From: Pacificibacter marinus
GTDB taxonomy: Bacteria > Pseudomonadota > Alphaproteobacteria > Rhodobacterales > Rhodobacteraceae
Direction of reading: 5' to 3'
Length of the DNA stretch: 64,000 nucleotides
Assembly: GCF_900109555.1 (NCBI RefSeq)
Contig: NZ_FNZV01000001.1
Coordinates: forward strand, 248,001 to 312,000
Of the stretch, positions 1-64,000 are shown piece by piece. How positions within the stretch are numbered: the stretch's first letter is position 1; every line of letters begins with the position of its first letter. The translations under genes were made by a program, and so were the position numbers. The notes under the pieces are model-generated. The model was not told the origin of the DNA. It searched no databases and saw only the letters and a list, made by a program, of their open reading frames with translations.

Positions 1-1481
1 TCGCCAGCAGGACCGTTGGACACTTGATCAGCACCGTATTTAATGATCTCAGCCGCCTTACCCGCCATCGTCATCGCGATGCGCTGATGGCACTCGTCTT
101 TGAACATGTTCAGACGATCCATTTCAGGCAGGCTCATCACCATCCCCAAAGCAGAACCGCGCGGAATGATTGTGGCTTTGTAAACCGGATCACATTTGGG
201 CAGGGTGATACCAACAATCGCGTGGCCTGCTTCGTGATAGGCTGTCATTTCTTTTTGCTCAGGCGTCATCACCATGGAGCGGCGTTCGGCGCCCATCATG
301 ACTTTGTCTTTCGCAGCTTCGAAATCGATCATTGTCACCACATTGCGGCCAATACGTGCGGCCATCAAAGCGGCTTCATTCACAAGGTTGGCCAGATCCG
401 CACCGGAAAAACCGGGGGTGCCGCGCGCGATGATGCGCAGATCAACTGCAGGTCCGAGCGGGATTTTACGCGCATGCACGCCCAAAATTTTCTCACGGCC
501 TTTGATGTCAGGATTTGGCACTGTGACTTGGCGATCAAAACGACCGGGACGCAGCAAAGCAGGATCCAACACGTCACGACGGTTGGTGGCCGCGACGATG
601 ATCACGCCCTCATTGGCTTCAAAACCATCCATTTCAACCAGCAATTGGTTGAGCGTTTGTTCGCGTTCGTCATTGCCGCCACCGTAACCAGCGCCACGGG
701 CACGGCCCACGGCGTCAATCTCATCGATGAACACAATACAAGGTGCGTTCTTTTTGGCCTGTTCAAACATGTCGCGCACACGGGAAGCACCGACACCGAC
801 AAACATTTCAACGAAATCAGAACCAGAAATGGTAAAGAATGGCACACCAGCCTCGCCCGCAATTGCGCGCGCCAGCAATGTTTTACCAGTCCCGGGAGGG
901 CCAACAAGCAAAGCACCTTTTGGAATTTTACCGCCAAGGCGTGAATACTTTTGTGGGTTGCGCAAGAACTCTACGATTTCTTCGAGCTCTTCTTTTGCCT
1001 CATCAATACCAGCGACATCGTCAAAGGTCACGCGTCCAGCTTTTTCGGTCAGCAACTTGGCTTTGGATTTGCCAAATCCCATCGCGCCGCCTTTGCCGCC
1101 ACCTTGCATGCGGTTCATAAAGAATATCCACACACCGATGATTAAAACAAACGGCAAGAAGGTGATCAGCAGCGATTGAAAGCCGCTTTGTTTTTGCGCT
1201 TTGCCTTTAAAGCTCACACCTTGATCAACAAGCTTGGTTGGCAAGTCCGCATCACCGGGGTTGATGGCGTATAATTCTGTGCCATCCGCCATCGTGTAGC
1301 TGACTTTTTCTCCGTTGATGTAAACGGATGAGACCGCACCGGCCTCAACATTTCTCATGAATTCGGAATAGTCTCTTTCGTCCGAGGCCATAGAGGATTG
1401 ATTGCCACCGACAACGTTAAACAACGCCACAACGAGCATCAAAAGTACCAGCCAAAAGGCGAGGTTTCGTGCATTACCCAA
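1..1481 (-). CDS. ftsH: ATP-dependent zinc metalloprotease FtsH (3' end outside window)
   Basis: Membrane-anchored AAA+ protease that degrades misfolded membrane proteins and selected short-lived regulators. Reading the minus strand gives two N-terminal membrane segments flanking a periplasmic loop, then the AAA domain with Walker A GPPGTGKT, Walker B VFIDEID, the arginine-rich second region of homology, and the zinc-binding HEAGH motif near position 240. The C-terminal part of the protease domain lies beyond base 1. No in-frame ATG exists at the N-terminus; the start chosen is TTG at 1481, preceded by GAGGAG, giving a protein beginning [10 protein letters not shown], which matches the usual alphaproteobacterial N-terminus. 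It is the last visible gene of the tol-pal-tilS series. Confidence 0.95.
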
Positions 1482-1560
1482 GAGAGGTCTCCTCGAAAAT
1501 TCAGACTCAGCGCAGGGGCGCTAAGCGGTTCACCTTAAAATAGGGATCGGTGGGGTAAGT

Positions 1561-2844
1561 TCAATGCGATAAAAGGGAAGTATACACCTGACCGCGTGGA
1601 TGAATCAGTTTTGCATCGGCAAAAATAGGCTCTTGGCCCGCTGGCGTGGCCGGATTGGCCAACGGTGCTGCAAGCAACATATCGCCTAAAAACACCGCAG
1701 GCGTAGACTTTAAGCTCTCACGTGGCAAACCGCCATCCGCGCGGGGGCCCAATTTCAGCAGCCCATCTTCGCCCAAAGCGCGCACAATAAGATCTTGCGT
1801 TTTGTCGCAGTTAACCTGCCAACGCCCGTCCCAAATCGCGTTTGGAACGCTCACTTTATCCGAAACAGCCGAAAATTCACGACACAAGCGAAAAGTTTCG
1901 CCTTGTCCAATCATCCGCACACCATGCAATGTCGCGTCTTTTTTGCGCACCATTGCCGACATAAATTCCTGTAATTTCATCCCACGCGGACCGTAATCTG
2001 CCGATGCGATCCATTTCAGCGCATGGGCCACCAAACGACGGTTCACTTCAGGGGCCCCCTCAGCAAAGCGTTTGCGATGCACAATTAGGTCGCCCCTGTC
2101 TTCTTCGACACAGTCAATGGCATGATCATGCGTGGCGATATCCAGTGCGGATTGCACTTGTGACAAGTGATCCATCACCCGTCCAACCACGTGAGCATCA
2201 ATGCCCAAATCTGTGAGCGCCGCCATGGCTTTGCGCGATTTCACCCGATCATAGGCTTCATCATCATTGCTTGGATCATCGATCCACGGTTGGCGCAAAT
2301 CACGCAAATATTGGCGCAGCTCGAACCGTTCTTGCATCAACAAAGGGCGCACCCATGTGATTCCATCCGATTGCCGCCTGCGCTGCATTCCCGTCAAACC
2401 ATCGATGCCAGAAGCCCGCGCCAGACGCATAAAAAATGTCTCAGCTTGATCATCAGCGGTGTGGCCCAACGCAATTGTGGTGATATCTTGGGTGGCGGCC
2501 CACTGCCCCATAAGATGATAGCGCGCACGGCGGGCCGCATCTTGCAGATTTCCGTCACCAGACCAGCCCGTCCACGTCAATGTTGTGTGTTTTATTTTCA
2601 GTTTTTCACAGGTTTCCGCCACGAATTGTGCTTCGCTAGCGGCCTCTGGACGCAAGCCATGATTGACGGTGACCGCGGACACACGCACGCCTTGGTCCAC
2701 GCCCCAATCCGCCATCAACCGCAAAAGTGCCATGGAATCTCCGCCACCAGACACCGCAACACCAACGTGCTTTGGCTTGTCAAATGTGAACGCTGCGGCA
2801 AAGAAATGCTTAAGCATGGCGCTGTGAGATGCTGTTTGGCTCAT
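1561..2844 (-). CDS. tilS: tRNA(Ile)-lysidine synthetase TilS
   Basis: ATP-dependent enzyme that attaches lysine to C34 of the CAU-anticodon isoleucine tRNA, changing both its codon reading and its aminoacylation identity; cytoplasmic and essential in most bacteria. The 427-residue product shows the PP-loop signature SGGGDSMALL at about residues 32-41 and the downstream VNHGLR and LGHTADDQAETFFMRL segments typical of the N-type ATP pyrophosphatase fold. It sits between cpoB and ftsH, a common arrangement in Rhodobacterales, with 72 bases separating it from cpoB and about 80 from ftsH. Confidence 0.95.
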   Translation of the reverse strand: MSQTASHSAMLKHFFAAAFTFDKPKHVGVAVSGGGDSMALLRLMADWGVDQGVRVSAVTVNHGLRPEAASEAQFVAETCEKLKIKHTTLTWTGWSGDGNLQDAARRARYHLMGQWAATQDITTIALGHTADDQAETFFMRLARASGIDGLTGMQRRRQSDGITWVRPLLMQERFELRQYLRDLRQPWIDDPSNDDEAYDRVKSRKAMAALTDLGIDAHVVGRVMDHLSQVQSALDIATHDHAIDCVEEDRGDLIVHRKRFAEGAPEVNRRLVAHALKWIASADYGPRGMKLQEFMSAMVRKKDATLHGVRMIGQGETFRLCREFSAVSDKVSVPNAIWDGRWQVNCDKTQDLIVRALGEDGLLKLGPRADGGLPRESLKSTPAVFLGDMLLAAPLANPATPAGQEPIFADAKLIHPRGQVYTSLLSH

Positions 2845-2916
2845 TGATTTGCTCGGGGCAAAACCGCTAACGCGGCCAACCGCACCCTGCCCCGTGTTTG
2901 ATTTGAACGATGCCCA

Positions 2917-3759
2917 TTATTGGCAGCCAAGCGTTTGACGTTCTGCGTCTGCTTGAGTGGATTCTTGGGACCCTGGGAAACGACTGCCCACTTCGCCAAG
3001 CATCACACACCCCTTGTCCATGTGACCAAGGGCAACCATAGATGAACCGAGACGCAAAAGTGCAGTTGGCGCACGCTCGCCCTCGGATGAGGTGTTGAAG
3101 CTGTCCAAATAAGAACGCGCAGCTTCAGAGGTTTGCCCCAGTTTGTTTAGGGCTTCGCCGCGCATAAAATGCGCCTCTGCGGTCAAAAAGCCGCCTGTGT
3201 AATTTTGTGCAAAAGCTCCAAAGCCAGAGGCCGCAATGTCATAGGATCCCTCAGAATAGGCCGTCATTGCAGCATCAAAATCGGCTTGTTCGGCTTCAGC
3301 CAATTGGCCGCCTTCCATATCGGGTTGGCTGCCGGGGCCAACAACGACAATATCGCTTGCACCGCTTGCCGCCTCAGCCCCCCCCAAAGGTTCAAGTGCC
3401 GGCAAATTGCCAACATCGCAGGCAGCTTCCAGATCACAAATGCGGAAGTTCATATCATCAAGCTGTCTGGTGCCATCAGACACGATTTGGTCCAGACGAA
3501 ACTCAAGTTGTTCGATTTTGGATGTCAGTTTGGTGAGGCTCGCCTCAAACAAATCGACCCGCTCCAATGTCGATGTCCCACCAAACGCCGTGTTCGGCGC
3601 GCCAGTGGTCGACAGTTCTCGTTTAAGTTTAACGATCTCAACCGATAAAACCGCCGCTTCTTGGCGTAAATCTGCCAAGGTTTGTGCGTCTTGCGCAAAG
3701 AGCGGCGATGCAAAGCCCAAGCCGAAAACCATCGCAGTTGTCATCAAAATGCGTTTCAT
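2917..3759 (-). CDS. cpoB: Tol-Pal system coordinator CpoB (YbgF)
   Basis: Periplasmic protein that in the family links Tol-Pal function with peptidoglycan synthesis at the division site. The start at 3759 gives about 280 residues opening with a clear signal peptide (MKRILMTTAM, hydrophobic core, cleavage after SPLFA). An upstream in-frame ATG at 3777 would only add MKKGGG; both are possible, but the later one has the AAGGGTGG-like ribosome site and the cleaner signal peptide. The N-terminal half has a heptad-like coiled coil (about residues 20-100) for trimerisation; the C-terminal half has TPR-type repeats (AMTAYSEGSYDIAASGF, AEAHFMRGEALNKLGQ). It follows pal by about 30 bases. Confidence 0.9.
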   Translation of the reverse strand: MKRILMTTAMVFGLGFASPLFAQDAQTLADLRQEAAVLSVEIVKLKRELSTTGAPNTAFGGTSTLERVDLFEASLTKLTSKIEQLEFRLDQIVSDGTRQLDDMNFRICDLEAACDVGNLPALEPLGGAEAASGASDIVVVGPGSQPDMEGGQLAEAEQADFDAAMTAYSEGSYDIAASGFGAFAQNYTGGFLTAEAHFMRGEALNKLGQTSEAARSYLDSFNTSSEGERAPTALLRLGSSMVALGHMDKGCVMLGEVGSRFPGSQESTQADAERQTLGCQ

Positions 3760-3788
3760 ACCGCCACCCTTTTTCATGTCGTTTTGCC

Positions 3789-4337
3789 TCAGCTAATGCC
3801 TGCACCCGCAGCCAAAACGGTGACTGCGCGGCGGTTTTTTGCATAGCAGACTTCGCTTGAACACACTTCGATGGGGCGCTCTTTGCCGTATGTGATTGGT
3901 TTCAATCGCGCTGGATTCACGCCCTGCGAGATCAGATAATCTTGCACAGCTGCGGCACGTCGGCTGCCAAGCGCAAGGTTGTAATCACGGGTGCCCTGTT
4001 CGTCCGCGTGGCCTTCGATAATCGCAGTGTAGGCTGGGTTTGCCATAAGCCAACCTGCCTGCTGCGCCAAAAGTCCGCGCGACTCGTCAGTCAAAGTGGA
4101 CTGATCCACCAAGAACAAGACGCGATCCCCGATTGCTTGGTTGAAATACGCAACCGAGGACGGATCATTGGCCGAGCCAGCAATCATGCCTCCGTTTGCG
4201 CCCAAAGCGCCGTTGGCGTTTGTTGAACTGCCAAAACGATCAGGGTTTGTACATGCGGTCAAGGCCAGCGCAGACACCAAAACAAGTGCCGTCAGCTTGC
4301 GCGATCCACGCGGTTTGAGTGTAAGTGTCTGTGTCAT
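3789..4337 (-). CDS. pal: Peptidoglycan-associated lipoprotein Pal
   Basis: Outer-membrane lipoprotein that binds peptidoglycan non-covalently and is the outer-membrane partner of TolB. The 182-residue product has a lipoprotein signal peptide with lipobox LTAC (Cys29) and a C-terminal OmpA-like domain, with the diaminopimelate-binding region IEGHADEQGTRDYNLALGSR and the closing ITYGKERP segment. It lies 84 bases downstream of tolB, and that spacer contains a small GC hairpin that may tune expression of the distal genes. Confidence 0.96.
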   Translation of the reverse strand: MTQTLTLKPRGSRKLTALVLVSALALTACTNPDRFGSSTNANGALGANGGMIAGSANDPSSVAYFNQAIGDRVLFLVDQSTLTDESRGLLAQQAGWLMANPAYTAIIEGHADEQGTRDYNLALGSRRAAAVQDYLISQGVNPARLKPITYGKERPIEVCSSEVCYAKNRRAVTVLAAGAGIS

Positions 4338-4388
4338 CCGTCTATCCTTTGCGGAATGTCTTATTGCTCGTTTTACCGAAGTATAGCA

Positions 4389-4407
4389 CCCCCAATGTCC
4401 CTTGGGG
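4389..4407 (-). other. Hairpin in the tolB-pal spacer
   Basis: CCCCAA and TTGGGG form a perfect 6-bp stem with a 6-base loop between the tolB stop and the pal start. There is no strong T tract after it, so it is more likely a transcript-stabilising or attenuating element than a full terminator. Its role is inferred. Confidence 0.4.
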
Positions 4408-4421
4408 AGTGCGCAGTCTCA

Positions 4422-5774
4422 CTATTTCAAAAGGGGCGACCAAGCGGGGTCTGATGCGCCTGATGTGGTCGGTATACGGCGCAGGTTTCTGCCTGAAATA
4501 TCGACAGAATACAGCGCAGCTTGGCCTTCTGCACCTTGCGTTTCTCGGGTGAACATAATCACACGGCCATTGGGTGACCATGTGGGGCCTTCGTCCAAGA
4601 ACGATGCTGTCAGCAAGCGTTCTTCTGATCCATCTGTGCGCATCACCCCAATGTGGAACCGCCCGTTGGCTTGTTTTGTAAAAGCAACCAAATCACCACG
4701 CGGGGACCAAATCGGCGTGCCATAGCGCCCTTGACCAAAGGAAATACGTTTGGCATCGCCCCCTGCCGCGTCCATCACATACAATTGCGGAGTGCCCGAA
4801 CGATCGCTTTCAAACACAATCTTTGATCCGTCAGGTGAAAAAGACGGTGCGGTTTCAATCGCCGGCGTGTTGGTCAAACGGGCTGCCTGCCCCGATGCGA
4901 TGTCCATACGGTACAAATCAGTGTTCGCGCCTGTGGATACGGAATAGACAACAGAGCGTCCATCTGGTGAAAAGCGAGGTGCAAACGACATGCTTTCCGT
5001 CGGCACAGGCAACTTGCTGCGCGACACAGTGCCCACGTCCAGCATCATGATTTGCGGAAAGCCACTTTCATATGATGTATACAGCACGCGGTCGCCAGTC
5101 GGTGAAAACCGTGGGGCCAAAACGATTGAGGCGTCATCGGTCAAATACTGCAAGTTCGCGCCATCATAATCCATAACAGCAAGTCGCTTTTGGCGCGCTT
5201 GCTTTGATCCGGTTTCTGATACGAACACCACACGACTGTCGAAATATGCGCCTTCGCCCGTGATGCGGCTGTAAACCTCATCCGCCACTTTATGGGCAAT
5301 ACGGCGCCAACTTTGGGACGTGCCAGCAAGCTGCAATCCAGAGCCAAGCTGCCCATTGGAAAATACATCAAACACGCGAAATTTAACAGACAGGTTGCCT
5401 GAGCCATCAACACTGACAGCCCCCGTCACCAGACCTTGCACGTTGATTGCTTTCCAATCAGCGTATTGAACAGGGCTCTCAAAAGATGTCACGTTTGAAA
5501 TATATGCACTGTCCGGCACTTCGCGAAACAGCCCTGTGCCGACAAGATCCGCTGCAATCACATCAGAAATCTGTTTGGCAAATTCCGCAGCTTGCGCGGT
5601 TTCAGCGATGAAATCAGGGACGGCCACGGGAAGCGGTTCAATCACACCTTGTGTGAGTTCCAACTTAAGCGGGCCCGGATCTTGCGCAAACGCAGCAGGC
5701 GCAGCGATAAAGCTAAGTGCAGCCAAGGCAGCGCAGCCTGCAAAGCGACGGGCAAAAGTGGTTAGGCGTGTCAT
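4422..5774 (-). CDS. tolB: Tol-Pal system beta-propeller protein TolB
   Basis: Periplasmic protein that shuttles between Pal and TolA to relocate Pal during outer-membrane constriction. The 450 residues start with a Sec signal peptide ending APAAFAQD, followed by the N-terminal alpha/beta domain (to about residue 170) and a C-terminal six-bladed propeller. The blades are visible as repeats such as [58 protein letters not shown] and [13 protein letters not shown]. Its ATG overlaps the tolA stop by four bases, indicating translational coupling. Confidence 0.97.
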
Positions 5775-6943
5775 TTAAACCTCATGTTTTCGGGGTTAAA
5801 TAGAATCTCGATATCTTTCCAACTGTCAAATTTTTCAGCTGGAAGCGAATAGCCGTCACGGCCACAACGAATGATCGCGCGGCGCGCTGTTTGAAAGGCT
5901 TGCTCGGCAGAGGCAGCGTCGCCCCCCGTCGATCCAAGCAATCTTATGGACCCAGTGATAGGCGTGCCATCTTGGTTCATCGATAGTCCAACAGTCACTT
6001 TCGTGCGCTGCGCTTCTGTCGACATAGAGCCCGTGTTCCAACACTGCGATACAGCCACACGCAAAGCGTCTTTTTCGCCTGCACTCATCGGTGGTCCAGC
6101 GGGGCGACTTGGAGCGGCGGGTGTATCTGCCGCGGCTTCAGCTGCCAACGCAGCGACTGCATCAGCGGCAGCATCTGCCACGGCGTCTGCAGCTGCATTC
6201 GCGGCGGCATCGGCTTTCGCATCCGCAGTGGTATTTGCTGTGGTCTCTGACTTTGCTTTGTCTTCTGCCTGCTGTGCAGCTTGGCGCACAACAGATTGTG
6301 GGCGTGCTTTGGGGCGCGGTGAAGATGTCATGCCAGATGGTGTGTCCGCTTCGGTCACGGTCTCAGTCACGGCCTCTTGCGGCGCGGCCGCCGGCACATC
6401 AGGCACGACCTCGGCAGTGGCTTCGGCGTCTGGCGACACCTCTGGCGTGGCTTGATCCGCGATATCTGGCGTTTGATCTGGGTTCACCACAGCTTCGGGC
6501 GCGATGCGCGGCACAGGGCGCGGCGTCGGTTCTTGGTTAGCGACGTCAGGCAAGCTTGCGCCAGAATCCTCGACAGAAAATTCAGGAGCTGGCGGAACCG
6601 GTGCTGTTGGTGCAACAGGCAAAGGCGGGGCTTGATCTGCAGGACTTGGATCAGGCGGCGTTTCGGGTCTGGCCTTTGGTGGCGGCATCCGCTCAGGGGC
6701 CGCAAGCGCTGCACTCTCAGTCGAGCTGTCAATTGTGGGTGCAGAAATTTTCGGGGCTTCATTCGCAACATCAGGCGCAGTTTCGACACGGCTGAGCGCT
6801 GCGAAATCAGATTCTGAAATCAGCGACACTTCTTGTGATTGCACAGTCTCGGTATCGCGCGGGCTTAGAAAAAAGCCCCCAAACAACACGTATGCCACAA
6901 GCCCGAAATGTGCCCCAGCCGAGATATATTGACCCGTATTCAC
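5771..6943 (-). CDS. tolA: Tol-Pal system inner-membrane energy transducer TolA
   Basis: Inner-membrane protein that spans the periplasm and is energised by TolQR. The 390-residue product has one N-terminal membrane segment (about residues 8-27), a long low-complexity middle rich in Pro, Ala, Glu and Asp (residues about 60-290, including the [18 protein letters not shown] stretch), and a C-terminal TonB/TolA-like domain of roughly 100 residues containing QCWNTGSMS and [13 protein letters not shown]. The middle part is compositionally biased and should align poorly between species. The gene begins 10 bases after tolR and overlaps tolB. Confidence 0.92.
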
Positions 6944-6953
6944 GTGGACCGCC

Positions 6954-7439
6954 TCAGTTTTCTGTGCTCACAGAAGAGCCATCCAAACGCGGACCGCCCT
7001 GCTCTGTCACCAAACCGATATTGCGAAATCCGCCCGCGTTGAGCGCGCCCATGACTTGGACAACCTTTTCATAAGGGATAGATCCGTCAGCGCGCAAAAA
7101 CACTTTATCGTCCGTGCGCTCAGCTGCGATTGCGCGCAGCTTTGTGACCAACTCGTCTTGGGGTTCTTCGTTGTTCATCAACAACACGCGCCCATCAGCC
7201 GTAAGCGTGATCGACAAAGGGTCTTCGCTTTCTTGCGGCAAAGCTGTAGCGGCTGTTTCTGGTAATTCGACAGGCACACCGACGGTCATCATCGGCGCGG
7301 CCACCATAAAGATGATCAACAACACCAACATCACGTCAACAAACGGCGTGACGTTGATTTCGCTCATAGCGGCAGATTGCCCACGACGTCGGCCTCTGCG
7401 TCCGCCCCCACCTTGGCGTTTTACAACTCCCGCGCCCAT
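6954..7439 (-). CDS. tolR: Tol-Pal system proton-channel subunit TolR
   Basis: ExbD/TolR family subunit that pairs with TolQ to convert proton motive force into movement of TolA. The 161-residue product has a basic glycine-rich N-terminus, a single membrane helix at about residues 29-50 carrying the conserved acidic residue (VTPFVDVMLVLLIIFM; the Asp is the predicted proton-relay residue), and a periplasmic domain containing LRADGSIPYEKVVQVM. It starts three bases after the tolQ stop. Confidence 0.97.
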   Translation of the reverse strand: MGAGVVKRQGGGGRRGRRRGQSAAMSEINVTPFVDVMLVLLIIFMVAAPMMTVGVPVELPETAATALPQESEDPLSITLTADGRVLLMNNEEPQDELVTKLRAIAAERTDDKVFLRADGSIPYEKVVQVMGALNAGGFRNIGLVTEQGGPRLDGSSVSTEN

Positions 7440-7442
7440 GGT

Positions 7443-8138
7443 TCAGGAATCCAATTCGCGAGACAAGATGGTTGAAAACTCATCAGCAAAGGCCTCATAC
7501 CCGCCCAACACTCTGTCGCTGTCCGCAGACAATTTATTGTAAAACACAACGGCAGGGATCGCAGCCAAAAGGCCCAAAGCCGTGGCCAAAAGCGCTTCGG
7601 CAATACCAGGTGCCACAACAGCTAGGTTTGTGGATTGTGCCAAGGCGATGTCTTCAAAAGCGGTTTTGATACCCCAGACAGTCCCGAACAAACCAATGAA
7701 CGGACCAGTTGAACCCACGGTGGCCAAAAAAGACAATTGCCCGTTCATCTTTTCCGCTTCTTTGGAAATAGCCACATCCATTGACCGATCAATGCGCGAC
7801 CCAGCGCCTGCAATCAATCCGCCATCAGCGCGGTGCGAACGACGCCATTCGGTCATGCCCGCAACGAAAACCCGTTCGGGCGCAGTCGCTGGCGCTCCCG
7901 CGATTTTGTCAAACAAATCATCAAGTGGCTCACCCGACCAAAAAGCTTGATCAAAGGCTGCAGCCGCGGATTTGGCTTTGCGAAAAGCGATGTGTTTTTG
8001 GATGATGATAGACCACGACCAAAAGGACGCGGTGATCAACATCAACATCACCAATTTCACTGTAAAAGTTGCGCGCATAAACAACGCCAACAAGGAGAAA
8101 TCAATCTCCTGCGCCATTGCGAGGGTTTGTGGTTCCAT
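7443..8138 (-). CDS. tolQ: Tol-Pal system proton-channel subunit TolQ
   Basis: MotA/TolQ/ExbB-family inner-membrane protein of 231 residues with three membrane segments: about residues 15-45, then the pair at about 135-160 (FLATVGSTGPFIGLFGTVWGI) and 175-200 (VAPGIAEALLATALGLLAAIPAVVF). The last two segments carry the family signature. It is the first of the tightly packed tolQRAB genes and lies about 150 bases after ybgC; that gap probably contains an internal promoter, though no convincing box was picked out by eye. Confidence 0.97.
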   Translation of the reverse strand: MEPQTLAMAQEIDFSLLALFMRATFTVKLVMLMLITASFWSWSIIIQKHIAFRKAKSAAAAFDQAFWSGEPLDDLFDKIAGAPATAPERVFVAGMTEWRRSHRADGGLIAGAGSRIDRSMDVAISKEAEKMNGQLSFLATVGSTGPFIGLFGTVWGIKTAFEDIALAQSTNLAVVAPGIAEALLATALGLLAAIPAVVFYNKLSADSDRVLGGYEAFADEFSTILSRELDS

Positions 8139-8287
8139 GATCTGCTCTTTTCCGCCTGTGCCGCTGTTTGCGCGACTTGTTGTTATCCTATGATTTACCC
8201 GATGAGCAGGGGTTGCGCCAACACTTAGATGTGAACGATGTGTAATCTACGGGGAAAACGCCCCAAAACCCTGCAGGTTTCGGCCAT

Positions 8288-8677
8288 TTAATGCAGATTT
8301 CGGCGAATAGTTGCCGGAAGCCGCGCGGGCTGCCCCGTTTCGTTCAAAGCAACCAATGTCACCTGTGATGTAAACAGCAGTTCTTGGCCGCGCCTGACCA
8401 CCTGATTGAGCACGATACGCACGCCAGTCATGGAATCGACGACTGTTTCAACGATCAAATCTTCGTCGAATTTGGCAGGCATAAGATAATCGGCTTCGAC
8501 ACGGCGCACGGCGAAAACGATACCCTCGTTCGCTTTCAACGCGACCTGATCAACACCTGTCGCGCGCACCCATTCCGTACGGGCACGCTCGATGAACTTA
8601 AAATAGTTGGCGTAATAGACAATGCCCGCGAGGTCCGTGTCCTCGTAGTAGACGTGAACGGGGAACGTGTGAGGCAT
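8288..8677 (-). CDS. ybgC: Tol-Pal-associated acyl-CoA thioesterase YbgC
   Basis: Hot-dog-fold thioesterase of 129 residues that in characterised relatives hydrolyses short or long acyl-CoA (or acyl-ACP) and is usually the first gene of tol-pal clusters. The signature VYYEDTDLAGIVYYANYFKF, containing the catalytic Asp, lies at about residues 9-28, followed by the ERARTEWVR helix. The genomic position upstream of tolQ agrees with this assignment. Confidence 0.95.
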   Translation of the reverse strand: MPHTFPVHVYYEDTDLAGIVYYANYFKFIERARTEWVRATGVDQVALKANEGIVFAVRRVEADYLMPAKFDEDLIVETVVDSMTGVRIVLNQVVRRGQELLFTSQVTLVALNETGQPARLPATIRRNLH

Positions 8678-8739
8678 GGTGTTTCCTTAAGCGCTATTTT
8701 CACCAAGGCTATGCGCCGTATGTGACAAGTGCAAGACGC

Positions 8740-9390
8740 CTAGCCCGCAATAAGACGCGCATAAAGACGCAAAGCATGTGACGCATCGCGCGCAGCAGCG
8801 GGCAAAATCGGGTCATATGAAGCACGTAAAACATTCGCCACATCGGGGCGAATGACCGCACCAGCCTCGGTCAGGGCCAGCGGGCTTTCTTGGGTGAACA
8901 CCTTGTCTGACCACAGCAACAACGCCTGCGCCGCTTGAGACAATGCAATCACATCGGCAGGCACATCATCCATCGCGCCGCCCATGCGCACGAAAGTGAA
9001 ACAGGCTTTGATCGCGCCGTCGTCATCGAAACGGAATGCGCGGTATTGATGCGCATTGCGGTCGATCAACGTGGCCACACGCGCCTCAAGATCAGGGATC
9101 ATGTCGCCCATATTGGGCACGTCCAACAATTCGTTCCAGTCCGAGAAAAAGAACATCATCAAATTAGACCCAAGCTCAGGATCGGTTTCGGCAATCTCGG
9201 CCCCGGCTATGACAACCGCTGCCTCAATCGCCCCCTTAATGACCGCGAGCGAGTCCTCTTTGACACCAAAGACAACCGGCGCGACAGGGCGCCCCCAACG
9301 TGCAAACACATAGTCACCACTGGTGCGGGTAAAGTAGGCTTCAACAGCTTCGGGCGTAAACTGTGGGGTCTCAGTCGATGCGTCAATCAT
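8740..9390 (-). CDS. Hypothetical protein of unknown function (216 aa)
   Basis: I do not recognise a named family. The start at 9390 (MIDASTETPQ) is preceded by AAGGAGACCCCC, a very good ribosome-binding site; a longer frame to 9510 would run into ruvB and is unlikely. The product is soluble-looking, acidic and mostly helical, with no signal peptide or membrane segment and no visible catalytic motif; notable segments are YVFARWGRPVAPVVFG, FFFSDWNELLDVPN and CFTFVRMGG. It begins 56 bases after ruvB on the same strand, so it may be the last gene of the ruv operon. A role in recombination is not supported by sequence. Confidence 0.7.
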   Translation of the reverse strand: MIDASTETPQFTPEAVEAYFTRTSGDYVFARWGRPVAPVVFGVKEDSLAVIKGAIEAAVVIAGAEIAETDPELGSNLMMFFFSDWNELLDVPNMGDMIPDLEARVATLIDRNAHQYRAFRFDDDGAIKACFTFVRMGGAMDDVPADVIALSQAAQALLLWSDKVFTQESPLALTEAGAVIRPDVANVLRASYDPILPAAARDASHALRLYARLIAG

Positions 9391-9446
9391 GGGGGTCTCC
9401 TTTGCGCCTTTAGATGCGCAATTCGGATGCGATACGCAAGCGTGAT

Positions 9447-10490
9447 CTATTTGCCAAACATATCCGTTTGATCCGGTTTTTGCGGCGGCTGCATGCCCAG
9501 ATGGTGCCAAGATTTTTGCGTCAACATGCGCCCACGCGGCGTGCGCTGGATCAGGCCTTGTTGCAACAAATACGGCTCAATCACGTCTTCGATCGCATCG
9601 CGACTTTCCGACAGTGCTGCCGCAAGAGTTTCAACCCCGACAGGCCCCCCTTGGTAATTTTGCGCGATCAACAAAAGATAGCGCCTATCAGCCCCATCAA
9701 GACCAAGATGATCGACACCAAGCCGCGTCAGAGCATTGTCGGCAATGGCATGGGTGATATGCCCGTCCCCTTCCACCACCGCAAAATCCAAAACACGGCG
9801 CAAAAGACGCCCCGCGATCCGCGGTGTGCCACGGGCGCGTTTGGCAATTTCATGCGCGCCAGCATCGTCAGCAGGCACACCAAGCATGCGCGCCCCACGG
9901 GTGACGATTTCATGCAATTCGTCTGTGGTATAGAATTGCAAACGCGTTGGAATGCCGAAACGATCGCGCAACGGCGTACTGAGCAATCCCATCCGCGTGG
10001 TCGCGCCCACAAGCGTAAAGGGCTGCAATTCGATGCGCACAGTCCGCGCGGCAGGCCCCTCGCCGATCACCAAATCCAGTTCAAAATCTTCCATCGCGGG
10101 ATACAAGATTTCTTCAACCACAGGATTCATGCGGTGGATTTCATCGATGAACAGCACGTCGCGTGCCTCAAGATTGGTGAGGATCGCAGCCAAATCACCC
10201 GCACGGGCCAAAACAGGCCCAGATGTCATTTTGAAATTCACCCCAAGCTCGCGTGCCATGATTTGGGCCAGAGTTGTTTTACCCAAACCGGGCGGGCCGT
10301 AGAACAGCACGTGATCCATGGTTTCTTCGCGTTTTCGCGCGGATTCGATGAAAATACGCAGGTTTGCGCGCGCTTCTTGTTGCCCGATAAATTCGTCCAG
10401 CGTTTGCGGCCGCAATGCGCGGTCTGCATCTTGTGGCTGACGCTCTGGACGCAGGGTCTCGTCGGGTTCAATCGGGTCAAACTCATCCAT
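9447..10490 (-). CDS. ruvB: Holliday junction branch-migration helicase RuvB
   Basis: AAA+ motor that, as hexamers with RuvA, drives branch migration of Holliday junctions. The 347 residues include Walker [12 protein letters not shown] (about 65-75), Walker B LFIDEIHR, sensor 1 segment VGATTRMG, the arginine finger region [12 protein letters not shown], and the C-terminal winged helix ending with the [10 protein letters not shown] segment. It follows ruvA after three bases in the order ruvC-ruvA-ruvB. Confidence 0.98.
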
Positions 10491-10493
10491 GGA

Positions 10494-11180
10494 TTAGTCC
10501 TTTGGCGCGAGCAATTTAAGGGCAGAACGGATGAGCGTTGATGTCGTCGCATCGGTGTCATCCATCGCAGCATGCGCCACGGCACCTGCTGCATCTGACG
10601 GACTATACCCAAGGTTTTGCAAAGCTGACAGGGCTTCAGATTCCGCTGCGACATTGGCTTGGGCTGCTGGCTTTTTCGCCGTTGGTTTGCGCGCAGCTTG
10701 CGGTGCTGAGGCTTCAATAATCTCAGCCGCGTCGCTTGCATCCAATGTTTCGGGCAGACTGCCACCCATGGCCATGACTTTGGGGGCCTTGTCTTTCAGT
10801 TCCATAATCACACGTTGCGCAGTTTTCGGGCCAACACCCGGTGCCGCTTTGATCGCGTTCCAATCGCCAAGCGCAATGGCGCGCCCTGTGGCTTCTGGTC
10901 CGAGTGTGCCCAAAATCGCCATAGCGGCTTTGGCACCGATGCCTTGAACGGACACAAGTAAACGATACCATTCTTTTTCAAACAAGGACGTAAAGCCAAA
11001 CAATTGCAGGATGTCTTCGCGCACAAGCATATCCGTGTACAGCGCCACAGGTTCGCCCTGACGCGGCATAGACATGCGGGTGCGTTCAGATACGAACACG
11101 ATATAGCCCACGCCACGCACGTCGATCATCGCGTGATCTGTGCCGATGTAATCCACGATGCCGGTGAGTTTGCCAATCAT
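10494..11180 (-). CDS. ruvA: Holliday junction-binding protein RuvA
   Basis: Tetrameric junction-specificity subunit of the RuvAB branch-migration complex, 228 residues. It has the N-terminal OB-fold start [15 protein letters not shown], the helix-hairpin-helix segments [17 protein letters not shown] and [22 protein letters not shown], and a C-terminal three-helix domain ([15 protein letters not shown]) that contacts RuvB. The alanine/lysine-rich linker (about residues 140-175) is somewhat longer than in E. coli. The start overlaps the ruvC stop by four bases. Confidence 0.98.
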
Positions 11181-11746
11181 GCGCTTGCTTTCTTGATAGT
11201 GGTTTTTCTATAGGTGGGCGCCTTGGTTGGGATCCGTTTGCTGGCTGCCTTTTGTATGGCGTCGCTCAACCGTGCGCCAGATTGCGCGTGATGAGAATGG
11301 CAGATCGCAATAGCGAGCGCATCAACAGCATCGGCCCCCGACAATTTAGCACCAGGCAATTGCAGTTTGATCATATGTTCAACCTGTTGCTTGGCCGCGT
11401 GACCGACGCCGACGACGGCTTTTTTCACCGCGTTCGGGGCGTATTCGCCAATGGGCAAGCCAAATTGGGCAGGCACCAACAAGGCCACGGCACGCGCTTG
11501 ACCAAGTTTAAGCGTGGCAACAGCATCTTTGTTGACAAAGGTTTGCTCGACAGCGGCGCAATCTGGTTGATGCGTATGCACAACATCAGCCAGTTGATCG
11601 AAAAGAGACAACAACCGTATTGCCAAATCATCCGAAGCCAAAGAATGGCAAACGCCATTGGCCACATGCGTGATACGCGACCCGCTGACATCAATGACGC
11701 CCCAGCCCATATTGCGCAAACCTGGGTCGATCCCGAGTACTCGCAT
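11177..11746 (-). CDS. ruvC: Holliday junction resolvase RuvC
   Basis: Dimeric endonuclease that cuts Holliday junctions symmetrically. The 189 residues show the RNase H-like fold with catalytic acids in [13 protein letters not shown] (first Asp), VEQTF (Glu) and [17 protein letters not shown] (paired Asp). The start at ATG 11746 is favoured over the in-frame GTG at 11752 because AGAGGTG is placed correctly for it. First gene of the ruvCAB operon. Confidence 0.97.
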
Positions 11747-12101
11747 GGTCACCTCTGCTCTTATTATTGCTTTTGTTTAGGACTAGCACGAAACAAGAAC
11801 ATTGCAAACGCCAATGCTACATCAGACCCCAAGACGTGAAAAAACCCGCACTGGAGGATGCGGGTTTCTGCGTGGAAAGATCAGGTCGGCAGTTGGGAAA
11901 CGCGCCGGAGCCAGATCTGAATGTCTGTGTCTTAGGACAAGACAAATTCTATATGTGCCGCCATTCAAAATGTGCGGGGTCTTTTGTCACCATCAAAGAT
12001 GAAACAAAACCGATGTAAAACATCAGCAGACCGACAGTGACTTTATTACGGCCAAATATGGCAGAAATGGGGCAAAAGAGGCAAAACCAAGAGGTTTGCC
12101 C
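11747..12101. other. Spacer between ruvC and prmA
   Basis: About 355 bases with no confident gene. It holds a minus-strand terminator (11838-11867), presumably the ruvC promoter, and an open reading frame continuing past the prmA stop that encodes a protein-like hydrophobic segment (MFYIGFVSSLMVTKD) without a convincing start; see findings. Confidence 0.6.
11838..11867 (-). terminator. Rho-independent terminator downstream of prmA
   Basis: Perfect 9-bp stem AAACCCGCA / TGCGGGTTT with an 8-base loop, followed on the minus strand by a run of six T. It lies about 235 bases after the prmA stop, so the prmA transcript probably has a long 3' tail or contains another small gene. Confidence 0.8.
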
Positions 12102-12980
12102 TTAGTTTGCTGCAATCTTCTCGAGCGTTAGCGTCGACCAGTCAACAATCTGCTCGTGATGCATAAGATTGAACCCATTTCGTGTATAAACCTCAATCAC
12201 CTCAGCGGCTTGCGGGTTGAGAATACCAGACAGAATCACAGCACCGCCTTCACGTGTGCGCGCGGCAATATCGGGGGCCAGCGCCACAAGCGGACCTTTT
12301 AAGATGTTCGCGAACACCAGATCATAGGGCGCATTGGCCTCTAGCTGTTCGTGGTTAAAACCTGCCGCCTCAAGACAGATCACACGGCTTGTCAAATCGT
12401 TGGCATCAACATTGCTTTGCGCCACAGCCACCGCAACCTCATCAATGTCGGACGCGTAAGCAGGCGTGTCATTTACCTTTGCAGCAGCCATGGCCAAAAC
12501 AGCCGTACCGCAGCCAATATCAGCAACATCGGCATAGCTCGCGCCAGAGGTGAGCAAGCGATCAAAGGCGCGCAGACATCCAAGCGTGGTGCCGTGGTGC
12601 CCCGTGCCAAAGGCCATCGCGGCCTCAATCAACAATCCGATTTTGTCGTCAGGCAATTTATCGGCATCATGCGAACCATAGACAAAGAACCGCCCCGCTT
12701 CGACGGGCGCAAGATCGCGACGCACTTTGGCAACCCAATCGGTGTCTGGCAGCTCAGAGATGATGAAATCCTTGGCGCCATTGGCCGCAGCAATCAACGC
12801 AAGCCCGACAACATCAGGCGCCTCAGTAAAATATGCGCCCACTTCCCACAGGCCAGACCCGTCTTCAATTTCAAAAACACCCACGCCAATCGGTTCTGGG
12901 ATCAAGTTTTCCAAAACGTCGCTGATGGCTTCTGCGGGCAAGCGCCCAGTGGTTTTGGTGAAAGCTGTAAATGTGGGCAT
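12102..12980 (-). CDS. prmA: Ribosomal protein L11 methyltransferase PrmA
   Basis: SAM-dependent methyltransferase that trimethylates several lysines or the N-terminus of ribosomal protein L11. The 292-residue product has an N-terminal substrate-binding domain and the Rossmann domain with SAM motif VADIGCGTAVLAMAAAK, the preceding AFGTGHHGTT loop and the catalytic-domain segment DLVFANILKGPL (the NxxxxP/L active-site loop). The start at 12980 has AGGAGCC in front; the longer frame reaching 13079 overlaps msrA and lacks a good site. Confidence 0.93.
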   Translation of the reverse strand: MPTFTAFTKTTGRLPAEAISDVLENLIPEPIGVGVFEIEDGSGLWEVGAYFTEAPDVVGLALIAAANGAKDFIISELPDTDWVAKVRRDLAPVEAGRFFVYGSHDADKLPDDKIGLLIEAAMAFGTGHHGTTLGCLRAFDRLLTSGASYADVADIGCGTAVLAMAAAKVNDTPAYASDIDEVAVAVAQSNVDANDLTSRVICLEAAGFNHEQLEANAPYDLVFANILKGPLVALAPDIAARTREGGAVILSGILNPQAAEVIEVYTRNGFNLMHHEQIVDWSTLTLEKIAAN

Positions 12981-13056
12981 GGCGTGGCTCCTAAAACTGT
13001 TGCCACGCCATATCCCGATCCTTGTGATGGAGCAAGGATTAGCACGATGCGCGTCG

Positions 13057-13716
13057 TTATGCGCCTGTCTTTGAACCAAGCCCGATGGGGCAACTCACGC
13101 CTGTCCCACCGATCCCGCAGTACCCTTGGGGGTTCTTGGCGAGGTATTGTTGGTGGTAATCTTCTGCGTAGAAAAATTCTGGTGCAGGCAAGATTTCAGT
13201 GGTGATCGTGCCATGACCAGCCGACTTTAAACTTTTTTCATAGGCGGTCTGACTGTCTTGAGCGGCCTGCATTTGGGCGCTGGTGGTGGTGTAAATACCT
13301 GAGCGATACTGGGTGCCACGATCATTGCCTTGGCGCATACCTTGGGTGGGATCGTGCCCTTCCCAAAAGGTTTTGAGCAGCGCCTCAAAACTTATTTTTG
13401 CCGGATCATAAACCACCCGAACCACTTCATTGTGACCGGTTTGACCAGAGCACACTTCTTCGTAGGTTGGGTTTGGTGTGATCCCTGCAGCATATCCGAC
13501 GCTTGTATTCACAACGTCGTCGAGGGACCAAAAAATCCGTTCAACACCCCAAAAACACCCCATGCCAAACAAGGCAACCTCGTGCCCCTCAGTCACAGGG
13601 GCTTTCAACGCACCGCCGTAAACAAAGTGATCTTGCGCTGTTGGGATTGCGGTAGCGCGCCCCTCCAAGGCCGTCTCGGATGTGGGCGGTGTGGTTTTGC
13701 TGAAGATCGATAACAT
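13057..13716 (-). CDS. msrA: Peptide methionine (S)-S-oxide reductase MsrA
   Basis: Repairs oxidised methionine (S-epimer) in proteins using thioredoxin. The 219-residue product contains the catalytic GCFWG motif, followed by [33 protein letters not shown] in the family pattern, and two C-terminal cysteines ([12 protein letters not shown]) that would act as resolving residues. The N-terminus carries about 50 residues before the catalytic core, as in E. coli MsrA. Start at 13716 is supported by AAAGGAT upstream. It is followed by prmA after about 75 bases on the same strand. Confidence 0.96.
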
Positions 13717-13812
13717 TTGCAGATCCTTTTGCTGTGCTTGCATGTGATATAAGGGCGCAATCATTTGGGTCCAAGACCGCCGCCCGCATGTTCACGCAGT
13801 TGTGCTCTGGGA

Positions 13813-15054
13813 TCACAGCCTTGACTTGATTGTCCTACGCACGCGCCCCGTTAAAATGGTTTCATAGCCTTTTTCAGGATGACGCGGAATGAGCAACCCC
13901 AGCCCGAATGACACACAAGCCATCGCAGCGGCCAAAATGAAAACACCTGAGGGCGATACGATCCACAAATACCCCAAAGCGGCAGGTAAAAACACCGCAG
14001 CAATGTGATTGATGGTAAAGGCCACGGCCGCCGTTGGGGCGATATCTTGTGGGTCGGCTATTTTTTGAAAATAGGTTTTCAACGCAAACGCCAAGCCGAA
14101 CAACATGTGATCTACGACATACAAAACAGAAGCAACAACAACGCCCCAGCCAAGCCAGTACAGACCGCCATAAGCTAAAAATACGATGATCAAACCTGCA
14201 TATTCCAACAGCAACACGAACCGCTCGCCACGTGCGCTTACAAGACGGCCCATCAGCGGCGCGACAATCATGTTGATGACAAAGTTGATCATGAACAAAG
14301 ACGTCACTTGGTGCACATCAAAGCCAAACTTTTCGACCATCATAAAGGCTGCAAACACGACGAAAATCTGCCGCCGCGCGCCCGCCATAAATTGCAGCGC
14401 GTAATACAACCAATAGCGACGCCGTAAGATGAATTTCTTCAGTTGCGGATTTGGGGATTCGAATTGGGGAAAGGCAATGAGCGCGTAAATTGCAATCACC
14501 GCCGTCACCCCGCCCCCAACCATATAGACAAGTGTATAGGACAGATCGAAAGCTTTCCACGTCAACACCAGCACGCCATATGCCAACAAAGACGCCGCCG
14601 ATCCGGCAGCCATCAGCCAGCCGATCACCTGCGGCGCACGGGCTTTGTCGATCCATTGCAGCTGTAGCGATTGGTTGACTGTCTCATAATAATGAAAGCC
14701 GATCGACGACAACATCGTCAAAGTCAAAATTCCGCCAAAAGATGGGAAATACGCGGTCAGCGCCGTCGCCACGCCAAGCAGCAGCAACGCCACCAAACCC
14801 AAAATCTGTTCACGCATCAGCATCATCAAAGCGATCACACCCACTGCCAGAAACCCTGGGATTTCACGTACTGTGTGCAGCCAGCCAATTTCGACGCCAG
14901 TGAACCCCGCAACTTCAATCACGAAATTATTGAGCAAAGCGCTCCATGTGTTGAATGCAATTGGCATGGCAAACGCCATGAGAAAAAGCAAAAATACGGG
15001 GCGACGCCACAGAGCAAACTCAGCGGCTTGGGCAATTGGAATAGGCTGTTTCAT
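13813..15054 (-). CDS. Major facilitator superfamily transporter
   Basis: Polytopic inner-membrane protein of about 413 residues with roughly twelve predicted membrane segments in two halves, beginning LWRRPVFLLFLMAFAMP. Substrate cannot be told from sequence. An in-frame ATG at 15105 would add 17 residues and has an AGGGG sequence close in front, so the start is uncertain. It is transcribed divergently from the YeeE-type transporter gene with about 200 bases between them. Confidence 0.8.
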   Translation of the reverse strand: MKQPIPIAQAAEFALWRRPVFLLFLMAFAMPIAFNTWSALLNNFVIEVAGFTGVEIGWLHTVREIPGFLAVGVIALMMLMREQILGLVALLLLGVATALTAYFPSFGGILTLTMLSSIGFHYYETVNQSLQLQWIDKARAPQVIGWLMAAGSAASLLAYGVLVLTWKAFDLSYTLVYMVGGGVTAVIAIYALIAFPQFESPNPQLKKFILRRRYWLYYALQFMAGARRQIFVVFAAFMMVEKFGFDVHQVTSLFMINFVINMIVAPLMGRLVSARGERFVLLLEYAGLIIVFLAYGGLYWLGWGVVVASVLYVVDHMLFGLAFALKTYFQKIADPQDIAPTAAVAFTINHIAAVFLPAALGYLWIVSPSGVFILAAAMACVSFGLGLLIPRHPEKGYETILTGRVRRTIKSRL

Positions 15055-15259
15055 GCACAAAGCTTTAGGGGGTCGATCATCAAGTGAAAAGACCAAACCG
15101 CCCATTTCCCCTAAGCCACTGAACGGTTTTATTGACCATGCGTCATCTTTGGCTGATGCGCCCTGATATATTCACCCCACAGAATGTATCTGATCCAGAT
15201 CAAGGCCAAGCACGCCCTGAACCGTCATGTTGTTCAAAACCTGCCACAAGGATCCCTTT

Positions 15260-16309
15260 ATGGATACGCTCGCTCTTGTTGAACGCATCGGAGAAAGCCC
15301 CACAGCTGCCCTTTTTGGGCTGATCACGGGGATCATCTTCGGCATATCGGCGCAACGCTCACGCTTTTGCTTGCGTGCGGCGACTGTCGAATTTGCGCGC
15401 GGTAAAATGGGGCCGCGGGTGGCCGTGTGGCTTTTGACCTTTTCAACCGCTTTGGTCTGGGTCCAAGGCGCACAAATGTTGGGGCTGTTTCGTGGATCAG
15501 ACGCACGGATTATGGCCGTCACAGGGTCTTGGTCAGGCGCAATCATCGGCGGGTTGATGTTTGGCACAGGCATGGTTCTGGCGCGAGGCTGCTCTGGTCG
15601 ATTGTTGGTTTTGGCCTCAACGGGGAACCTTCGCTCTGTGGTGTCTGGGCTCATTTTTGCCGTTGTCGCGCAAATGAGCTTGCACGGTATATTGGCCCCT
15701 TGGCGTGACAAGTTAGCGATGCTTTGGATCACCCCAAATGGCGAAAATATCAACCTTTTAACGGCGCTACATCTGCCGCAACAGACAGGCGTGGCGTTAG
15801 GGGTTGGTATCGCGGCGCTTGCGCTTTATCTGGCCGCGCGTCACAAAATCGGACCGAAAACATGGATTTTCGCCTCTGGTGTTGGGTTTTCCGTGGCTGT
15901 CGGCTGGATGCTGACGTGGTCATTGGCGCAGGTTGCCTTTGATCCCGCGCCCATCACTTCGGCCACGTTTTCGGGACCATCCGCCAACACGTTGATGTTT
16001 TTTCTAGACCGCAATGCTGTGTTGGAATTTGACATCGGCTTGGTGCCGGGCGTGGTCTTGGGGGCATTTTTATCGTCGCTTATTGTAGGTGAATTTCGCT
16101 GGCAAGCCTTTGACAGCGTGCCCGTGATGCGCAGTGCGATGATCGGCGCGGTGTTGATGGGCTTTGGCGCGATGCTGGCAGGGGGCTGTGCGATCGGGGC
16201 CGGCGTCACGGGCGGATCGGTATTTGCCGCGACCGCTTGGCTGGCATTGTTTTGTATGTGGATCGGCGCGATTGCGACCACGCACCTGTTCAATTTACGG
16301 CTCAGCTAG
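15260..16309 (+). CDS. YeeE/YedE family transporter (probable sulfur-compound uptake)
   Basis: Integral membrane protein of 349 residues with two homologous halves and about nine or ten membrane segments. The hallmark cysteine-containing signatures are present in each half: QRSRFCLRAA and LARGCSGRLL in the first, and GGCAIGAGVTGGS in the second. Characterised relatives transport thiosulfate or related sulfur species across the inner membrane through conserved cysteines; the exact substrate here is inferred. Start at 15260 is supported by AAGGATC seven bases upstream. No sulfurtransferase gene is adjacent. It ends eight bases before the convergent priA stop. Confidence 0.85.
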   Translation: MDTLALVERIGESPTAALFGLITGIIFGISAQRSRFCLRAATVEFARGKMGPRVAVWLLTFSTALVWVQGAQMLGLFRGSDARIMAVTGSWSGAIIGGLMFGTGMVLARGCSGRLLVLASTGNLRSVVSGLIFAVVAQMSLHGILAPWRDKLAMLWITPNGENINLLTALHLPQQTGVALGVGIAALALYLAARHKIGPKTWIFASGVGFSVAVGWMLTWSLAQVAFDPAPITSATFSGPSANTLMFFLDRNAVLEFDIGLVPGVVLGAFLSSLIVGEFRWQAFDSVPVMRSAMIGAVLMGFGAMLAGGCAIGAGVTGGSVFAATAWLALFCMWIGAIATTHLFNLRLS

Positions 16310-16316
16310 CGCAGCC

Positions 16317-18512
16317 TTACCAAAAGCTTTGCGGATCAATATCAATCTGTAACCGCACGTTTTTGGGCAATCTGACACCCGCAGCCCAACGACTAAGCGC
16401 ATTTTGTAACGGAGCATTCTTTTCGGCTTTGACCAACAACCGCACACGGTGCTTGCCGCGCACGCGTGCAATCGGGGCTGGCGCGGGTCCAAACACCATC
16501 GCCCCAATTTTCTGCAAAGGCATTGTATTGCGCGCAAGATCCCCTGCCGCACGCGTGACATCACCCAAATCCGGCCCAGACAAAATGATGCCCGCCATGC
16601 GCCCATAAGGTGGCACGCCCGCCATTTTACGCTCTTCGGCTTCGGTTTTCCAAAAGCCTTCTTCATCACCCGCTAAAATAGCACGAATGACAGGGTGTTC
16701 CGGCTGATAGGTTTGCATCAAAGCGGTGCCGCGCTTTTCTGCGCGCCCTGCCCGTCCGGCCACTTGGCGCATCAATTGAAACGTGCGTTCCGCCGCGCGC
16801 AAATCTGACCCTTGCAGGCCAAGATCAGCATCAATGACCCCGACCAAAGTGAGGTTAGGAAAGTTGTGCCCTTTCGCAACCAACTGCGTGCCGATCACAA
16901 TATCCGTGTCGCCATTTGCGATCAGTTTGATTTGCTCTTTTAAAGCCCGCGCAGAGCCAAACAGATCGGATGACAGCACTGCGACTTTCGCATCGGGAAA
17001 TTTCTCGATCACCTCTTCGGCCAGCCGCTCAACCCCAGGGCCAACGGGGGCCAAGCGCCCTTCGGCTTTGCACGACGGACAGGTTGTGGGCATCTCTTTG
17101 GTTTCACCGCATTGGTGACACATCAAGCGTTTCAAAAAGCGGTGTTCAACCATACGCGCATCGCAGTGATCGCACGCAATTTGAAACCCACAAGCCCGAC
17201 AGATGGTGACCGGCGCATAGCCGCGACGATTGATAAACAGCAAAGACTGCTCGCCGCGCTCAACCCGTTCATTTACCGCAGCCACCAATTGATCCGAAAT
17301 AAACCGCGTTGCGGGCAGCTTTTCGGTGCGCATGTCCAGCGCTTTCATTTCGGGCATCACGGCGGGGCCATAGCGGCTTTGCAAATCAAGACGTTTGTAT
17401 TTGCCCGCTTCGACATTGGCCCACGTTTCCAAGCTGGGCGTGGCCGAAGCCAAGACAACCGTGGCCGAACATAACGACGCGCGCAGCACCGACATGTCGC
17501 GGGCGTTGTACAGCACACCTTCTTCTTGTTTGTACGACGTGTCGTGTTCTTCATCGACGACGATCAAGCCCAGATTGCGGTAGGGCAAAAACAACGCAGA
17601 GCGCGCACCGATCACCATCTGCGCGCCGCCTGATCCGACCATTTTCCACACACGCCGGCGTTCGGTCATGGTCACCCCAGAATGCCATTCTGCGGGTTTC
17701 GCGCCAAAGCGTTCTTCGACGCGGTCCAAGAATTCAGAGGTCAAAGCGATCTCAGGTAACAGCACCAAAGCCTGACGCCCTTTGGCCAAACATTCTGCCA
17801 CGGCCTCAAGATACACTTCGGTTTTGCCCGATCCTGTAACGCCTTTGAGCAAGGTCGTGGAATAGGTTTCAGATGCCACGGCAGCACGCAAAGCAGTGGA
17901 AGCCGCAGCCTGATCATCGCTCAAGGTCTTGCCACTGGCATGGGGATCAAGGTGCGGAAATTCCAAATCGCGCGGGCTGTCTTGTTCCAACACAGCACCT
18001 GAGGGCACCATGCCTTTAATCACAGCCGTGCCCACGCCCACATGTTCTGCCAATTCTTTCAGCGTGAACGCTAGGTTCGGCGTGTCTTTAAGCGCTGCAA
18101 TCACGCGTCGTCTGGCATCTGTTTCGCGTGGCATTTCGCCTGTGCCCAGCGTGTAGACTTTGCGCATCGATGGCGGATCGACCAAGCCCGGCGCACGGGT
18201 GGCAAGGCGCAGCATCGCAGGCATCGGCGTTAAAGTGTAAGCGCCCACGCGGGCTAAAAATGACATCATGTCGGGCGTCATCGGGGCGACATCTAAGATG
18301 TTTGAGATTGCGCGGGCTTTGCTTAAATCAAAACCGCCACGCCCTTTGCCCCAAACACAGCCCAAAACCTTGCGCGGACCAAGCGGCACCTGCACGAAAT
18401 CGCCAATTTGACAGCCCCCCTCGGGCGCTTTGTAATCCAGCGGACGATCCAGTGGTTCTGTGGTGAGCACTGCAACCAGCGTGCCTTTAGTGAAATGGTG
18501 GTCTTGCGTCAT
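16317..18512 (-). CDS. priA: Primosomal replication restart helicase PriA
   Basis: Superfamily 2 helicase that reloads the replisome at collapsed forks. The 731-residue product has the N-terminal DNA-binding domain (VAVLTTEPLDRPLDYKAP), Walker A KGVTGSGKTEVYLEAV, the VVDEEHDTSYKQ DEAH-type box, and the eight-cysteine zinc-binding region between about residues 440 and 490 (CRACG, CDHC, CHQCG, CPSC). Motif VI QVAGRAGRAEKRG is also present. The start at 18512 (MTQDHHFTKG) is chosen by homology; its ribosome site is weak. Confidence 0.96.
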   Translation of the reverse strand: MTQDHHFTKGTLVAVLTTEPLDRPLDYKAPEGGCQIGDFVQVPLGPRKVLGCVWGKGRGGFDLSKARAISNILDVAPMTPDMMSFLARVGAYTLTPMPAMLRLATRAPGLVDPPSMRKVYTLGTGEMPRETDARRRVIAALKDTPNLAFTLKELAEHVGVGTAVIKGMVPSGAVLEQDSPRDLEFPHLDPHASGKTLSDDQAAASTALRAAVASETYSTTLLKGVTGSGKTEVYLEAVAECLAKGRQALVLLPEIALTSEFLDRVEERFGAKPAEWHSGVTMTERRRVWKMVGSGGAQMVIGARSALFLPYRNLGLIVVDEEHDTSYKQEEGVLYNARDMSVLRASLCSATVVLASATPSLETWANVEAGKYKRLDLQSRYGPAVMPEMKALDMRTEKLPATRFISDQLVAAVNERVERGEQSLLFINRRGYAPVTICRACGFQIACDHCDARMVEHRFLKRLMCHQCGETKEMPTTCPSCKAEGRLAPVGPGVERLAEEVIEKFPDAKVAVLSSDLFGSARALKEQIKLIANGDTDIVIGTQLVAKGHNFPNLTLVGVIDADLGLQGSDLRAAERTFQLMRQVAGRAGRAEKRGTALMQTYQPEHPVIRAILAGDEEGFWKTEAEERKMAGVPPYGRMAGIILSGPDLGDVTRAAGDLARNTMPLQKIGAMVFGPAPAPIARVRGKHRVRLLVKAEKNAPLQNALSRWAAGVRLPKNVRLQIDIDPQSFW

Positions 18513-18640
18513 AGCCAATTTTAATACGGGGTTTGCGCGCCCCATACCAGAGCCGCTTTTGCACGAAAGCCCCTTTCTCACCCTTTGCGTTTGCGCTATC
18601 AAGGCGGCGAACTCTTAGGTGTACAAAAGGACTCTCCGAT

Positions 18641-19294
18641 ATGAAATTTTTCGTCGATACAGCCGATGTAGATGCAATCCGCGAGCTTAACGATCTTGGA
18701 TTTTGCGATGGCGTCACAACAAACCCATCTTTGATTGCGAAATCCGGTCGTGACATTTTGGAAGTCACCAAAGAGATTTGTGACTTGGTTGATGGTCCTG
18801 TGTCCGCAGAAGTCGTGGCACTTGATTCCGACACGATGATCGCAGAAGGCCGCAAATTGGCCAAGATCGCAGACAACGTTGTGATCAAATTGCCTTTGAC
18901 TTTGGACGGCTTGAAAGCCTGTAAAGTTCTGTCTGGCGAAGGTCACAAGATCAACGTCACATTGTGTTTCTCTGCCAACCAAGCGCTTTTGGCCGCAAAA
19001 GCTGGCGCGACATACATTTCGCCCTTCATCGGTCGTTTGGATGACATCAACATCGATGGCTTGGACCTGATCGAAGACATCCGCACCATTTACGACAACT
19101 ACGGGTACGAGACTGAAATCTTGGCGGCATCCATTCGCACCGTAAACCACATTTCAGATTGTGCGAAAATCGGCGCTGACGTTATTACGGCCCCTGCCAA
19201 CGTCATCAAAGCCATGGCGAACCACGTTTTGACAGACAAAGGCCTTGCTGGCTTTGTAAAAGACATCAAAGCAGCTGGCATCAAAATTCTCTAA
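18641..19294 (+). CDS. fsa: Fructose-6-phosphate aldolase / TalC-type transaldolase
   Basis: Small class I aldolase of the transaldolase family, 217 residues, forming a Schiff base on a lysine. Visible motifs are [29 protein letters not shown], the catalytic-lysine strand [36 protein letters not shown] and ILAASIR. Whether it works as fructose-6-phosphate aldolase or as a short transaldolase in the pentose phosphate pathway cannot be settled by sequence; alphaproteobacteria often use this short form in place of TalB. Start at 18641 follows AAAAGGACT. Confidence 0.92.
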
Positions 19295-19328
19295 AAAATA
19301 ACCCTCGCAATGAGGATTATGTGCTAAA

Positions 19329-19364
19329 AAAACGCCCTGCAGCCTTTGTATCTGTGGGGCGTTT
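19329..19364 (+). terminator. Terminator-like hairpin after the fsa gene
   Basis: Stem AAACGCCC / GGGCGTTT with a loop of about 19 bases lies 35 bases after the aldolase stop. The plus-strand T tract after it is interrupted, while an A run precedes it, so efficiency is uncertain. Confidence 0.6.
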
Positions 19365-19508
19365 GCTGTTTCAGGGCATGTGGCACACGGGTCTCAAATG
19401 TGCGTGACCTGATGAAAACTGCCATTTTTCTTGCACAAAACGCCCCAAAGCGTCACATTACAAACCAAGAGACTGGAAAAATCCAGCTTACGATTGAGGC
19501 AAAATCAC

Positions 19509-20246
19509 ATGAGCACCCAAATTCCCACGGCCCCCCATTCCAAAACAATGGCACCGTTGGCCGAAGAATTACGCGAAAAGATCATCTCAGAACCAGACAT
19601 GATTCTGGATGACATCGATGTGATGAAAGCCCTGATCGCCGCCAATGAAAAATCGAGCGGTAGCAACATTGTTGATCTGCGCGGCATTGCGATGGATCGG
19701 CTGGAAAATCGACTGGACCGTTTAGAAGACACTCACCGCGGCGTGATTGCTGCCGCCTATGAAAACCTTGCGGGCACCAATCAAATTCACCGCGCGATTT
19801 TGCGCATGATGGACCCGCTTGATTTCGAAACCTTCTTGCGAGATTTGGGTGGCGAAGTGTCTGATATCTTGCGTGTGGACAGTGTCAAACTTTTGCTCGA
19901 AACCAAGGTCGAGGATGACGATCCTGTCGTGCGCAAACTTGGTGATGTTTTGGTCACGGCAGAGCCCGGCTTTGTCGACACCTATCTGACGCTCGGGCGC
20001 AACATCCCTGCGCGAGCGATCACACTGCGCCAAGTCGCGCCTGACACTGACATTATATATGGCGATGAAACGGGGTTTATCCACTCAGAAGCCTGCCTAA
20101 AACTTGATTTCGGCCCAGGGCGTTTGCCCGGACTTTTGATCCTCGGGGCAGAAGACCCACATATGTTCAAACCAGCGCAAGGCACTGATCTTTTGTCATT
20201 CTTTGCAGGCGTGTTTGAGAAAACCATGCGCCGCTGGTTGGCATGA
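19509..20246 (+). CDS. DUF484 family protein
   Basis: Conserved proteobacterial protein of 245 residues with a short helical N-terminus (LREKIISEPDMILDDIDVMKAL) and a GAF-like C-terminal domain (about residues 85-245, with LLILGAEDPHMFKPAQGTDLLSFFAGVFE). Its biochemical role is not established; it is commonly encoded immediately upstream of xerC, as here, where its stop overlaps the xerC start by four bases. The start at 19509 is preceded by GAGG at a slightly long distance. Confidence 0.88.
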   Translation: MSTQIPTAPHSKTMAPLAEELREKIISEPDMILDDIDVMKALIAANEKSSGSNIVDLRGIAMDRLENRLDRLEDTHRGVIAAAYENLAGTNQIHRAILRMMDPLDFETFLRDLGGEVSDILRVDSVKLLLETKVEDDDPVVRKLGDVLVTAEPGFVDTYLTLGRNIPARAITLRQVAPDTDIIYGDETGFIHSEACLKLDFGPGRLPGLLILGAEDPHMFKPAQGTDLLSFFAGVFEKTMRRWLA

Positions 20247-21190
20247 CCGCAAGCCCCGCATCAGGTGGGCTGACGGATGGCCTGCGTATGGCGATTGCGG
20301 ATTGGCTTGATCTAGAACGCGCACTTAAAGCAGTCTCTGAGAACACAATCACCGCCTATCGCAGCGATGTCACAGGCTGGTTGTCGTTCTTGATGCACCA
20401 TCACGGTGATGGCTTTGGCACGGGCAAAATCGCAGACCTCACCATCACAGATATGCGGTCGTGGATGGCATCAGAGCGCGCACGTGGTCTAGGCGCGCGG
20501 TCCTTGGCACGATCTTTGTCTGCGGTCAAAACATTCACCCGCTGGATCGCCGAACGTGACGGCTTTGATGCCACAGGCGTCTTGTCTGCACGCTCGCCCA
20601 AGTTTGGCAAAAAACTGCCTCGCCCGTTAACTGCGGATGCTGCCCAAGACATGATTTCCACCGTCGAACTGCAATCAACCGAACCATGGATCAACACCCG
20701 CGATGCCGCTGTTTTAACACTGTTGTACGGGTGCGGATTGCGGATATCCGAGGCTCTGTCGCTCACCGGCAAAGATGTGCCACTGGGCGAGATCATCCAC
20801 ATCGTCGGCAAAGGCAACAAAGAACGGATTGTGCCCGTACTGCCCGTCGCTCGCCGTGCTGTGGCCGATTATGTGCGCGAGTGCCCGTATAACTTGGAAG
20901 CCAACCAAGCCTTGTTTCGCGGCAAACGCGGTGGTGCATTGAACCCGCGTTTGATTTCCAAAGTGACCGAACGGGCCCGCATGCAGCTTGGCTTGCCATC
21001 CACCGTAACACCCCATGCGATGCGCCACTCTTTTGCGACGCATTTGCTAAATGCAGGCGGAGATTTGCGCGCGATCCAAGAACTATTAGGCCACGCTTCA
21101 CTGTCCACAACCCAAGCTTACACAGCCGTTGACACCGCTCGGTTGCTCGAGGTCTATGAGGCAGCACATCCGCGCGCAAAAAACGCATAA
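20243..21190 (+). CDS. xerC: Tyrosine recombinase XerC
   Basis: Site-specific recombinase that with XerD resolves chromosome dimers at dif. The 315-residue product has the N-terminal SAM-like core-binding domain and all catalytic residues: Arg in LYGCGLRISEAL, Lys in GKGNKERIVP, His-x-x-Arg in HAMRHSFATHLL, His in ELLGHASLSTTQ and the nucleophile Tyr in TTQAYT. Assignment to XerC rather than XerD rests on the DUF484 neighbour and general form. It is a chromosomal housekeeping gene, not an integrase; no attachment repeats or phage genes surround it. Confidence 0.92.
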   Translation: MTASPASGGLTDGLRMAIADWLDLERALKAVSENTITAYRSDVTGWLSFLMHHHGDGFGTGKIADLTITDMRSWMASERARGLGARSLARSLSAVKTFTRWIAERDGFDATGVLSARSPKFGKKLPRPLTADAAQDMISTVELQSTEPWINTRDAAVLTLLYGCGLRISEALSLTGKDVPLGEIIHIVGKGNKERIVPVLPVARRAVADYVRECPYNLEANQALFRGKRGGALNPRLISKVTERARMQLGLPSTVTPHAMRHSFATHLLNAGGDLRAIQELLGHASLSTTQAYTAVDTARLLEVYEAAHPRAKNA

Positions 21191-21493
21191 TCGCTTAGAC
21201 GTTCCACCTTTTGTTCATGCCTTCTCCGCTACCATAAACGTAGCGCGACGGAGGCCTCATGACGCAATCTCACGGTCCAATCAAACCAAGCAGCGGTCAT
21301 CGCCCCTGCGCAGCAGTCAGAACAGGCTAACGCTCACTATTGATTAAAAAGTGTTTCAAATTGAAAAGCTTTTCCTATCGATCGTTAAAGTTTGATTTTT
21401 AATCTCAAGCAGATATTCAATTAAACTGTTCACTTTGGGTTTCATGCGCCAACCGCACCACGTGCCGCGCGTCAATGACCAAAGGACTTAAAT
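21191..21493. other. Intergenic region upstream of the proline-rich gene
   Basis: About 300 bases, AT-rich toward its 3' end (roughly 21340-21430), which is where the promoter of the following gene should lie. A 23-codon frame (21259-21330) behind a strong GGAGG site is the only gene-like feature; see findings. Confidence 0.5.
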
Positions 21494-21838
21494 ATGACCC
21501 TGTCCATCAATTCCGCCTCAATGGGTATGATGACCAGCCTTCAAAATCAGGCATCAACAACGGCTTCCAAACAAACAAGCGAAACAGAGCAAAGTAAACC
21601 TGCAGGCCCTCCCCCCGGTGGCCCGCTACCCAACGGTGCTCCTCCCAGTGGCTCACCGCCAAGTGGCCCTCCCCCAGGCGGTAAAAAAGAGACTTCCAAT
21701 GCCGACCTGGCGTCCGTGTTCGAAATTTTGGTCTCAAACGAAACTGACGAGGACAGCGACGATGACACTTCCTCACAATCTGCTGAGAACGCGGCAGAGG
21801 CTGGATATTCAACGGCCTTGAACCTTTTATCAGCCTAG
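21494..21838 (+). CDS. Small proline/glycine-rich hypothetical protein
   Basis: Unrecognised 114-residue product. A good ribosome site (AAAGGACT) precedes the ATG. The N-terminus is Ser/Met/Gln-rich, residues about 36-62 form a Pro-Gly-Ser run with repeated PP-G/S units, and the C-terminal half is strongly acidic (NETDEDSDDDTSS) before a helical tail (AENAAEAGYSTALNLLSA). There is no signal peptide or membrane segment. The layout resembles small exported or scaffold-associated low-complexity proteins, but no function can be given. Confidence 0.65.
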   Translation: MTLSINSASMGMMTSLQNQASTTASKQTSETEQSKPAGPPPGGPLPNGAPPSGSPPSGPPPGGKKETSNADLASVFEILVSNETDEDSDDDTSSQSAENAAEAGYSTALNLLSA

Positions 21839-22068
21839 CAGAAATGCGACCGCCTTTGCGACATGATCTAAGTGTGCGACACTGACCTCGCGCGTTTGCG
21901 TGGGGGTCGGTTTGATGTCTGCATAGCTCGAATGAAACAAGGCAAAACCCGAAATGGAACCACATCATACAAAAATGCACCGCAAAAATCACCTTCAATA
22001 GCACTCAAAACCAAAACTCCAGTCAACATCCTCTTGCAAGATAGCGTCGCGACAGGCATCAAAGCCTT

Positions 22069-22767
22069 ATGAACGCACGCCACATTTTAGCCAACTCCAT
22101 CCATGTCCTCACGGCAATCGGTGCAGCCCTTGCTTTGCTCGCGCTGTTTTCTGCTGCCCAAGGCGCATGGAACCATATGTTTTTATGGCTGCTCGCCGCC
22201 CTTGTGGTCGATGGCATTGATGGACCTTTAGCTCGAAAAGTTGACACCAAAACCAACGCACCTCGCATAGACGGTGTGTTGCTGGATTTGGTCGTCGATT
22301 TTCTCACCTATGTGTTTGTGCCCATTTTTGCATTGGTGCAATCAGGTATGGTGCCCGGATGGACAGGCTGGGTCTGTGCGCTCAGCATCACAACTGTTTC
22401 TGCACTTTATTTTGCCGATACCCGCATGAAGACCGAAGACGCCAGTTTTGAGGGTTTTCCCGGCTGTTGGAACATGGTTGCATTGGTGTTTTTCGCCCTT
22501 GAGCCGCCTGTTTGGGCCATGGTCACGGTTATGGTCATCTTAACGCCTGCGATGTTCCTGCCGATCCGTTTTGTCCACCCAGTAAGGACGGTCAGATGGC
22601 GATATATAACCCTGCCCGTGACCCTTGCATGGATCGTGTTTTCGACGCTTTTGATGGCTGGCACCTATACGCACACGGTCGCAACGGGGCTTATCATCGC
22701 CAGTTTGTACTTGCTGGGCGTGGGTGCTGTGCAGCAAATCGTCCCGCCACGCCGCACCAAAACGTAG
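22069..22767 (+). CDS. pcs: Phosphatidylcholine synthase
   Basis: Integral membrane CDP-alcohol phosphatidyltransferase that condenses CDP-diacylglycerol with choline to form phosphatidylcholine. The 232-residue product has about seven hydrophobic segments and the family signature with long spacing, DGPLAR followed by GVLLDLVVD (pattern DG-x2-AR-x12-G-x3-D-x3-D), which fits the Pcs branch rather than PssA or PgsA. The downstream FPGCWNMVALV segment is also typical of Pcs. It is convergent with ileS. Confidence 0.9.
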   Translation: MNARHILANSIHVLTAIGAALALLALFSAAQGAWNHMFLWLLAALVVDGIDGPLARKVDTKTNAPRIDGVLLDLVVDFLTYVFVPIFALVQSGMVPGWTGWVCALSITTVSALYFADTRMKTEDASFEGFPGCWNMVALVFFALEPPVWAMVTVMVILTPAMFLPIRFVHPVRTVRWRYITLPVTLAWIVFSTLLMAGTYTHTVATGLIIASLYLLGVGAVQQIVPPRRTKT

Positions 22768-22838
22768 CGTTGATCAGGCGTCGCAAAGCACGCCTTGACC
22801 ATCATTATCAGTCAAGAATATCTATAAAACCAAAAGCA

Positions 22839-22862
22839 AAAAGAGGGCCGAAGCCCTCTTTT
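22839..22862. terminator. Bidirectional terminator between pcs and ileS
   Basis: Stem AAAAGAGGGC / GCCCTCTTTT around a four-base loop. On the ileS strand the loop reads TTCG closed by C-G, a highly stable tetraloop, and T-rich sequence follows on both strands. Confidence 0.88.
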
Positions 22863-22899
22863 CCTATTTTAGCAATCAGCGTTCAAACAAGACAGTCAA

Positions 22900-25800
22900 T
22901 TAGCTGAGCGCCTCATCACAACGACCACACACGCCTGCGTGACTGTGCTTGCCAACGTCTGGCAAAATCTTCCAGCAACGCTGACATTTTTCACCCGTAG
23001 CTTTTTCAAACACCACACCAACGCCGACCACATCCGTCAAACGGAACGCTTCTGCGGGGGCGGGATCAGTCGTGACCGCGATGCCTGAGGTGATGCAAAG
23101 ATCGTCGAAAGGCACTGTTTTCAAAGCCTCGACAATGGCGGCATCTTCGATATGCACCACAGGCGCGGCTTCAAGTGACGCCCCGATGACTTTATCCGTG
23201 CGCTGAATTTCCAACGCTGCGGTAACAACACGGCGCACTTGACGGATGCCCGCCCATTTCGCCGCCAAAGCGTCGTCTTTCCACGCTGTTGGTGTCTCGG
23301 TAAAATCGGTCAAGTGGATTGAACTTGCGTCCCCAGGGAAACGCTCAAGCCAGACTTCTTCCATCGTAAACACCAAGATCGGCGCAAGCCATTTGGTGAT
23401 GCGGTGGTACAAAATATCCAACACAGTGCGTGCCGCGCGGCGGTTCAACGTGTCGCCGTCACAGTACAACGCATCTTTGCGCACATCGAAATAGAACGCT
23501 GACAAATCAACCGTCGCAAAGGTGAACACAGCTTGCCACACGCCCGAGAAATCAAACGAACGATAACCCTTTTGCACGGCTTCATCGACTTCAGCCAAAC
23601 GATGCAAAACCCAACGCTCAAGCTCTGGCATGTCCGCTGGTTCAACGCGATCCGAGTCTGAAAAATCGGCCAAAGAACCAAGCATATAGCGCATGGTATT
23701 ACGCAAACGACGATAGCTGTCTGCGGTGCCTTTTAGAATTTCAGGCCCGATGCGCTGATCGTTTGTGTAGTCAGCTTGCGCCACCCACAGACGCAAAATA
23801 TCTGCGCCATATTGTTTGATGATGGTTTCAGGCACAATGGTATTGCCGATGGATTTGGACATTTTCATGCCCTTTTGATCCAGCGTAAACCCATGCGTTA
23901 CAACGTTTTTATACGGCGCACGGCCTTTGGTGGCAGACGCCTGCAACAACGATGAATGGAACCAACCACGGTGTTGATCGGTGCCTTCCATGTAGACATC
24001 TGCGATGCCGTCCTCGGTCCCATCCTCGCGGTCGCGCAAAACGAATGCGTGCGTACACCCCGAGTCGAACCACACATCCAACACGTCAAACACTTGGTCG
24101 TAGTCAGCAGGATTGGCGATGCCGTCCAAGGTGCGCTCTTTAAAGCCATCTGTGTACCAAACATCTGCGCCGTTCTCTTCGAATTCGGCCTTGATACGTG
24201 CGTTTAAGTCATCGTTGCGCAGCAAGAATTCAGGGTCGGTGGGCAACAAGCCTTTTTTGGTGAAACACGTGAGCGGAACACCCCACGCCCGTTGACGCGA
24301 CAGCACCCAATCAGGGCGGCTTTCGATCATGGAATGCAGGCGGTTGCGGCCAGTCTTTGGTGTCCAAGTGACCAATTCATCAATTGAGCGCAGCGCGCGT
24401 TCGCGGATGCTATCGCCATATTGACCCATGCCATCGTCGAGTTTTTTATCGACAGAGGCAAACCACTGTGGTGTGTTGCGGAAAATGATTGGCGCTTTGG
24501 AACGCCATGAATGTGGGTAGCTGTGCTTGACTTGGCCGCGCGCGATGATGCCGCCAGCCTCAACAAGTTTCGCGATCACTGTAGTGTTGGCCTTGCCCTC
24601 TTTACCTTTACGGTCAAAGACTTGAAGACCTGCAAAAAACGGCACGTGTGGCAAGAATTCGGATTCTTCGCCGACATTGTGTGTCATCCGGTCGATCCAG
24701 TTGCGCGCGACGAAACATTCATAGTCGTCCGCACCGTGGCTTGGCGCGGTGTGAACAAACCCTGTACCGGCATCAGCCGTGACATGGTCGCCGTCGATCA
24801 TTGGAACATCGTAATCCCAGAAACCGACTTCGTCGGCCAATGCCCCGTCAGCCATATTGGGGTTAAGCTCGGCAAAGATAGCTTTGTCGATCTCAGAGCC
24901 ATCCAGACCAGCAAATGGGTGAGCCATGTTGCTAATATTGTGAGGGTCCACGTCTCTAACGCGCTCAAAACATGTTGCCCGTGCCTTAGTCAAACACTCT
25001 GTTGCTAGATCATCCGCAAAAACATAGTGATCTCCGACGGCTGTCCAGCTTTCCTCTTCAGTCTCGGTCACTTTGTAGAGGCCGTAGTTGATTTTTGGAT
25101 TATAAGCGACGGCCCTGTTGGACGGGATCGTCCAAGGAGTCGTTGTCCAGATCACAACACGAGCGTCACAATCTAGCAGATAAGTTCCATCTTCAATTTC
25201 ATTGCCGCGAACATGCTTAATCTTAAACGGCACCCAGATCGTGTGCGATTTGTGATCATGGTATTCAATTTCCGCCTCGGCCAGCGCTGTTTTTTCAACA
25301 GGCGACCACATCACGGGTTTTGAGCCTTGGTACAACGTGCCGTTCATCAAGAACTTCATGAATTCGTCGGCGATCACAGCCTCGGCGTGGTAATCCATCG
25401 TCAAATAGGGGTTATCCCAATTGCCTTCGATGCCCAAACGCTTGAATTCTTCGCGCTGAATATCCACCCAGCTGTCGGCAAATTTGCGACATTCTTGACG
25501 GAAATCGATGACAGGCACGTCATCTTTATTTTTACCTTTGGCGCGGTATTGTTCTTCGATCTTCCACTCAATCGGCAGCCCGTGACAATCCCAACCCGGC
25601 ACATAACGTGCATCATGGCCCATCATTTGGTGCGAGCGCACGATGATATCTTTGATGGTTTTGTTCAGCGCGTGACCGATGTGCAGATGCCCGTTCGCAT
25701 AGGGAGGGCCATCATGCAAAACAAAAGGCGTGCGCCCGTCAGCTTTGCCTTTGGCGCGCAATTGATCGTAAACGCCAATCTGCGCCCAACGTTCCAACCA

Positions 25801-25929
25801 ACCTGGTTCGCGCTTGGGCAGGCCTGCGCGCATCGGAAAATCCGTTTTCGGCAAGTTCAAAGTGGGTTTGTAATCGAGTTTTTCAGCGGAAGTCTCGGTT
25901 GAAGTCTCAAGAGGGGTATCAGCGCACAT
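22900..25929 (-). CDS. ileS: Isoleucyl-tRNA synthetase
   Basis: Class I aminoacyl-tRNA synthetase of 1009 residues. The HIGH motif is in PYANGHLHIGHALNK, the KMSKS loop in GMKMSKSIGNT, the editing (CP1) domain between them contains the usual TTPWTIPSN threonine-rich peptide, and the C-terminus has a zinc-binding CQRCW ... CGRCDEAL motif. The start at 25929 (MCADTPLETS) has an AGGA upstream. About 250 bases separate it from the next gene upstream on the strand, room for its promoter or a leader; no T-box is expected or seen. Confidence 0.98.
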   Translation of the reverse strand: MCADTPLETSTETSAEKLDYKPTLNLPKTDFPMRAGLPKREPGWLERWAQIGVYDQLRAKGKADGRTPFVLHDGPPYANGHLHIGHALNKTIKDIIVRSHQMMGHDARYVPGWDCHGLPIEWKIEEQYRAKGKNKDDVPVIDFRQECRKFADSWVDIQREEFKRLGIEGNWDNPYLTMDYHAEAVIADEFMKFLMNGTLYQGSKPVMWSPVEKTALAEAEIEYHDHKSHTIWVPFKIKHVRGNEIEDGTYLLDCDARVVIWTTTPWTIPSNRAVAYNPKINYGLYKVTETEEESWTAVGDHYVFADDLATECLTKARATCFERVRDVDPHNISNMAHPFAGLDGSEIDKAIFAELNPNMADGALADEVGFWDYDVPMIDGDHVTADAGTGFVHTAPSHGADDYECFVARNWIDRMTHNVGEESEFLPHVPFFAGLQVFDRKGKEGKANTTVIAKLVEAGGIIARGQVKHSYPHSWRSKAPIIFRNTPQWFASVDKKLDDGMGQYGDSIRERALRSIDELVTWTPKTGRNRLHSMIESRPDWVLSRQRAWGVPLTCFTKKGLLPTDPEFLLRNDDLNARIKAEFEENGADVWYTDGFKERTLDGIANPADYDQVFDVLDVWFDSGCTHAFVLRDREDGTEDGIADVYMEGTDQHRGWFHSSLLQASATKGRAPYKNVVTHGFTLDQKGMKMSKSIGNTIVPETIIKQYGADILRLWVAQADYTNDQRIGPEILKGTADSYRRLRNTMRYMLGSLADFSDSDRVEPADMPELERWVLHRLAEVDEAVQKGYRSFDFSGVWQAVFTFATVDLSAFYFDVRKDALYCDGDTLNRRAARTVLDILYHRITKWLAPILVFTMEEVWLERFPGDASSIHLTDFTETPTAWKDDALAAKWAGIRQVRRVVTAALEIQRTDKVIGASLEAAPVVHIEDAAIVEALKTVPFDDLCITSGIAVTTDPAPAEAFRLTDVVGVGVVFEKATGEKCQRCWKILPDVGKHSHAGVCGRCDEALS

Positions 25930-26119
25930 CGCGGCATATCCTGTCAGAAAAGTCTGTCAAAGGGGGTGATCGGCGCGGGTGTCCATACGCCTTGTCCCGG
26001 CGGCTCAAGTTCAGAGCGCCGGGCTGGTAATTCGAATAATGATCGATACCATGAAATTCATAGCCCGCTTATATGGCGCGCTCTCGCTGGGGTAAAGCCG
26101 TCTGTGCGTGCGACATATA

Positions 26120-26146
26120 AAAAGGGGCTGCAAATGCGCCCCTTTT
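26120..26146 (-). terminator. Terminator of the small four-cysteine gene
   Basis: Stem AAAAGGGGC / GCCCCTTTT with a 9-base loop, located 35 bases after the stop of the minus-strand 61-codon gene, with A/T-rich flanks on both sides. Confidence 0.8.
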
Positions 26147-26180
26147 CAATCTTTAATACTGTATCGCGGTCAAGTCGCGC

Positions 26181-26366
26181 CTAGTGGGATGCGGATGAGC
26201 TAGAGTGGCTACCACACCAATCATCGGTTTTCACCACGGGCCATACGCCGCGCATTTCATCTTCGGTCAAAAAGACAGGTGGGTTCAAACGGCAGAGACC
26301 AGCCTCGCTTGCAGCTGCGGCTTTGGTTTCGAAGAAAGAGCATGATTTACAGGCTGTAGCGGACAT
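26181..26366 (-). CDS. Small cysteine-containing conserved-type protein (61 aa)
   Basis: Product of 61 residues with a CxxC pair near the N-terminus (ACKSCSFF), a third Cys in GLCRLNPP and a fourth in TDDWCGSH near the C-terminus. The arrangement C-x2-C ... C ... C, with the GxCRxNPP and W(P)xVxxDDWCG elements, resembles small zinc- or metal-binding proteins seen widely in alphaproteobacteria, but the function is unknown. TGGAG at a good distance precedes the ATG, and the gene has its own terminator. The His/Ser-rich tail (SHSSSSASH) is unusual. Confidence 0.75.
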   Translation of the reverse strand: MSATACKSCSFFETKAAAASEAGLCRLNPPVFLTEDEMRGVWPVVKTDDWCGSHSSSSASH

Positions 26367-26653
26367 AATTGAACTCCATACTAATTTTATGCGGTCATAA
26401 GTCTAGCTGGCTGGCAACATGCTGGCTTGCTGGATATGAGTCTTGTTTAGAACAGTTAAAAACAGATGTCAATAATTTATTCAATAAAAACAAATAGTTG
26501 ACTATTTTACTAAGCCACAAAAACAGTCGGATTTATCGCAGCATTCCTTATAAAAATGATAGGATACGGTTAAATACTCTGCGACACAGTGCACAGTGGT
26601 CGCGGCGCCTCCCTTTGATCTACCGTGCGATGACCCTTCAGGAGCCACCGACA
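26367..26653. other. Divergent promoter region between the small Cys protein and the globin gene
   Basis: About 290 bases, strongly AT-rich around 26455-26530. No clear FNR-type (TTGAT-N4-ATCAA) site was found upstream of the globin, and no gene is evident. Confidence 0.5.
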
Positions 26654-27061
26654 ATGTCCGTAATGCTGCCAAAGTTCCCCATTTCACCTGAGCACATCGA
26701 ATTGGTGGTGACCCGTTTTTACGCAAAGGTGCGCAATCACAGCGAACTTGGTCCTATTTTCGCCAATCACGTCCACGACTGGCCCCCGCACGAGGCCAAG
26801 ATCACCCGCTTTTGGCGCAACGCAATCGGGATCGAACGCAACTATGATGGCAACCCGCAAAGGGCCCATATGGCAGCACCAGACATTCAAGGGCACCATT
26901 TTGCACTGTGGTTAGGTCTGTTTGACGAAACGCTACAGGACAGTCTTGCGCCTGAAACAGCGGCGGCATGGTCGGCTTTAGCCCATAGGATTGGGCGGGC
27001 GCTAAAAATGAGCATAGATCAACGTGACGCCCCAAAAGATGCACCGCCACGACTGTTTTAA
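26654..27061 (+). CDS. Group III truncated haemoglobin
   Basis: Small haem protein of 135 residues in the 2-on-2 globin family. The N-terminal ISPEHIELVVTRFYAKVRNHSELGPIFANHV matches the A-B-E helices of group III globins, and FWRNAIG, PDIQGHHFALWLGLFDETL provide the proximal His region on the F helix. Group III globins have been linked to oxygen or NO handling at low oxygen; no direct evidence is present here. Start at 26654 is chosen because AGGAG lies upstream; an in-frame ATG at 26630 lacks one. The next gene begins 48 bases downstream and may be co-transcribed. Confidence 0.88.
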   Translation: MSVMLPKFPISPEHIELVVTRFYAKVRNHSELGPIFANHVHDWPPHEAKITRFWRNAIGIERNYDGNPQRAHMAAPDIQGHHFALWLGLFDETLQDSLAPETAAAWSALAHRIGRALKMSIDQRDAPKDAPPRLF

Positions 27062-27109
27062 ACACTGAGATATGTGATACAGCGTCATGCGGACGTCAGA
27101 AGGCCTACC

Positions 27110-28306
27110 ATGAAAAAACGTCTTAAAATCGGTATCGCTGGTGCGGGCATTGGCGGATTGGCAGCTGCGGCACTGCTTGCAGATCAATCCCATGATGTGA
27201 CCGTGTTCGATCAATTCGACACGCCAAAGCCCGTGGGATCAGGTCTAGTGATCCAACCTGTCGGGCGCAGGGTTTTGGATGCCATTGGCGCGGGGCATTC
27301 GGCACGGGCGATGGGGCGAAACATTCATCGGATGCTAGGGCGCGAGATGCGCAGCGGACGACGGGTTTTGGATGTCAGTTATGGGTCGAGCTATGGGCTG
27401 GCTATTCACCGCGCCGCCCTGTTTCAATGCCTGATGGATGCCGTTATCGCGCGTCCCGTCCGGTTGGCAACAAATCACAGCGTGACTAGACGCGATGCAG
27501 CTTATCTTGAATTTGAACAACAAGACCGCGCAGGCCCGTTTGATTTGATCATTGATGCCAGCGGAGCACAATCACAGTTGAGCCCGCTCACCGCACGCGC
27601 CCTTCCCTACGGTGCGATTTGGACCACGGTAGATTGGCCCAAAACTGACCTATCCCTCACCGAATTATCGCAACGCTATCGCCGCGCTAATCGCATGATC
27701 GGCGTGATGCCCATCGGGGTCATGCCCGGTCAAACCACACAAAAAGCCGCGCTGTTTTGGTCGCTGCCACGCGAGAGTTATGACGATTGGCGCGCTGGTG
27801 GATTGGCTGCATGGAAAGCTGAGGCCCATGATCTGTGGCCCGCGCTGGCCCCGTTTTTGGACCAAATCACATCCCAAGATCAGATGGTTATGGCGCGCTA
27901 TTCTCATGGTACGCTGCGCAGACCGTTTGGGAATGGGATTGCCCACATCGGGGACGCTGCGCACCGCGCCTCGCCGCAACTTGGTCAAGGGGCAAATATG
28001 GCACTCTTGGATGCTTGGGCCCTCAGCGAAGCCTTGCGGTATTTTCCACTTGAAAACGCTCTGCCCGCCTATGCGCGCGCACGGCGTGGGCATGTCATGG
28101 CCTATCAAAGCATGTCAGCGACCTTCACGCCGCAGTATCAATCTGACAGCCGTATCTTGCCCTTTGTGCGGGATCGTATTTTATTTCCCCTATCGGTTTT
28201 ACCGCCTGCCAAACAGATTTTGACAGCGCTCGTCAGAGGTAACATTTTGCCGCCCTTGGGATACCTGACACCCCAAGATCAACCTGCTCTTTTAAACGAA
28301 ATTTAG
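27110..28306 (+). CDS. FAD-dependent monooxygenase-like oxidoreductase
   Basis: Product of 398 residues related to group A flavin monooxygenases (salicylate/4-hydroxybenzoate hydroxylase class). It has the FAD-binding Rossmann motif GAGIGGLAAAALLA at the N-terminus, and the second FAD motif IAHIGDAAHRASPQLGQGANMALLDAW at about residue 285. The central DG-type motif appears as DLIIDASGAQS. Substrate is unknown. AGAAGG precedes the ATG at 27110. It may form an operon with the globin gene, and is convergent with the YcjF-like gene, overlapping its stop by four bases. Confidence 0.85.
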   Translation: MKKRLKIGIAGAGIGGLAAAALLADQSHDVTVFDQFDTPKPVGSGLVIQPVGRRVLDAIGAGHSARAMGRNIHRMLGREMRSGRRVLDVSYGSSYGLAIHRAALFQCLMDAVIARPVRLATNHSVTRRDAAYLEFEQQDRAGPFDLIIDASGAQSQLSPLTARALPYGAIWTTVDWPKTDLSLTELSQRYRRANRMIGVMPIGVMPGQTTQKAALFWSLPRESYDDWRAGGLAAWKAEAHDLWPALAPFLDQITSQDQMVMARYSHGTLRRPFGNGIAHIGDAAHRASPQLGQGANMALLDAWALSEALRYFPLENALPAYARARRGHVMAYQSMSATFTPQYQSDSRILPFVRDRILFPLSVLPPAKQILTALVRGNILPPLGYLTPQDQPALLNEI

Positions 28307-29316
28307 CTCTGTCCAAACAGGCCCGTCAACGCACGCTTTACCGTGCCTGAAACGGACGGCTTGCTTGTCGCAGCAAAAGGCAACGGGCGGCACACTTCGA
28401 TCGCGGCCACCCCGACACGCGCTGTCAATGCGCCGTTGACCACACCCTCACCAAAGCGTCGCGACACTTTCGCCAACACTCCGCCACCGGCAAGAGAGCC
28501 GATCAAATCGTCACCGACAGCAACTGCGCCAGTGGCGACCAAATGCGTCAAAACCGAGCGCGTCACGCGCCAAGACCCTAGTGTACCAGAGCGCCCACCA
28601 TAAATTTCAGCAATGCGGCGGATCATCCGTAAGTTGGCGGTCAAAGCCGTAAACACATCAGCCAAAGCGATGGGAACAAGCGCCGTGACCATCGCAACCT
28701 GACGTGCGGCGGCTTCGACTTCGCGGCGGGCAGCCGCATCAAGCGGTACCAAAAATTCCGTTTCGGCAAGCTGTAAAAGCCCATCGGCATCAAAGACTTC
28801 GCCTTTGCGTTCATTGAAACGCTCATTGCCCCAAGACACATCATCGCGGGCTTTGTAGACCACCTGCAATTTATCAGTGACAGCGCGAGCCGCGGTCAAA
28901 TCACCATCGGCCGCAGCCATCACCGCAGCTTTGTGCAGCGTATCGATGCGCTTGAGACGGGCGAAAGCTGCCAGTTCTTTGACTGCGATCGCGATGAGAA
29001 TAAAAACAAACGCCCCTGTCAAAGCCAAAGCCCCATAGCCCAAAGCAGGGTTGCGTGCGATCAGGCCTGCGACGAAATCATAACTGGTCAAAGTGACGAC
29101 AAAAACAAACAGCGCCAGCAGTAAACGCCAAAACCAGCGTGCCAAAACAGATGGTTTGCGCGCGGCGAACACCGCAGCGCGTTCCATTGCAGACGGCGCA
29201 CGCAAAGGGGCCAATTCCGGCACGGGGTCCGCTGTCGATGGCGTCACGGTTGGGGCATCATCCAGTTCGATCAAAACAGGGCCACGATTGGATTTGGGCG
29301 TACCAGCATCAGTCAT
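28303..29316 (-). CDS. YcjF/TIGR01620-like inner-membrane protein
   Basis: Protein of 337 residues with a soluble N-terminus containing a Pro/Asp-rich leader, two adjacent membrane segments (about residues 65-110: WRLLLALFVFVVTLTSYDFV and LGYGALALTGAFVFILIAIA), and a C-terminal DUF697-type domain (ALADVFTALTANLRMIRRIAEIYG, then a hydrophobic helix pair). In many proteobacteria it is encoded next to a YcjX-type ATPase, exactly as here, where it overlaps that gene by four bases. The role of the pair is not known; envelope stress or phage-shock association has been suggested in enterobacteria. Confidence 0.85.
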   Translation of the reverse strand: MTDAGTPKSNRGPVLIELDDAPTVTPSTADPVPELAPLRAPSAMERAAVFAARKPSVLARWFWRLLLALFVFVVTLTSYDFVAGLIARNPALGYGALALTGAFVFILIAIAVKELAAFARLKRIDTLHKAAVMAAADGDLTAARAVTDKLQVVYKARDDVSWGNERFNERKGEVFDADGLLQLAETEFLVPLDAAARREVEAAARQVAMVTALVPIALADVFTALTANLRMIRRIAEIYGGRSGTLGSWRVTRSVLTHLVATGAVAVGDDLIGSLAGGGVLAKVSRRFGEGVVNGALTARVGVAAIEVCRPLPFAATSKPSVSGTVKRALTGLFGQS

Positions 29317-30716
29317 AGCTTGTCTCCGATCAAAAAATCAGCCGCGCGATCAAGTCGAATATGGGGTGGACCTTCACCTGGTTTGAGCGTCAAGCGCGCG
29401 GGTTCAAACCGCATGATTTCATAATCTCCATCCAGCCATTTTTCAGCGCCTTTGCGAGCGGGCGTCAAAATATGAGATGGATCCTCGGGCAATTCACCGG
29501 GATAAAATGCGGCTTGTTTGCCACTTGCAGTTCGACCGCGCACACAGTCCAACATCTGACCATCATGATCAATCGTCTCTTCAACCGTGGCGCGCAAAGC
29601 CGCGATGGACATGGCATTTGTACGCGCCCCTGAGAAATCCGCACGATCTTTGGCGTCGCGCACCAGTGCTTCCATAATGGCCGTCAGGCGCGGGTGTTGC
29701 GAGTGATGGATATGATCCGCTTTTGAGGCTGCAAACAGCACGCGGTCCACGCGGCGCTGCCCCAACAAAGCAAGCAAACGCCCGACACGACCCGGGCGAA
29801 AGGCGCTGAGAATATCAGACAATGTGCGGCGCAAGTCTTCGACCGCTTTGGGGCCGGCATGAATCGCACCAAGCGCATCGACCAGCACCACTTGGCGGTC
29901 AATTTTGGCGAAATGGTCGCGAAAGAACGGCTTTACGACTTCGCGTTTATAAGCTTCAAACCGGCGCTCAAACTCACGGGCCAGACTGCCCCGCTTGGCC
30001 GCACTTGGCGGCAAAGGCGCAAAGGTCAAAACGGGCGACCCATCCAGTTCCCCCGGCAATAAAAAACGCCCCGGCGAGCAATCCGAATAGCCCGCCTCGC
30101 GTGCCGATTTCAAATAGGTTGTAAAGCTGTTGGCCAGCGCTTTGGCACTTGGTTCATCGTGTTTTTGATCAGACGCAACAGCATCCAGCGCGGTCAGAAA
30201 ATCAACGCTTTGAGCACGTGATTTGGCAGCGGCAATAGAGGCTTCGGACCATTCCGCATAGGATTTTTCCATCAAGCCAAGGTCCAAAAGCCATTCGCCG
30301 GGGTAGTCTAAAATGTCCAAATGCACGGTGCGCGGGCCGGATATAGCCCCCAAAATACCCGTAGGCTGAACCTTAAACGATAAACGCAATTCAGACACAG
30401 CGCGGGTGCTGTCGGGCCAATGGGGGTCAGGTGCAGTCAGCGCGGACAAATGAGTTTCATAATCGAACCGCGGCACAGTGTCGTCTGGCTGGGGCTGCAA
30501 ATAAGCGGCTGTGATGGCAGAGGATGCGCCAAGCTGCGGCATGCGACCGCGATCCAACAAATTAGCTACCAAAGATGTGATGAACACCGTTTTACCAGAC
30601 CGCGACAGGCCTGTGATTCCCACGCGAATGACAGGTTCGAACAAAGCCTCGGTCACACCGTTTTGTACTGTTTCCACACCGCGCACGATGCGATCAGCAA
30701 TATCACCTATGATCAA
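29313..30716 (-). CDS. YcjX-like P-loop NTPase (DUF463)
   Basis: Product of 467 residues with Walker A GLSRSGKTVF at about residues 35-44, a Walker-B-like segment HLDILDYPGEWLLDL, and the family blocks VLVDALGAIHAGPKAVEDL and LFAASKADHIHHSQHP (resembling the NKxD-type specificity region). It is expected to be a cytoplasmic GTP/ATPase working with the neighbouring membrane protein. It is the first gene of the pair, and about 120 bases separate it from divergent truA. Confidence 0.88.
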   Translation of the reverse strand: MIIGDIADRIVRGVETVQNGVTEALFEPVIRVGITGLSRSGKTVFITSLVANLLDRGRMPQLGASSAITAAYLQPQPDDTVPRFDYETHLSALTAPDPHWPDSTRAVSELRLSFKVQPTGILGAISGPRTVHLDILDYPGEWLLDLGLMEKSYAEWSEASIAAAKSRAQSVDFLTALDAVASDQKHDEPSAKALANSFTTYLKSAREAGYSDCSPGRFLLPGELDGSPVLTFAPLPPSAAKRGSLAREFERRFEAYKREVVKPFFRDHFAKIDRQVVLVDALGAIHAGPKAVEDLRRTLSDILSAFRPGRVGRLLALLGQRRVDRVLFAASKADHIHHSQHPRLTAIMEALVRDAKDRADFSGARTNAMSIAALRATVEETIDHDGQMLDCVRGRTASGKQAAFYPGELPEDPSHILTPARKGAEKWLDGDYEIMRFEPARLTLKPGEGPPHIRLDRAADFLIGDKL

Positions 30717-30840
30717 ACCCCTGCCCCTTCACAGTTTTTCTTAGCTCAACATAAGCAGGCATCAGATCATTTGAAAGGTGTAGCGCACATGAGGCAGCGA
30801 AAGACTGGACGCGGGCGCTGCGGCGCGATACATGGCGGGC

Positions 30841-31611
30841 ATGCCCAGATTTGCACTTTTAATAGAATACAACGGCGCGCCATTTTCAGGCTGGCAACGA
30901 CAGAAGGATCAGCCCTCTGTTCAGCAAGCTGTGGAAGAAGCGTTGCGTAAAATTGACCCTGACTGCCCAGCAATTGGCGCGGCGGGACGTACGGACGCTG
31001 GCGTGCATGCTAAAGGTCAAGTGGCCCACTGCGACCTAGTGCGCGACTGGGAACCATTTCGATTGATGGAGGCGGTGAATTTTCACCTCAAACCCCAGCC
31101 TGTTGCCATTTTGGATGCTGTGCGCGTTGCCGATGATTGGCACGCACGCTATGCGGCCTATGAACGGCGCTATACGTTTCGCGTGATCGCGCGGCGTGCG
31201 CCTGTGGCCCATGGGGCTGGTTTGGTGTGGCAAGTGCGCGGACCGCTTGATTTGGCCGCCATGCAAGACGGGGCGAAACGCCTGTTAGGCACCCATGACT
31301 TCACCACCTTTCGTTCAACCATGTGTCAGGCTGACAGCCCTGTGAAGACCATGGATGAGATCACAATCGAAGAGCTAGACTATTCATATGGCAAGGAATT
31401 TCAGTTCCATTTGCGGGCGCGATCCTTTTTGCACAACCAAGTGCGTTCCATCGTTGGATCACTTGAGCGTGTCGGCGGCGGGCATTGGCCAGCCGAGCGG
31501 ATCACTGAGATTCTTGAGGCCCAAGATCGAACAGCCTGCGGCCCTGTCAGCCCACCAGATGGTCTGTATATGACAGGCGTTGGATACAAAACGAAACCCT
31601 TTGGGTTCTAA
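30841..31611 (+). CDS. truA: tRNA pseudouridine(38-40) synthase TruA
   Basis: Pseudouridine synthase modifying positions 38-40 of the tRNA anticodon arm; 256 residues. The catalytic Asp lies in [18 protein letters not shown], with further family blocks [38 protein letters not shown] and [17 protein letters not shown]. The ATG at 30841 ([10 protein letters not shown]) matches the usual N-terminus; an ATG three codons upstream at 30832 is also possible. Confidence 0.96.
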
Positions 31612-31790
31612 GGCACAGGCGAGCGACAAGGCACAAATCGCTTTAAGTTGATTAATTCATGTGCAAACGTCTAAAATATACACATAAAATCCCGTGATCG
31701 CCCTAAAACTGCACACAGATTTGCGCGGTTTATATTGCTCGCACTGCGGCTCTTTGCTCTACAAGACCAAAGAGCAACGAAAGTGGGCCC

Positions 31791-33539
31791 ATGGCAAAAC
31801 CATCGTCAAAACTGCGCAACACTCTAGCGACCTTGTTGGCTCAAATTTATCCAGATCAAACCTCAAGCGCTCTTGTGGATCAGGTGATCGATGCGTTTTG
31901 GCCGGACGAGCGGCAAGTGCGCGGTCGCGGGCGGGCGCTTGGCAATACTTTGTGGAATGAAACCGACACTTTGGTGATCACCTATGGCAATACGCTTGTA
32001 GATGGGCAGCACAAACCCCTGGATTTGTTGCGTGATTTTTTAGATCGCTATGTCAAAGGCGTGATTTCCGGCGTGCATATTTTGCCGTTTTTTCCATTCA
32101 CATCAGACGATGGGTTCGCCGTCACCGATTACCGCACCGTGAACAGCCAACTTGGTGACTGGGCTGATATTGAACGCATCGCAGATGAGTTTAGGTTGAT
32201 GTCGGATTTGGTGCTAAATCATGTTTCCTCAAATTCAACTTGGTTTTCAGATTATCTTCAAGGGCATGAACCCTATGATAAATTTTTCAAAGAAGCACTG
32301 CCCAGCGATGATCTAAGCAGTGTTGTACGTCCACGCACCTCGCCCCTTTTGCGCGAGGTCGAAACAGCAAACGGCACCAAACATGTGTGGTGCACGTTCA
32401 GCCACGATCAAATCGATCTCGATTTTGAAAACCCCGAAGTATTGTTGGAATTTTTGCGCGTCACGCGGCTGCATATAGATCACGGCATTCGGATTGTACG
32501 GCTCGATGCTGTTGCGTTTTTGTGGAAAAAAATTGGCACGTCTTGCATTCATTTGCCTGAAACACACGCCATTGTTCGGCTTATGCGGGTCTTGTGTGAC
32601 TATACCGAAGAGCCCGTGGTTTTGCTGACTGAAACCAATGTACCCAACGCGGAAAACCTCAGCTATTTTGGCAACCGCAATGAAGCCCATATGATTTACA
32701 ACTTTTCGCTGCCGCCGCTTTTGCTGCATGCGTTGCTCAGCGGGACCAGCGTGCATTTGAACCAGTGGTTGATGCGGATGCCGCCCGCGCAATTGGGCTG
32801 TGCCTATTTGAATTTTGCAGCGTCACATGATGGCATTGGCGTGCGTGGGGCCGAAGGATTGCTGACAGGTGAGGAACTTGGCGGCGTGATTGGCGCGGTG
32901 CGCGACTTTGGCGGCAAGGTGTCAATGCGCGCCCTGCCCGATGGATCGCAAAAACCATATGAGTTGAACATCACGTTTTTTGACGCCCTCAAAGGGACGA
33001 TTGAAGGTGGCGAAGATGCACATCAAATCGCTCGTTTTCTATGTTCGCAAACGATTGTCATGGCGCTTGAAGGCGTCCCTGCCTTCTACATTCACTCGCT
33101 ACTGGCGACCCCCAACGATGTGGAGGCTGCGGACAAAAGCGGCATGAATCGCGCGATCAATCGCCACCGTTGGGATTATGCAGAACTGCGGGCCAAATTG
33201 GATGACCCAAGCTCTGTGCACGCACAGGTTTTGACAGCCTTAAAACAACGTATTTCTGTGCGCACGGCCCAAAAAGCATTTCACCCGAACGCAACGCAGT
33301 TCACCTTGCAATTGGGGGACAAAATTTTTGGTCTTTGGCGTCAATCGCTCAACCGCGACCAATCAATTTTTGCACTGCACAACGTGTCAGATACCCCGCA
33401 AGACGTGCCGTTGTTGTCGATCAATCTGATTGATGGCGAAGATTGGTATGACCTTTTGAGCAATGAAAAATTGGACCTATCCAGCGGCGAGGTGCATTTT
33501 GCCCCGTATCAAGCGCGTTGGATTTCAAACGTCAAATAG
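31791..33539 (+). CDS. GH13_18-type sugar phosphorylase (glucosylglycerate or sucrose phosphorylase)
   Basis: Glycoside hydrolase family 13 enzyme of 582 residues. The catalytic nucleophile is in GIRIVRLDAVAFLWKK, the acid/base in VVLLTETNVPNAENLSYFGN and the transition-state stabiliser in NFAASHDGIGVRGAEG; the N-terminal VHILPFFPFTSDDGFAVTDY is typical of subfamily 18. Members phosphorolyse sucrose, sucrose 6-phosphate or glucosylglycerate to glucose 1-phosphate. The EAHMIYNFSLPPL and TETNVPNAEN segments favour the glucosylglycerate branch, but this is inference. No transporter or kinase gene is adjacent, so it may act on an endogenous compatible solute. The ribosome site is weak. Confidence 0.85.
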   Translation: MAKPSSKLRNTLATLLAQIYPDQTSSALVDQVIDAFWPDERQVRGRGRALGNTLWNETDTLVITYGNTLVDGQHKPLDLLRDFLDRYVKGVISGVHILPFFPFTSDDGFAVTDYRTVNSQLGDWADIERIADEFRLMSDLVLNHVSSNSTWFSDYLQGHEPYDKFFKEALPSDDLSSVVRPRTSPLLREVETANGTKHVWCTFSHDQIDLDFENPEVLLEFLRVTRLHIDHGIRIVRLDAVAFLWKKIGTSCIHLPETHAIVRLMRVLCDYTEEPVVLLTETNVPNAENLSYFGNRNEAHMIYNFSLPPLLLHALLSGTSVHLNQWLMRMPPAQLGCAYLNFAASHDGIGVRGAEGLLTGEELGGVIGAVRDFGGKVSMRALPDGSQKPYELNITFFDALKGTIEGGEDAHQIARFLCSQTIVMALEGVPAFYIHSLLATPNDVEAADKSGMNRAINRHRWDYAELRAKLDDPSSVHAQVLTALKQRISVRTAQKAFHPNATQFTLQLGDKIFGLWRQSLNRDQSIFALHNVSDTPQDVPLLSINLIDGEDWYDLLSNEKLDLSSGEVHFAPYQARWISNVK

Positions 33540-33560
33540 CCCAAGCACCCTGCCGGTTTT

Positions 33561-33598
33561 ATGGCCCACGTCCTTAAAAATGGCCCACGTCCCTAAAG
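33561..33598. repeat. Tandem 19-bp imperfect direct repeat
   Basis: Two adjacent copies of a unit starting ATGGCCCACGTCC (33561-33579 and 33580-33598) differ at two of 19 positions. They lie between the phosphorylase stop and the next terminator. No function is evident. Confidence 0.7.
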
Positions 33599-33612
33599 TT
33601 TCATCGATCGCA

Positions 33613-33643
33613 CAAAAAAAACCCGATGCCTTAGCACCGGGTT
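33613..33643 (-). terminator. Terminator of the small stress gene
   Basis: Stem AACCCG / CGGGTT with a 12-base loop and a run of eight T on the minus strand. It ends the transcript of the 66-codon gene that stops at 33711, and could also serve the phosphorylase gene on the other strand less well. Confidence 0.75.
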
Positions 33644-33710
33644 CAAGTTCGGATGTCAACAGGGACAAACAGGACGGGAGGACACTGTTATATCAACATC
33701 CGCGAGGGAT

Positions 33711-33911
33711 TCATGTGTGAGAGTAAAGGGGTGTCGGCGCAGACAGCCGACGCGCTTGGTGGACGACAATCGTACGAACAATGTCTTCATCCAAAGTAAT
33801 CGGCCCAGGCACCGTGACGGGATACCGAAATGTTTTGCCATCGCGTTCAACGTCAACACGTGCTTGAAATACACCAGCGGTGGCGTCGTACCTGATGTTC
33901 TTGATCTCCAT
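33711..33911 (-). CDS. Small orphan protein under a probable EcfG promoter
   Basis: Product of 66 residues starting MEIKNIRYDATAGVFQARVD, with a beta-rich pattern followed by the basic tail HQARRLSAPTP. I do not recognise a named family. AAAAGG precedes the ATG at 33911. A longer frame to 33950 is excluded because the predicted transcription start lies inside it. A GGAAC-N17-GTT promoter is positioned 33 bases upstream of the start, so general stress control is likely. No signal peptide or membrane segment. Confidence 0.75.
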   Translation of the reverse strand: MEIKNIRYDATAGVFQARVDVERDGKTFRYPVTVPGPITLDEDIVRTIVVHQARRLSAPTPLYSHT

Positions 33912-33943
33912 GTCAGCACCTTTTCCCTTTGTTTCAATAAGGT

Positions 33944-33968
33944 AACTCACGCGGATACAATTGGTTCC
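33944..33968 (-). promoter_or_regulatory. Probable EcfG promoter of the small orphan gene
   Basis: On the minus strand: GGAAC (complement of 33964-33968), 17 bases, then GTT (complement of 33944-33946), followed 33 bases later by the ATG. Same layout as the other promoters of the stress island. Confidence 0.7.
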
Positions 33969-34151
33969 AACATCAATTTCGCTAACCCTAAATTTATTTT
34001 AATGGGTGCCCTAACGTCTTGCTTGTTCACAGCACATCGTTCACGCCATGCACCTTGGAAAATCGGGCGCAATCACCCGTCTGTAAATTATTAAAGACAG
34101 ACGGCTTAGACTGTGTCATCTAAGAACTTAGCTTCATTCAAGGATACGCAA

Positions 34152-34496
34152 ATGACTGCTGCTGACTGCCGATTGATGGTGATGGGGCTCACAGGAATTG
34201 TCCTGCACGACCTTATTGGGGTGATGGAAGAAAGCATTGCAAACTTGCACGTTTCTACCGCCAAAACAGAAGCCGATGCCATAGCCCAACTGGCAGAGGC
34301 ACAAAGCTGGACATATGCTTTTTTGAACCTTGGGCCAAATGCCTTTAAGGAAAGCGCGCTGTCGAAAATTTTGAGTGACCTTGGAGCCAAAGTGATTTTG
34401 CTGGGGAACACCGCCGAAGATGCAGCAGAGACCAGCCCTTATCCTGTTTTGGTCCGCCCCTTCATTGCTGATGACATATTACGCCTTTTGGGGTAA
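34152..34496 (+). CDS. Degenerate receiver-like protein upstream of the stress kinase
   Basis: Product of 114 residues whose pattern resembles a response-regulator receiver fold: alternating strands and helices, LMVMGLTG at strand 1, YAFLNLGPNAF where the phosphorylated Asp would be, AKVILLGNTAED at strand 4 and VLVRPFIADDILRLLG matching the Lys-Pro/last helix. The acidic pocket near the N-terminus and the phospho-acceptor Asp are missing, and the Lys is replaced by Arg. AAGGA precedes the ATG at 34152. It lies 77 bases before the histidine kinase and is likely co-transcribed, suggesting a non-phosphorylated partner or modulator. Confidence 0.65.
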   Translation: MTAADCRLMVMGLTGIVLHDLIGVMEESIANLHVSTAKTEADAIAQLAEAQSWTYAFLNLGPNAFKESALSKILSDLGAKVILLGNTAEDAAETSPYPVLVRPFIADDILRLLG

Positions 34497-34573
34497 AAAT
34501 CTGATCGTTTTTGTGTCCTTGTGGCAATCAAAGGCTATATAAATCAGATGTCAAAATCGAAAGACCTAAGAGA

Positions 34574-36286
34574 ATGAAAAACATCCTGTCTCGTGTGTGG
34601 TCAGGCGTCGACCGTTTGGGCGTGCGTCTTGCTATTGTGCTAGCGGTGGCTTTGCTACCGTTGATGATTATTTCCATCGTGCGTTCACAAAGCGTGGTGA
34701 GCGAAGCCGTCGCCCGCTCGCAGGGGGCCTTGGTTGGTGAAACCCTACGCGCCGTGCAAGAAGAGGTGATCATCATCGAACGCGCCAAAGCGCTGGCACA
34801 AGCACTCAGTCGCTCTGTGCCGATTATGTTGGACGATCCCGAGCTGTGTACACGCTTGATGCACGACAAACTCAATGACACCGCATTTTCATTTGCTGGA
34901 TTTTACGACACCACAAGTTACGTTCCCTGTTCCACTGCGGATGAACCATTTAGCTTTGGTATGACCGTTGATCTGGCAGAGCAACTTGCAGATCCCAAAC
35001 CTATTGTTTTGATCAATGAACAAGCCCCAATATCAGGGGAATCAGTCATCTATGCGTCTCATCCTGTGTTCGACACGGATGGCAGTTTGATGGGCTTTAC
35101 CGCCATTTCTGTGCCACACAAAAGGCTGCGCACGTGGGTGTGGGACGAACCTGACGCCGTCTTTTTGACTCTGAACTCCCAAGGCAAGGTATTGACCTCA
35201 CCGGGATCACTGGAAGACGCCGAACTGATTTTACCACAGCTGGAGCCTGGCCAAGACATCACCAAGCAACCTGTGAGCTTTAGCACCGTGGGTCGCGATG
35301 GGATTGAGCGGCTTTATGCATTGGTTCCCGTGGTGAAAGGCGAGCTTTACGCGCTGTCGTCGTGGCCAATGGACCGCGAGGTGCAAGGCGATTTCTATCT
35401 TAAAAACCCCGCCCTTTTCCCTGCTTTGATGTGGTTGGCCAGCCTTGTCGTTGCTTGGTTTGCGGCCTCGTTGTTTGTCACACGGCATGTGATTAAATTG
35501 AAACGCTCGATGCAAGGGTTTGCAGAAACACGCACGGTAACGACACACAACCAATTTGCGGCCGCTCCAAAAGAGTTGCGCGAAGTGGCCGATGCGTTCA
35601 TCGGTATGACTGACACAATCATGCATGATGAAGCCCAGATTGAAGATACCCTACGCCAAAAAGACGTTTTACTGCGTGAGGTGCATCACCGTGTGAAGAA
35701 CAATCTACAGCTGATCGCATCCATCATGAGTATGCAGATGCGCCAATCGCGATCCAAAGAAGTACGTCAATTGATGCAAAGCCTGCATGATCGCGTCAAC
35801 AGTCTAGCCACGATCCACCGCAATCTGTATCAAACCTCTGGGCAAGCCGACATCAGCATGGATGAACATCTTGATGCCATCGTACATCAAGTGGTCAGAA
35901 TGGCCGCTTCACGCGACAAGTCCATAGATTTGAAAACGGACTTTGCCTCGATACGTTTGAATCCAGATCAGGCCGTGCCTTTGTCTTTGTTCGTGACCGA
36001 AGCCATGACCAATGCTTTGAAATATATTGGTAGTGTGAAAGGCAGTTCGCCCAGTTTGTCCGTCAGCCTTGTCAGCTTGCCAGATGACTATGCACAAGTG
36101 ACCGTGACCAATTCGGTAACCCCGAATGCTGCGGCACCCGATGCAGAAAAATCATCGGGCTTGGGGTCGGAATTGATGGAAGCCTTTTCCGAGCAACTAG
36201 AAGGCGAATTTGAGGTGAACTTGGATAACAATCAATTCACAGTTCATCTGACCTTTCCCGTCGAAGCCTTAACAGCCAAATCATAA
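34574..36286 (+). CDS. Sensor histidine kinase, HisKA_2 type (probable general stress kinase)
   Basis: Inner-membrane sensor of 570 residues: membrane helix at about residues 18-38, a periplasmic sensor of about 240 residues, second membrane helix at about 280-300, a HAMP-like linker, then a HisKA_2 dimerisation domain with LLREVHHRVKNNLQLIASIM (phospho-accepting His) and a divergent HATPase_c domain (FVTEAMTNALKY as N box, SGLGSELMEAF as G box). Kinases of this HWE/HisKA_2 class phosphorylate PhyR in other alphaproteobacteria, and phyR is 2.8 kb away, so the link is strong but inferred. Start at 34574 is chosen because the upstream frame has no good site. Confidence 0.85.
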   Translation: MKNILSRVWSGVDRLGVRLAIVLAVALLPLMIISIVRSQSVVSEAVARSQGALVGETLRAVQEEVIIIERAKALAQALSRSVPIMLDDPELCTRLMHDKLNDTAFSFAGFYDTTSYVPCSTADEPFSFGMTVDLAEQLADPKPIVLINEQAPISGESVIYASHPVFDTDGSLMGFTAISVPHKRLRTWVWDEPDAVFLTLNSQGKVLTSPGSLEDAELILPQLEPGQDITKQPVSFSTVGRDGIERLYALVPVVKGELYALSSWPMDREVQGDFYLKNPALFPALMWLASLVVAWFAASLFVTRHVIKLKRSMQGFAETRTVTTHNQFAAAPKELREVADAFIGMTDTIMHDEAQIEDTLRQKDVLLREVHHRVKNNLQLIASIMSMQMRQSRSKEVRQLMQSLHDRVNSLATIHRNLYQTSGQADISMDEHLDAIVHQVVRMAASRDKSIDLKTDFASIRLNPDQAVPLSLFVTEAMTNALKYIGSVKGSSPSLSVSLVSLPDDYAQVTVTNSVTPNAAAPDAEKSSGLGSELMEAFSEQLEGEFEVNLDNNQFTVHLTFPVEALTAKS

Positions 36287-36323
36287 GCTTTTAGGGCATC
36301 CCCCTAAAGCGTAAACAAAATTA

Positions 36324-36350
36324 AAAGGCCCCGCAGATTGCGAGGCCTTT
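36324..36350. terminator. Terminator between the kinase and the DUF1328 gene
   Basis: Stem AAAGGCC / GGCCTTT (extended by a GC pair around a mismatch) with A/T-rich sequence on both sides, between two convergent genes. Confidence 0.75.
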
Positions 36351-36378
36351 CACTTGATCATAATCGTAACATTTATAC

Positions 36379-36552
36379 TTATAACGGTGGTTTACCGCGC
36401 ACAGCGCGTGCCAACATGGCAACCACAAACAAGATCAAGAAAATCACAAACAGAATTTGTGCGATCCCTGCCGATGCCCCAGCGATGCCGCCAAAGCCCA
36501 GCGCACCTGCAATCAGTGCAACAACCAGAAATGTTAAAGCCCAACCTAGCAT
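36379..36552 (-). CDS. DUF1328 (YtjA-like) small membrane protein
   Basis: 57-residue protein found by direct translation: [20 protein letters not shown], then [12 protein letters not shown], a second hydrophobic helix and the short tail [10 protein letters not shown]. Two membrane helices separated by the GGIAG(A/T)SAGIA loop are the DUF1328 hallmark. GGAGACGAAC precedes the ATG. Such proteins occur in stress-induced gene sets, and a GGAAC-N17-GTT promoter lies 48 bases upstream of the start, so it is a probable EcfG target. Molecular role unknown. Confidence 0.92.
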
Positions 36553-36599
36553 TGTTCGTCTCCTTATTTTGGTGTCGGTATGTGTTGTTCTGCTAAATC

Positions 36600-36624
36600 A
36601 ACTGCTCAGGGCCCATTTGGTTCC
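36600..36624 (-). promoter_or_regulatory. Probable EcfG promoter of the DUF1328 gene
   Basis: Minus strand GGAAC (36620-36624), 17 bases, GTT (36600-36602), with AGTT as the -10 core. The DUF1328 ATG lies 48 bases downstream. Confidence 0.75.
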
Positions 36625-36646
36625 ATCGTTTTTTACCGATTGCGTA

Positions 36647-38242
36647 TTACACCATCTCTTCAGGCATTCCTGGCACGGGTATACTGGCTTGGGCAGCAGG
36701 CTTCCTATCATAGGGCACGATAAACCCCCTGCGCTGCTCGGCAGGCAAATCGGCATTGCGCAACGCGCGATCCAACCAAACATCAAATGCAGCATCAGGC
36801 GCATGATCGGTTTCGCCCCCCAACCAATGATCGAAAATCTTTTTGGTCAGCATTTGAACCTGTTCAGGTGCAGACAACAAAAGCCCCGCTTCTGCGTCCC
36901 ATTTCATGCTGCGGCCATTCAAGTTGGCGGACGACACAATCGCTGCCCTATCATCAAAAATGGACACCTTAGAATGCACATAGACAATCGGCGCATTTTC
37001 CAACGTTGCGCGTTTTGAAGATGTATCGCGCGCGTCAGGTTCACGCGGCTGCACAGGGCTGACCGCCAAGAACCGTGTCCCAAATGTTCGGTGTAACCGA
37101 CGAAACGCGCGCGCTTGCAAATGTTCGCCGAACCGCCCCGCCAACCCTGGCGCATCACTAAACGCTGCAACTTCAGGCGCGGCAGGCAGCAACAATAGCA
37201 GACGTAAATCGGGGTTGTGTTTGCCTGCTTCGACCAAAGCAGACACAATGCGACGATCTCGAAAATACTGCGATTCCAGATAGATAAATCGTTTGGCACG
37301 CTTAATCTGTGCAATATGTTCTTTGAAAATCGTATCGCTGATGGTCTTGGGGGCCAGATGCCACGCGTTGCGGGACCGCTTGCGCGACAAAGTTGTCAAG
37401 AAAGGCGATGAGACCCGTTTTATGGGCTTTTTTCCCGCAATCACATCTGGCAAGTTTTGCAGATGAACCGTGGCGTCGGTCGCAACATCTGGGCTGTGAA
37501 CAACCAATTGCAGGTCATGCCAAGTGTCTTGTGCGGGTTGATTGTGCTCTGCATCGTCAATGCGACGCTCGTTTAAATCAAGCCCGCCAATATACGTTGT
37601 TTTGCCGTCAAAAATTGCCATTTTATGGTGCAACGTCACAGGGTATTGCTGTGGCAACGCTCCGCTGCGCACACAGACCTGCCCGTCTTTAAAGGACAAA
37701 AGATCGCCTAAACCGGGCAAGTATTTAAGGCGCTCTTCCGCCTCGGATCCCTCATTGAAATCACGGGCAATGCTGCGCAGCTCTCGGCGTGTTTTGGCAG
37801 CAAACATAAGGCGCGATACAATGCCCGCTTTGGCAGGGTGAAGCACGCAGCGTACAGTCATCTGTGCTGCATTTGGGGCTGATATTTCATTCAGATCCGT
37901 CAAAATTGCCATGAAAGTCCATGCCTGTTCATGCATATCTGGCGCCATGACAGGATCAAAATCAGACAGAGTTAGATCGATAGGAACGCCCCTGTTGAGC
38001 GTGTGCAAGAAAAGATCCGCCCATGTATCCCCCACACCACGCGCAGCCTCTGAAAGCAATTTTGTGCGCGGATCGAACAGGCGAAACCCCATCACAATGC
38101 TGGTCTGAGCCGACAGAAACAATGATTCCAATCTAGGAAATGCTTCTTGGGCAGTGACCAAGACCTCGATGTCGGCCCCGCCCTTAAGGATGCGATTATC
38201 GCTTTCTAATGAGTTAGTCGCGTCGGACACTTTGACCTGCAT
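36647..38242 (-). CDS. Phospholipase D-like protein
   Basis: Product of 531 residues with two HKD active-site motifs: LHHKMAIFDGKTTYIGGLDL (about residue 210) and YVHSKVSIFDDRAAIVSSANLNGRS (about residue 430), as in bacterial phospholipase D and cardiolipin synthase relatives. No signal peptide or membrane helix is evident, arguing against a classical membrane cardiolipin synthase. The start overlaps the end of ecfG by 29 bases, so it is probably the third gene of the nepR-ecfG operon and under stress control. Role in membrane lipid turnover is inferred. Confidence 0.88.
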   Translation of the reverse strand: MQVKVSDATNSLESDNRILKGGADIEVLVTAQEAFPRLESLFLSAQTSIVMGFRLFDPRTKLLSEAARGVGDTWADLFLHTLNRGVPIDLTLSDFDPVMAPDMHEQAWTFMAILTDLNEISAPNAAQMTVRCVLHPAKAGIVSRLMFAAKTRRELRSIARDFNEGSEAEERLKYLPGLGDLLSFKDGQVCVRSGALPQQYPVTLHHKMAIFDGKTTYIGGLDLNERRIDDAEHNQPAQDTWHDLQLVVHSPDVATDATVHLQNLPDVIAGKKPIKRVSSPFLTTLSRKRSRNAWHLAPKTISDTIFKEHIAQIKRAKRFIYLESQYFRDRRIVSALVEAGKHNPDLRLLLLLPAAPEVAAFSDAPGLAGRFGEHLQARAFRRLHRTFGTRFLAVSPVQPREPDARDTSSKRATLENAPIVYVHSKVSIFDDRAAIVSSANLNGRSMKWDAEAGLLLSAPEQVQMLTKKIFDHWLGGETDHAPDAAFDVWLDRALRNADLPAEQRRGFIVPYDRKPAAQASIPVPGMPEEMV

Positions 38243-38798
38243 TCACAACTGCCATGGTGCCACTGTCCGTCAATTCCAGTGAATCATCTGGCGATAAATC
38301 TAAAAGTTCAACCAAACGCTGACGTGCGCGGTTCACTCGGCTTTTCATCGTGCCTGTCGCAACGCCACACATTTCTGCCGCTTCGTGATAGGCAAAACCT
38401 GAGGCTCCCACCAAGGTCAGCGCTTCGCGTTGATCGGCTGGCAGTTGCACAAATGCTTTTTGAAAATCCGAATAGGCGAGACGCCCGTCATGTTCGGGTT
38501 TCACCGCCAACTTACCACTGAGAATACCGTCTACATCCGCCACTTCACGGCGTCCTTTGGTATAAGTCGTGTAATAAGTGTTGCGCAGAATCGTGAACAG
38601 CCAAGCGCGCATGTTTGTGCCCACTTGGAACTTATCAATCGATTTCCATGCCTTCATGACGGTTTCTTGCACCAAATCATCGGCCAAGGTTGGATTACGG
38701 CACAAGCTCAATGCAAACGCACGCAATACGCCAAGATGTGTGACCAATTCGTCTCGTGGATCAATATCCGCGACGATTTCATTTTCCATTTTGGTCAT
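38214..38798 (-). CDS. ecfG: EcfG-type general stress RNA polymerase sigma factor
   Basis: ECF sigma factor of 194 residues with region 2 (LRAFALSLCRNPTLADDLVQETVMKAWKSID, then AWLFTILRNTYYTTYTKGRRE) and region 4 (FVQLPADQREALTLVGASGFAYHEAAEMCGVATGTMKSRVNRARQRL). The CRNPTLADDLVQ and FAYHEAAEMCGVATGTMKSRV blocks are characteristic of the EcfG (ECF15) group, which recognises GGAAC-type promoters. The start overlaps the nepR end by about 20 bases; a second in-frame ATG at 38789 is possible. Held inactive by NepR until phosphorylated PhyR sequesters the latter. Confidence 0.95.
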   Translation of the reverse strand: MTKMENEIVADIDPRDELVTHLGVLRAFALSLCRNPTLADDLVQETVMKAWKSIDKFQVGTNMRAWLFTILRNTYYTTYTKGRREVADVDGILSGKLAVKPEHDGRLAYSDFQKAFVQLPADQREALTLVGASGFAYHEAAEMCGVATGTMKSRVNRARQRLVELLDLSPDDSLELTDSGTMAVVNAGQSVRRD

Positions 38799-38934
38799 CT
38801 TGCTCCCTCAATTTGCCAATCAGTGACATCAGGTCAGAGGGCAGCTCCTCAGCGGCTTTGTCTTGAAAGGAACGACGCAAGTGATCCTTTATCAAATCAG
38901 TGCGCCGTTTCTCGGGTTGGTTGTCAATATTCAT
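38779..38934 (-). CDS. nepR: Anti-sigma factor NepR
   Basis: 51-residue anti-sigma factor that binds EcfG in unstressed cells and PhyR after phosphorylation. The conserved core IKDHLRRSFQDKAAEELPSDLMSLIGKLREQD, two helices separated by an ExxP loop, matches NepR. The start at 38934 is chosen because a longer frame runs through the nepR-phyR promoter. GGAG lies about 12 bases upstream, somewhat far. First gene of the nepR-ecfG-PLD unit, with overlapping coding regions ensuring coupled synthesis. Confidence 0.93.
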   Translation of the reverse strand: MNIDNQPEKRRTDLIKDHLRRSFQDKAAEELPSDLMSLIGKLREQDDQNGK

Positions 38935-38997
38935 GCCCGTGTCGTCTCCATATCGCTCGATATCCTCGCCAGACGAGGAAATAAATCTAACTCTCAT

Positions 38998-39029
38998 GGA
39001 ACCAAACTGCGAACTGCCAGTTTGGTTCC
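38998..39029. promoter_or_regulatory. Palindromic bidirectional EcfG promoter between nepR and phyR
   Basis: Perfect 12-bp arms GGAACCAAACTG / CAGTTTGGTTCC around an 8-base centre. On the plus strand it gives GGAAC (38998-39002), 17 bases, GTTT (39020-39023) for phyR. On the minus strand it gives GGAAC (39025-39029), 17 bases, GTTT (39004-39007) for nepR-ecfG. The phyR start lies about 28 bases downstream, the nepR start about 70. Confidence 0.85.
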
Positions 39030-39051
39030 AAAGAAAACAAAGGGACTTCCT

Positions 39052-39867
39052 ATGACACAAACTGTTTCGGACCAGCCACTCTCACGCGTTGTCGCAGATC
39101 TTTTGCCATTTTTGCGTCGTTACGCGCGGGCCTTGACTGGATCGCAGCAAACGGGCGACCGGTATGCGGCGACAACACTCGAAGCGCTTTTGACGGATAA
39201 ATCCATTTTTGAGACGTCCTCAAGCCATAAAGTCGCACTTTTCGGTGCATTTCACAAGATTTGGTCCAGCTTAGGCGCACCCATTCAAGACGGCGAAACC
39301 GGACTTGGCGCGCAGGCCCAAGTTCATTTGGCGCGTCTGACCGAAAACACACGCGAAGCACTTTTACTGAACACAATCGAAGAATTCACGCTCGCAGAAG
39401 TTGCAGAAATTATGCAAATCGATGAAAGCGAAGCCACAGATTTGTTGCGCATCGCCGAACAAGAGCTCGAAAAATCCGTGTCTGGCAATATTATGGTGAT
39501 CGAAGACGAAGCCATCATCGCCTTGCACATCAAAAAAATTGTCACCGAACTTGGCCACAACGTTACAGGTGTCGCACGCAAACACAAAGACGCGGTCAAA
39601 CTGGCGGCCAAGCAACGCCCTGATTTGATCCTGTCCGATATTCAATTGGCTGACGGTTCGTCAGGTGTTGAGGCTGTGAACGAAATTCTGGCCGAAGCTG
39701 GCGACATTCCGGTTATTTTCATCACCGCATTCCCAGAACGCTTGCTGACCGGTGACCGCCCTGAGCCTGCATTTTTGATCACAAAACCATACACCGAAGA
39801 TCAAGTGCGTTCCGCAGTCAGTCAGGCGATGTTCTTTGCGTCGTCTGAAATAATCGAAGCGCATTAA
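39052..39867 (+). CDS. phyR: General stress response regulator PhyR
   Basis: Response regulator of 271 residues with an N-terminal sigma-factor-like domain (residues about 10-135, LLPFLRRYARALTGSQQTGDRYA and EFTLAEVAEIMQIDESEATDLL) and a C-terminal receiver (about 145-265) with VIEDEAIIALHI acidic pair, phospho-acceptor Asp in LILSDIQLADG, Thr in VIFITAFPERLL and Lys in FLITKPYTEDQV. The FITAFPE and TKPY spacing is that of the FATGUY receivers. When phosphorylated it binds NepR as a sigma mimic, freeing EcfG. AAAGGGACT precedes the ATG. Confidence 0.97.
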   Translation: MTQTVSDQPLSRVVADLLPFLRRYARALTGSQQTGDRYAATTLEALLTDKSIFETSSSHKVALFGAFHKIWSSLGAPIQDGETGLGAQAQVHLARLTENTREALLLNTIEEFTLAEVAEIMQIDESEATDLLRIAEQELEKSVSGNIMVIEDEAIIALHIKKIVTELGHNVTGVARKHKDAVKLAAKQRPDLILSDIQLADGSSGVEAVNEILAEAGDIPVIFITAFPERLLTGDRPEPAFLITKPYTEDQVRSAVSQAMFFASSEIIEAH

Positions 39868-39877
39868 GCGAAACATC

Positions 39878-39902
39878 GGAACCATTGGCCGTGTCACGAG
39901 TT
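39878..39902 (+). promoter_or_regulatory. Probable EcfG promoter of the DUF883-holin-like pair
   Basis: GGAAC (39878-39882), 17 bases, GTT (39900-39902) with AGTT core; the ATG of the DUF883 gene lies 31 bases downstream, behind AAGGAG. Confidence 0.75.
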
Positions 39903-39933
39903 GATCTATTGAACATACAAAAGGAGTTTTAAA

Positions 39934-40257
39934 ATGGCACAAGCCTCAAAAAACAACGTATCCGAATTGAACACCGACGTGACACAGCAAATGGCGATCT
40001 TGCGTGAAGACATCGCGAATTTGACTGCAACAGTGGCTGAATATGGCAAGGCGCAAGGCGCCGCTTTGAAATCAACTGCGGCTCATAAAGCGGTAGATTT
40101 GGCTGAAACAGGTGCTGCCACAGCTGAGGCGCTTAAAGCGCAAGCTGGGAAAACCTACTCTGGGGCAGAAGACGCAGTACGCGCCAACCCTGCCACAGCC
40201 GTTGGTATCGCAGCGGGCGTTGGTTTCTTGGTCGGCATGCTCACGGCGCGTCGGTAA
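39934..40257 (+). CDS. DUF883 (ElaB/YqjD-like) protein
   Basis: Product of 107 residues: a long amphipathic N-terminal helix region (VTQQMAILREDIANLTATVAEYGK), an Ala/Glu-rich middle and a C-terminal glycine-rich membrane anchor (GIAAGVGFLVGMLTARR) ending with the Arg-Arg typical of ElaB/YqjD proteins. Enterobacterial relatives are C-tail-anchored inner-membrane proteins induced in stationary phase that associate with ribosomes; that role is not shown here. It overlaps the next gene start by one base, and an EcfG promoter precedes it. Confidence 0.88.
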   Translation: MAQASKNNVSELNTDVTQQMAILREDIANLTATVAEYGKAQGAALKSTAAHKAVDLAETGAATAEALKAQAGKTYSGAEDAVRANPATAVGIAAGVGFLVGMLTARR

Positions 40258-40598
40258 TGTTCGGTATTGAGCAAAAAGTAGAAAAGGCTGCGCGTAAAGG
40301 CGCAGCCTTTTCTGCGGCGACTGTGCTGGCACTGGTTGGCATGGCGTTTTTAACCACTGCGGGCTGGATCATTTTGTCAGAGCTTCACTCTGCGCTGTTC
40401 GCGGCAACTGTTATTGGTTTTATTTATGTTGGTGCCGCCGCGATCACTTTGGCCATTGGTCTAAAAAAGCCCCAACACCCACATGCGCAACCAACAGGTC
40501 ACGTGTCTGCGGATTCTGATTTAACGCCGTTACAACTTGTGGTGTTATCATTTTTGCAAGGGTTTGAAAAAGGGCGTCAAAACGATCAGCCCTCATAA
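40257..40598 (+). CDS. Holin-like (Holin-X, DUF1469) membrane protein
   Basis: Product of 113 residues with a short amphipathic N-terminus (KVEKAARKGAAFSAATVLALVG), two membrane helices (about residues 15-40 and 45-70) and a soluble C-terminus ending FLQGFEKGRQ. This is the Holin-X-type family commonly encoded after DUF883 genes; despite the name it is chromosomal and not part of a prophage here. TAATG stop-start overlap with the DUF883 gene indicates coupling and shared EcfG control. Confidence 0.85.
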   Translation: MFGIEQKVEKAARKGAAFSAATVLALVGMAFLTTAGWIILSELHSALFAATVIGFIYVGAAAITLAIGLKKPQHPHAQPTGHVSADSDLTPLQLVVLSFLQGFEKGRQNDQPS

Positions 40599-40675
40599 CA
40601 ATTGTGGCAACGGAGTTGTGTGTGAGCTCGCAGTCCGGCACCCAACCCTGCCACACGAGCCAAATTCTAAACTTG

Positions 40676-41905
40676 TCAGGCCGCTGATGTGACCTTGTCC
40701 CTCAGCGACTTGAGAGTAGTGCGGTTTGCGGGCGTCGCGTGATCTGCCAAGCGGTCCAACACGTCGAGCATAGTCTGACGGGTCAAAGGGTCATCCGCAA
40801 CGTAAGGCCGACAGTCGCCCAGCGAGCGCGCCAGCAAGTGTTCAAAGCTAATCGGTTGCGCCACTATATTTTGTGCTGAAAATATCGTCAGACCATTGTC
40901 ATGCTGCGCAACCAAAGACAGCCCCGCTTCGAACCAGTGCAAACAACTGGTTGCCGTAAAGGGGTCATTCACGCCCGGCGACATGGCCCGTGCGACAATT
41001 TCAACCAGCTGCTCAGCAACAAATATCAAGTTTTGATTTTCGGTCTTAGACCGCCCTAACGCTACGGCTTCGCGCAGACGCGTGTCCATATCCTCATCCA
41101 AAGAATCTGACGTACCCCAAATCCGCAAAATGGCGCGATGCGGGTACATGAATTCCCCAGGCATTTCCAAAATTTCAATGGTCCACTCATTCTCACAGGC
41201 GATCTCGCTGAGCTGATTTTGAGCGATGTTGTGAATATAGCCAGAGGTGCGCAGAAAAACGTCCAAAGATGTGCCAGACTGTGATGCAGTATCAGTCGCG
41301 TCAGGATTAAGATCCTGATCCAAAAGGGTTTCAATGTCTCGCCCAAAGCGCTGTCCCAACCCTGCGATGATGTTCGATACGCTGATCGTTTCAGGGACAT
41401 GGTGGACATGGAAGATCATCACAAAGACGGAAACAAGCGCCAAAATCAGTGAAATATAGATTGAGATATGTGGTACAAAAGCTGTATCTGGGCCTTGCGC
41501 ATTTTGGATGGCGGGCAGAACCAACAGTGCAAACGTAAAGGTCGAAATCAAAATGCCCAGTGTCCACTGGTTGCCGCGATCGCGCATGAAATTGCCAATC
41601 AAACGCGGCCCATATTGCCCCGAGGCAAAGGACACTGCCAGCATCGTGATCGAAAACATGACCCCCGCGACGCCAATCATCGATTGCGCGATCACAGAGA
41701 CAACGGCACGTGCGCCCTCGACACTGATCAGATCATTCATCCAATCAGGTCGAAAGGCGGACATTTTGGGATGGCTATCCACGAACAACGACACAAAGGT
41801 CAAAATGATCGTGAACAGCACCAGTACCGTCGGAATGAACCAGTAACTGGCCCTGACGTCATCAAGATGCTTTTTAATCCGCGCACTGAATGACATAGGG
41901 CTCAA
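40676..41905 (-). CDS. DUF2254 predicted membrane protein
   Basis: Product of 409 residues with four N-terminal membrane segments (about residues 20-45, 65-95, 110-135, 145-170) and a long cytoplasmic C-terminal part containing ILRIWGTSDSLDEDMDTRL and EIVARAMSPGVNDPFTATSCL, the latter being the DUF2254 hallmark. Function unknown. It begins 21 bases after the dps-like gene on the same strand, so it is probably co-transcribed with it from the EcfG promoter upstream of dps. Confidence 0.85.
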   Translation of the reverse strand: MSPMSFSARIKKHLDDVRASYWFIPTVLVLFTIILTFVSLFVDSHPKMSAFRPDWMNDLISVEGARAVVSVIAQSMIGVAGVMFSITMLAVSFASGQYGPRLIGNFMRDRGNQWTLGILISTFTFALLVLPAIQNAQGPDTAFVPHISIYISLILALVSVFVMIFHVHHVPETISVSNIIAGLGQRFGRDIETLLDQDLNPDATDTASQSGTSLDVFLRTSGYIHNIAQNQLSEIACENEWTIEILEMPGEFMYPHRAILRIWGTSDSLDEDMDTRLREAVALGRSKTENQNLIFVAEQLVEIVARAMSPGVNDPFTATSCLHWFEAGLSLVAQHDNGLTIFSAQNIVAQPISFEHLLARSLGDCRPYVADDPLTRQTMLDVLDRLADHATPANRTTLKSLRDKVTSAA

Positions 41906-41926
41906 TCACTTTCATATAGGTGACGC

Positions 41927-42424
41927 TTAGGTGGTCGCCAAAGCGCGCAACATCCACGCTGCTTTTTCGTGAACCGCAGCGCGGGCTGTGGCCAGATCTT
42001 CGGTCACAGGGTCGCCAGCTTTACCTGCTTTTTCGATCACGTCATGCAGGCGTTTGGCAACTTTACTGTGGTCTTCGGCCAGACTGTTGCACAGGGTGAT
42101 GGCATCTGCAACGTCACCAATATCGGTCACGACAGAACCTTTGAGCAGCTCTTTGGGGGACATCGCCGTCAGGTGCCCCAAAGCGCGAATACGCTCGGCA
42201 ATCACATCGGCAGCAGCAAACAATTCGCCGTACTGGCCTTCTGTCAAATTGTGCACAGCGTAGAACATCGGACCTTCGACATTCCAATGAACCGCGTGAG
42301 TTTTGATCGTCAAATTATATGTATCGGCCAAGACCTTAGACAGTTCTTTTGCGACAGCTTTGGCGTCAGTCACGCCTGTCTTAATGTCGACAACTTCGGG
42401 TGTAGGTTTCAATGCTTGTGTCAT
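41927..42424 (-). CDS. dps: Dps-like ferritin/DNA-protection protein
   Basis: Product of 165 residues of the Dps family: cytoplasmic dodecamer that oxidises and stores iron and protects DNA. The ferroxidase-site residues are in KTHAVHWNVEGPMFYAVHNLTEGQYGELFAAADVIAERIRALG (His, Asp and Glu at the expected positions). AAAGGAG precedes the ATG at 42424. A longer frame to 42772 would run across the divergent csbD gene and is rejected. An EcfG promoter lies 40-65 bases upstream. Confidence 0.93.
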   Translation of the reverse strand: MTQALKPTPEVVDIKTGVTDAKAVAKELSKVLADTYNLTIKTHAVHWNVEGPMFYAVHNLTEGQYGELFAAADVIAERIRALGHLTAMSPKELLKGSVVTDIGDVADAITLCNSLAEDHSKVAKRLHDVIEKAGKAGDPVTEDLATARAAVHEKAAWMLRALATT

Positions 42425-42463
42425 GAGACATCTCCTTTGGTGTGAACGACTTATCGGTGGCCC

Positions 42464-42488
42464 AACTGGTAAATGTGGCATTGGTTCC
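42464..42488 (-). promoter_or_regulatory. Probable EcfG promoter of dps-DUF2254
   Basis: Minus strand GGAAC (42484-42488), 17 bases, GTT (42464-42466), AGTT core. The dps ATG is 40 bases downstream. Confidence 0.75.
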
Positions 42489-42501
42489 AAGAATAAATTT
42501 T

Positions 42502-42526
42502 GGAACGGTTTGCTGTCGCTATGGTT
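42502..42526 (+). promoter_or_regulatory. Probable EcfG promoter of the CsbD-like operon
   Basis: GGAAC (42502-42506), 17 bases, GTT (42524-42526). It lies back-to-back with the dps promoter, separated by only 13 bases between the two GGAAC boxes. Here the base before GTT is G, not A. Confidence 0.72.
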
Positions 42527-42568
42527 CTCTACCCAGACGCTGAAAGGCAAAACCGAAAGGAGACCAAC

Positions 42569-42769
42569 ATGAATTGGGATCAAATAAAAGGTGAATGGAA
42601 GACCGTAAAAGGCAAAGCCCGCAGCAAATGGGGTGAGCTGACAGATGACGAGTTGGACCAAGTCGCAGGCGACCGTGAACAACTCGAGGGCTTGATTCAA
42701 AAGCGTTACGGCAAGACCAAAGAAGCCGCGAAAAAAGACGTAGATGCGTGGCTTAAGGAGGTATCTTAA
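42569..42769 (+). CDS. CsbD-like stress protein
   Basis: Product of 66 residues beginning MNWDQIKGEWKTVKGKARSK, with the repeated GKxK and LTDDELDQVAGDREQLEGLIQKRYG segments of the CsbD (YjbJ) family. These are small, charged, abundant stress proteins of unknown activity. AAAGGAG precedes the ATG. First gene of a three-gene unit that ends at the 43849 terminator. Confidence 0.93.
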   Translation: MNWDQIKGEWKTVKGKARSKWGELTDDELDQVAGDREQLEGLIQKRYGKTKEAAKKDVDAWLKEVS

Positions 42770-42770
42770 C

Positions 42771-43313
42771 ATGGCAGACGTTGATCAACTCAACTCAAAT
42801 CCCGAAAGCGCACTGTACGACGCGCTGAACGACACTCGCACTGGTATGCTGGGTCTCAAAGGATCCGAGCAGCACATGCAGCCGATGACGCATTTCGCCG
42901 ATCAAGACGCGGGTAAAATCCGCTTTGTCACCGCGCGTGACACTGATCTTGCACAGGCTTTGACTGTGAATTTGACGGTGAAACAGGCAGCACGATTTAC
43001 TGTTGTTTCAAAGGGGCAAGATTTCCACGCCTGCATTGATGGCACGCTTGAACAAGTTGTGGACCCTCAAACGTTGAAAGACCTTTGGTCACCCGTTTTG
43101 GGCGCATGGTTTGACGGCGGACCAGAAGACCCCGATGTGGTGCTTTTGGAATTCACCCCCACCGAAGCCGCGATGTGGGCCTCAACCGGAAACCCACTAC
43201 GGTTCGGTTATGAGATTGCCAAAGCAAATATGAATGACGACGCAAAGCCAGATCTTGGCAGCCATGTTGTTCATACTTTTGCACCTGCAAAACTGGCCCA
43301 CTCCGCCGCTTAA
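42771..43313 (+). CDS. Pyridoxamine 5'-phosphate oxidase-like general stress protein
   Basis: Product of 180 residues of the split-barrel flavin-binding family (general stress protein 26 type): MQPMTHFADQDAGKIRFVTARDTDLAQAL and FTVVSKGQDFHACIDGTLEQVVD, then LWSPVLGAWFDGGPEDPDVVLLEFTPTEAAMW. Such proteins bind FMN or FAD, but the substrate is unknown. It starts one base after the CsbD-like stop, with a strong AAGGAGG site located inside that gene's last codons. Confidence 0.9.
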   Translation: MADVDQLNSNPESALYDALNDTRTGMLGLKGSEQHMQPMTHFADQDAGKIRFVTARDTDLAQALTVNLTVKQAARFTVVSKGQDFHACIDGTLEQVVDPQTLKDLWSPVLGAWFDGGPEDPDVVLLEFTPTEAAMWASTGNPLRFGYEIAKANMNDDAKPDLGSHVVHTFAPAKLAHSAA

Positions 43314-43381
43314 GGCGACACGTGAAACCTGCACCACTTGGCACAATCGCCGCTGGTGCGCAGATCAATAGGAGACTGAAA

Positions 43382-43816
43382 ATGACAGCGACAATCCTGA
43401 ATGAGACCGATCTTGATGCGGTCAAATCGCTCCTTGATACGACAGTTGATGCGAAAGAGGGCTTCGAAGTGATGGCGAACAAAGCCGAGCCAGAATTTCG
43501 CCCCGTCGCGCGCAAGTTTGAAGCGCTTCACAGTATCCATGCACAGCGCTTGTCCCAAACCCTCAGCATAAATGGTCGTGATCCATCAGGTTCGGGCACT
43601 TTGATGGGATCAGTCAATGAAGCCGCTATTTCGATCCGCGCCCTGTTCGATGAGATCGACGCCGATGTTATGGACAGCGTGCGCCGTGGCGAAAAGAATG
43701 TGTTCAAAGCATTTGATAAAGCGCTTGAGGGCGACATGACAAACTATCGTCATGACCTAGCTGGAATGCGGTTTGAATTGCAAACGCTTGTGAATGAGAC
43801 CGCTCACTTGGACTGA
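43382..43816 (+). CDS. DUF2383/PA2169-type four-helix protein
   Basis: Product of 144 residues, all-helical: AVKSLLDTTVDAKEGFEVMANKAEPEFRP, then a helix with FEALHSIHAQRL, GSVNEAAISIRALFDE and VFKAFDKALEGDMTNYRHDLAGM. This matches the ferritin-like DUF2383 (PA2169) family, whose members are linked to stress genes. Some metal-type residues are present (Glu, His), but metal binding is not shown. Third gene of the csbD operon. Confidence 0.85.
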   Translation: MTATILNETDLDAVKSLLDTTVDAKEGFEVMANKAEPEFRPVARKFEALHSIHAQRLSQTLSINGRDPSGSGTLMGSVNEAAISIRALFDEIDADVMDSVRRGEKNVFKAFDKALEGDMTNYRHDLAGMRFELQTLVNETAHLD

Positions 43817-43848
43817 CGCCTCCACTAGATCATCTTTAAAAAACAACA

Positions 43849-43877
43849 CTTCTGGCCGTTTGAAAAATGGCCGGAAG
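43849..43877 (+). terminator. Terminator of the CsbD-like operon
   Basis: Stem CTTCTGGCC / GGCCGGAAG (one mismatch) followed by CTTTT, 32 bases after the stop of the DUF2383-like gene. Confidence 0.7.
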
Positions 43878-43934
43878 CTTTTGGCATGTCAAAATAAGCA
43901 TCAGAAATAAAACAATAATTTTTGATATTTTCTT

Positions 43935-43959
43935 GGAACCGAATGCCGAAACAACAGTT
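43935..43959 (+). promoter_or_regulatory. Probable EcfG promoter of the PRC-barrel gene
   Basis: GGAAC (43935-43939), 17 bases, GTT (43957-43959), AGTT core. The ATG lies 37 bases downstream. Confidence 0.75.
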
Positions 43960-43996
43960 CGTTTAACATCAACAACAACCTCTGAGGAGAGACATT

Positions 43997-44824
43997 ATGA
44001 AACGCTTTATGACAACGACAGCTATTGCCCTTTTGATCGGTACATCTGCTATGGCTGATGATCATACCGCGCCATTCTCTGATACCCCTTTTAATGTCGC
44101 AGTTGATCTGAATGCCTCAGAAATGATCGGCGCACGTGTTTATGCAACCGAAAACGACACAAGCGCTATGACATCTGTGTCAGTAGATCAAACCACAGAA
44201 TGGGATGACATCGGCGAAATTAACGACATCATCTTGACACGCGACGGCGCGGCGCAATCCGTTATCGTTGGCGTTGGCGGCTTTCTTGGCATGGGTGAAA
44301 AAGACGTCTCGATCAACATGAGCGACTTGCGCTTTATCTCTGACGGTGAAAGCCCCGATGACTACTTTATTGTCATCAATTCTAACGTTGCAGGCGTCAC
44401 CGATGCACCAGCATACGACCGCACCGCAATGGAAGAGCGTGCCGAAGATATGGCCGACGTAGCGCATGACGAGATGAAAGAGGCAGGTCGTGACCTAAGT
44501 CTTATGACACCCCCTCTGATTGAACGTGACGGCTATCAAGCGACCATGGTCGAAGATCTGACAGCCGAAGATTTGACCGGCGCACGGGTCTATGGACCAA
44601 GCGATGAAGACATCGGCGAGATCGATGAAATTCTGCTGACAGATTCAGGCGAACTTGATCGTGCTGTGCTTGACGTTGGTGGCTTCCTTGGCCTAGGCGA
44701 ACGCTCTGTCGCCGTAAGCTTTGAAGAGTTGACCATCATCCGTACAGATGAAGGGGACGATGTGCGCATCTACATCGACAGCTCACAAGAAGCTCTGGAA
44801 GCAAAACCAGCTTACGAAAACTAA
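43997..44824 (+). CDS. Exported tandem PRC-barrel protein
   Basis: Product of 275 residues with a Sec signal peptide (MKRFMTTTAIALLIGTSAMA, cleavage before DDHT) followed by two PRC-barrel domains that are copies of each other: GARVYATEND ... GEINDIILTRDG ... VGGFLGMGEKDVSI and GARVYGPSDEDIGEIDEILL ... VGGFLGLGERSVAV. The region between them is acidic and helical. PRC-barrel proteins of this type are frequent in alphaproteobacterial stress sets and are thought to have structural or binding roles in the envelope. EcfG promoter precedes it, GAGGAG is the ribosome site. Confidence 0.92.
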   Translation: MKRFMTTTAIALLIGTSAMADDHTAPFSDTPFNVAVDLNASEMIGARVYATENDTSAMTSVSVDQTTEWDDIGEINDIILTRDGAAQSVIVGVGGFLGMGEKDVSINMSDLRFISDGESPDDYFIVINSNVAGVTDAPAYDRTAMEERAEDMADVAHDEMKEAGRDLSLMTPPLIERDGYQATMVEDLTAEDLTGARVYGPSDEDIGEIDEILLTDSGELDRAVLDVGGFLGLGERSVAVSFEELTIIRTDEGDDVRIYIDSSQEALEAKPAYEN

Positions 44825-44857
44825 GGGTCTCAGCTTTTTTAAGCTAAAATGATAATG

Positions 44858-44883
44858 GGTGGCAGCCAGAGATGGTTGCCACC
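44858..44883 (+). terminator. Terminator of the PRC-barrel gene
   Basis: Perfect 7-bp stem GGTGGCA / TGCCACC with a 12-base loop, followed by TTTATCTTT, between the convergent PRC-barrel and AraC-type genes. Confidence 0.85.
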
Positions 44884-44922
44884 TTTATCTTTACGCGAGG
44901 GACCATTTTGCACACCGCGATT

Positions 44923-45828
44923 TCAAGACATATGGATACGTTTGGTCGCCGCCTGCCTATAGGTTTTGGGTGTCATTTTCATCTCATGAAGAAAATACCG
45001 ATTGAAATTAGACAGATTTCTAAAGCCGCAATCCGATGCGATCGTTGATATCTTTTGATCGGTTTCAGACAAAAGATTGCAGGCACGGCCAATCCGCAAT
45101 TTTCTGAGATATTCTGTAAATGTCAGCCCAATGACGCGCTTGAAAAGCTTCGAAAACGCGGATTCACTCATATTCACATGATGCGCCACATCCGACATTT
45201 TAAGATCTGTATCAAGCTCTCCAATGGTTTTCTCAATGACATTTTGCACCCACAACGTCGATTGCTGATCAAGTATTGGCGCATAAGTTGGGGACACAAG
45301 GGGGATTTTTTCAGTGTTGTGCGACAGATGCAGCAGCAATTCATAGATAAGTGTCAGTGCGGACAATCCCTTGCGCTCGCCAATTTCGGTCAACATCTTT
45401 GCAGCAGATCGAACGCCGTCCCCCGAAAAAATCAACCCCATTCGAGCCTGCTCAAGCAAAGGGGACAGCTCGCCAATTTCACGCGGCGCCCCTGTCAAAC
45501 CTACCCCAAGCGTTTCGGGGTCAAACTGCAAAACAACATCACGCCCAACGATTTTTTCATCTTTATCAGAGGCAATATCGCTGACCCACTGATGCGGAAT
45601 ATTGGGCCCCAAAAGAACCAAATTCCCTGGTTTAAATTCTGAAATATAATCCCCAACGAACATCGTACCATGCGATGCAACGATGTAGTGAAGTTCATAT
45701 TCAGGATGATAATTCCATCGGGCCAAGGCATCGGGATAATCGTGACGATGCCACCGAAACGAATGCCCCGGACGCGGAAAAATGACCTCTAAATCGGGTG
45801 ATTTTGGAAAACTTTCGATGGGGGCCAT
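44923..45828 (-). CDS. AraC family transcriptional regulator
   Basis: Product of 301 residues with an N-terminal cupin sensor domain (EYELHYIVASHGTMFVGDYI, FKPGNLVLLGPNIPHQW) and a C-terminal double helix-turn-helix: DVAHHVNMSESAFSKLFKRVIG and STIASDCGFRNLSNFNRYFLHEMKMTPKTYRQ. It is the last gene of the polyol transport operon and probably controls it in response to the transported sugar alcohol. It follows the ATPase gene after 22 bases. Confidence 0.9.
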   Translation of the reverse strand: MAPIESFPKSPDLEVIFPRPGHSFRWHRHDYPDALARWNYHPEYELHYIVASHGTMFVGDYISEFKPGNLVLLGPNIPHQWVSDIASDKDEKIVGRDVVLQFDPETLGVGLTGAPREIGELSPLLEQARMGLIFSGDGVRSAAKMLTEIGERKGLSALTLIYELLLHLSHNTEKIPLVSPTYAPILDQQSTLWVQNVIEKTIGELDTDLKMSDVAHHVNMSESAFSKLFKRVIGLTFTEYLRKLRIGRACNLLSETDQKISTIASDCGFRNLSNFNRYFLHEMKMTPKTYRQAATKRIHMS

Positions 45829-45850
45829 TTTAACGCATCCAGCCTTTATC

Positions 45851-46927
45851 CTAATCGTTGTTCAAACGTAGTCCACTTTCACTATCAAAGACATGCAAGA
45901 ATTCTTGTGCAAGATAAAGTGTGGTCTCGATACCTTCGGCCACGGCGTTTGGGGCGTCAACAACTATGCTAATTTCCGTGCCAGCACAGTCAACGACCAT
46001 CATTACTTCGTTGCCCAGATACTCTGTGAACACAACCGTGCCATTCAAAACCAAGTCACTGTCATTTTGGCGTACAAGGCTGATGTTTTGCGGACGAATG
46101 CCTAAAGTGGCGCTGCCAGATGTCGACGGTGTGAAATCCATGGCGTCTAAAGTAAGAATGCCGACCGACGTTTTGGCTGCAGGTCCTTCCATTGTGCTAG
46201 GCAGAAAATTCATTGATGGCGAGCCGATGAAATCCGCTACAAACAATGTTCGCGGCTTTGTGTAAATCTCTTGCGGCGTGCCGATTTGTTCTGCGTTGCC
46301 TGCATTCATCAACACGATGCGATCCGCCAAAGTCATGGCTTCCAATTGATCATGCGTCACAAACACGGTGGTCGTTTTGAGTTTTTTGTGCAGCTTGGCA
46401 ATTTCAACCCGCAACTGTTGGCGCAACTTGGCATCAAGATTGGACAGGGGTTCGTCAAACAAAAACACCTCTGGCGTTTTAACAATCGCACGCGCAATGG
46501 CGACGCGTTGCTGTTGTCCACCGGACATTTGCGCAGGCTTGCGATCCAGATACGGGGCAAGTGCCAACATTTGCACGACATCATTGACTTTCGTATCAAT
46601 TTCTTCGGCCGACAAACCAGACCGACGCAATCCAAAGGCGATGTTTTTGCGTACAGTCATATGCGGATACAAAGCATAGTTTTGGAACACCATGGCCACA
46701 CCGCGCTCACCAGGCTCCGCAGTTGTAACATCGCGACCGCCAATTTCCAGCGTGCCCGTTGTGATGTCTTCCAAGCCCGCCAACATTCTAAGAATGGTAG
46801 ATTTACCGCAGCCTGATGGCCCCAAAAAAACGATAAACTCTTCGTCTTTCACTTCTAAATCAAAGCCATGAACGACCTGTAAATCGGCATATTTTTTGGT
46901 TAGTTTTTTACATGTGATGTTGCTCAT
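45851..46927 (-). CDS. Sugar/polyol ABC transporter ATP-binding protein
   Basis: MalK/UgpC-type ATPase of 358 residues: Walker [12 protein letters not shown]-loop [14 protein letters not shown] signature [15 protein letters not shown], Walker [14 protein letters not shown]-loop VFVTHDQ, and the C-terminal OB-type TOBE domain ([12 protein letters not shown]). It energises the two permeases encoded upstream. The start overlaps the dehydrogenase stop by four bases. Confidence 0.95.
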
Positions 46928-48003
46928 TGGTCTGATCCAGAGAATTTAATTTGGATTTTAACGTCTGTCGGGCGTGCTTCTACTGCTCTGTCAAACGCAT
47001 CGATGCTATCTTCAAAGGCAAAGGTTTCTGAAACAAGCGGCTTAAGGTCGACTTTGCCTGATGCAATAAGATTGATCGCGCGATCATAAATGTTTGCGTA
47101 TCGAAACACCGTTTCCATCCGAACTTCTTTGGCTTGCATAGACACCAAATCGACAGGCACGGGATCGACGGGCATCCCCACAAAGACGATACACCCGCCG
47201 GGGCGCACGGATTGGGTGATGGTTTTAAAAACAGCGGGTGCGCCCGTGCATTCAAACACGATATCAGCGCCCCAGTTTTCTGTTTTCGCATTGATGACAT
47301 CTGTGACAGACACCTTGGATGAATCAATCGTCGTGATCCCATCGTATTGCTCTGCAACGCCCAGCTTGTCGGCCACAATATCGCAGACAAATACCTCTGC
47401 ACAGCCCCCAGCCAAAGCGGCCAAAGCGGTCATGACGCCAATAGGACCAGCGCCCATAACCAGTGCAATATCACCCGGCTGGATTTTTGCCTTGGTCGCG
47501 GATTGCATCCCAATCGCAAAGGGTTCCACCATCGCGCCTTCGGCAAATGTGACGTTGTCAGGCAATTTGTAAGTAAAAGCTGCAGGGTGAATAACATTTG
47601 GCGTCAAACAGCCATGCACTGGCGGCGTGGCCCAAAAGACGACTGCGGGATCTACATTGTAGAGCCCAAGTTTCGAGGCGCGTGATGACATATCTGGAAT
47701 GCCTGGCTCCATGCACACACGGTCGCCAAGTTTCAGGTGTGTGACGCCTTCGCCCACTGCAGTCACAGTGCCTGCCGCTTCATGCCCAAGCACCATAGGC
47801 TCATTCACCACAAAAGGCCCAATGCGCCCGTGGGTGTAATAGTGAACGTCAGATCCACAAACACCGACCGTATCAACGGCAATCTTGACTTCGCCCGCTG
47901 CGGGCTGTGTTGGCATGTCGATATCGCGTATTGCCAAAACATTTTGTTTTTCTAAGACCAAAGCGATCGAAGGTTGAGACTGGTGTATTTTATCGAGTTT
48001 CAT
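46924..48003 (-). CDS. Xylitol/polyol dehydrogenase (zinc-type MDR)
   Basis: Medium-chain dehydrogenase of 359 residues oxidising a polyol to a ketose (xylitol to xylulose is the closest fit). Catalytic-zinc residues are in [13 protein letters not shown] and [10 protein letters not shown]; the NAD site is [18 protein letters not shown] followed by [13 protein letters not shown]. The structural-zinc cysteine loop is replaced by [19 protein letters not shown], as in the xylitol dehydrogenase branch. Start at 48003 ([10 protein letters not shown]) is favoured, since the longer frame to 48042 overlaps the permease gene. It lies inside the ABC operon, so the imported polyol is probably its substrate. 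Confidence 0.88.
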
Positions 48004-48010
48004 TGTGTCT

Positions 48011-48826
48011 CTACTTTTTAAACATGCGGTTAAGGAAGCCACTCAAAACGCCAAGAAAAATCAGCGGTGGAATGGACAGAACGATCACGGATGCATTCAA
48101 AATGCCCCAAGGGACATTGCGTCCCAAAAGTGTGAATTCAGAGGCCACGATCGGCAGTGTTTTTGCCTCGGATGTTGTCAGCATCAAAGCGATCAAGAAC
48201 TCGTTCCAAACAAGGATAAAGCTAAAGATGATGGCCCCGAACAACGATGGCCCAGCCACGGGCAAAGCGACCAAAAAGAAGATAGCATAGGGACCATACC
48301 CATCCAGCCGCGCGGCTTCTTCGATGTTTTGCGGCACGCGTTCAAATGCAGGAATAGACAGCCAAATGATCGTCGAAAGCGTCAGCAAAACATACGTCAT
48401 GGTCAGCGACAAACGGGTATCGTAAAGGCCGAGGTCCAGATAAATACTCATCAACGGGATCGCGACAGCTACAGGTGGCAAAAACCGCAAAGACAGAACG
48501 AAAAATTTGATCTCATCACCCACACGGGATTTCATATGAGCCAACGCATAGGCGGCCGGAATGCCGAACAATGCGCCAAGCGCGACTGCCGAGAAAACGA
48601 TGATGCCTGAATTTGACAACCCCAAACGCACAGAGGGGCGTTCAAAAACGTAGCGGAAATTTTCCAAGGTCGGCGTAAAGAAAAGCTTTGGGGTTGGCGT
48701 GACAATATCGACCACTTCTTTGAACGAATTCAACAAAGTCCAGACGACGGGGAAGACTGCGAAGATCACAACGCAGGCCAGCACAACACGTGCAGAAATT
48801 GATCCGAAAGTTATGCGGTTTGCCAT
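48011..48826 (-). CDS. Carbohydrate ABC transporter permease (MalG type)
   Basis: Inner-membrane permease of 271 residues with six membrane segments, and the EAA loop [19 protein letters not shown] that contacts the ATPase. The sequence [23 protein letters not shown] is typical of MalG-type subunits. An in-frame ATG at 48838 would add four residues. Its start region overlaps the end of the other permease gene by 16 bases. Confidence 0.93.
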
Positions 48827-49686
48827 TTGCGCACCCATTTAAAAAGAACAGTAAAGGTGATGATCGTTGTCAAAAGCATGAGAACGGCCATAGCGGATGC
48901 ATAAGAAATGCGCCCAGATTCAACAAATCCTTGATTAAAGGCATACATATCAAGCGTTTCTGTCACGATGCCGGGGCCACCACGTGTCATGACGTAAATC
49001 AGATCAAACGACCGCAGGGACTCGACCATCTTAACAAAGGTCAGACTGATCAGCGGCGCGGCCAGCATTGGGATCGCCACATAGGCATAGATTTCCCACG
49101 TGCGCGCTTTGTCAATTCGAGCGGCTTCGAATGGCTCTTTGGGAAGTGTTTCAAGCAGCTTCAAAAGAATGACAGCAAAGAAAAGCCCCCATTGCCAAAT
49201 GTCGACAACAGCAACAGAAATCAACGCCGTTTGAATGTTGGATAGAAACTCTATCGGCGCCCCTGTGAGTTCTTTGATGGGATAATTGATCACCCCCAAC
49301 AATGGGTTGAACATGAACTTCCACACGAAAGCCGCTGTCACTCGTGGCAGTAAGACAGGAACGATCAACAAGGTCGAAATAATCGCCCGCGTGCGCCCGC
49401 GCGTCGTTTCAAACAGCAAGATCGCAACCAAAATGGCGACAATCATGGTACCTATCACGGTGATGGCTTCCCATTGCAGGGATACTTTCATCGCGTTTGA
49501 AAAACGTCGATCCGAGAACAGATTGATATAGTTTTCAAATCCAACAAAGCTGGTGCCGCGACGACCAAGTTCTTTGTTTTGAAACGAAATGATGATGGCT
49601 GCAATTGTCGGCACAAGGGCAAGTACGGCCAAGACAAAAAGTGGTGGGCCCAAAAATACCTTATTGATATGGCTTTTGGCTTTCAT
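48811..49686 (-). CDS. Carbohydrate ABC transporter permease (MalF type)
   Basis: Inner-membrane permease of 291 residues with about six membrane segments; the EAA loop is LLETLPKEPFEAARIDKARTW, near residue 190. GGAG at proper distance supports the start at 49686 (MKAKSHINKV); a TTG four codons earlier is unlikely. Second gene of the operon, about 120 bases after the binding-protein gene. Confidence 0.93.
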   Translation of the reverse strand: MKAKSHINKVFLGPPLFVLAVLALVPTIAAIIISFQNKELGRRGTSFVGFENYINLFSDRRFSNAMKVSLQWEAITVIGTMIVAILVAILLFETTRGRTRAIISTLLIVPVLLPRVTAAFVWKFMFNPLLGVINYPIKELTGAPIEFLSNIQTALISVAVVDIWQWGLFFAVILLKLLETLPKEPFEAARIDKARTWEIYAYVAIPMLAAPLISLTFVKMVESLRSFDLIYVMTRGGPGIVTETLDMYAFNQGFVESGRISYASAMAVLMLLTTIITFTVLFKWVRKWQTA

Positions 49687-49807
49687 GAAATTCTCCAAAG
49701 GGGCAACAGAGTGATGCTATGGGCGCGCATGGCCGTAAAGCACTGTCAAAATTGGACCGACCGCCTCAAGGGAGCAAAGCGGTCGATCCAAGGACCTCAC
49801 TTAACGC

Positions 49808-51070
49808 TTAGCGGCGCGCGATAAGATCGTTTGCGTAGTCTTCCAGCTCATTCAAAGCTTCTGGTATGTCTGACCGCGACCCGACAATCAGCTCTTCCAA
49901 GATGATGCCCCAACGGTCGCCAAGATCAGGCCAATCCGCATTTGGCCAAAAGTTGACAGTCGTGAATTCTGCGGTTTCTTCCAGTGCTGTGGCGATGTTA
50001 CCGCTATATTTTGCAGCGAATTCATCGGACGCGAACACGCTTTGACGGTTCAAATCACCAAAGATGCCTTGTTCCAAGCGCTGCATTTCTTGGTCTTGTG
50101 ATGTGGCCCAGCCAATGAACAAACCTGCACAATCAAGCGCAGCTTCGTCACGATTGGCTTTGGCCCCGATGGCAAGTCCGTGACCATATCCACCACCGGT
50201 GAGAGGACGCGGCGGAACTGTGTAGCCAACTTTGCCAGCAACTGCAGACGACGATGCATCTTCTGTCAACCCAGCCAACGGGCTTGATTCAACGATGAGT
50301 GCAACTTGGCCAGAGTTGAAGGCTTCGGTCACTTCTGTCCATGACCCTGTTGAGGTGCCGGGGGGGGAGTATTGGAACAACTCAAGATAGGTTTCAGTCG
50401 CTTTTATGGCCGCTTCTGAGTTGAATGTGGGCGTGTCGCCATCAAACCATTCGCCGCCAAAACCACGGAAATATGTCATCCAGCGCCACACGTTGGCACC
50501 CGATCCACGACCACCGCGCAGGGCAAAGCCGTAGACATTGTTTTCAGGGTCATGCAGCGCTTTGATCGCGACTTTCAGCTCGTCCAATGTGGTCGGAGGC
50601 GTGATACCCGCAGCGTCCAGCAAGTCTTTGCGGTAGTACAAAAAGTCACCACCGCCCTGGATTGGCGCAAAGTATAGATCACCCTCATATGACCCAACTG
50701 TCAGGCGGCTAGGGTCGAAATCGTCCAGATGGAATTCACTTGGAAAATGCTTTTCAAGCGGCACGATCCATTCGTTTTCCGCGAACAACGCGACATTCGC
50801 TTCGTCGATGTAGTAAACGTTGTAGCGCCCTGTTGTCGAAGCTTCGGCGCGTGACTTTGCACGGCGATCATTTTCATTCAAGAAATCGATTGTAAAAGAG
50901 ACACCCGAGAGCGCTTCAAATTCGGCCGCACGCTCTTCGAGCAGCGTTAAACTGCCGCGCGGCTGGGCCAGAATTTTGAGATCATCGGTACACACAGCAG
51001 CAACAGCCGCAGTGGAAAGTGACGTTGCTATAAGCAGACCGCCAACGGTTGAAATGCTAGTTTTAAGCAT
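49808..51070 (-). CDS. Sugar/polyol ABC transporter substrate-binding protein
   Basis: Periplasmic binding protein of 420 residues with a Sec signal peptide (cleavage near AAVAAVC) and the family 1 extracellular solute-binding fold. Blocks are LTLLEERAAEFEALSGVSFTID, YFAPIQGGGDFLYYRKDLLDAAGITPPTTLDEL, GRGSGANVWRWMTYFRGFGGEWF and FNSGQVALIVESSPLAG. It is the first and presumably most expressed gene of the six-gene polyol unit. Substrate is inferred from the downstream dehydrogenase. Confidence 0.93.
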   Translation of the reverse strand: MLKTSISTVGGLLIATSLSTAAVAAVCTDDLKILAQPRGSLTLLEERAAEFEALSGVSFTIDFLNENDRRAKSRAEASTTGRYNVYYIDEANVALFAENEWIVPLEKHFPSEFHLDDFDPSRLTVGSYEGDLYFAPIQGGGDFLYYRKDLLDAAGITPPTTLDELKVAIKALHDPENNVYGFALRGGRGSGANVWRWMTYFRGFGGEWFDGDTPTFNSEAAIKATETYLELFQYSPPGTSTGSWTEVTEAFNSGQVALIVESSPLAGLTEDASSSAVAGKVGYTVPPRPLTGGGYGHGLAIGAKANRDEAALDCAGLFIGWATSQDQEMQRLEQGIFGDLNRQSVFASDEFAAKYSGNIATALEETAEFTTVNFWPNADWPDLGDRWGIILEELIVGSRSDIPEALNELEDYANDLIARR

Positions 51071-51400
51071 TGGTTCTCCTCCCAGAGTTATTATTTTAGC
51101 CTAATACGTTCGGAGGAGTATCTGGATTTAGCTGATTTAAAATAGATCGACTGTTGCGCGTTTATAATACTAATTTTCCACAATATGGATTTTAAAACCT
51201 AAATACCTCAAAATACGGGATAATTAGTATGACTGCATAAGTGGATAATAGAGAACAAACCCCATATCTTCTCATTTTGCGTCAAACAAAACCGTCAATT
51301 CATTCAAAGTAATCATGTTCAAACCACTATTTTGTCAGCGCTAAAGGCTTTGAAACATCTGAAAAGTCCGCCACAACAAACACGGTGATCATGGTATTTT
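51071..51400. other. Regulatory region upstream of the polyol operon
   Basis: About 330 bases, AT-rich at 51130-51260, which should contain the promoter and the AraC-type operator of the binding-protein gene. No convincing repeat pair was picked out by eye and no gene was found. Confidence 0.5.
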
Positions 51401-51541
51401 TTACTCTGACACGTCGTACAAACGCGCGATGTCATCATACATCATTTTGGCCGCTAAAGTACTGCCAGCCATGTTCCAAATTGTGTCGATCACTTCGATG
51501 TCATGATCTGTCAAAACGAATGACATAGACATCCCGCGCAT
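51401..51541 (-). CDS. Candidate small protein (46 aa)
   Basis: Open frame of 46 codons not covered by any larger gene: MRGMSMSFVLTDHDIEVIDT, then a helical acidic segment ending IARLYDVSE. The sequence is protein-like (amphipathic helices, no low complexity), but it is not a family I recognise and the ribosome site is only moderate. The true start could be the Met at 51526. It is divergent from the next gene with 10 bases between starts, which is unusual and lowers confidence. Confidence 0.4.
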   Translation of the reverse strand: MRGMSMSFVLTDHDIEVIDTIWNMAGSTLAAKMMYDDIARLYDVSE

Positions 51542-51551
51542 CAATCCCTAA

Positions 51552-51923
51552 ATGTTGCCTATGCGTATAAACCGTTACCTTATATCGCTTTTGATGAGCG
51601 TGTTGATGATGCCTTGGGGGGCCTATGCTGGCCACATACAGGCCCGCACGATCCCGCTCGATCTCTACGCAACGATGCAAATTGAGGGCGATATTGTCAG
51701 CGCGGTTGTGCAAAATAAGACCCCCATTGAAGTCACCATCAAGAAAAAGTGCCGCACAGCGACATTACCGGGATCACCCTGCGCCCCTGATCGTGCGCTT
51801 GTGACCGATACCTTAACTGTTGTCGTGAAGGTTCCTGCGCCCACGGCCCACAGATCAATCGTGAATTGGTCCATGCAGGAACGCAGCACTGCCCCACCTA
51901 AACAACCACCCCGTTTATTCTGA
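51552..51923 (+). CDS. Exported hypothetical protein (123 aa)
   Basis: Product with a Sec signal peptide (RINRYLISLLMSVLMMPWGAYA, cleavage before GHIQ) and a mature part of about 100 residues with a probable beta-sandwich: LDLYATMQIEGDIVSAVVQNKTPIEVTIKKKCRTATLPG, containing two cysteines that could form a disulfide (KKCRTA, GSPCAP). The N-terminal start may be ATG 51552 or 51561; neither has a strong ribosome site. It lies 50 bases before the L,D-transpeptidase gene and may be co-transcribed. Function unknown. Confidence 0.6.
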   Translation: MLPMRINRYLISLLMSVLMMPWGAYAGHIQARTIPLDLYATMQIEGDIVSAVVQNKTPIEVTIKKKCRTATLPGSPCAPDRALVTDTLTVVVKVPAPTAHRSIVNWSMQERSTAPPKQPPRLF

Positions 51924-51974
51924 ACTCAGGCACGGTGCGCAGCACCCCCCATTCAGACTGAAAAGGATAATCAC

Positions 51975-52670
51975 ATGTTAACTCGACGCAGCTTTGTCGC
52001 CTTGGGGGCGATGGCTGGGCTTGTCGCCTGCGCTGCCCCTCAGATCGATACGCCAGATGTTCAGGTGGCCGCGCCTATATACCCGCCGCTTCCCGATTTT
52101 TACGACGCAATCACCACCGAACCCTTTCCTGTTCCTGCCATTCAAGAAGGCTCTCTTGCGCCAGAGTTTTGGCGACAAGATGTAGTGAACCCTTGGCCTA
52201 AATATGCCAAAGGTACGATCGTCATCGATCCCGATGCAGGTTTTCTTCACTTTATAAAGTCGCCTGACGTGGCGATCCGTTATGGGGTGAGCGTGGGGGC
52301 TGCGGGGTTTTCTTGGCAGGGCACAGCACGGCTGCAGTTTCGCCGTGAATGGCCCCGATGGAAGGTGCCCGCCACGATGATTGAACGCCAGCCTGACTTG
52401 GAACCCTATTCTGTCGCCAATGGCGGGATGGACCCAGGGCCAGGCAATCCTTTGGGTGCACGGGCGCTGTATCTCTTTCAAAACGGCGTGGATACGCTGT
52501 ACCGCGTGCACGGGGATGCTTCACCTTGGGAACTAGGCATGGCCGTATCATCGGGGTGTATCCGAATGCTCAACCAAGACGTGATTGACCTGTATGACCG
52601 CGCTATTCACGGCGCTTCGGTCATCGTATTGCCCTCACTCAAGCCGCAAGGCCTAGAGGCCGTATACTGA
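51975..52670 (+). CDS. L,D-transpeptidase (YkuD family)
   Basis: Product of 231 residues that starts MLTRRSFVALGAMAGLVACA, with a twin-arginine-like motif and a lipobox (LVAC), so probably a lipoprotein or Tat substrate. The YkuD catalytic block is present: YRVHGDASPWELGMAVSSGCIRMLNQDVIDLYDR, with nucleophile Cys in SSGCIRM and the His in RVHGD. Such enzymes form 3-3 peptidoglycan cross-links or attach lipoproteins to peptidoglycan. The upstream region has AAAGGAT. Confidence 0.92.
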   Translation: MLTRRSFVALGAMAGLVACAAPQIDTPDVQVAAPIYPPLPDFYDAITTEPFPVPAIQEGSLAPEFWRQDVVNPWPKYAKGTIVIDPDAGFLHFIKSPDVAIRYGVSVGAAGFSWQGTARLQFRREWPRWKVPATMIERQPDLEPYSVANGGMDPGPGNPLGARALYLFQNGVDTLYRVHGDASPWELGMAVSSGCIRMLNQDVIDLYDRAIHGASVIVLPSLKPQGLEAVY

Positions 52671-52694
52671 TTATCTTGTTGAGTAGAATGCATT

Positions 52695-52722
52695 AAGGGC
52701 GCAGACATAATGCTGCGCCCTT
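52695..52722. terminator. Inverted repeat between the transpeptidase and the efflux pump
   Basis: Perfect 10-bp stem AAGGGCGCAG / CTGCGCCCTT with an 8-base loop between convergent genes. The T tract is short on both strands, so it may work bidirectionally at moderate strength. Confidence 0.65.
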
Positions 52723-52761
52723 AAAAAAATTATCTACAGATGCGATATATACCGCTCTTGA

Positions 52762-55700
52762 TCAGGCGCTCTTTGGCTTTTTACGACCAAGCGTTTTATT
52801 CACCAAGATAAAGAAGAGCGGCACAAAGATGATGCCCAGAACGGTCCCTGTGATCGTCCCACCAAGTACAGCGGCCCCGATTGAGCGACGTCCACCGGAC
52901 CCCGCACCTGAGGACAGTACCAGTGGCACAACCCCCAAAGAAAAGGCCAAAGAGGTCATGATGATCGGACGGAACCGCAACCGCGCCGCCGTCAAAACAG
53001 CATCATACATATCCTTGCCGCTCTCGACCTGTTCACGGGCAAATTCGACAATAAGAATTGCGTTTTTGCCGGTCAGCCCGATAACGGTCAAAAGGCCCAC
53101 TTGGAAAAAGACCCCGTTCTGGAACCCAAAGTGCCACGCGGTAAACAGCGTACCCAAAATCCCAACAGGCATGGCCAGCATGACAGAAAACGGGATCGCC
53201 CAGCTTTCGTAAAGCGCTGCAAGACAAAAGAAAATCGCGGCAAGTGACAATGCGTAAAGCATTGGCGCCTGTGACCCAGATTCACGTTCTTCCAGTGACA
53301 GCCCCGTCCATGCGACAGAGAACCCTGGCATTTGTTCGACAAAACTTTCGATTTCCAGCATGGCTTCGCCTGTGGTGACGTCCGGTGCGGGCGACCCTTG
53401 GATTTGCATCGCTGGTGAACCGTTGTAGCGGTTTAGGCCTTGGGCACCGTAAACCCAACGTTCACTGGAAAAGTTGGAAAATGGCACCAATTGGCCCGCA
53501 GAGTTGCGTACCCGCCACTTTTGCAAATCAGATGGAGTTGCCCGTGAACTGGCTTCGCCTTGCACAAAGACCCGTTTTGTGCGGCCATTGTCGTTGAAGT
53601 CGTTGACATAGGTCCCAGCCATAGCAATCGCCAAAGTGTTGCCCACGGTTGTCGGCGATACGCCCATTGCGCCAGCAGCACGCCAATCAATATCGAGCTT
53701 GAACTGCGTCGCATCCTCAAGTCCTGATGGACGTGCAGAGGCGATGAGCGGGCTTTGTGCAGCCATCCCCAAAACCATATTGCGCGCTTCAAGAAGTTGT
53801 TCATGCGACTGACCACCCTGTGCTTGCAGGTAAAAATCAAAACCAGACACGTTGCCAAGTTCCGTCACAGCAGGTGGAACGATGGGAAAGGCCATGGCCT
53901 CTTGAATACCCATCATCACCGGAAAAGCACGCCCAGCGATGGCTTGAACCGATTGTCCGGGGTTCGTACGCTCTTCCCAATCTTTCAACCGAACAAACGC
54001 AAGACCGTTGTTTTGCCCTGCACCCGCAAATGAGAACCCTGCAACACTGAACATGGAATCTACATTGTCACTTTCGGCATTGAGGAAGTGATCTTGAATC
54101 TGCTGCGTTGCTTTCAGCGTATTTTCAGCCGTGGTGCCTGCAGGTCCTTGAACCAACGCAAGCATGATGCCCTGATCTTCATCCGGCAAAAAGCCTGTCG
54201 GAGTTTGCAAAAAGAGCCAAACAATGCCCGCACTCATGGCGAGATAAACCAAGAACATCCGCAAAGGACGGCGGATGACAAAGTTCACGGTCCAACCATA
54301 TCCGCCAGCAAGTTTTTCAAAGCCGCGGTTGAACAGGCCAAATGGGCCGCGCGCCGTGTGATGGGCACTCTTGCTTTTCAACAAAGTGGCACACAAGGCC
54401 GGTGTCAAAGTCAGCGCCACCAAAACAGACAACATCATCGCAGACACAATGGTCACCGAAAATTGTCGGTAAATCACACCAGTAGAGCCACCGAAAAAGG
54501 CCATCGGAATGAACACGGCAGAAATCACAAGAGCAATCCCCACCAGCGCGCCGGTGATTTGATCCATTGATTTACGGGTCGCTTCACGGGGCGACAGCCC
54601 CTCTTCTTCCATGATCCGTTCGACGTTTTCCACCACAACAATGGCGTCATCAACAAGCAGGCCAATGGCCAGAACCAAAGCGAGCATGGTCAAAACGTTG
54701 ATCGTATATCCAAAGACTGCAAGGATCGCGAATGTCCCAAGAATAACAACAGGCACCGCAAGGGTCGGGATAAGCGTGGCACGTAGGTTTTGCAAAAACA
54801 GCAGCATCACGAAAAATACGAGCACGATCGCCTCGATCAGCGTTTTTTGCACTTCATGGATCGAAATTTCGACGAAAGGCGTGGTGTCATACGGAATGAC
54901 ATAGGTAACGCCTTCAGGGAAAAATTCTGCGTAATCCTCAATCATCGCACGGACGAGTCTTGATGTATCTAGCGCGTTGGCCCCTGGCGCCAACTGAACC
55001 GCCATCCCAGATGCGGGGCTGCCGTTGTATTTGGCGATGGTCATGTAGTTTTCCGCGCCGATTTCGACACGGGCCACATCTTCGAGCAACACAAGTCCAC
55101 CGTCACCTTCTGATCGCAAGATGATGTTGCGGAAATCTTCTGGTGTTTCCAAAAGCGATTGCGCTGTGATGGTCGCTGTAAAGGCTTGGCCGTCAACCGA
55201 GGGAAGTGAGCCAAAAGACCCAGCTGAAATTTGAGCATTCTGAGCAGAAACAGATGACACCACATCAGAAGGTGTCATATCGAAAGCGGCAAGTTTGGAA
55301 GGATCAAGCCAAATCCGCATCGCATATCTTGCACCAAACACCTGAGTGCCACCAACACCTTCGATCCGACTGAAAGCATCCACAAGATTGGAATTGAGAT
55401 AGTCTGACAAATCCGCTTGATCCATGCTGCCGTCTTCGGAAATCAACCCGATAACCATAAGGAAACCAGCCGAAGATTTTTGCACCGTCACACCTTGACG
55501 CTGCACAGCCTCGGGCAACAATGCCGTGGCTTGCGACAGTTTGTTTTGCACCTGAACCTGCGCAATATCAGGGTCAGTGCCCGTCTCAAACGTCAGTGAA
55601 ATCGATGCAGACCCCGATGATGTTGACGAGGATGAAACGTAGCGCATCCCATCAAGACCGGTCATCTGTTGTTCGATGATTTGCGTGACTGTGTTCGCGA

Positions 55701-55869
55701 CAGTGTCCGCTGACGCACCAGGGTAGGTCGCATTAATCGTCACCGAAGGCGGCGCAATCTGGGGATACTGCGCCACTGGAAGCGTGTAGATAGACAAGAG
55801 TCCGAGCCCCATAATGAGGATCGAAATCACCCATGCGAAAATTGGGCGGTCAATGAAAAAACGGGCCAT
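52762..55869 (-). CDS. RND family multidrug efflux transporter, AcrB type
   Basis: Inner-membrane proton-driven drug exporter of 1035 residues, in the hydrophobe/amphiphile (HAE1) class. Twelve membrane segments with two large periplasmic loops are evident; the proton-relay acidic pair lies in GLLVDDAIVVVENVERI (membrane segment 4), and the N-terminal RPIFAWVISILIMGLGLLS and VAQYPQIAPPSV are diagnostic. It works with the membrane-fusion protein encoded just upstream and an outer-membrane channel not in this window. Likely regulated by the divergent TetR protein. Confidence 0.95.
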   Translation of the reverse strand: MARFFIDRPIFAWVISILIMGLGLLSIYTLPVAQYPQIAPPSVTINATYPGASADTVANTVTQIIEQQMTGLDGMRYVSSSSTSSGSASISLTFETGTDPDIAQVQVQNKLSQATALLPEAVQRQGVTVQKSSAGFLMVIGLISEDGSMDQADLSDYLNSNLVDAFSRIEGVGGTQVFGARYAMRIWLDPSKLAAFDMTPSDVVSSVSAQNAQISAGSFGSLPSVDGQAFTATITAQSLLETPEDFRNIILRSEGDGGLVLLEDVARVEIGAENYMTIAKYNGSPASGMAVQLAPGANALDTSRLVRAMIEDYAEFFPEGVTYVIPYDTTPFVEISIHEVQKTLIEAIVLVFFVMLLFLQNLRATLIPTLAVPVVILGTFAILAVFGYTINVLTMLALVLAIGLLVDDAIVVVENVERIMEEEGLSPREATRKSMDQITGALVGIALVISAVFIPMAFFGGSTGVIYRQFSVTIVSAMMLSVLVALTLTPALCATLLKSKSAHHTARGPFGLFNRGFEKLAGGYGWTVNFVIRRPLRMFLVYLAMSAGIVWLFLQTPTGFLPDEDQGIMLALVQGPAGTTAENTLKATQQIQDHFLNAESDNVDSMFSVAGFSFAGAGQNNGLAFVRLKDWEERTNPGQSVQAIAGRAFPVMMGIQEAMAFPIVPPAVTELGNVSGFDFYLQAQGGQSHEQLLEARNMVLGMAAQSPLIASARPSGLEDATQFKLDIDWRAAGAMGVSPTTVGNTLAIAMAGTYVNDFNDNGRTKRVFVQGEASSRATPSDLQKWRVRNSAGQLVPFSNFSSERWVYGAQGLNRYNGSPAMQIQGSPAPDVTTGEAMLEIESFVEQMPGFSVAWTGLSLEERESGSQAPMLYALSLAAIFFCLAALYESWAIPFSVMLAMPVGILGTLFTAWHFGFQNGVFFQVGLLTVIGLTGKNAILIVEFAREQVESGKDMYDAVLTAARLRFRPIIMTSLAFSLGVVPLVLSSGAGSGGRRSIGAAVLGGTITGTVLGIIFVPLFFILVNKTLGRKKPKSA

Positions 55870-55890
55870 GGGATACTCTCAAATCTGAGC

Positions 55891-57045
55891 TTAATTGTTT
55901 TCAACGAGAGGCGCAGCGGCCTCTTGTTCTTGTGGAGACACTGTCGCGCCGGCTGCCGTTTTTTGCAGTCCTGCGACAATGACACGATCACCAGAGACAA
56001 GGCCATCTGTCACGACCCAATCCGTACCGTGATCACGCAAAACGGTCAAAGCGCGTTGTTCGACAACATTGTCGGCATTGACGACCAGCGCCATAGGTTC
56101 ACCACGCCGATCACGTGTAACTGCTTCTTGTGGAACCAAAATTGCGTCTTTCACCACACCTTGAGGCATCTCAACCTGCACGTACATACCGGGCAATAGA
56201 AAACCTTCGGGATTGGCAAAGGACAATCTGAGCACAATGGTGCCCGTGCCTTCGCTCACATGAGGTTCAGCAGCAGAAAGTTCACCTTGGTGTTCATAAA
56301 TAGACCCATCAGCCAGCTCAAGCGTGACAGTTTTGCCAAGCTCTTCAGCGAAATTTGCACCGCCCCCCGCACGACGCCAGCGCAAGATGTCTGCGGCCGC
56401 TTGGGTCACATCCACATGAACAGGATCGATCGTACGAATGATGGTCAAAGGTGTGGCCTGACCAGAAGTCACAAGCGCGCCCTGGCTGACATCGCTCAAC
56501 CCTGCAAGCCCAGCAATGGGGGCGCGAATATCTGTGCGCTCCAGATCAATTTCGGTTGTCAGAACTTGAGCTTCGGCAACTTTGACGCTGGCCTTAGCAA
56601 GCTCAAGCGCAGAAATCGCGTTGTCGAAATTCTGTTGAGATACAACATTCCGCGATTTCAATTCTTGCTGACGGTCAAATTCCCGCTGCGCCGACTTCAA
56701 CGACGCGTTGGCCTGTGCCAACAGCGCTTCTGCGGATGCTTTTTGCGCCTCATAGGACGCAGCATCAATGCGGTACAGCAAATCGCCTTTGGCCACAGGC
56801 CGGCCTTCGACATACAAACGCTCGCGGATGATACCATTCACCTGCGGGCGAACTTCGGCTTCTGATGACGCAGCAACACGACCAGGAAGAGAGGCCGTTA
56901 AAGTCACATCATGGGCTTCCAGCGTCACGACAGTCACTGCGGTCGGGGGACGGCCTTCTTGAGCAAACGCGCTCAGGGGCAAAGTAACGGCAAAGATGAG
57001 CGCGGCTGGCAATTTACCCAACCGAGCAATATGTGAACGAGGCAT
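55891..57045 (-). CDS. RND efflux membrane-fusion protein (AcrA type)
   Basis: Periplasmic adaptor of 384 residues with a Sec-type signal (LPAALIFAVTLPLSAFAQ), a lipoyl half-motif, a central coiled-coil hairpin (QREFDRQQELKSRNVVSQQNFDNAISALELAKASVKVAE) and the second lipoyl half (IRAPIAGLAGLSDVSQGALV). No lipobox Cys is present, so it is not a lipoprotein, unlike E. coli AcrA. Start at 57045 is preferred over a TTG five codons upstream. First gene of the two-gene operon, 21 bases before the pump gene. Confidence 0.94.
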   Translation of the reverse strand: MPRSHIARLGKLPAALIFAVTLPLSAFAQEGRPPTAVTVVTLEAHDVTLTASLPGRVAASSEAEVRPQVNGIIRERLYVEGRPVAKGDLLYRIDAASYEAQKASAEALLAQANASLKSAQREFDRQQELKSRNVVSQQNFDNAISALELAKASVKVAEAQVLTTEIDLERTDIRAPIAGLAGLSDVSQGALVTSGQATPLTIIRTIDPVHVDVTQAAADILRWRRAGGGANFAEELGKTVTLELADGSIYEHQGELSAAEPHVSEGTGTIVLRLSFANPEGFLLPGMYVQVEMPQGVVKDAILVPQEAVTRDRRGEPMALVVNADNVVEQRALTVLRDHGTDWVVTDGLVSGDRVIVAGLQKTAAGATVSPQEQEAAAPLVENN

Positions 57046-57242
57046 TGAGGATGGCTCCAATGGATTGGGCGATCATGGGATCGGTCTTGAAACAGGGAAG
57101 GCCCGCGATATTCTATGAGCCGCGTGAACGATGAGCTAAAAATACTCTTGCATAAGGAATAAGGAAACCCGATAGTTTTGTAAAGTGTAATTGGTATGGA
57201 TAATGTGAGGCCACGTCCAAAAGTGGCGGTAGGAACAGCGCT

Positions 57243-57914
57243 ATGACGACACAAGACGAATTTTCTGCCGACCCAACGTGTTGCGCCAAAATGAGGCGTG
57301 GCCGCCCGCCACAAATGCCGAACTCTGCCCGAGAGGCTGTGATTTTGCGTGTCGCAGCTCAAATGCTCTTAGACATACCGTTTGACGATGTAACGATGGC
57401 CGCAATCGCACGTGCCGCAGGGATGTCAAAACGCACTGTCTATGAACACTTCAAAAACCGCGAAGATTTGCTGGTTAAGGCCATTATTTACGTCTCACGT
57501 ACCATTTTCTTACCGCTCAGCGCCGAAGATGCACAGCGCCCCCTGCATGAAAGATTATCGATCTTACTACAGATCAACGCCCCACCAGGGTGCGAAGCCA
57601 ACAAGCTGGAGTTTCTAAGATCCATCATCGCTAAAGCACAAACCTATCCGGTTTTGGCACAAAAGTTATATGCAAATGGACATGGCGCCCTGATCGGCTT
57701 TATTCGTGCTGAAATTTTACGCGCTGTTGAAAGTGGTGACATTGTTCTGACCGATATCAATGCAGATATGGCGGCTGAGATGCTTTTAGATATGGCATTT
57801 AAGAACACCCTCACGCGCCTGCTACATCCGGGCGAGGCAAGCCTTGAAGACGCCGAAGTGGCGCGTCGCCGTGAACTGGCGATAGCGTTGTTCTTGCGTG
57901 GGTGCGCCCCTTAG
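57243..57914 (+). CDS. TetR family regulator of the efflux pump
   Basis: Product of 223 residues with an N-terminal helix-turn-helix (VTMAAIARAAGMSKRTVYEHFKNREDLLVKAI) typical of TetR/AcrR proteins and a C-terminal ligand-binding domain. It is transcribed away from the RND operon, with about 200 bases between the two starts, the usual place for a shared operator. Role as a repressor of the pump is inferred from position. Confidence 0.92.
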   Translation: MTTQDEFSADPTCCAKMRRGRPPQMPNSAREAVILRVAAQMLLDIPFDDVTMAAIARAAGMSKRTVYEHFKNREDLLVKAIIYVSRTIFLPLSAEDAQRPLHERLSILLQINAPPGCEANKLEFLRSIIAKAQTYPVLAQKLYANGHGALIGFIRAEILRAVESGDIVLTDINADMAAEMLLDMAFKNTLTRLLHPGEASLEDAEVARRRELAIALFLRGCAP

Positions 57915-57989
57915 CCCCCCTACCAAACAATATTGTTCCTGAATAATAAGTGTACTAAGTGTCATCTTGTAGCCACTGGTGGCTGCATC

Positions 57990-58130
57990 GTTCTCAGGGC
58001 GGGGTGCAATTCCCCACCGGCGGTGAGCAGGATTCCTGTAAGCCCGCGAGCGCTTCGTTTTTTGACGAAGGTCAGCAGATTTGGTGTGATTCCAAAGCCG
58101 ACGGTCATAGTCCGGATGAAAGAGAGCGGG
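57990..58130 (+). ncRNA. FMN riboswitch (RFN element)
   Basis: All conserved blocks of the RFN aptamer are present in order: TCAGGGCGGGGTGCAATTCC, CCACCGGCGGTGAGCAGG, AGCCCGCGAGCG, a variable hairpin, then GGTCAGCAGATTTGGTGTG, ATTCCAAAGCCGACGGTCA and AGTCCGGATGAAAGAGAG. It lies 80 bases upstream of the transporter gene. A short stem (AAGGC 58135-58139 with GCCTT 58161-58165) follows and may be the expression platform. Binding of FMN should shut down the importer. Confidence 0.95.
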
Positions 58131-58211
58131 AAATAAGGCACACGGGGGGGAACCCTCTGCGCCTTGGTCCTGTTTGCCTTGAGTTATGAGCGTAAACGAA
58201 AGGACCGCGCC

Positions 58212-59099
58212 ATGACTCGTTTCTATTCTACTGTTTCGCCCGCATACGTGGGGGCATCATTTATGCTGATCGCCGGAATTTTATTCGCCGTCATCAACAC
58301 ACTCGTTCAATACAGCACGATGATTTTGGGCCTACCGCCAGCGACAGTCGCTTTCTGGCAATATCTCATCGCGCTTGGGTTTTCTGTGCCTTGGCTTTTG
58401 ACAAAAGGCATCAGAGCGATGAAAACATCCAATCCCTTCATTCACGTCGCGCGCGTCATTATGGCCGCCGCGGGTGTTCAGCTTTGGGTGATGAGCCTTG
58501 CGCATGTGCCAATCTGGCAAGCCATTGCTTTGATTATGCTCTCGCCTTTTTTTGTCACCTTTGGGGCTGGCGTATTTCTGCGTGAAACGATCAGCTTTGC
58601 ACGCTGGTGTGCCGTCATTGTCGGCTTTATAGGTGGCATGATCATCCTAGCCCCATGGTCGGAAGACTTCAGTGTTTATGCTTTGGTGGCCATCGCCGCA
58701 GCTGTGATGTGGGCACTTGCGTCATTGATGACGAAATACCTGACCAGAACGGAAACACCTGAATCTCTAACGACCTATCTGCTGCTACTTTTGACCCCCA
58801 TCAACGCAGGCCTTGCCCTAAGCGATGGCGTATCGCCAAGCTTGGGCAGCGCATGGGTGCTTTTGATCGCTGCAGGATTGATGACAGCTTTGGCCCAATA
58901 TGCACTCACAAAGGCGTATAGCTCTGCCGATGCGGCCTATTTGCAGCCATTTGATCACTTGAAGCTGCCACTGAATGTCGGCTTCGGTATCGTCGTGTTC
59001 GGGTTTATTCCGCCGGGATCAATGTGGATTGGATCGGCATTAATCGTTGCAGCATCGTTCTATTTGCTGCGCCGCGAAACGCAGACCGCCACAAACTAA
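58212..59099 (+). CDS. ribN: RibN-type riboflavin importer (EamA/DMT superfamily)
   Basis: Integral membrane protein of 295 residues with ten predicted helices in two EamA-like repeats, the first ending around residue 150. The family includes RibN, a riboflavin importer of alphaproteobacteria that is typically controlled by an FMN riboswitch; the RFN element directly upstream makes this assignment strong. The protein alone would only be called a DMT transporter. AAAGGACC precedes the ATG. No rib biosynthesis genes are adjacent. Confidence 0.88.
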   Translation: MTRFYSTVSPAYVGASFMLIAGILFAVINTLVQYSTMILGLPPATVAFWQYLIALGFSVPWLLTKGIRAMKTSNPFIHVARVIMAAAGVQLWVMSLAHVPIWQAIALIMLSPFFVTFGAGVFLRETISFARWCAVIVGFIGGMIILAPWSEDFSVYALVAIAAAVMWALASLMTKYLTRTETPESLTTYLLLLLTPINAGLALSDGVSPSLGSAWVLLIAAGLMTALAQYALTKAYSSADAAYLQPFDHLKLPLNVGFGIVVFGFIPPGSMWIGSALIVAASFYLLRRETQTATN

Positions 59100-59121
59100 C
59101 ACGCGCCAAAATTTGCTCTCA

Positions 59122-59164
59122 GGCATCCATGCAGCACCTCTATCAAGAGCGCCTCATGGATGCC
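59122..59164. terminator. Long-arm inverted repeat after ribN
   Basis: Perfect 10-bp arms GGCATCCATG / CATGGATGCC separated by 23 bases between two convergent genes. No T tract follows, so it is a weak terminator candidate. Confidence 0.45.
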
Positions 59165-59183
59165 AAAACCTATAGATGATCCG

Positions 59184-59678
59184 TTATACCGCGCGAATGA
59201 ACGCCATCACAGCCATTGCAGGCAAAGTGAGAATGTCTTGCGCCAACGCGACACGTTCAGGTGTGTAGTATTCTTCCTCGTGCAAGATATTCACCGTTGC
59301 AACCATGTCCCCTTTTAGGATGACCGGTAGGTTAATCACGGAGCCACAGCCGAGCTTTCCAATCAATTCTGAATCTGGAAATACGGTGTCGATATCCGCA
59401 AGCGTATTTGCGACGAAACACTCATGTTGCCCATGCACCGTCTCAAACCAGCGATCTATTTCAATCGGCTTGGTCCCAGACGTCGGGTAGTTTTTTGCAT
59501 CATCGGTATAGGCACGGCGCGCCAACATCGCGTCCATATCAGCGGTCATCACCGTGAACAATTTTGCGCCCACAGTCGCCTTGGTCAACGCACATAACGC
59601 GTCATAAGCAGCAGTATCAGTCGTGGCCTCAGAGAGCGATTTTTCAAAGGCTTTAAGGGCTTTGGTCATGTTGGTCAT
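59184..59678 (-). CDS. GAF-domain protein
   Basis: Product of 164 residues with a single GAF-type sensory fold: AYDALCALTKATVGAKLFTVMTAD, YPTSGTKPIEIDRWFETV, CGSVINLPVILKGDMVATVNILHEEEYYTPERVALAQDIL. No output domain is attached. It is the last gene of the peptide-type ABC operon and overlaps the second ATPase by four bases, so it may act as a small-molecule sensor linked to that transporter; this is inference from position. Confidence 0.85.
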   Translation of the reverse strand: MTNMTKALKAFEKSLSEATTDTAAYDALCALTKATVGAKLFTVMTADMDAMLARRAYTDDAKNYPTSGTKPIEIDRWFETVHGQHECFVANTLADIDTVFPDSELIGKLGCGSVINLPVILKGDMVATVNILHEEEYYTPERVALAQDILTLPAMAVMAFIRAV

Positions 59679-60430
59679 GCGATGTCCTTGCGGTCTGGAT
59701 TGCCACCTGAGGCAGCGTAGAGAGATTGGGAATACGGGTCGGAAAAGTTGCCGTCATAAAGCGCAGACGCAGGGGCGATTTCAACAATGCGCCCTTTGTT
59801 CATCACAGCCATGCGATCACACATAAAACTCACGACGGGCAAATTATGGGTCACCATCAAATAGGTCAGCCCTTGTTCGCGGCGCAGTCTTTTAAGTAAA
59901 TTTAGAATTTCGGCTTGCACGGATACATCCAACGCCGACGTCGGTTCATCCAGCAACATCACTTTTGGTTCCAACATCAAAGCGCGCGCAATCGCGACCC
60001 TTTGGCGTTGCCCACCGGAAAGCTGATGCGGAAACCGAAACCGAAACCGTTGATCCAGCCCGACAGCGGCAAGCATGTCAATCACACGTTGATTGCGATT
60101 GCCAAGCCCGTGGATCATCAGGGGCTCAGACAGCACAGTGTCCACAGATTTGCGCGGATGCAGCGATCCATAGGGGTCTTGAAACACCATCTGACACCGC
60201 GTCGCAAACCCACGATCCACAGTATGACTGCGTGCCTCACCCAGCACAGAAATCTCACCCGTCCACTCAGGCGCCAAACCTGCTATAGCTTTAAGAACAG
60301 TGGACTTTCCCGATCCGCTTTCGCCAACCAAAGCAAAGCTTTCGCCCTCGGCCACATCGAAATTCACCCCCTGCACAACTTTGGTGGGACCATAGGAAAT
60401 GTCGAGGTTTTTCAGTGAAATCGCGGTCAT
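59675..60430 (-). CDS. Peptide/nickel-type ABC transporter ATP-binding protein (OppF type)
   Basis: ATPase of 251 residues with Walker A GESGSGKSTVL, Q-loop region MVFQDPYGSLHPRKSV, signature [15 protein letters not shown], Walker B VMLLDEPTSALD and H-loop MVTHNL. It pairs with the OppD-type ATPase whose stop overlaps its start by four bases. GGAG supports the ATG at 60430 rather than 60442. Confidence 0.93.
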   Translation of the reverse strand: MTAISLKNLDISYGPTKVVQGVNFDVAEGESFALVGESGSGKSTVLKAIAGLAPEWTGEISVLGEARSHTVDRGFATRCQMVFQDPYGSLHPRKSVDTVLSEPLMIHGLGNRNQRVIDMLAAVGLDQRFRFRFPHQLSGGQRQRVAIARALMLEPKVMLLDEPTSALDVSVQAEILNLLKRLRREQGLTYLMVTHNLPVVSFMCDRMAVMNKGRIVEIAPASALYDGNFSDPYSQSLYAASGGNPDRKDIA

Positions 60431-61263
60431 GTACCACTCCATTCGCTGCGGTCGAGCACCGGAAGTTCATCACGTGTCTCTTCCATTTTCGGAACCGCGG
60501 CCAAAAGACCACGGGTGTAGGGATGCGTCGCTTGATACAGATCAGCGGCGGCACAGCTTTCGACCACCTGCCCCGCGTGCATCACCAAAATACGGTCACA
60601 ATAACGCGCCACAAGATTGAGATCATGAGAGATCAAGATAAGCCCCATGCCTTTTTCGCGCACCAATTCGTCGATCAAATCCAAAACCTGCGCCTGTACG
60701 GACACATCCAACGCAGAAGTCGGTTCATCCGCGATCAATAAATCAGGTTGCGGGATCAGCATCATCGCAATCATGATCCGCTGTCCCATACCGCCAGAAA
60801 CTTCGTGGGGGTAAAGGCCAATCACCCGCTCGGGGTCATTGATGCGCACAGAATGCAACATCTCAAGAACCCGCGCGCCCACATCTTTGCGGGCAAGACT
60901 TTCGTGGGTTTTTAAAGCTTCAGCGATCTGATCCCCGACCGTCATCACAGGATTAAGTGAGAATTTCGGATCCTGCATGATCATCGAAATCCGCGCCCCA
61001 CGCAGCTTGCGCATACCGCGTTCTGATTGCGCCTGAAGGTCGATCCCATCAAACACCAAACGATCGGCGCTTTGACGCCCCGGACTGCGGATCAGGCGCA
61101 AAATAGCACGCCCTGTCATCGATTTTCCAGACCCGCTTTCGCCGACAATACCAAGCCGCTCACGGCCCAACGTGAAAGACAGGCCTTTGACCACATCCAC
61201 ACGTCCCGCAGGCGTTGGGAAACTGACACGCAGATTTTCAACTTCAAGTAACGGCGCGCTCAT
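60427..61263 (-). CDS. Peptide/nickel-type ABC transporter ATP-binding protein (OppD type)
   Basis: ATPase of 278 residues with Walker A GESGSGKSMTG, the long Q-loop block ISMIMQDPKFSLNPVMTVGDQI, signature VSGGMGQRIMIAMML, Walker B LLIADEPTSALD, H-loop LISHDLN and the C-terminal oligopeptide-type extension ending YTRGLLAAVPKM. The four-base overlap with the upstream permease shows tight coupling. Confidence 0.93.
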   Translation of the reverse strand: MSAPLLEVENLRVSFPTPAGRVDVVKGLSFTLGRERLGIVGESGSGKSMTGRAILRLIRSPGRQSADRLVFDGIDLQAQSERGMRKLRGARISMIMQDPKFSLNPVMTVGDQIAEALKTHESLARKDVGARVLEMLHSVRINDPERVIGLYPHEVSGGMGQRIMIAMMLIPQPDLLIADEPTSALDVSVQAQVLDLIDELVREKGMGLILISHDLNLVARYCDRILVMHAGQVVESCAAADLYQATHPYTRGLLAAVPKMEETRDELPVLDRSEWSGT

Positions 61264-62165
61264 GATTTGCCTCCTTGTTTGGGGTCCAAAACATCACGCA
61301 GGCCATCGCCCAGAAAACAAAACCCGAGCGACACAAGAATGATCGCAAATCCGGGCATGGTCGCAACCCACCATTGATCCAAAATAAAGGTCCGCCCGCG
61401 TGAAATCATAGCACCCCATTCAGGCAACGGTGGCTGTGCACCAAGCCCCAAAAAGCCCAGACCCGCGGCGGTCAAAATGATCCCAGCCATATCAAGCGTC
61501 ACACGCACAATCATCGACGACGTACACAACGGCAACACATGACGCACAATGATACGCGTGTGCGACCCGCCCAAAAGGCGCGTGGCTGAAATGAATTCAG
61601 AGTTGCGAAAGGTCATCGTTTCGGCCCGCGCGATACGCGCATAAGCAGGCCAAGATGTGATCGCGATAGCAATAATCGCGTTCTCAATTCCGGGTCCTAA
61701 TGCGGCCACAAAAGCCAAAGCAAGGATCAGCTTAGGCATAGACAAAAAGACATCCGTGATACCCATCAGAATTTTGTCGATCCACCCGCCAAAATATCCC
61801 GCGACAGCACCGATCAAAAGCCCCAAAGGGGCAGAAATGATGGCAACCAGCGCCACGATCATCAAAGTGATCCGCGCACCGTAAACAACGCGACTGAAAA
61901 TATCGCGGCCAAGTTCGTCAGTTCCCATCCAATGGGCCGCAGATGGCGGCAAAAGGCGTGCGCCCAAATCTTGGCCGAGTGGCGTTTGCGGTGCGATCCA
62001 TGGCGCGAAAATCGCAGCCAACACCAACGTCAAAATAATCACGCCGCCAACCACCGCCAATGGATTGCGCATCAATGCGCGGAACATGCGGTAACTGTTG
62101 CCAAGGTTGGCTTGGATTTTGGAATTGGGAGAATCGTCGAGAAGCCAGTTTTGAACCGTGGTCAT
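61260..62165 (-). CDS. Peptide-type ABC transporter permease (DppC type)
   Basis: Permease of 301 residues: N-terminal cytoplasmic tail, membrane segment VVGGVIILTLVLAAIFAPW, then five more, with the GTDELGRDIFSRVVYGARITL loop that marks DppC/OppC proteins and an EAA-type loop RAETMTFRNSEFISATRLLG. Second permease of the operon, ten bases after the first. Confidence 0.93.
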   Translation of the reverse strand: MTTVQNWLLDDSPNSKIQANLGNSYRMFRALMRNPLAVVGGVIILTLVLAAIFAPWIAPQTPLGQDLGARLLPPSAAHWMGTDELGRDIFSRVVYGARITLMIVALVAIISAPLGLLIGAVAGYFGGWIDKILMGITDVFLSMPKLILALAFVAALGPGIENAIIAIAITSWPAYARIARAETMTFRNSEFISATRLLGGSHTRIIVRHVLPLCTSSMIVRVTLDMAGIILTAAGLGFLGLGAQPPLPEWGAMISRGRTFILDQWWVATMPGFAIILVSLGFCFLGDGLRDVLDPKQGGKS

Positions 62166-62174
62166 GTCGCTCTC

Positions 62175-63218
62175 CTATCGGCTACGCGGATCAAGAATGC
62201 GGTACAACACATCCGAGAGTTTGTTGATGAGAATGAAAACCGCCCCAATCACAAGGGTCGATCCAAGCACAGCGTTCATATCCGCGTTGAGCAGCGCCAC
62301 GGTCAGATAGTTGCCAATACCAGGCCAACTGAACACGGTTTCGATCATCACAGAGCCCTCTAACAAAGCCGCATAGGACAAGCCTATGACGGTGATCAAC
62401 GGCACGCGGATCGGGCGAAACCCATGCACCCAAATCACCCGCCATTCAGAGACGCCTTTGACACGGGCCGTGGTGATATATTCTTGGCCCAATTGGTCCA
62501 GCATAAAACTGCGGGTCATCCGCGCGATGTAAGCCAATGAAAAGAAACCAAGGATCGCTGCGGGCAAAATCAAATGATCGAGCGCATTCCAGAACACTTG
62601 CCAGTCGCCAGCCAAGGCGGCGTCGACCAGCATCAAACCTGTGCGAGGTTCCACAAGCCCCTCGTAAAAGATATCCACGCGACCGGGTCCCGCGACCCAA
62701 TCAAGCGTGGCGTAAAACACAACCAGCCCGACCAGACCAAGCCAAAAGGCTGGCACAGAATAGCCTAACAATGCAAAGACGCGGATGATTTGATCGATCC
62801 ATGTGCCTTTACGCGCGGCAGCCCAAACGCCCAAAGGCACGCCAAGACCAACCCCGATGGCAATGCCAAGGGTCGCCATTTCAAGCGTGGCGGGAAAGAC
62901 CCGCGCAAGGTCGCTGGCCACAGAACGATTGGTGGACACAGACCGCCCCAGATCGCCTTGGAACACGTCGCCAACATATGCGATGAATTGCACCATCAGC
63001 GAGCGATCTAGCCCCATTGCTATCTTTGCAGCGTCATATTGTTCTTGCGTGGCACGGTCGCCAACGACGGACAAAACCGGATCAATGGGAATCACACGAC
63101 CAATGAAAAATGTAATGGCCATCAGCCCTACAAACGTCAGCAACGTCACGATGACAAAACCGCCAATCGCGCTCAATATCGCCTTAACGCGGTGCGTTTT
63201 TGATGTGTTTGTACTCAT
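62175..63218 (-). CDS. Peptide-type ABC transporter permease (DppB type)
   Basis: Permease of 347 residues with six membrane segments; RSVSTNRSVASDLARVFPATLEMA and MLDQLGQEYITTARVKGVSEWRVIWVHGFRPI (EAA loop) are typical of DppB/OppB proteins. An in-frame TTG two codons upstream is not preferred. It is the first gene of the minus-strand operon; the usual substrate-binding-protein gene is not found on this side, see findings. Confidence 0.93.
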   Translation of the reverse strand: MSTNTSKTHRVKAILSAIGGFVIVTLLTFVGLMAITFFIGRVIPIDPVLSVVGDRATQEQYDAAKIAMGLDRSLMVQFIAYVGDVFQGDLGRSVSTNRSVASDLARVFPATLEMATLGIAIGVGLGVPLGVWAAARKGTWIDQIIRVFALLGYSVPAFWLGLVGLVVFYATLDWVAGPGRVDIFYEGLVEPRTGLMLVDAALAGDWQVFWNALDHLILPAAILGFFSLAYIARMTRSFMLDQLGQEYITTARVKGVSEWRVIWVHGFRPIRVPLITVIGLSYAALLEGSVMIETVFSWPGIGNYLTVALLNADMNAVLGSTLVIGAVFILINKLSDVLYRILDPRSR

Positions 63219-63516
63219 GGGCAAGGGCCCCTTTCCTATATCCGCACATCTACGTTTACATGACCTTTCAAACGGTCAAAAATCCAGACTTTGCGTGCAG
63301 AAGTCTGCCTAAACGCGCATCGTTTCTATTCGAAGCATAAAACAATTTATTTAAATTACAAAATTTTTTTTGCCATACAATAATTTTTTTTGTAACGTCT
63401 ACAGGAAGCCGCTGAAAATATAACCGCGGCCACGATCCACATTGAGCGCAGTCACAGACCAAAGCGCGGCACAAAAAAAATTGGGCGCAATGCTCATAGA
63501 GAAAGGTTGGAGACAC
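63219..63516. other. Divergent regulatory region between the ABC operon and the XRE regulator
   Basis: About 300 bases, very A/T-rich at 63335-63395, with two identical T8 tracts 20 bp apart (63364-63371 and 63384-63391). No gene was found. It should hold both promoters and the operator of the XRE-cupin protein. Confidence 0.55.
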
Positions 63517-64000
63517 ATGGCTGTAGAAAAACCCGAACCTCAACTCGGATCTGCGATCCGCAAACGGCGCAAGCAAATGAACCTGACGCTTCAGGCGCTG
63601 TGCAACGCGTCTGGTGTGTCTGTCGGGTATCTCAGCCAAGTCGAACGTGACAATGCGACCCCGTCTTTGGGGACTTTGGCGCAAATCGCCGATGCGCTGG
63701 ATGTCGGATTGGAATACTTTATTGCCACCCCAAAGCCGTCTGACGGATTGACCCGCGCTGACCAGCGCCCGCGTTTCTCGTTGGCGCATTCCTCACTCAC
63801 TTATGAGGCGCTTGCGGCCAATTTTCCCGGCTCTGAACTGTCAAGTTATCTGCTCAATATCCCCGCAGGCTACGTGTCCGAGACAGTCAGCCATGAAGGC
63901 GAAGAGATTATTTATGTCCTTGAGGGCAAAATAGAACAAACGCTTGATGGGCAAACATTTTCCATGACAGCTGGCGACTGTCTTCATTATAGCGGCCAAA
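63517..64000 (+). CDS. XRE-cupin transcriptional regulator (cut by window end)
   Basis: The first 161 codons are visible: an N-terminal XRE helix-turn-helix (SAIRKRRKQMNLTLQALCNA, SVGYLSQVERDNATPSLGTL, AQIADALDVGLEYF) followed, from about residue 100, by a cupin_2 domain (GEEIIYVLEGKIEQTLDGQTFSMTAGDCLHY). This is the usual single-protein architecture of small-molecule-responsive regulators of amine, amino acid or peptide uptake. AAAGGTTGGAG precedes the ATG. It is divergent from the peptide ABC operon and probably regulates it. Confidence 0.9.
   Translation, partial: MAVEKPEPQLGSAIRKRRKQMNLTLQALCNASGVSVGYLSQVERDNATPSLGTLAQIADALDVGLEYFIATPKPSDGLTRADQRPRFSLAHSSLTYEALAANFPGSELSSYLLNIPAGYVSETVSHEGEEIIYVLEGKIEQTLDGQTFSMTAGDCLHYSGQ

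Follow-up and report, generated by a model that had tools for sequence, protein, structure and literature searches.

A palindrome between nepR-ecfG and phyR of Pacificibacter marinus as a probable bidirectional EcfG promoter

The window, meaning the whole 64,000-nt stretch of Pacificibacter marinus DNA that was analysed, contains a PhyR-NepR-EcfG switch locus: all three genes are present, and nepR-ecfG is divergent from phyR (Table 1). The names given to the three genes in the initial annotation agree with profile matches. For nepR, the Pfam score is barely over its cut-off and there is no NCBIfam match; an in-frame ATG upstream of the predicted start codon, at 38997, would coincide with the predicted transcription start. 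The best PDB sequence match of EcfG is 5uxx_A. Between the two transcription units lies a palindrome whose arms, TGGAACCAAACTG and CAGTTTGGTTCCA, are complementary at 13/13 positions. The initial annotation had described a near-perfect palindrome of 32 bp with GGAAC-N17-GTTT on both strands. The palindrome is in fact slightly longer, and the motif, which is the same as GGAAC-N16-AGTT, does occur on the + strand at 38998-39022 and on the - strand at 39029-39005. Thus, the symmetry of the sequence puts promoter elements on both strands. They are interleaved in the order -35 of phyR, -10 of nepR-ecfG, core, -10 of phyR, -35 of nepR-ecfG. Inverted repeats with perfect 13-bp arms and no more than 20 nt of loop are found at three places in the window, two of which are registers of one other hairpin at 40280. 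In 200 dinucleotide shuffles of the window, the mean number of such inverted repeats was 0.035 and the maximum was 2.

Table 1. Positions of the genes, palindrome and predicted promoters, numbered from the first letter of the window.
Feature	Position	Strand	Details
phyR, anti-anti-sigma response regulator	39052..39867	+	PF22029, PF22233, PF00072; NF006623, 350.4 bits
nepR, anti-sigma factor, 51 aa	38779..38934	-	PF18557, 27.3 bits (cut-off 25.7); predicted start ATG at 38934
ecfG, ECF sigma factor	38214..38798	-	NF009198, 288.6 bits
ecfG codon 80 (Thr)	38559..38561	-	Thr also in L031; Arg in the 160/160 other EcfG rows
HisKA_2 sensor kinase near the switch genes	34511..36286	+	PhyK model 197.9 bits, below the cut-off of 750
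Palindrome, 34 letters	38997..39030	both	13-bp arms and 8-nt core; also found in relatives
Left arm, TGGAACCAAACTG	38997-39009		arm 1 of palindrome
Right arm, CAGTTTGGTTCCA	39018-39030		arm 2 of palindrome
Core of palindrome, 8 nt	39010-39017		not palindromic
Predicted phyR promoter	38998..39022	+	-35 GGAAC 38998-39002, spacer 16, -10 AGTT 39019-39022; predicted start ~39031
Predicted nepR-ecfG promoter	39005..39029	-	-35 GGAAC 39029-39025, spacer 16, -10 AGTT 39008-39005; predicted start ~38996
Single EcfG-type promoter, GGAAC-N16-AGTT	39878..39902	+	before DUF883/ElaB-like gene 39934-40257
Single EcfG-type promoter	42464..42488	-	before ferritin-like gene 41927-42415 (tentatively Dps-type)
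Single EcfG-type promoter	36600..36624	-	before DUF1328 gene 36379-36552
Single EcfG-type promoter	33944..33968	-	before 87-aa ORF 33656-33919
Single EcfG-type promoter	43935..43959	+	before PRC-barrel gene 43997-44824

Each strand of the palindrome carries the features of an EcfG-dependent promoter, namely a -35 GGAAC and a GTT core of the -10, with a spacer of 16-17 (counted before NGTT). The first letter of the -10 departs from the usual form: it is C (CGTT) in most EcfG promoters, but here it is A (AGTT) on both strands. Both predicted transcription starts were placed by the G-11 T-10 T-9 numbering given in part of PMC6411747. The same type of promoter recurs nearby. Within the window, GGAAC followed by GTT occurs nine times at spacer 16, seven of these being AGTT, and 0-4 times at each other spacer from 8 to 30. 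All seven GGAACC sites with spacer 16 are AGTT; two are in the palindrome and five are single sites before stress-type genes. The exception among GGAACC sites is one at 58149, with spacer 17 and TGTT. Genome-wide there are 21 GGAACC-N16-GTT sites, and the seven that fall within 10 kb here are all AGTT (binomial 9e-14, for a 10-kb stretch that was picked after it had been seen). Counting the bare motif is uninformative (GGAACN{15,18}GTT occurs 309 times in the genome and the reversed pattern 970 times), so the analysis relied on geometry, GGAACC and local density. Two side observations concern this neighborhood. First, the 7/21 sites form a compact stress island around phyR (window positions 33944-43959), with promoters before ferritin-like, DUF1328, DUF883, PRC-barrel and switch genes; the 87-aa ORF that follows one of them has no match in a Pfam search. 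Second, at 42464-42526, two -35s stand back to back (GTTCC-N13-GGAAC) between divergent ferritin-like and CsbD genes, and the -10 on the CsbD side is GGTT.

The palindrome is conserved well beyond this species. Of 20 genomes of the genus, counting this one, 14 have a full-length PhyR match, and a strict pair with both arms intact is present in 14/14 of them; the remaining six have weak, partial PhyR matches only. The initial annotation had suggested an alignment with relatives and regarded loss of one arm in close relatives as evidence against its reading. No such loss occurs in the same genus, but it does occur in more distant genera, such as Paracoccus. Among named Rhodobacteraceae PhyR loci, taken as the best 80 of at least 561 confirmed relatives, 52 have the strict pair. 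A divergent ecfG was detected in 75 of these best 80 loci: the strict pair lies between the two genes in 49, another 8 have retained both -35 arms but only a weak -10, and 18 are without the palindrome, 14 of the 18 being Paracoccus. A gene-blind DNA pattern, read on both strands, finds the palindrome in 45/198 family genomes (one per genus), with one site in each; a reversed control pattern has no match in the same 198 genomes. The figure of 45/198 is a lower bound because the pattern requires two letters between GGAAC and AAC, and the denominator may include genomes without phyR. Thirty of the 45 loci were retrieved (own locus included), and in 30/30 the site lies between divergent ecfG and phyR. 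The named and unnamed sets partly overlap (L008 and L037 share a segment), and their counts are kept separate. When the exact arms were used as a query, there was no match in the collection of genome contigs.

Some members of the family differ. The Paracoccus loci keep the nepR-side motif only, and the nepR-side -10 of Salipiger and Alloyangia is of the CATT type. In 12/14 Paracoccus loci, where the phyR-side EcfG motif is lost, the gap contains CTTGTGCGCAC, followed ~6 nt on by mostly CAACC or CTAACC (L050, L060, L067, L083, L084, L087, L091, L101, L102, L105, L106, L107). This arrangement is perhaps a housekeeping-type promoter. In several Rhodobacterales the switch locus is on a plasmid record (L225, L226, L227, L228, L229). 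The palindrome is present in the plasmid loci of Dinoroseobacter shibae (pDSHI02, L225), Gemmobacter aquarius and Pseudorhodobacter turbinis, and the Ketogulonicigenium plasmid locus has a form of it with CATT on the nepR side. In D. shibae DFL 12 it is a strict palindrome, at L225 positions 2455-2487. In Roseobacter litoralis (L226), the EcfG pattern has no match in the nepR-phyR gap.

Other layouts are found upstream of phyR elsewhere in the class. A census covered the 400 bp upstream of 75 PhyR loci outside the family Rhodobacteraceae, using motif matches alone; each locus was assigned to the first layout that fitted, and adjacency of nepR-ecfG was not a criterion. Back-to-back -35s (GTTCC-N6..9-GGAAC) occur in 13 loci of 10 families. 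Four loci, all from family f39, have an interleaved 32-bp form. A 27-bp form, GGAAC-N17-GTTCC, in which each -10 GTT is inside the opposite -35, occurs in 4/4 loci of family f34 (L129, L194-L196). Two separate promoter motifs are present in 10 loci, one in 20 and none in 24, the last group including several loci whose genomes have multiple PhyR copies. Left out of the census are L116, L127, L169 and L209 (short flank or contig edge), a partial match in G426, and five rows of the window's own family (L111, L112, L170, L171, L188). Of the own-family rows, L112 and L171 have the strict palindrome, L170 has both -35 arms and a weak phyR-side -10, and L188, the second PhyR copy of G436, is without the palindrome. 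In a PhyR tree (58 rows, quick method, 24 open forks), f39 and f34 are placed across a supported branch from the main Rhodobacteraceae clade, and L025, a row of the window's family, is also outside that clade. This placement gives a hint that the overlapping layout arose more than once.

Taken together, the consensus, the spacers, the conservation across the family and the -10 letter shared with neighboring promoters support superimposed EcfG-type promoters for both units, as the initial annotation had proposed. The palindrome is very probably one bidirectional EcfG promoter, consisting of two interleaved promoters, that autoregulates phyR and nepR-ecfG. From the sequence evidence we infer that both directions fire and that EcfG is the factor. 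EcfG freed from NepR would load RNA polymerase on either strand, and the loaded polymerase would drive phyR or nepR-ecfG, such that all three parts of the switch would be autoregulated. The expectation that free EcfG induces both units comes from knowledge of the family and from part of a review in which both units are driven by GSR-dependent promoters (PMC8103513).

What would this arrangement mean for the expression of the two units? With predicted starts ~35 bp apart, there would be room for one polymerase at a time, and it is plausible, on geometric grounds, that one RNA polymerase excludes the other. If polymerases do compete, and if this shifts the PhyR:NepR ratio, the effect may be important only when EcfG is highly active. 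The initial annotation went further, stating that the two transcripts would be fixed in ratio. A ratio fixed by symmetry is unsupported, because the first -10 letter on one strand varies independently of that on the other and the two units in R. sphaeroides respond to different stresses. Specifically, among 101 distinct palindromes, chosen by length (31-33) and spacer (16-17), C is the first -10 letter on both strands in 59/101 (expected 57.0; Fisher p = 0.29). In R. sphaeroides, according to part of PMC5830050, the sigma-factor mRNA goes up only in membrane stress, and the phyR mRNA goes up only with singlet oxygen, superoxide and diamide. The palindrome itself was found in a congener, Cereibacter ovatus (L049). 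Mutual exclusion could account for the R. sphaeroides mRNA data, and so could extra inputs.

There is nearly an even chance that the layout is simply frozen, with both promoters working but firing too rarely to compete; the anatomy would be the same and only the consequence would differ. Excerpts from a study of E. coli bidirectional promoters describe no competition at basal activity and its appearance once the promoters were strengthened (PMC12825309). In addition, interleaving means that inserting or deleting letters in the core alters both spacers together, and such a layout, once it exists, tends to become locked in place. Lock-in of this kind can explain persistence without invoking a benefit, meaning that conservation would need no function. 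The independent variation of the -10 letters and the different layouts upstream of phyR in other families point the same way. Against it, induction by a stress sigma factor may be strong, which is the condition under which the E. coli promoters did compete (PMC12825309, in part), and separate promoters can evolve, as in the 10/75 loci outside the family that have two promoter motifs neither adjoining nor interleaved.

Readings that change the anatomy itself fare less well than the bidirectional EcfG promoter. It is improbable that one direction alone is an EcfG promoter, the other half being residual or read by another factor. Some genera do keep one strong side, as described above for Paracoccus, Salipiger and Alloyangia, but here neither side departs from the local consensus, and every same-genus genome with full-length PhyR has the two sides intact. 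A long, perfect dyad inside a divergent gap could also be the operator of a dimeric regulator. This is very unlikely. A dimeric operator is expected to hold its arm distance and promoters are expected to hold their spacer; totals that vary while the spacers stay at 16-17 favor promoters. In the 52 named strict pairs (from the best 80 of at least 561), for which the scan would have accepted any spacer of 15-18 and any total of 26-38 bp, totals are 31, 32 and 33 bp in 4, 34 and 14 loci, such that the half-site distance is not constant. The spacers are 16/16 in 30, 17/17 in 14 and one of each in 8. In the 198-genome pattern, totals are 32 or 33 bp only, though up to 36 was allowed. The 101 palindromes, being preselected, are not evidence for length or spacer, so the 52 loci and the 198-genome pattern were used. 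Position 7 does show a mild excess of symmetry (45/83, 32.9 expected, p = 0.001 with kinship ignored), which would suit an operator, and position 6 has no arm-to-arm covariation. The arm letters, however, are those of the EcfG -35 and -10, with the same -10 letter as the neighboring promoters, and there is one site per genome, at the switch locus in all 30 examined of the 45. Finally, a transcription terminator or RNA hairpin, which the 13-bp stem and 8-nt loop would allow, is extremely improbable, given that the flanking units both head away, neither being transcribed across the palindrome, and that on the + strand the arm is followed by an A-rich, not a T-rich, stretch.

The A at the start of the -10 provides a further link between the bidirectional promoter and EcfG. 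It is found in both arms of the palindrome and in five nearby single promoters. A variety of -10 sequences has been reported for EcfG-type promoters, including C/GGTT and up to 14 putative variants (excerpts of PMC12148442 and PMC7083833). Among relatives, A is the rarest first letter (7 of the 84 single sites found at spacers 16 and 17 across 79 loci). For single sites at spacers 16 and 17 combined, A is found at 5/6 here vs 7/84 in relatives (p = 1e-4), and at spacer 16 the figures are 5/5 vs 4/39 (p = 1e-4), the sites within one species not being independent. EcfG of this species is unusual as well. Residue 80 is Thr here and in Pararhodobacter oceanensis (L031) only, and Arg in 160/160 others, other families of the class included; the alignment has 162 rows, 156 of them distinct, with three copies of the locus in the window, and matches short of approximately residues 20-150, excluded. 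By ungapped alignment and the numbering in part of PMC6411747, residue 80 lies beside those that in sigma-H touch the -11 base pair and position -14. As suggested in part of PMC6372665, the C-G letters that form the upstream edge of the -10 could be read by the C-terminal helix of the same sigma domain. Pararhodobacter oceanensis, the nearest among the relatives listed, has A on the phyR side and G on the nepR side of its palindrome, and A or G at 5/6 of its nearby single sites. The Arg80-to-Thr change may have caused the change of -10 letter, as far as one clade can tell. Residue and letter are not strictly linked: A also occurs at single sites, and on one strand of the palindrome, in some species with Arg80. 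Genome-wide counts of AGTT and CGTT in 41 genomes gave no clear contrast outside the local cluster, so the letter contrast rests on local clusters. The A shared by both arms and their neighbors, together with Thr80, fits one sigma factor reading both arms.

Much of this is already known: EcfG promoters, autoregulation of the switch locus, and bidirectional promoters as a class. Like other EcfG (ECF15) promoters of Alphaproteobacteria, those described here have a GGAAC -35, a 16-17 spacer and a GTT core of the -10, and the divergent nepR-ecfG and phyR are both under GSR promoters in known EcfG systems (PMC8103513 and PMC7083833, both in part). Unlike those promoters, the two here are fully interleaved in one palindrome, with A as first -10 letter. 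The E. coli bidirectional sigma-70 promoters are also pseudo-symmetrical DNA read both ways, with overlapping polymerase sites; they share a -10, and their starts are mostly 18, 10 or 23 bp apart (PMC12825309, in part). Here, in contrast, no -10 is shared. There are separate -10s (39019-39022 and 39005-39008), each flanked by the -35 of the other, the starts are predicted to be ~35 bp apart, and the sigma factor is an alternative one. The interleaved palindromic form thus differs from the E. coli type with its shared -10. The back-to-back motifs of 10 other families are similar in that two divergent EcfG-type promoters are crowded together, but their -35s adjoin and the promoters point apart without interleaving. 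No description of a palindromic or interleaved EcfG promoter was found in the titles and abstract openings of the open-licence PMC literature.

A broader reading joins these observations, and it is put forward tentatively, as possible but somewhat doubtful. The palindrome would be a single-occupancy switch, with one EcfG-polymerase at a time going either to phyR, the activator, or to nepR-ecfG, the inhibitor operon, capping the response and setting the PhyR:NepR balance at high sigma activity. In this clade, the Arg80-to-Thr change in EcfG would have gone hand in hand with the adoption of a new -10 letter by both palindrome -10s and the neighboring promoters, so that a sigma factor driving its own gene was rewired naturally. 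Across Alphaproteobacteria, at least three DNA geometries would have led to two-way control upstream of phyR by promoters that overlap or adjoin.

What are the implications? First, competition between polymerases can be tested here on a compact, conserved promoter that is read by a sigma factor under the control of the promoter's own products; among the E. coli promoters studied so far, competition has been seen only with raised activity (PMC12825309, in part). Second, the joint change of residue 80 and the -10 letter makes the reading of the -10 by ECF sigma factors directly testable.
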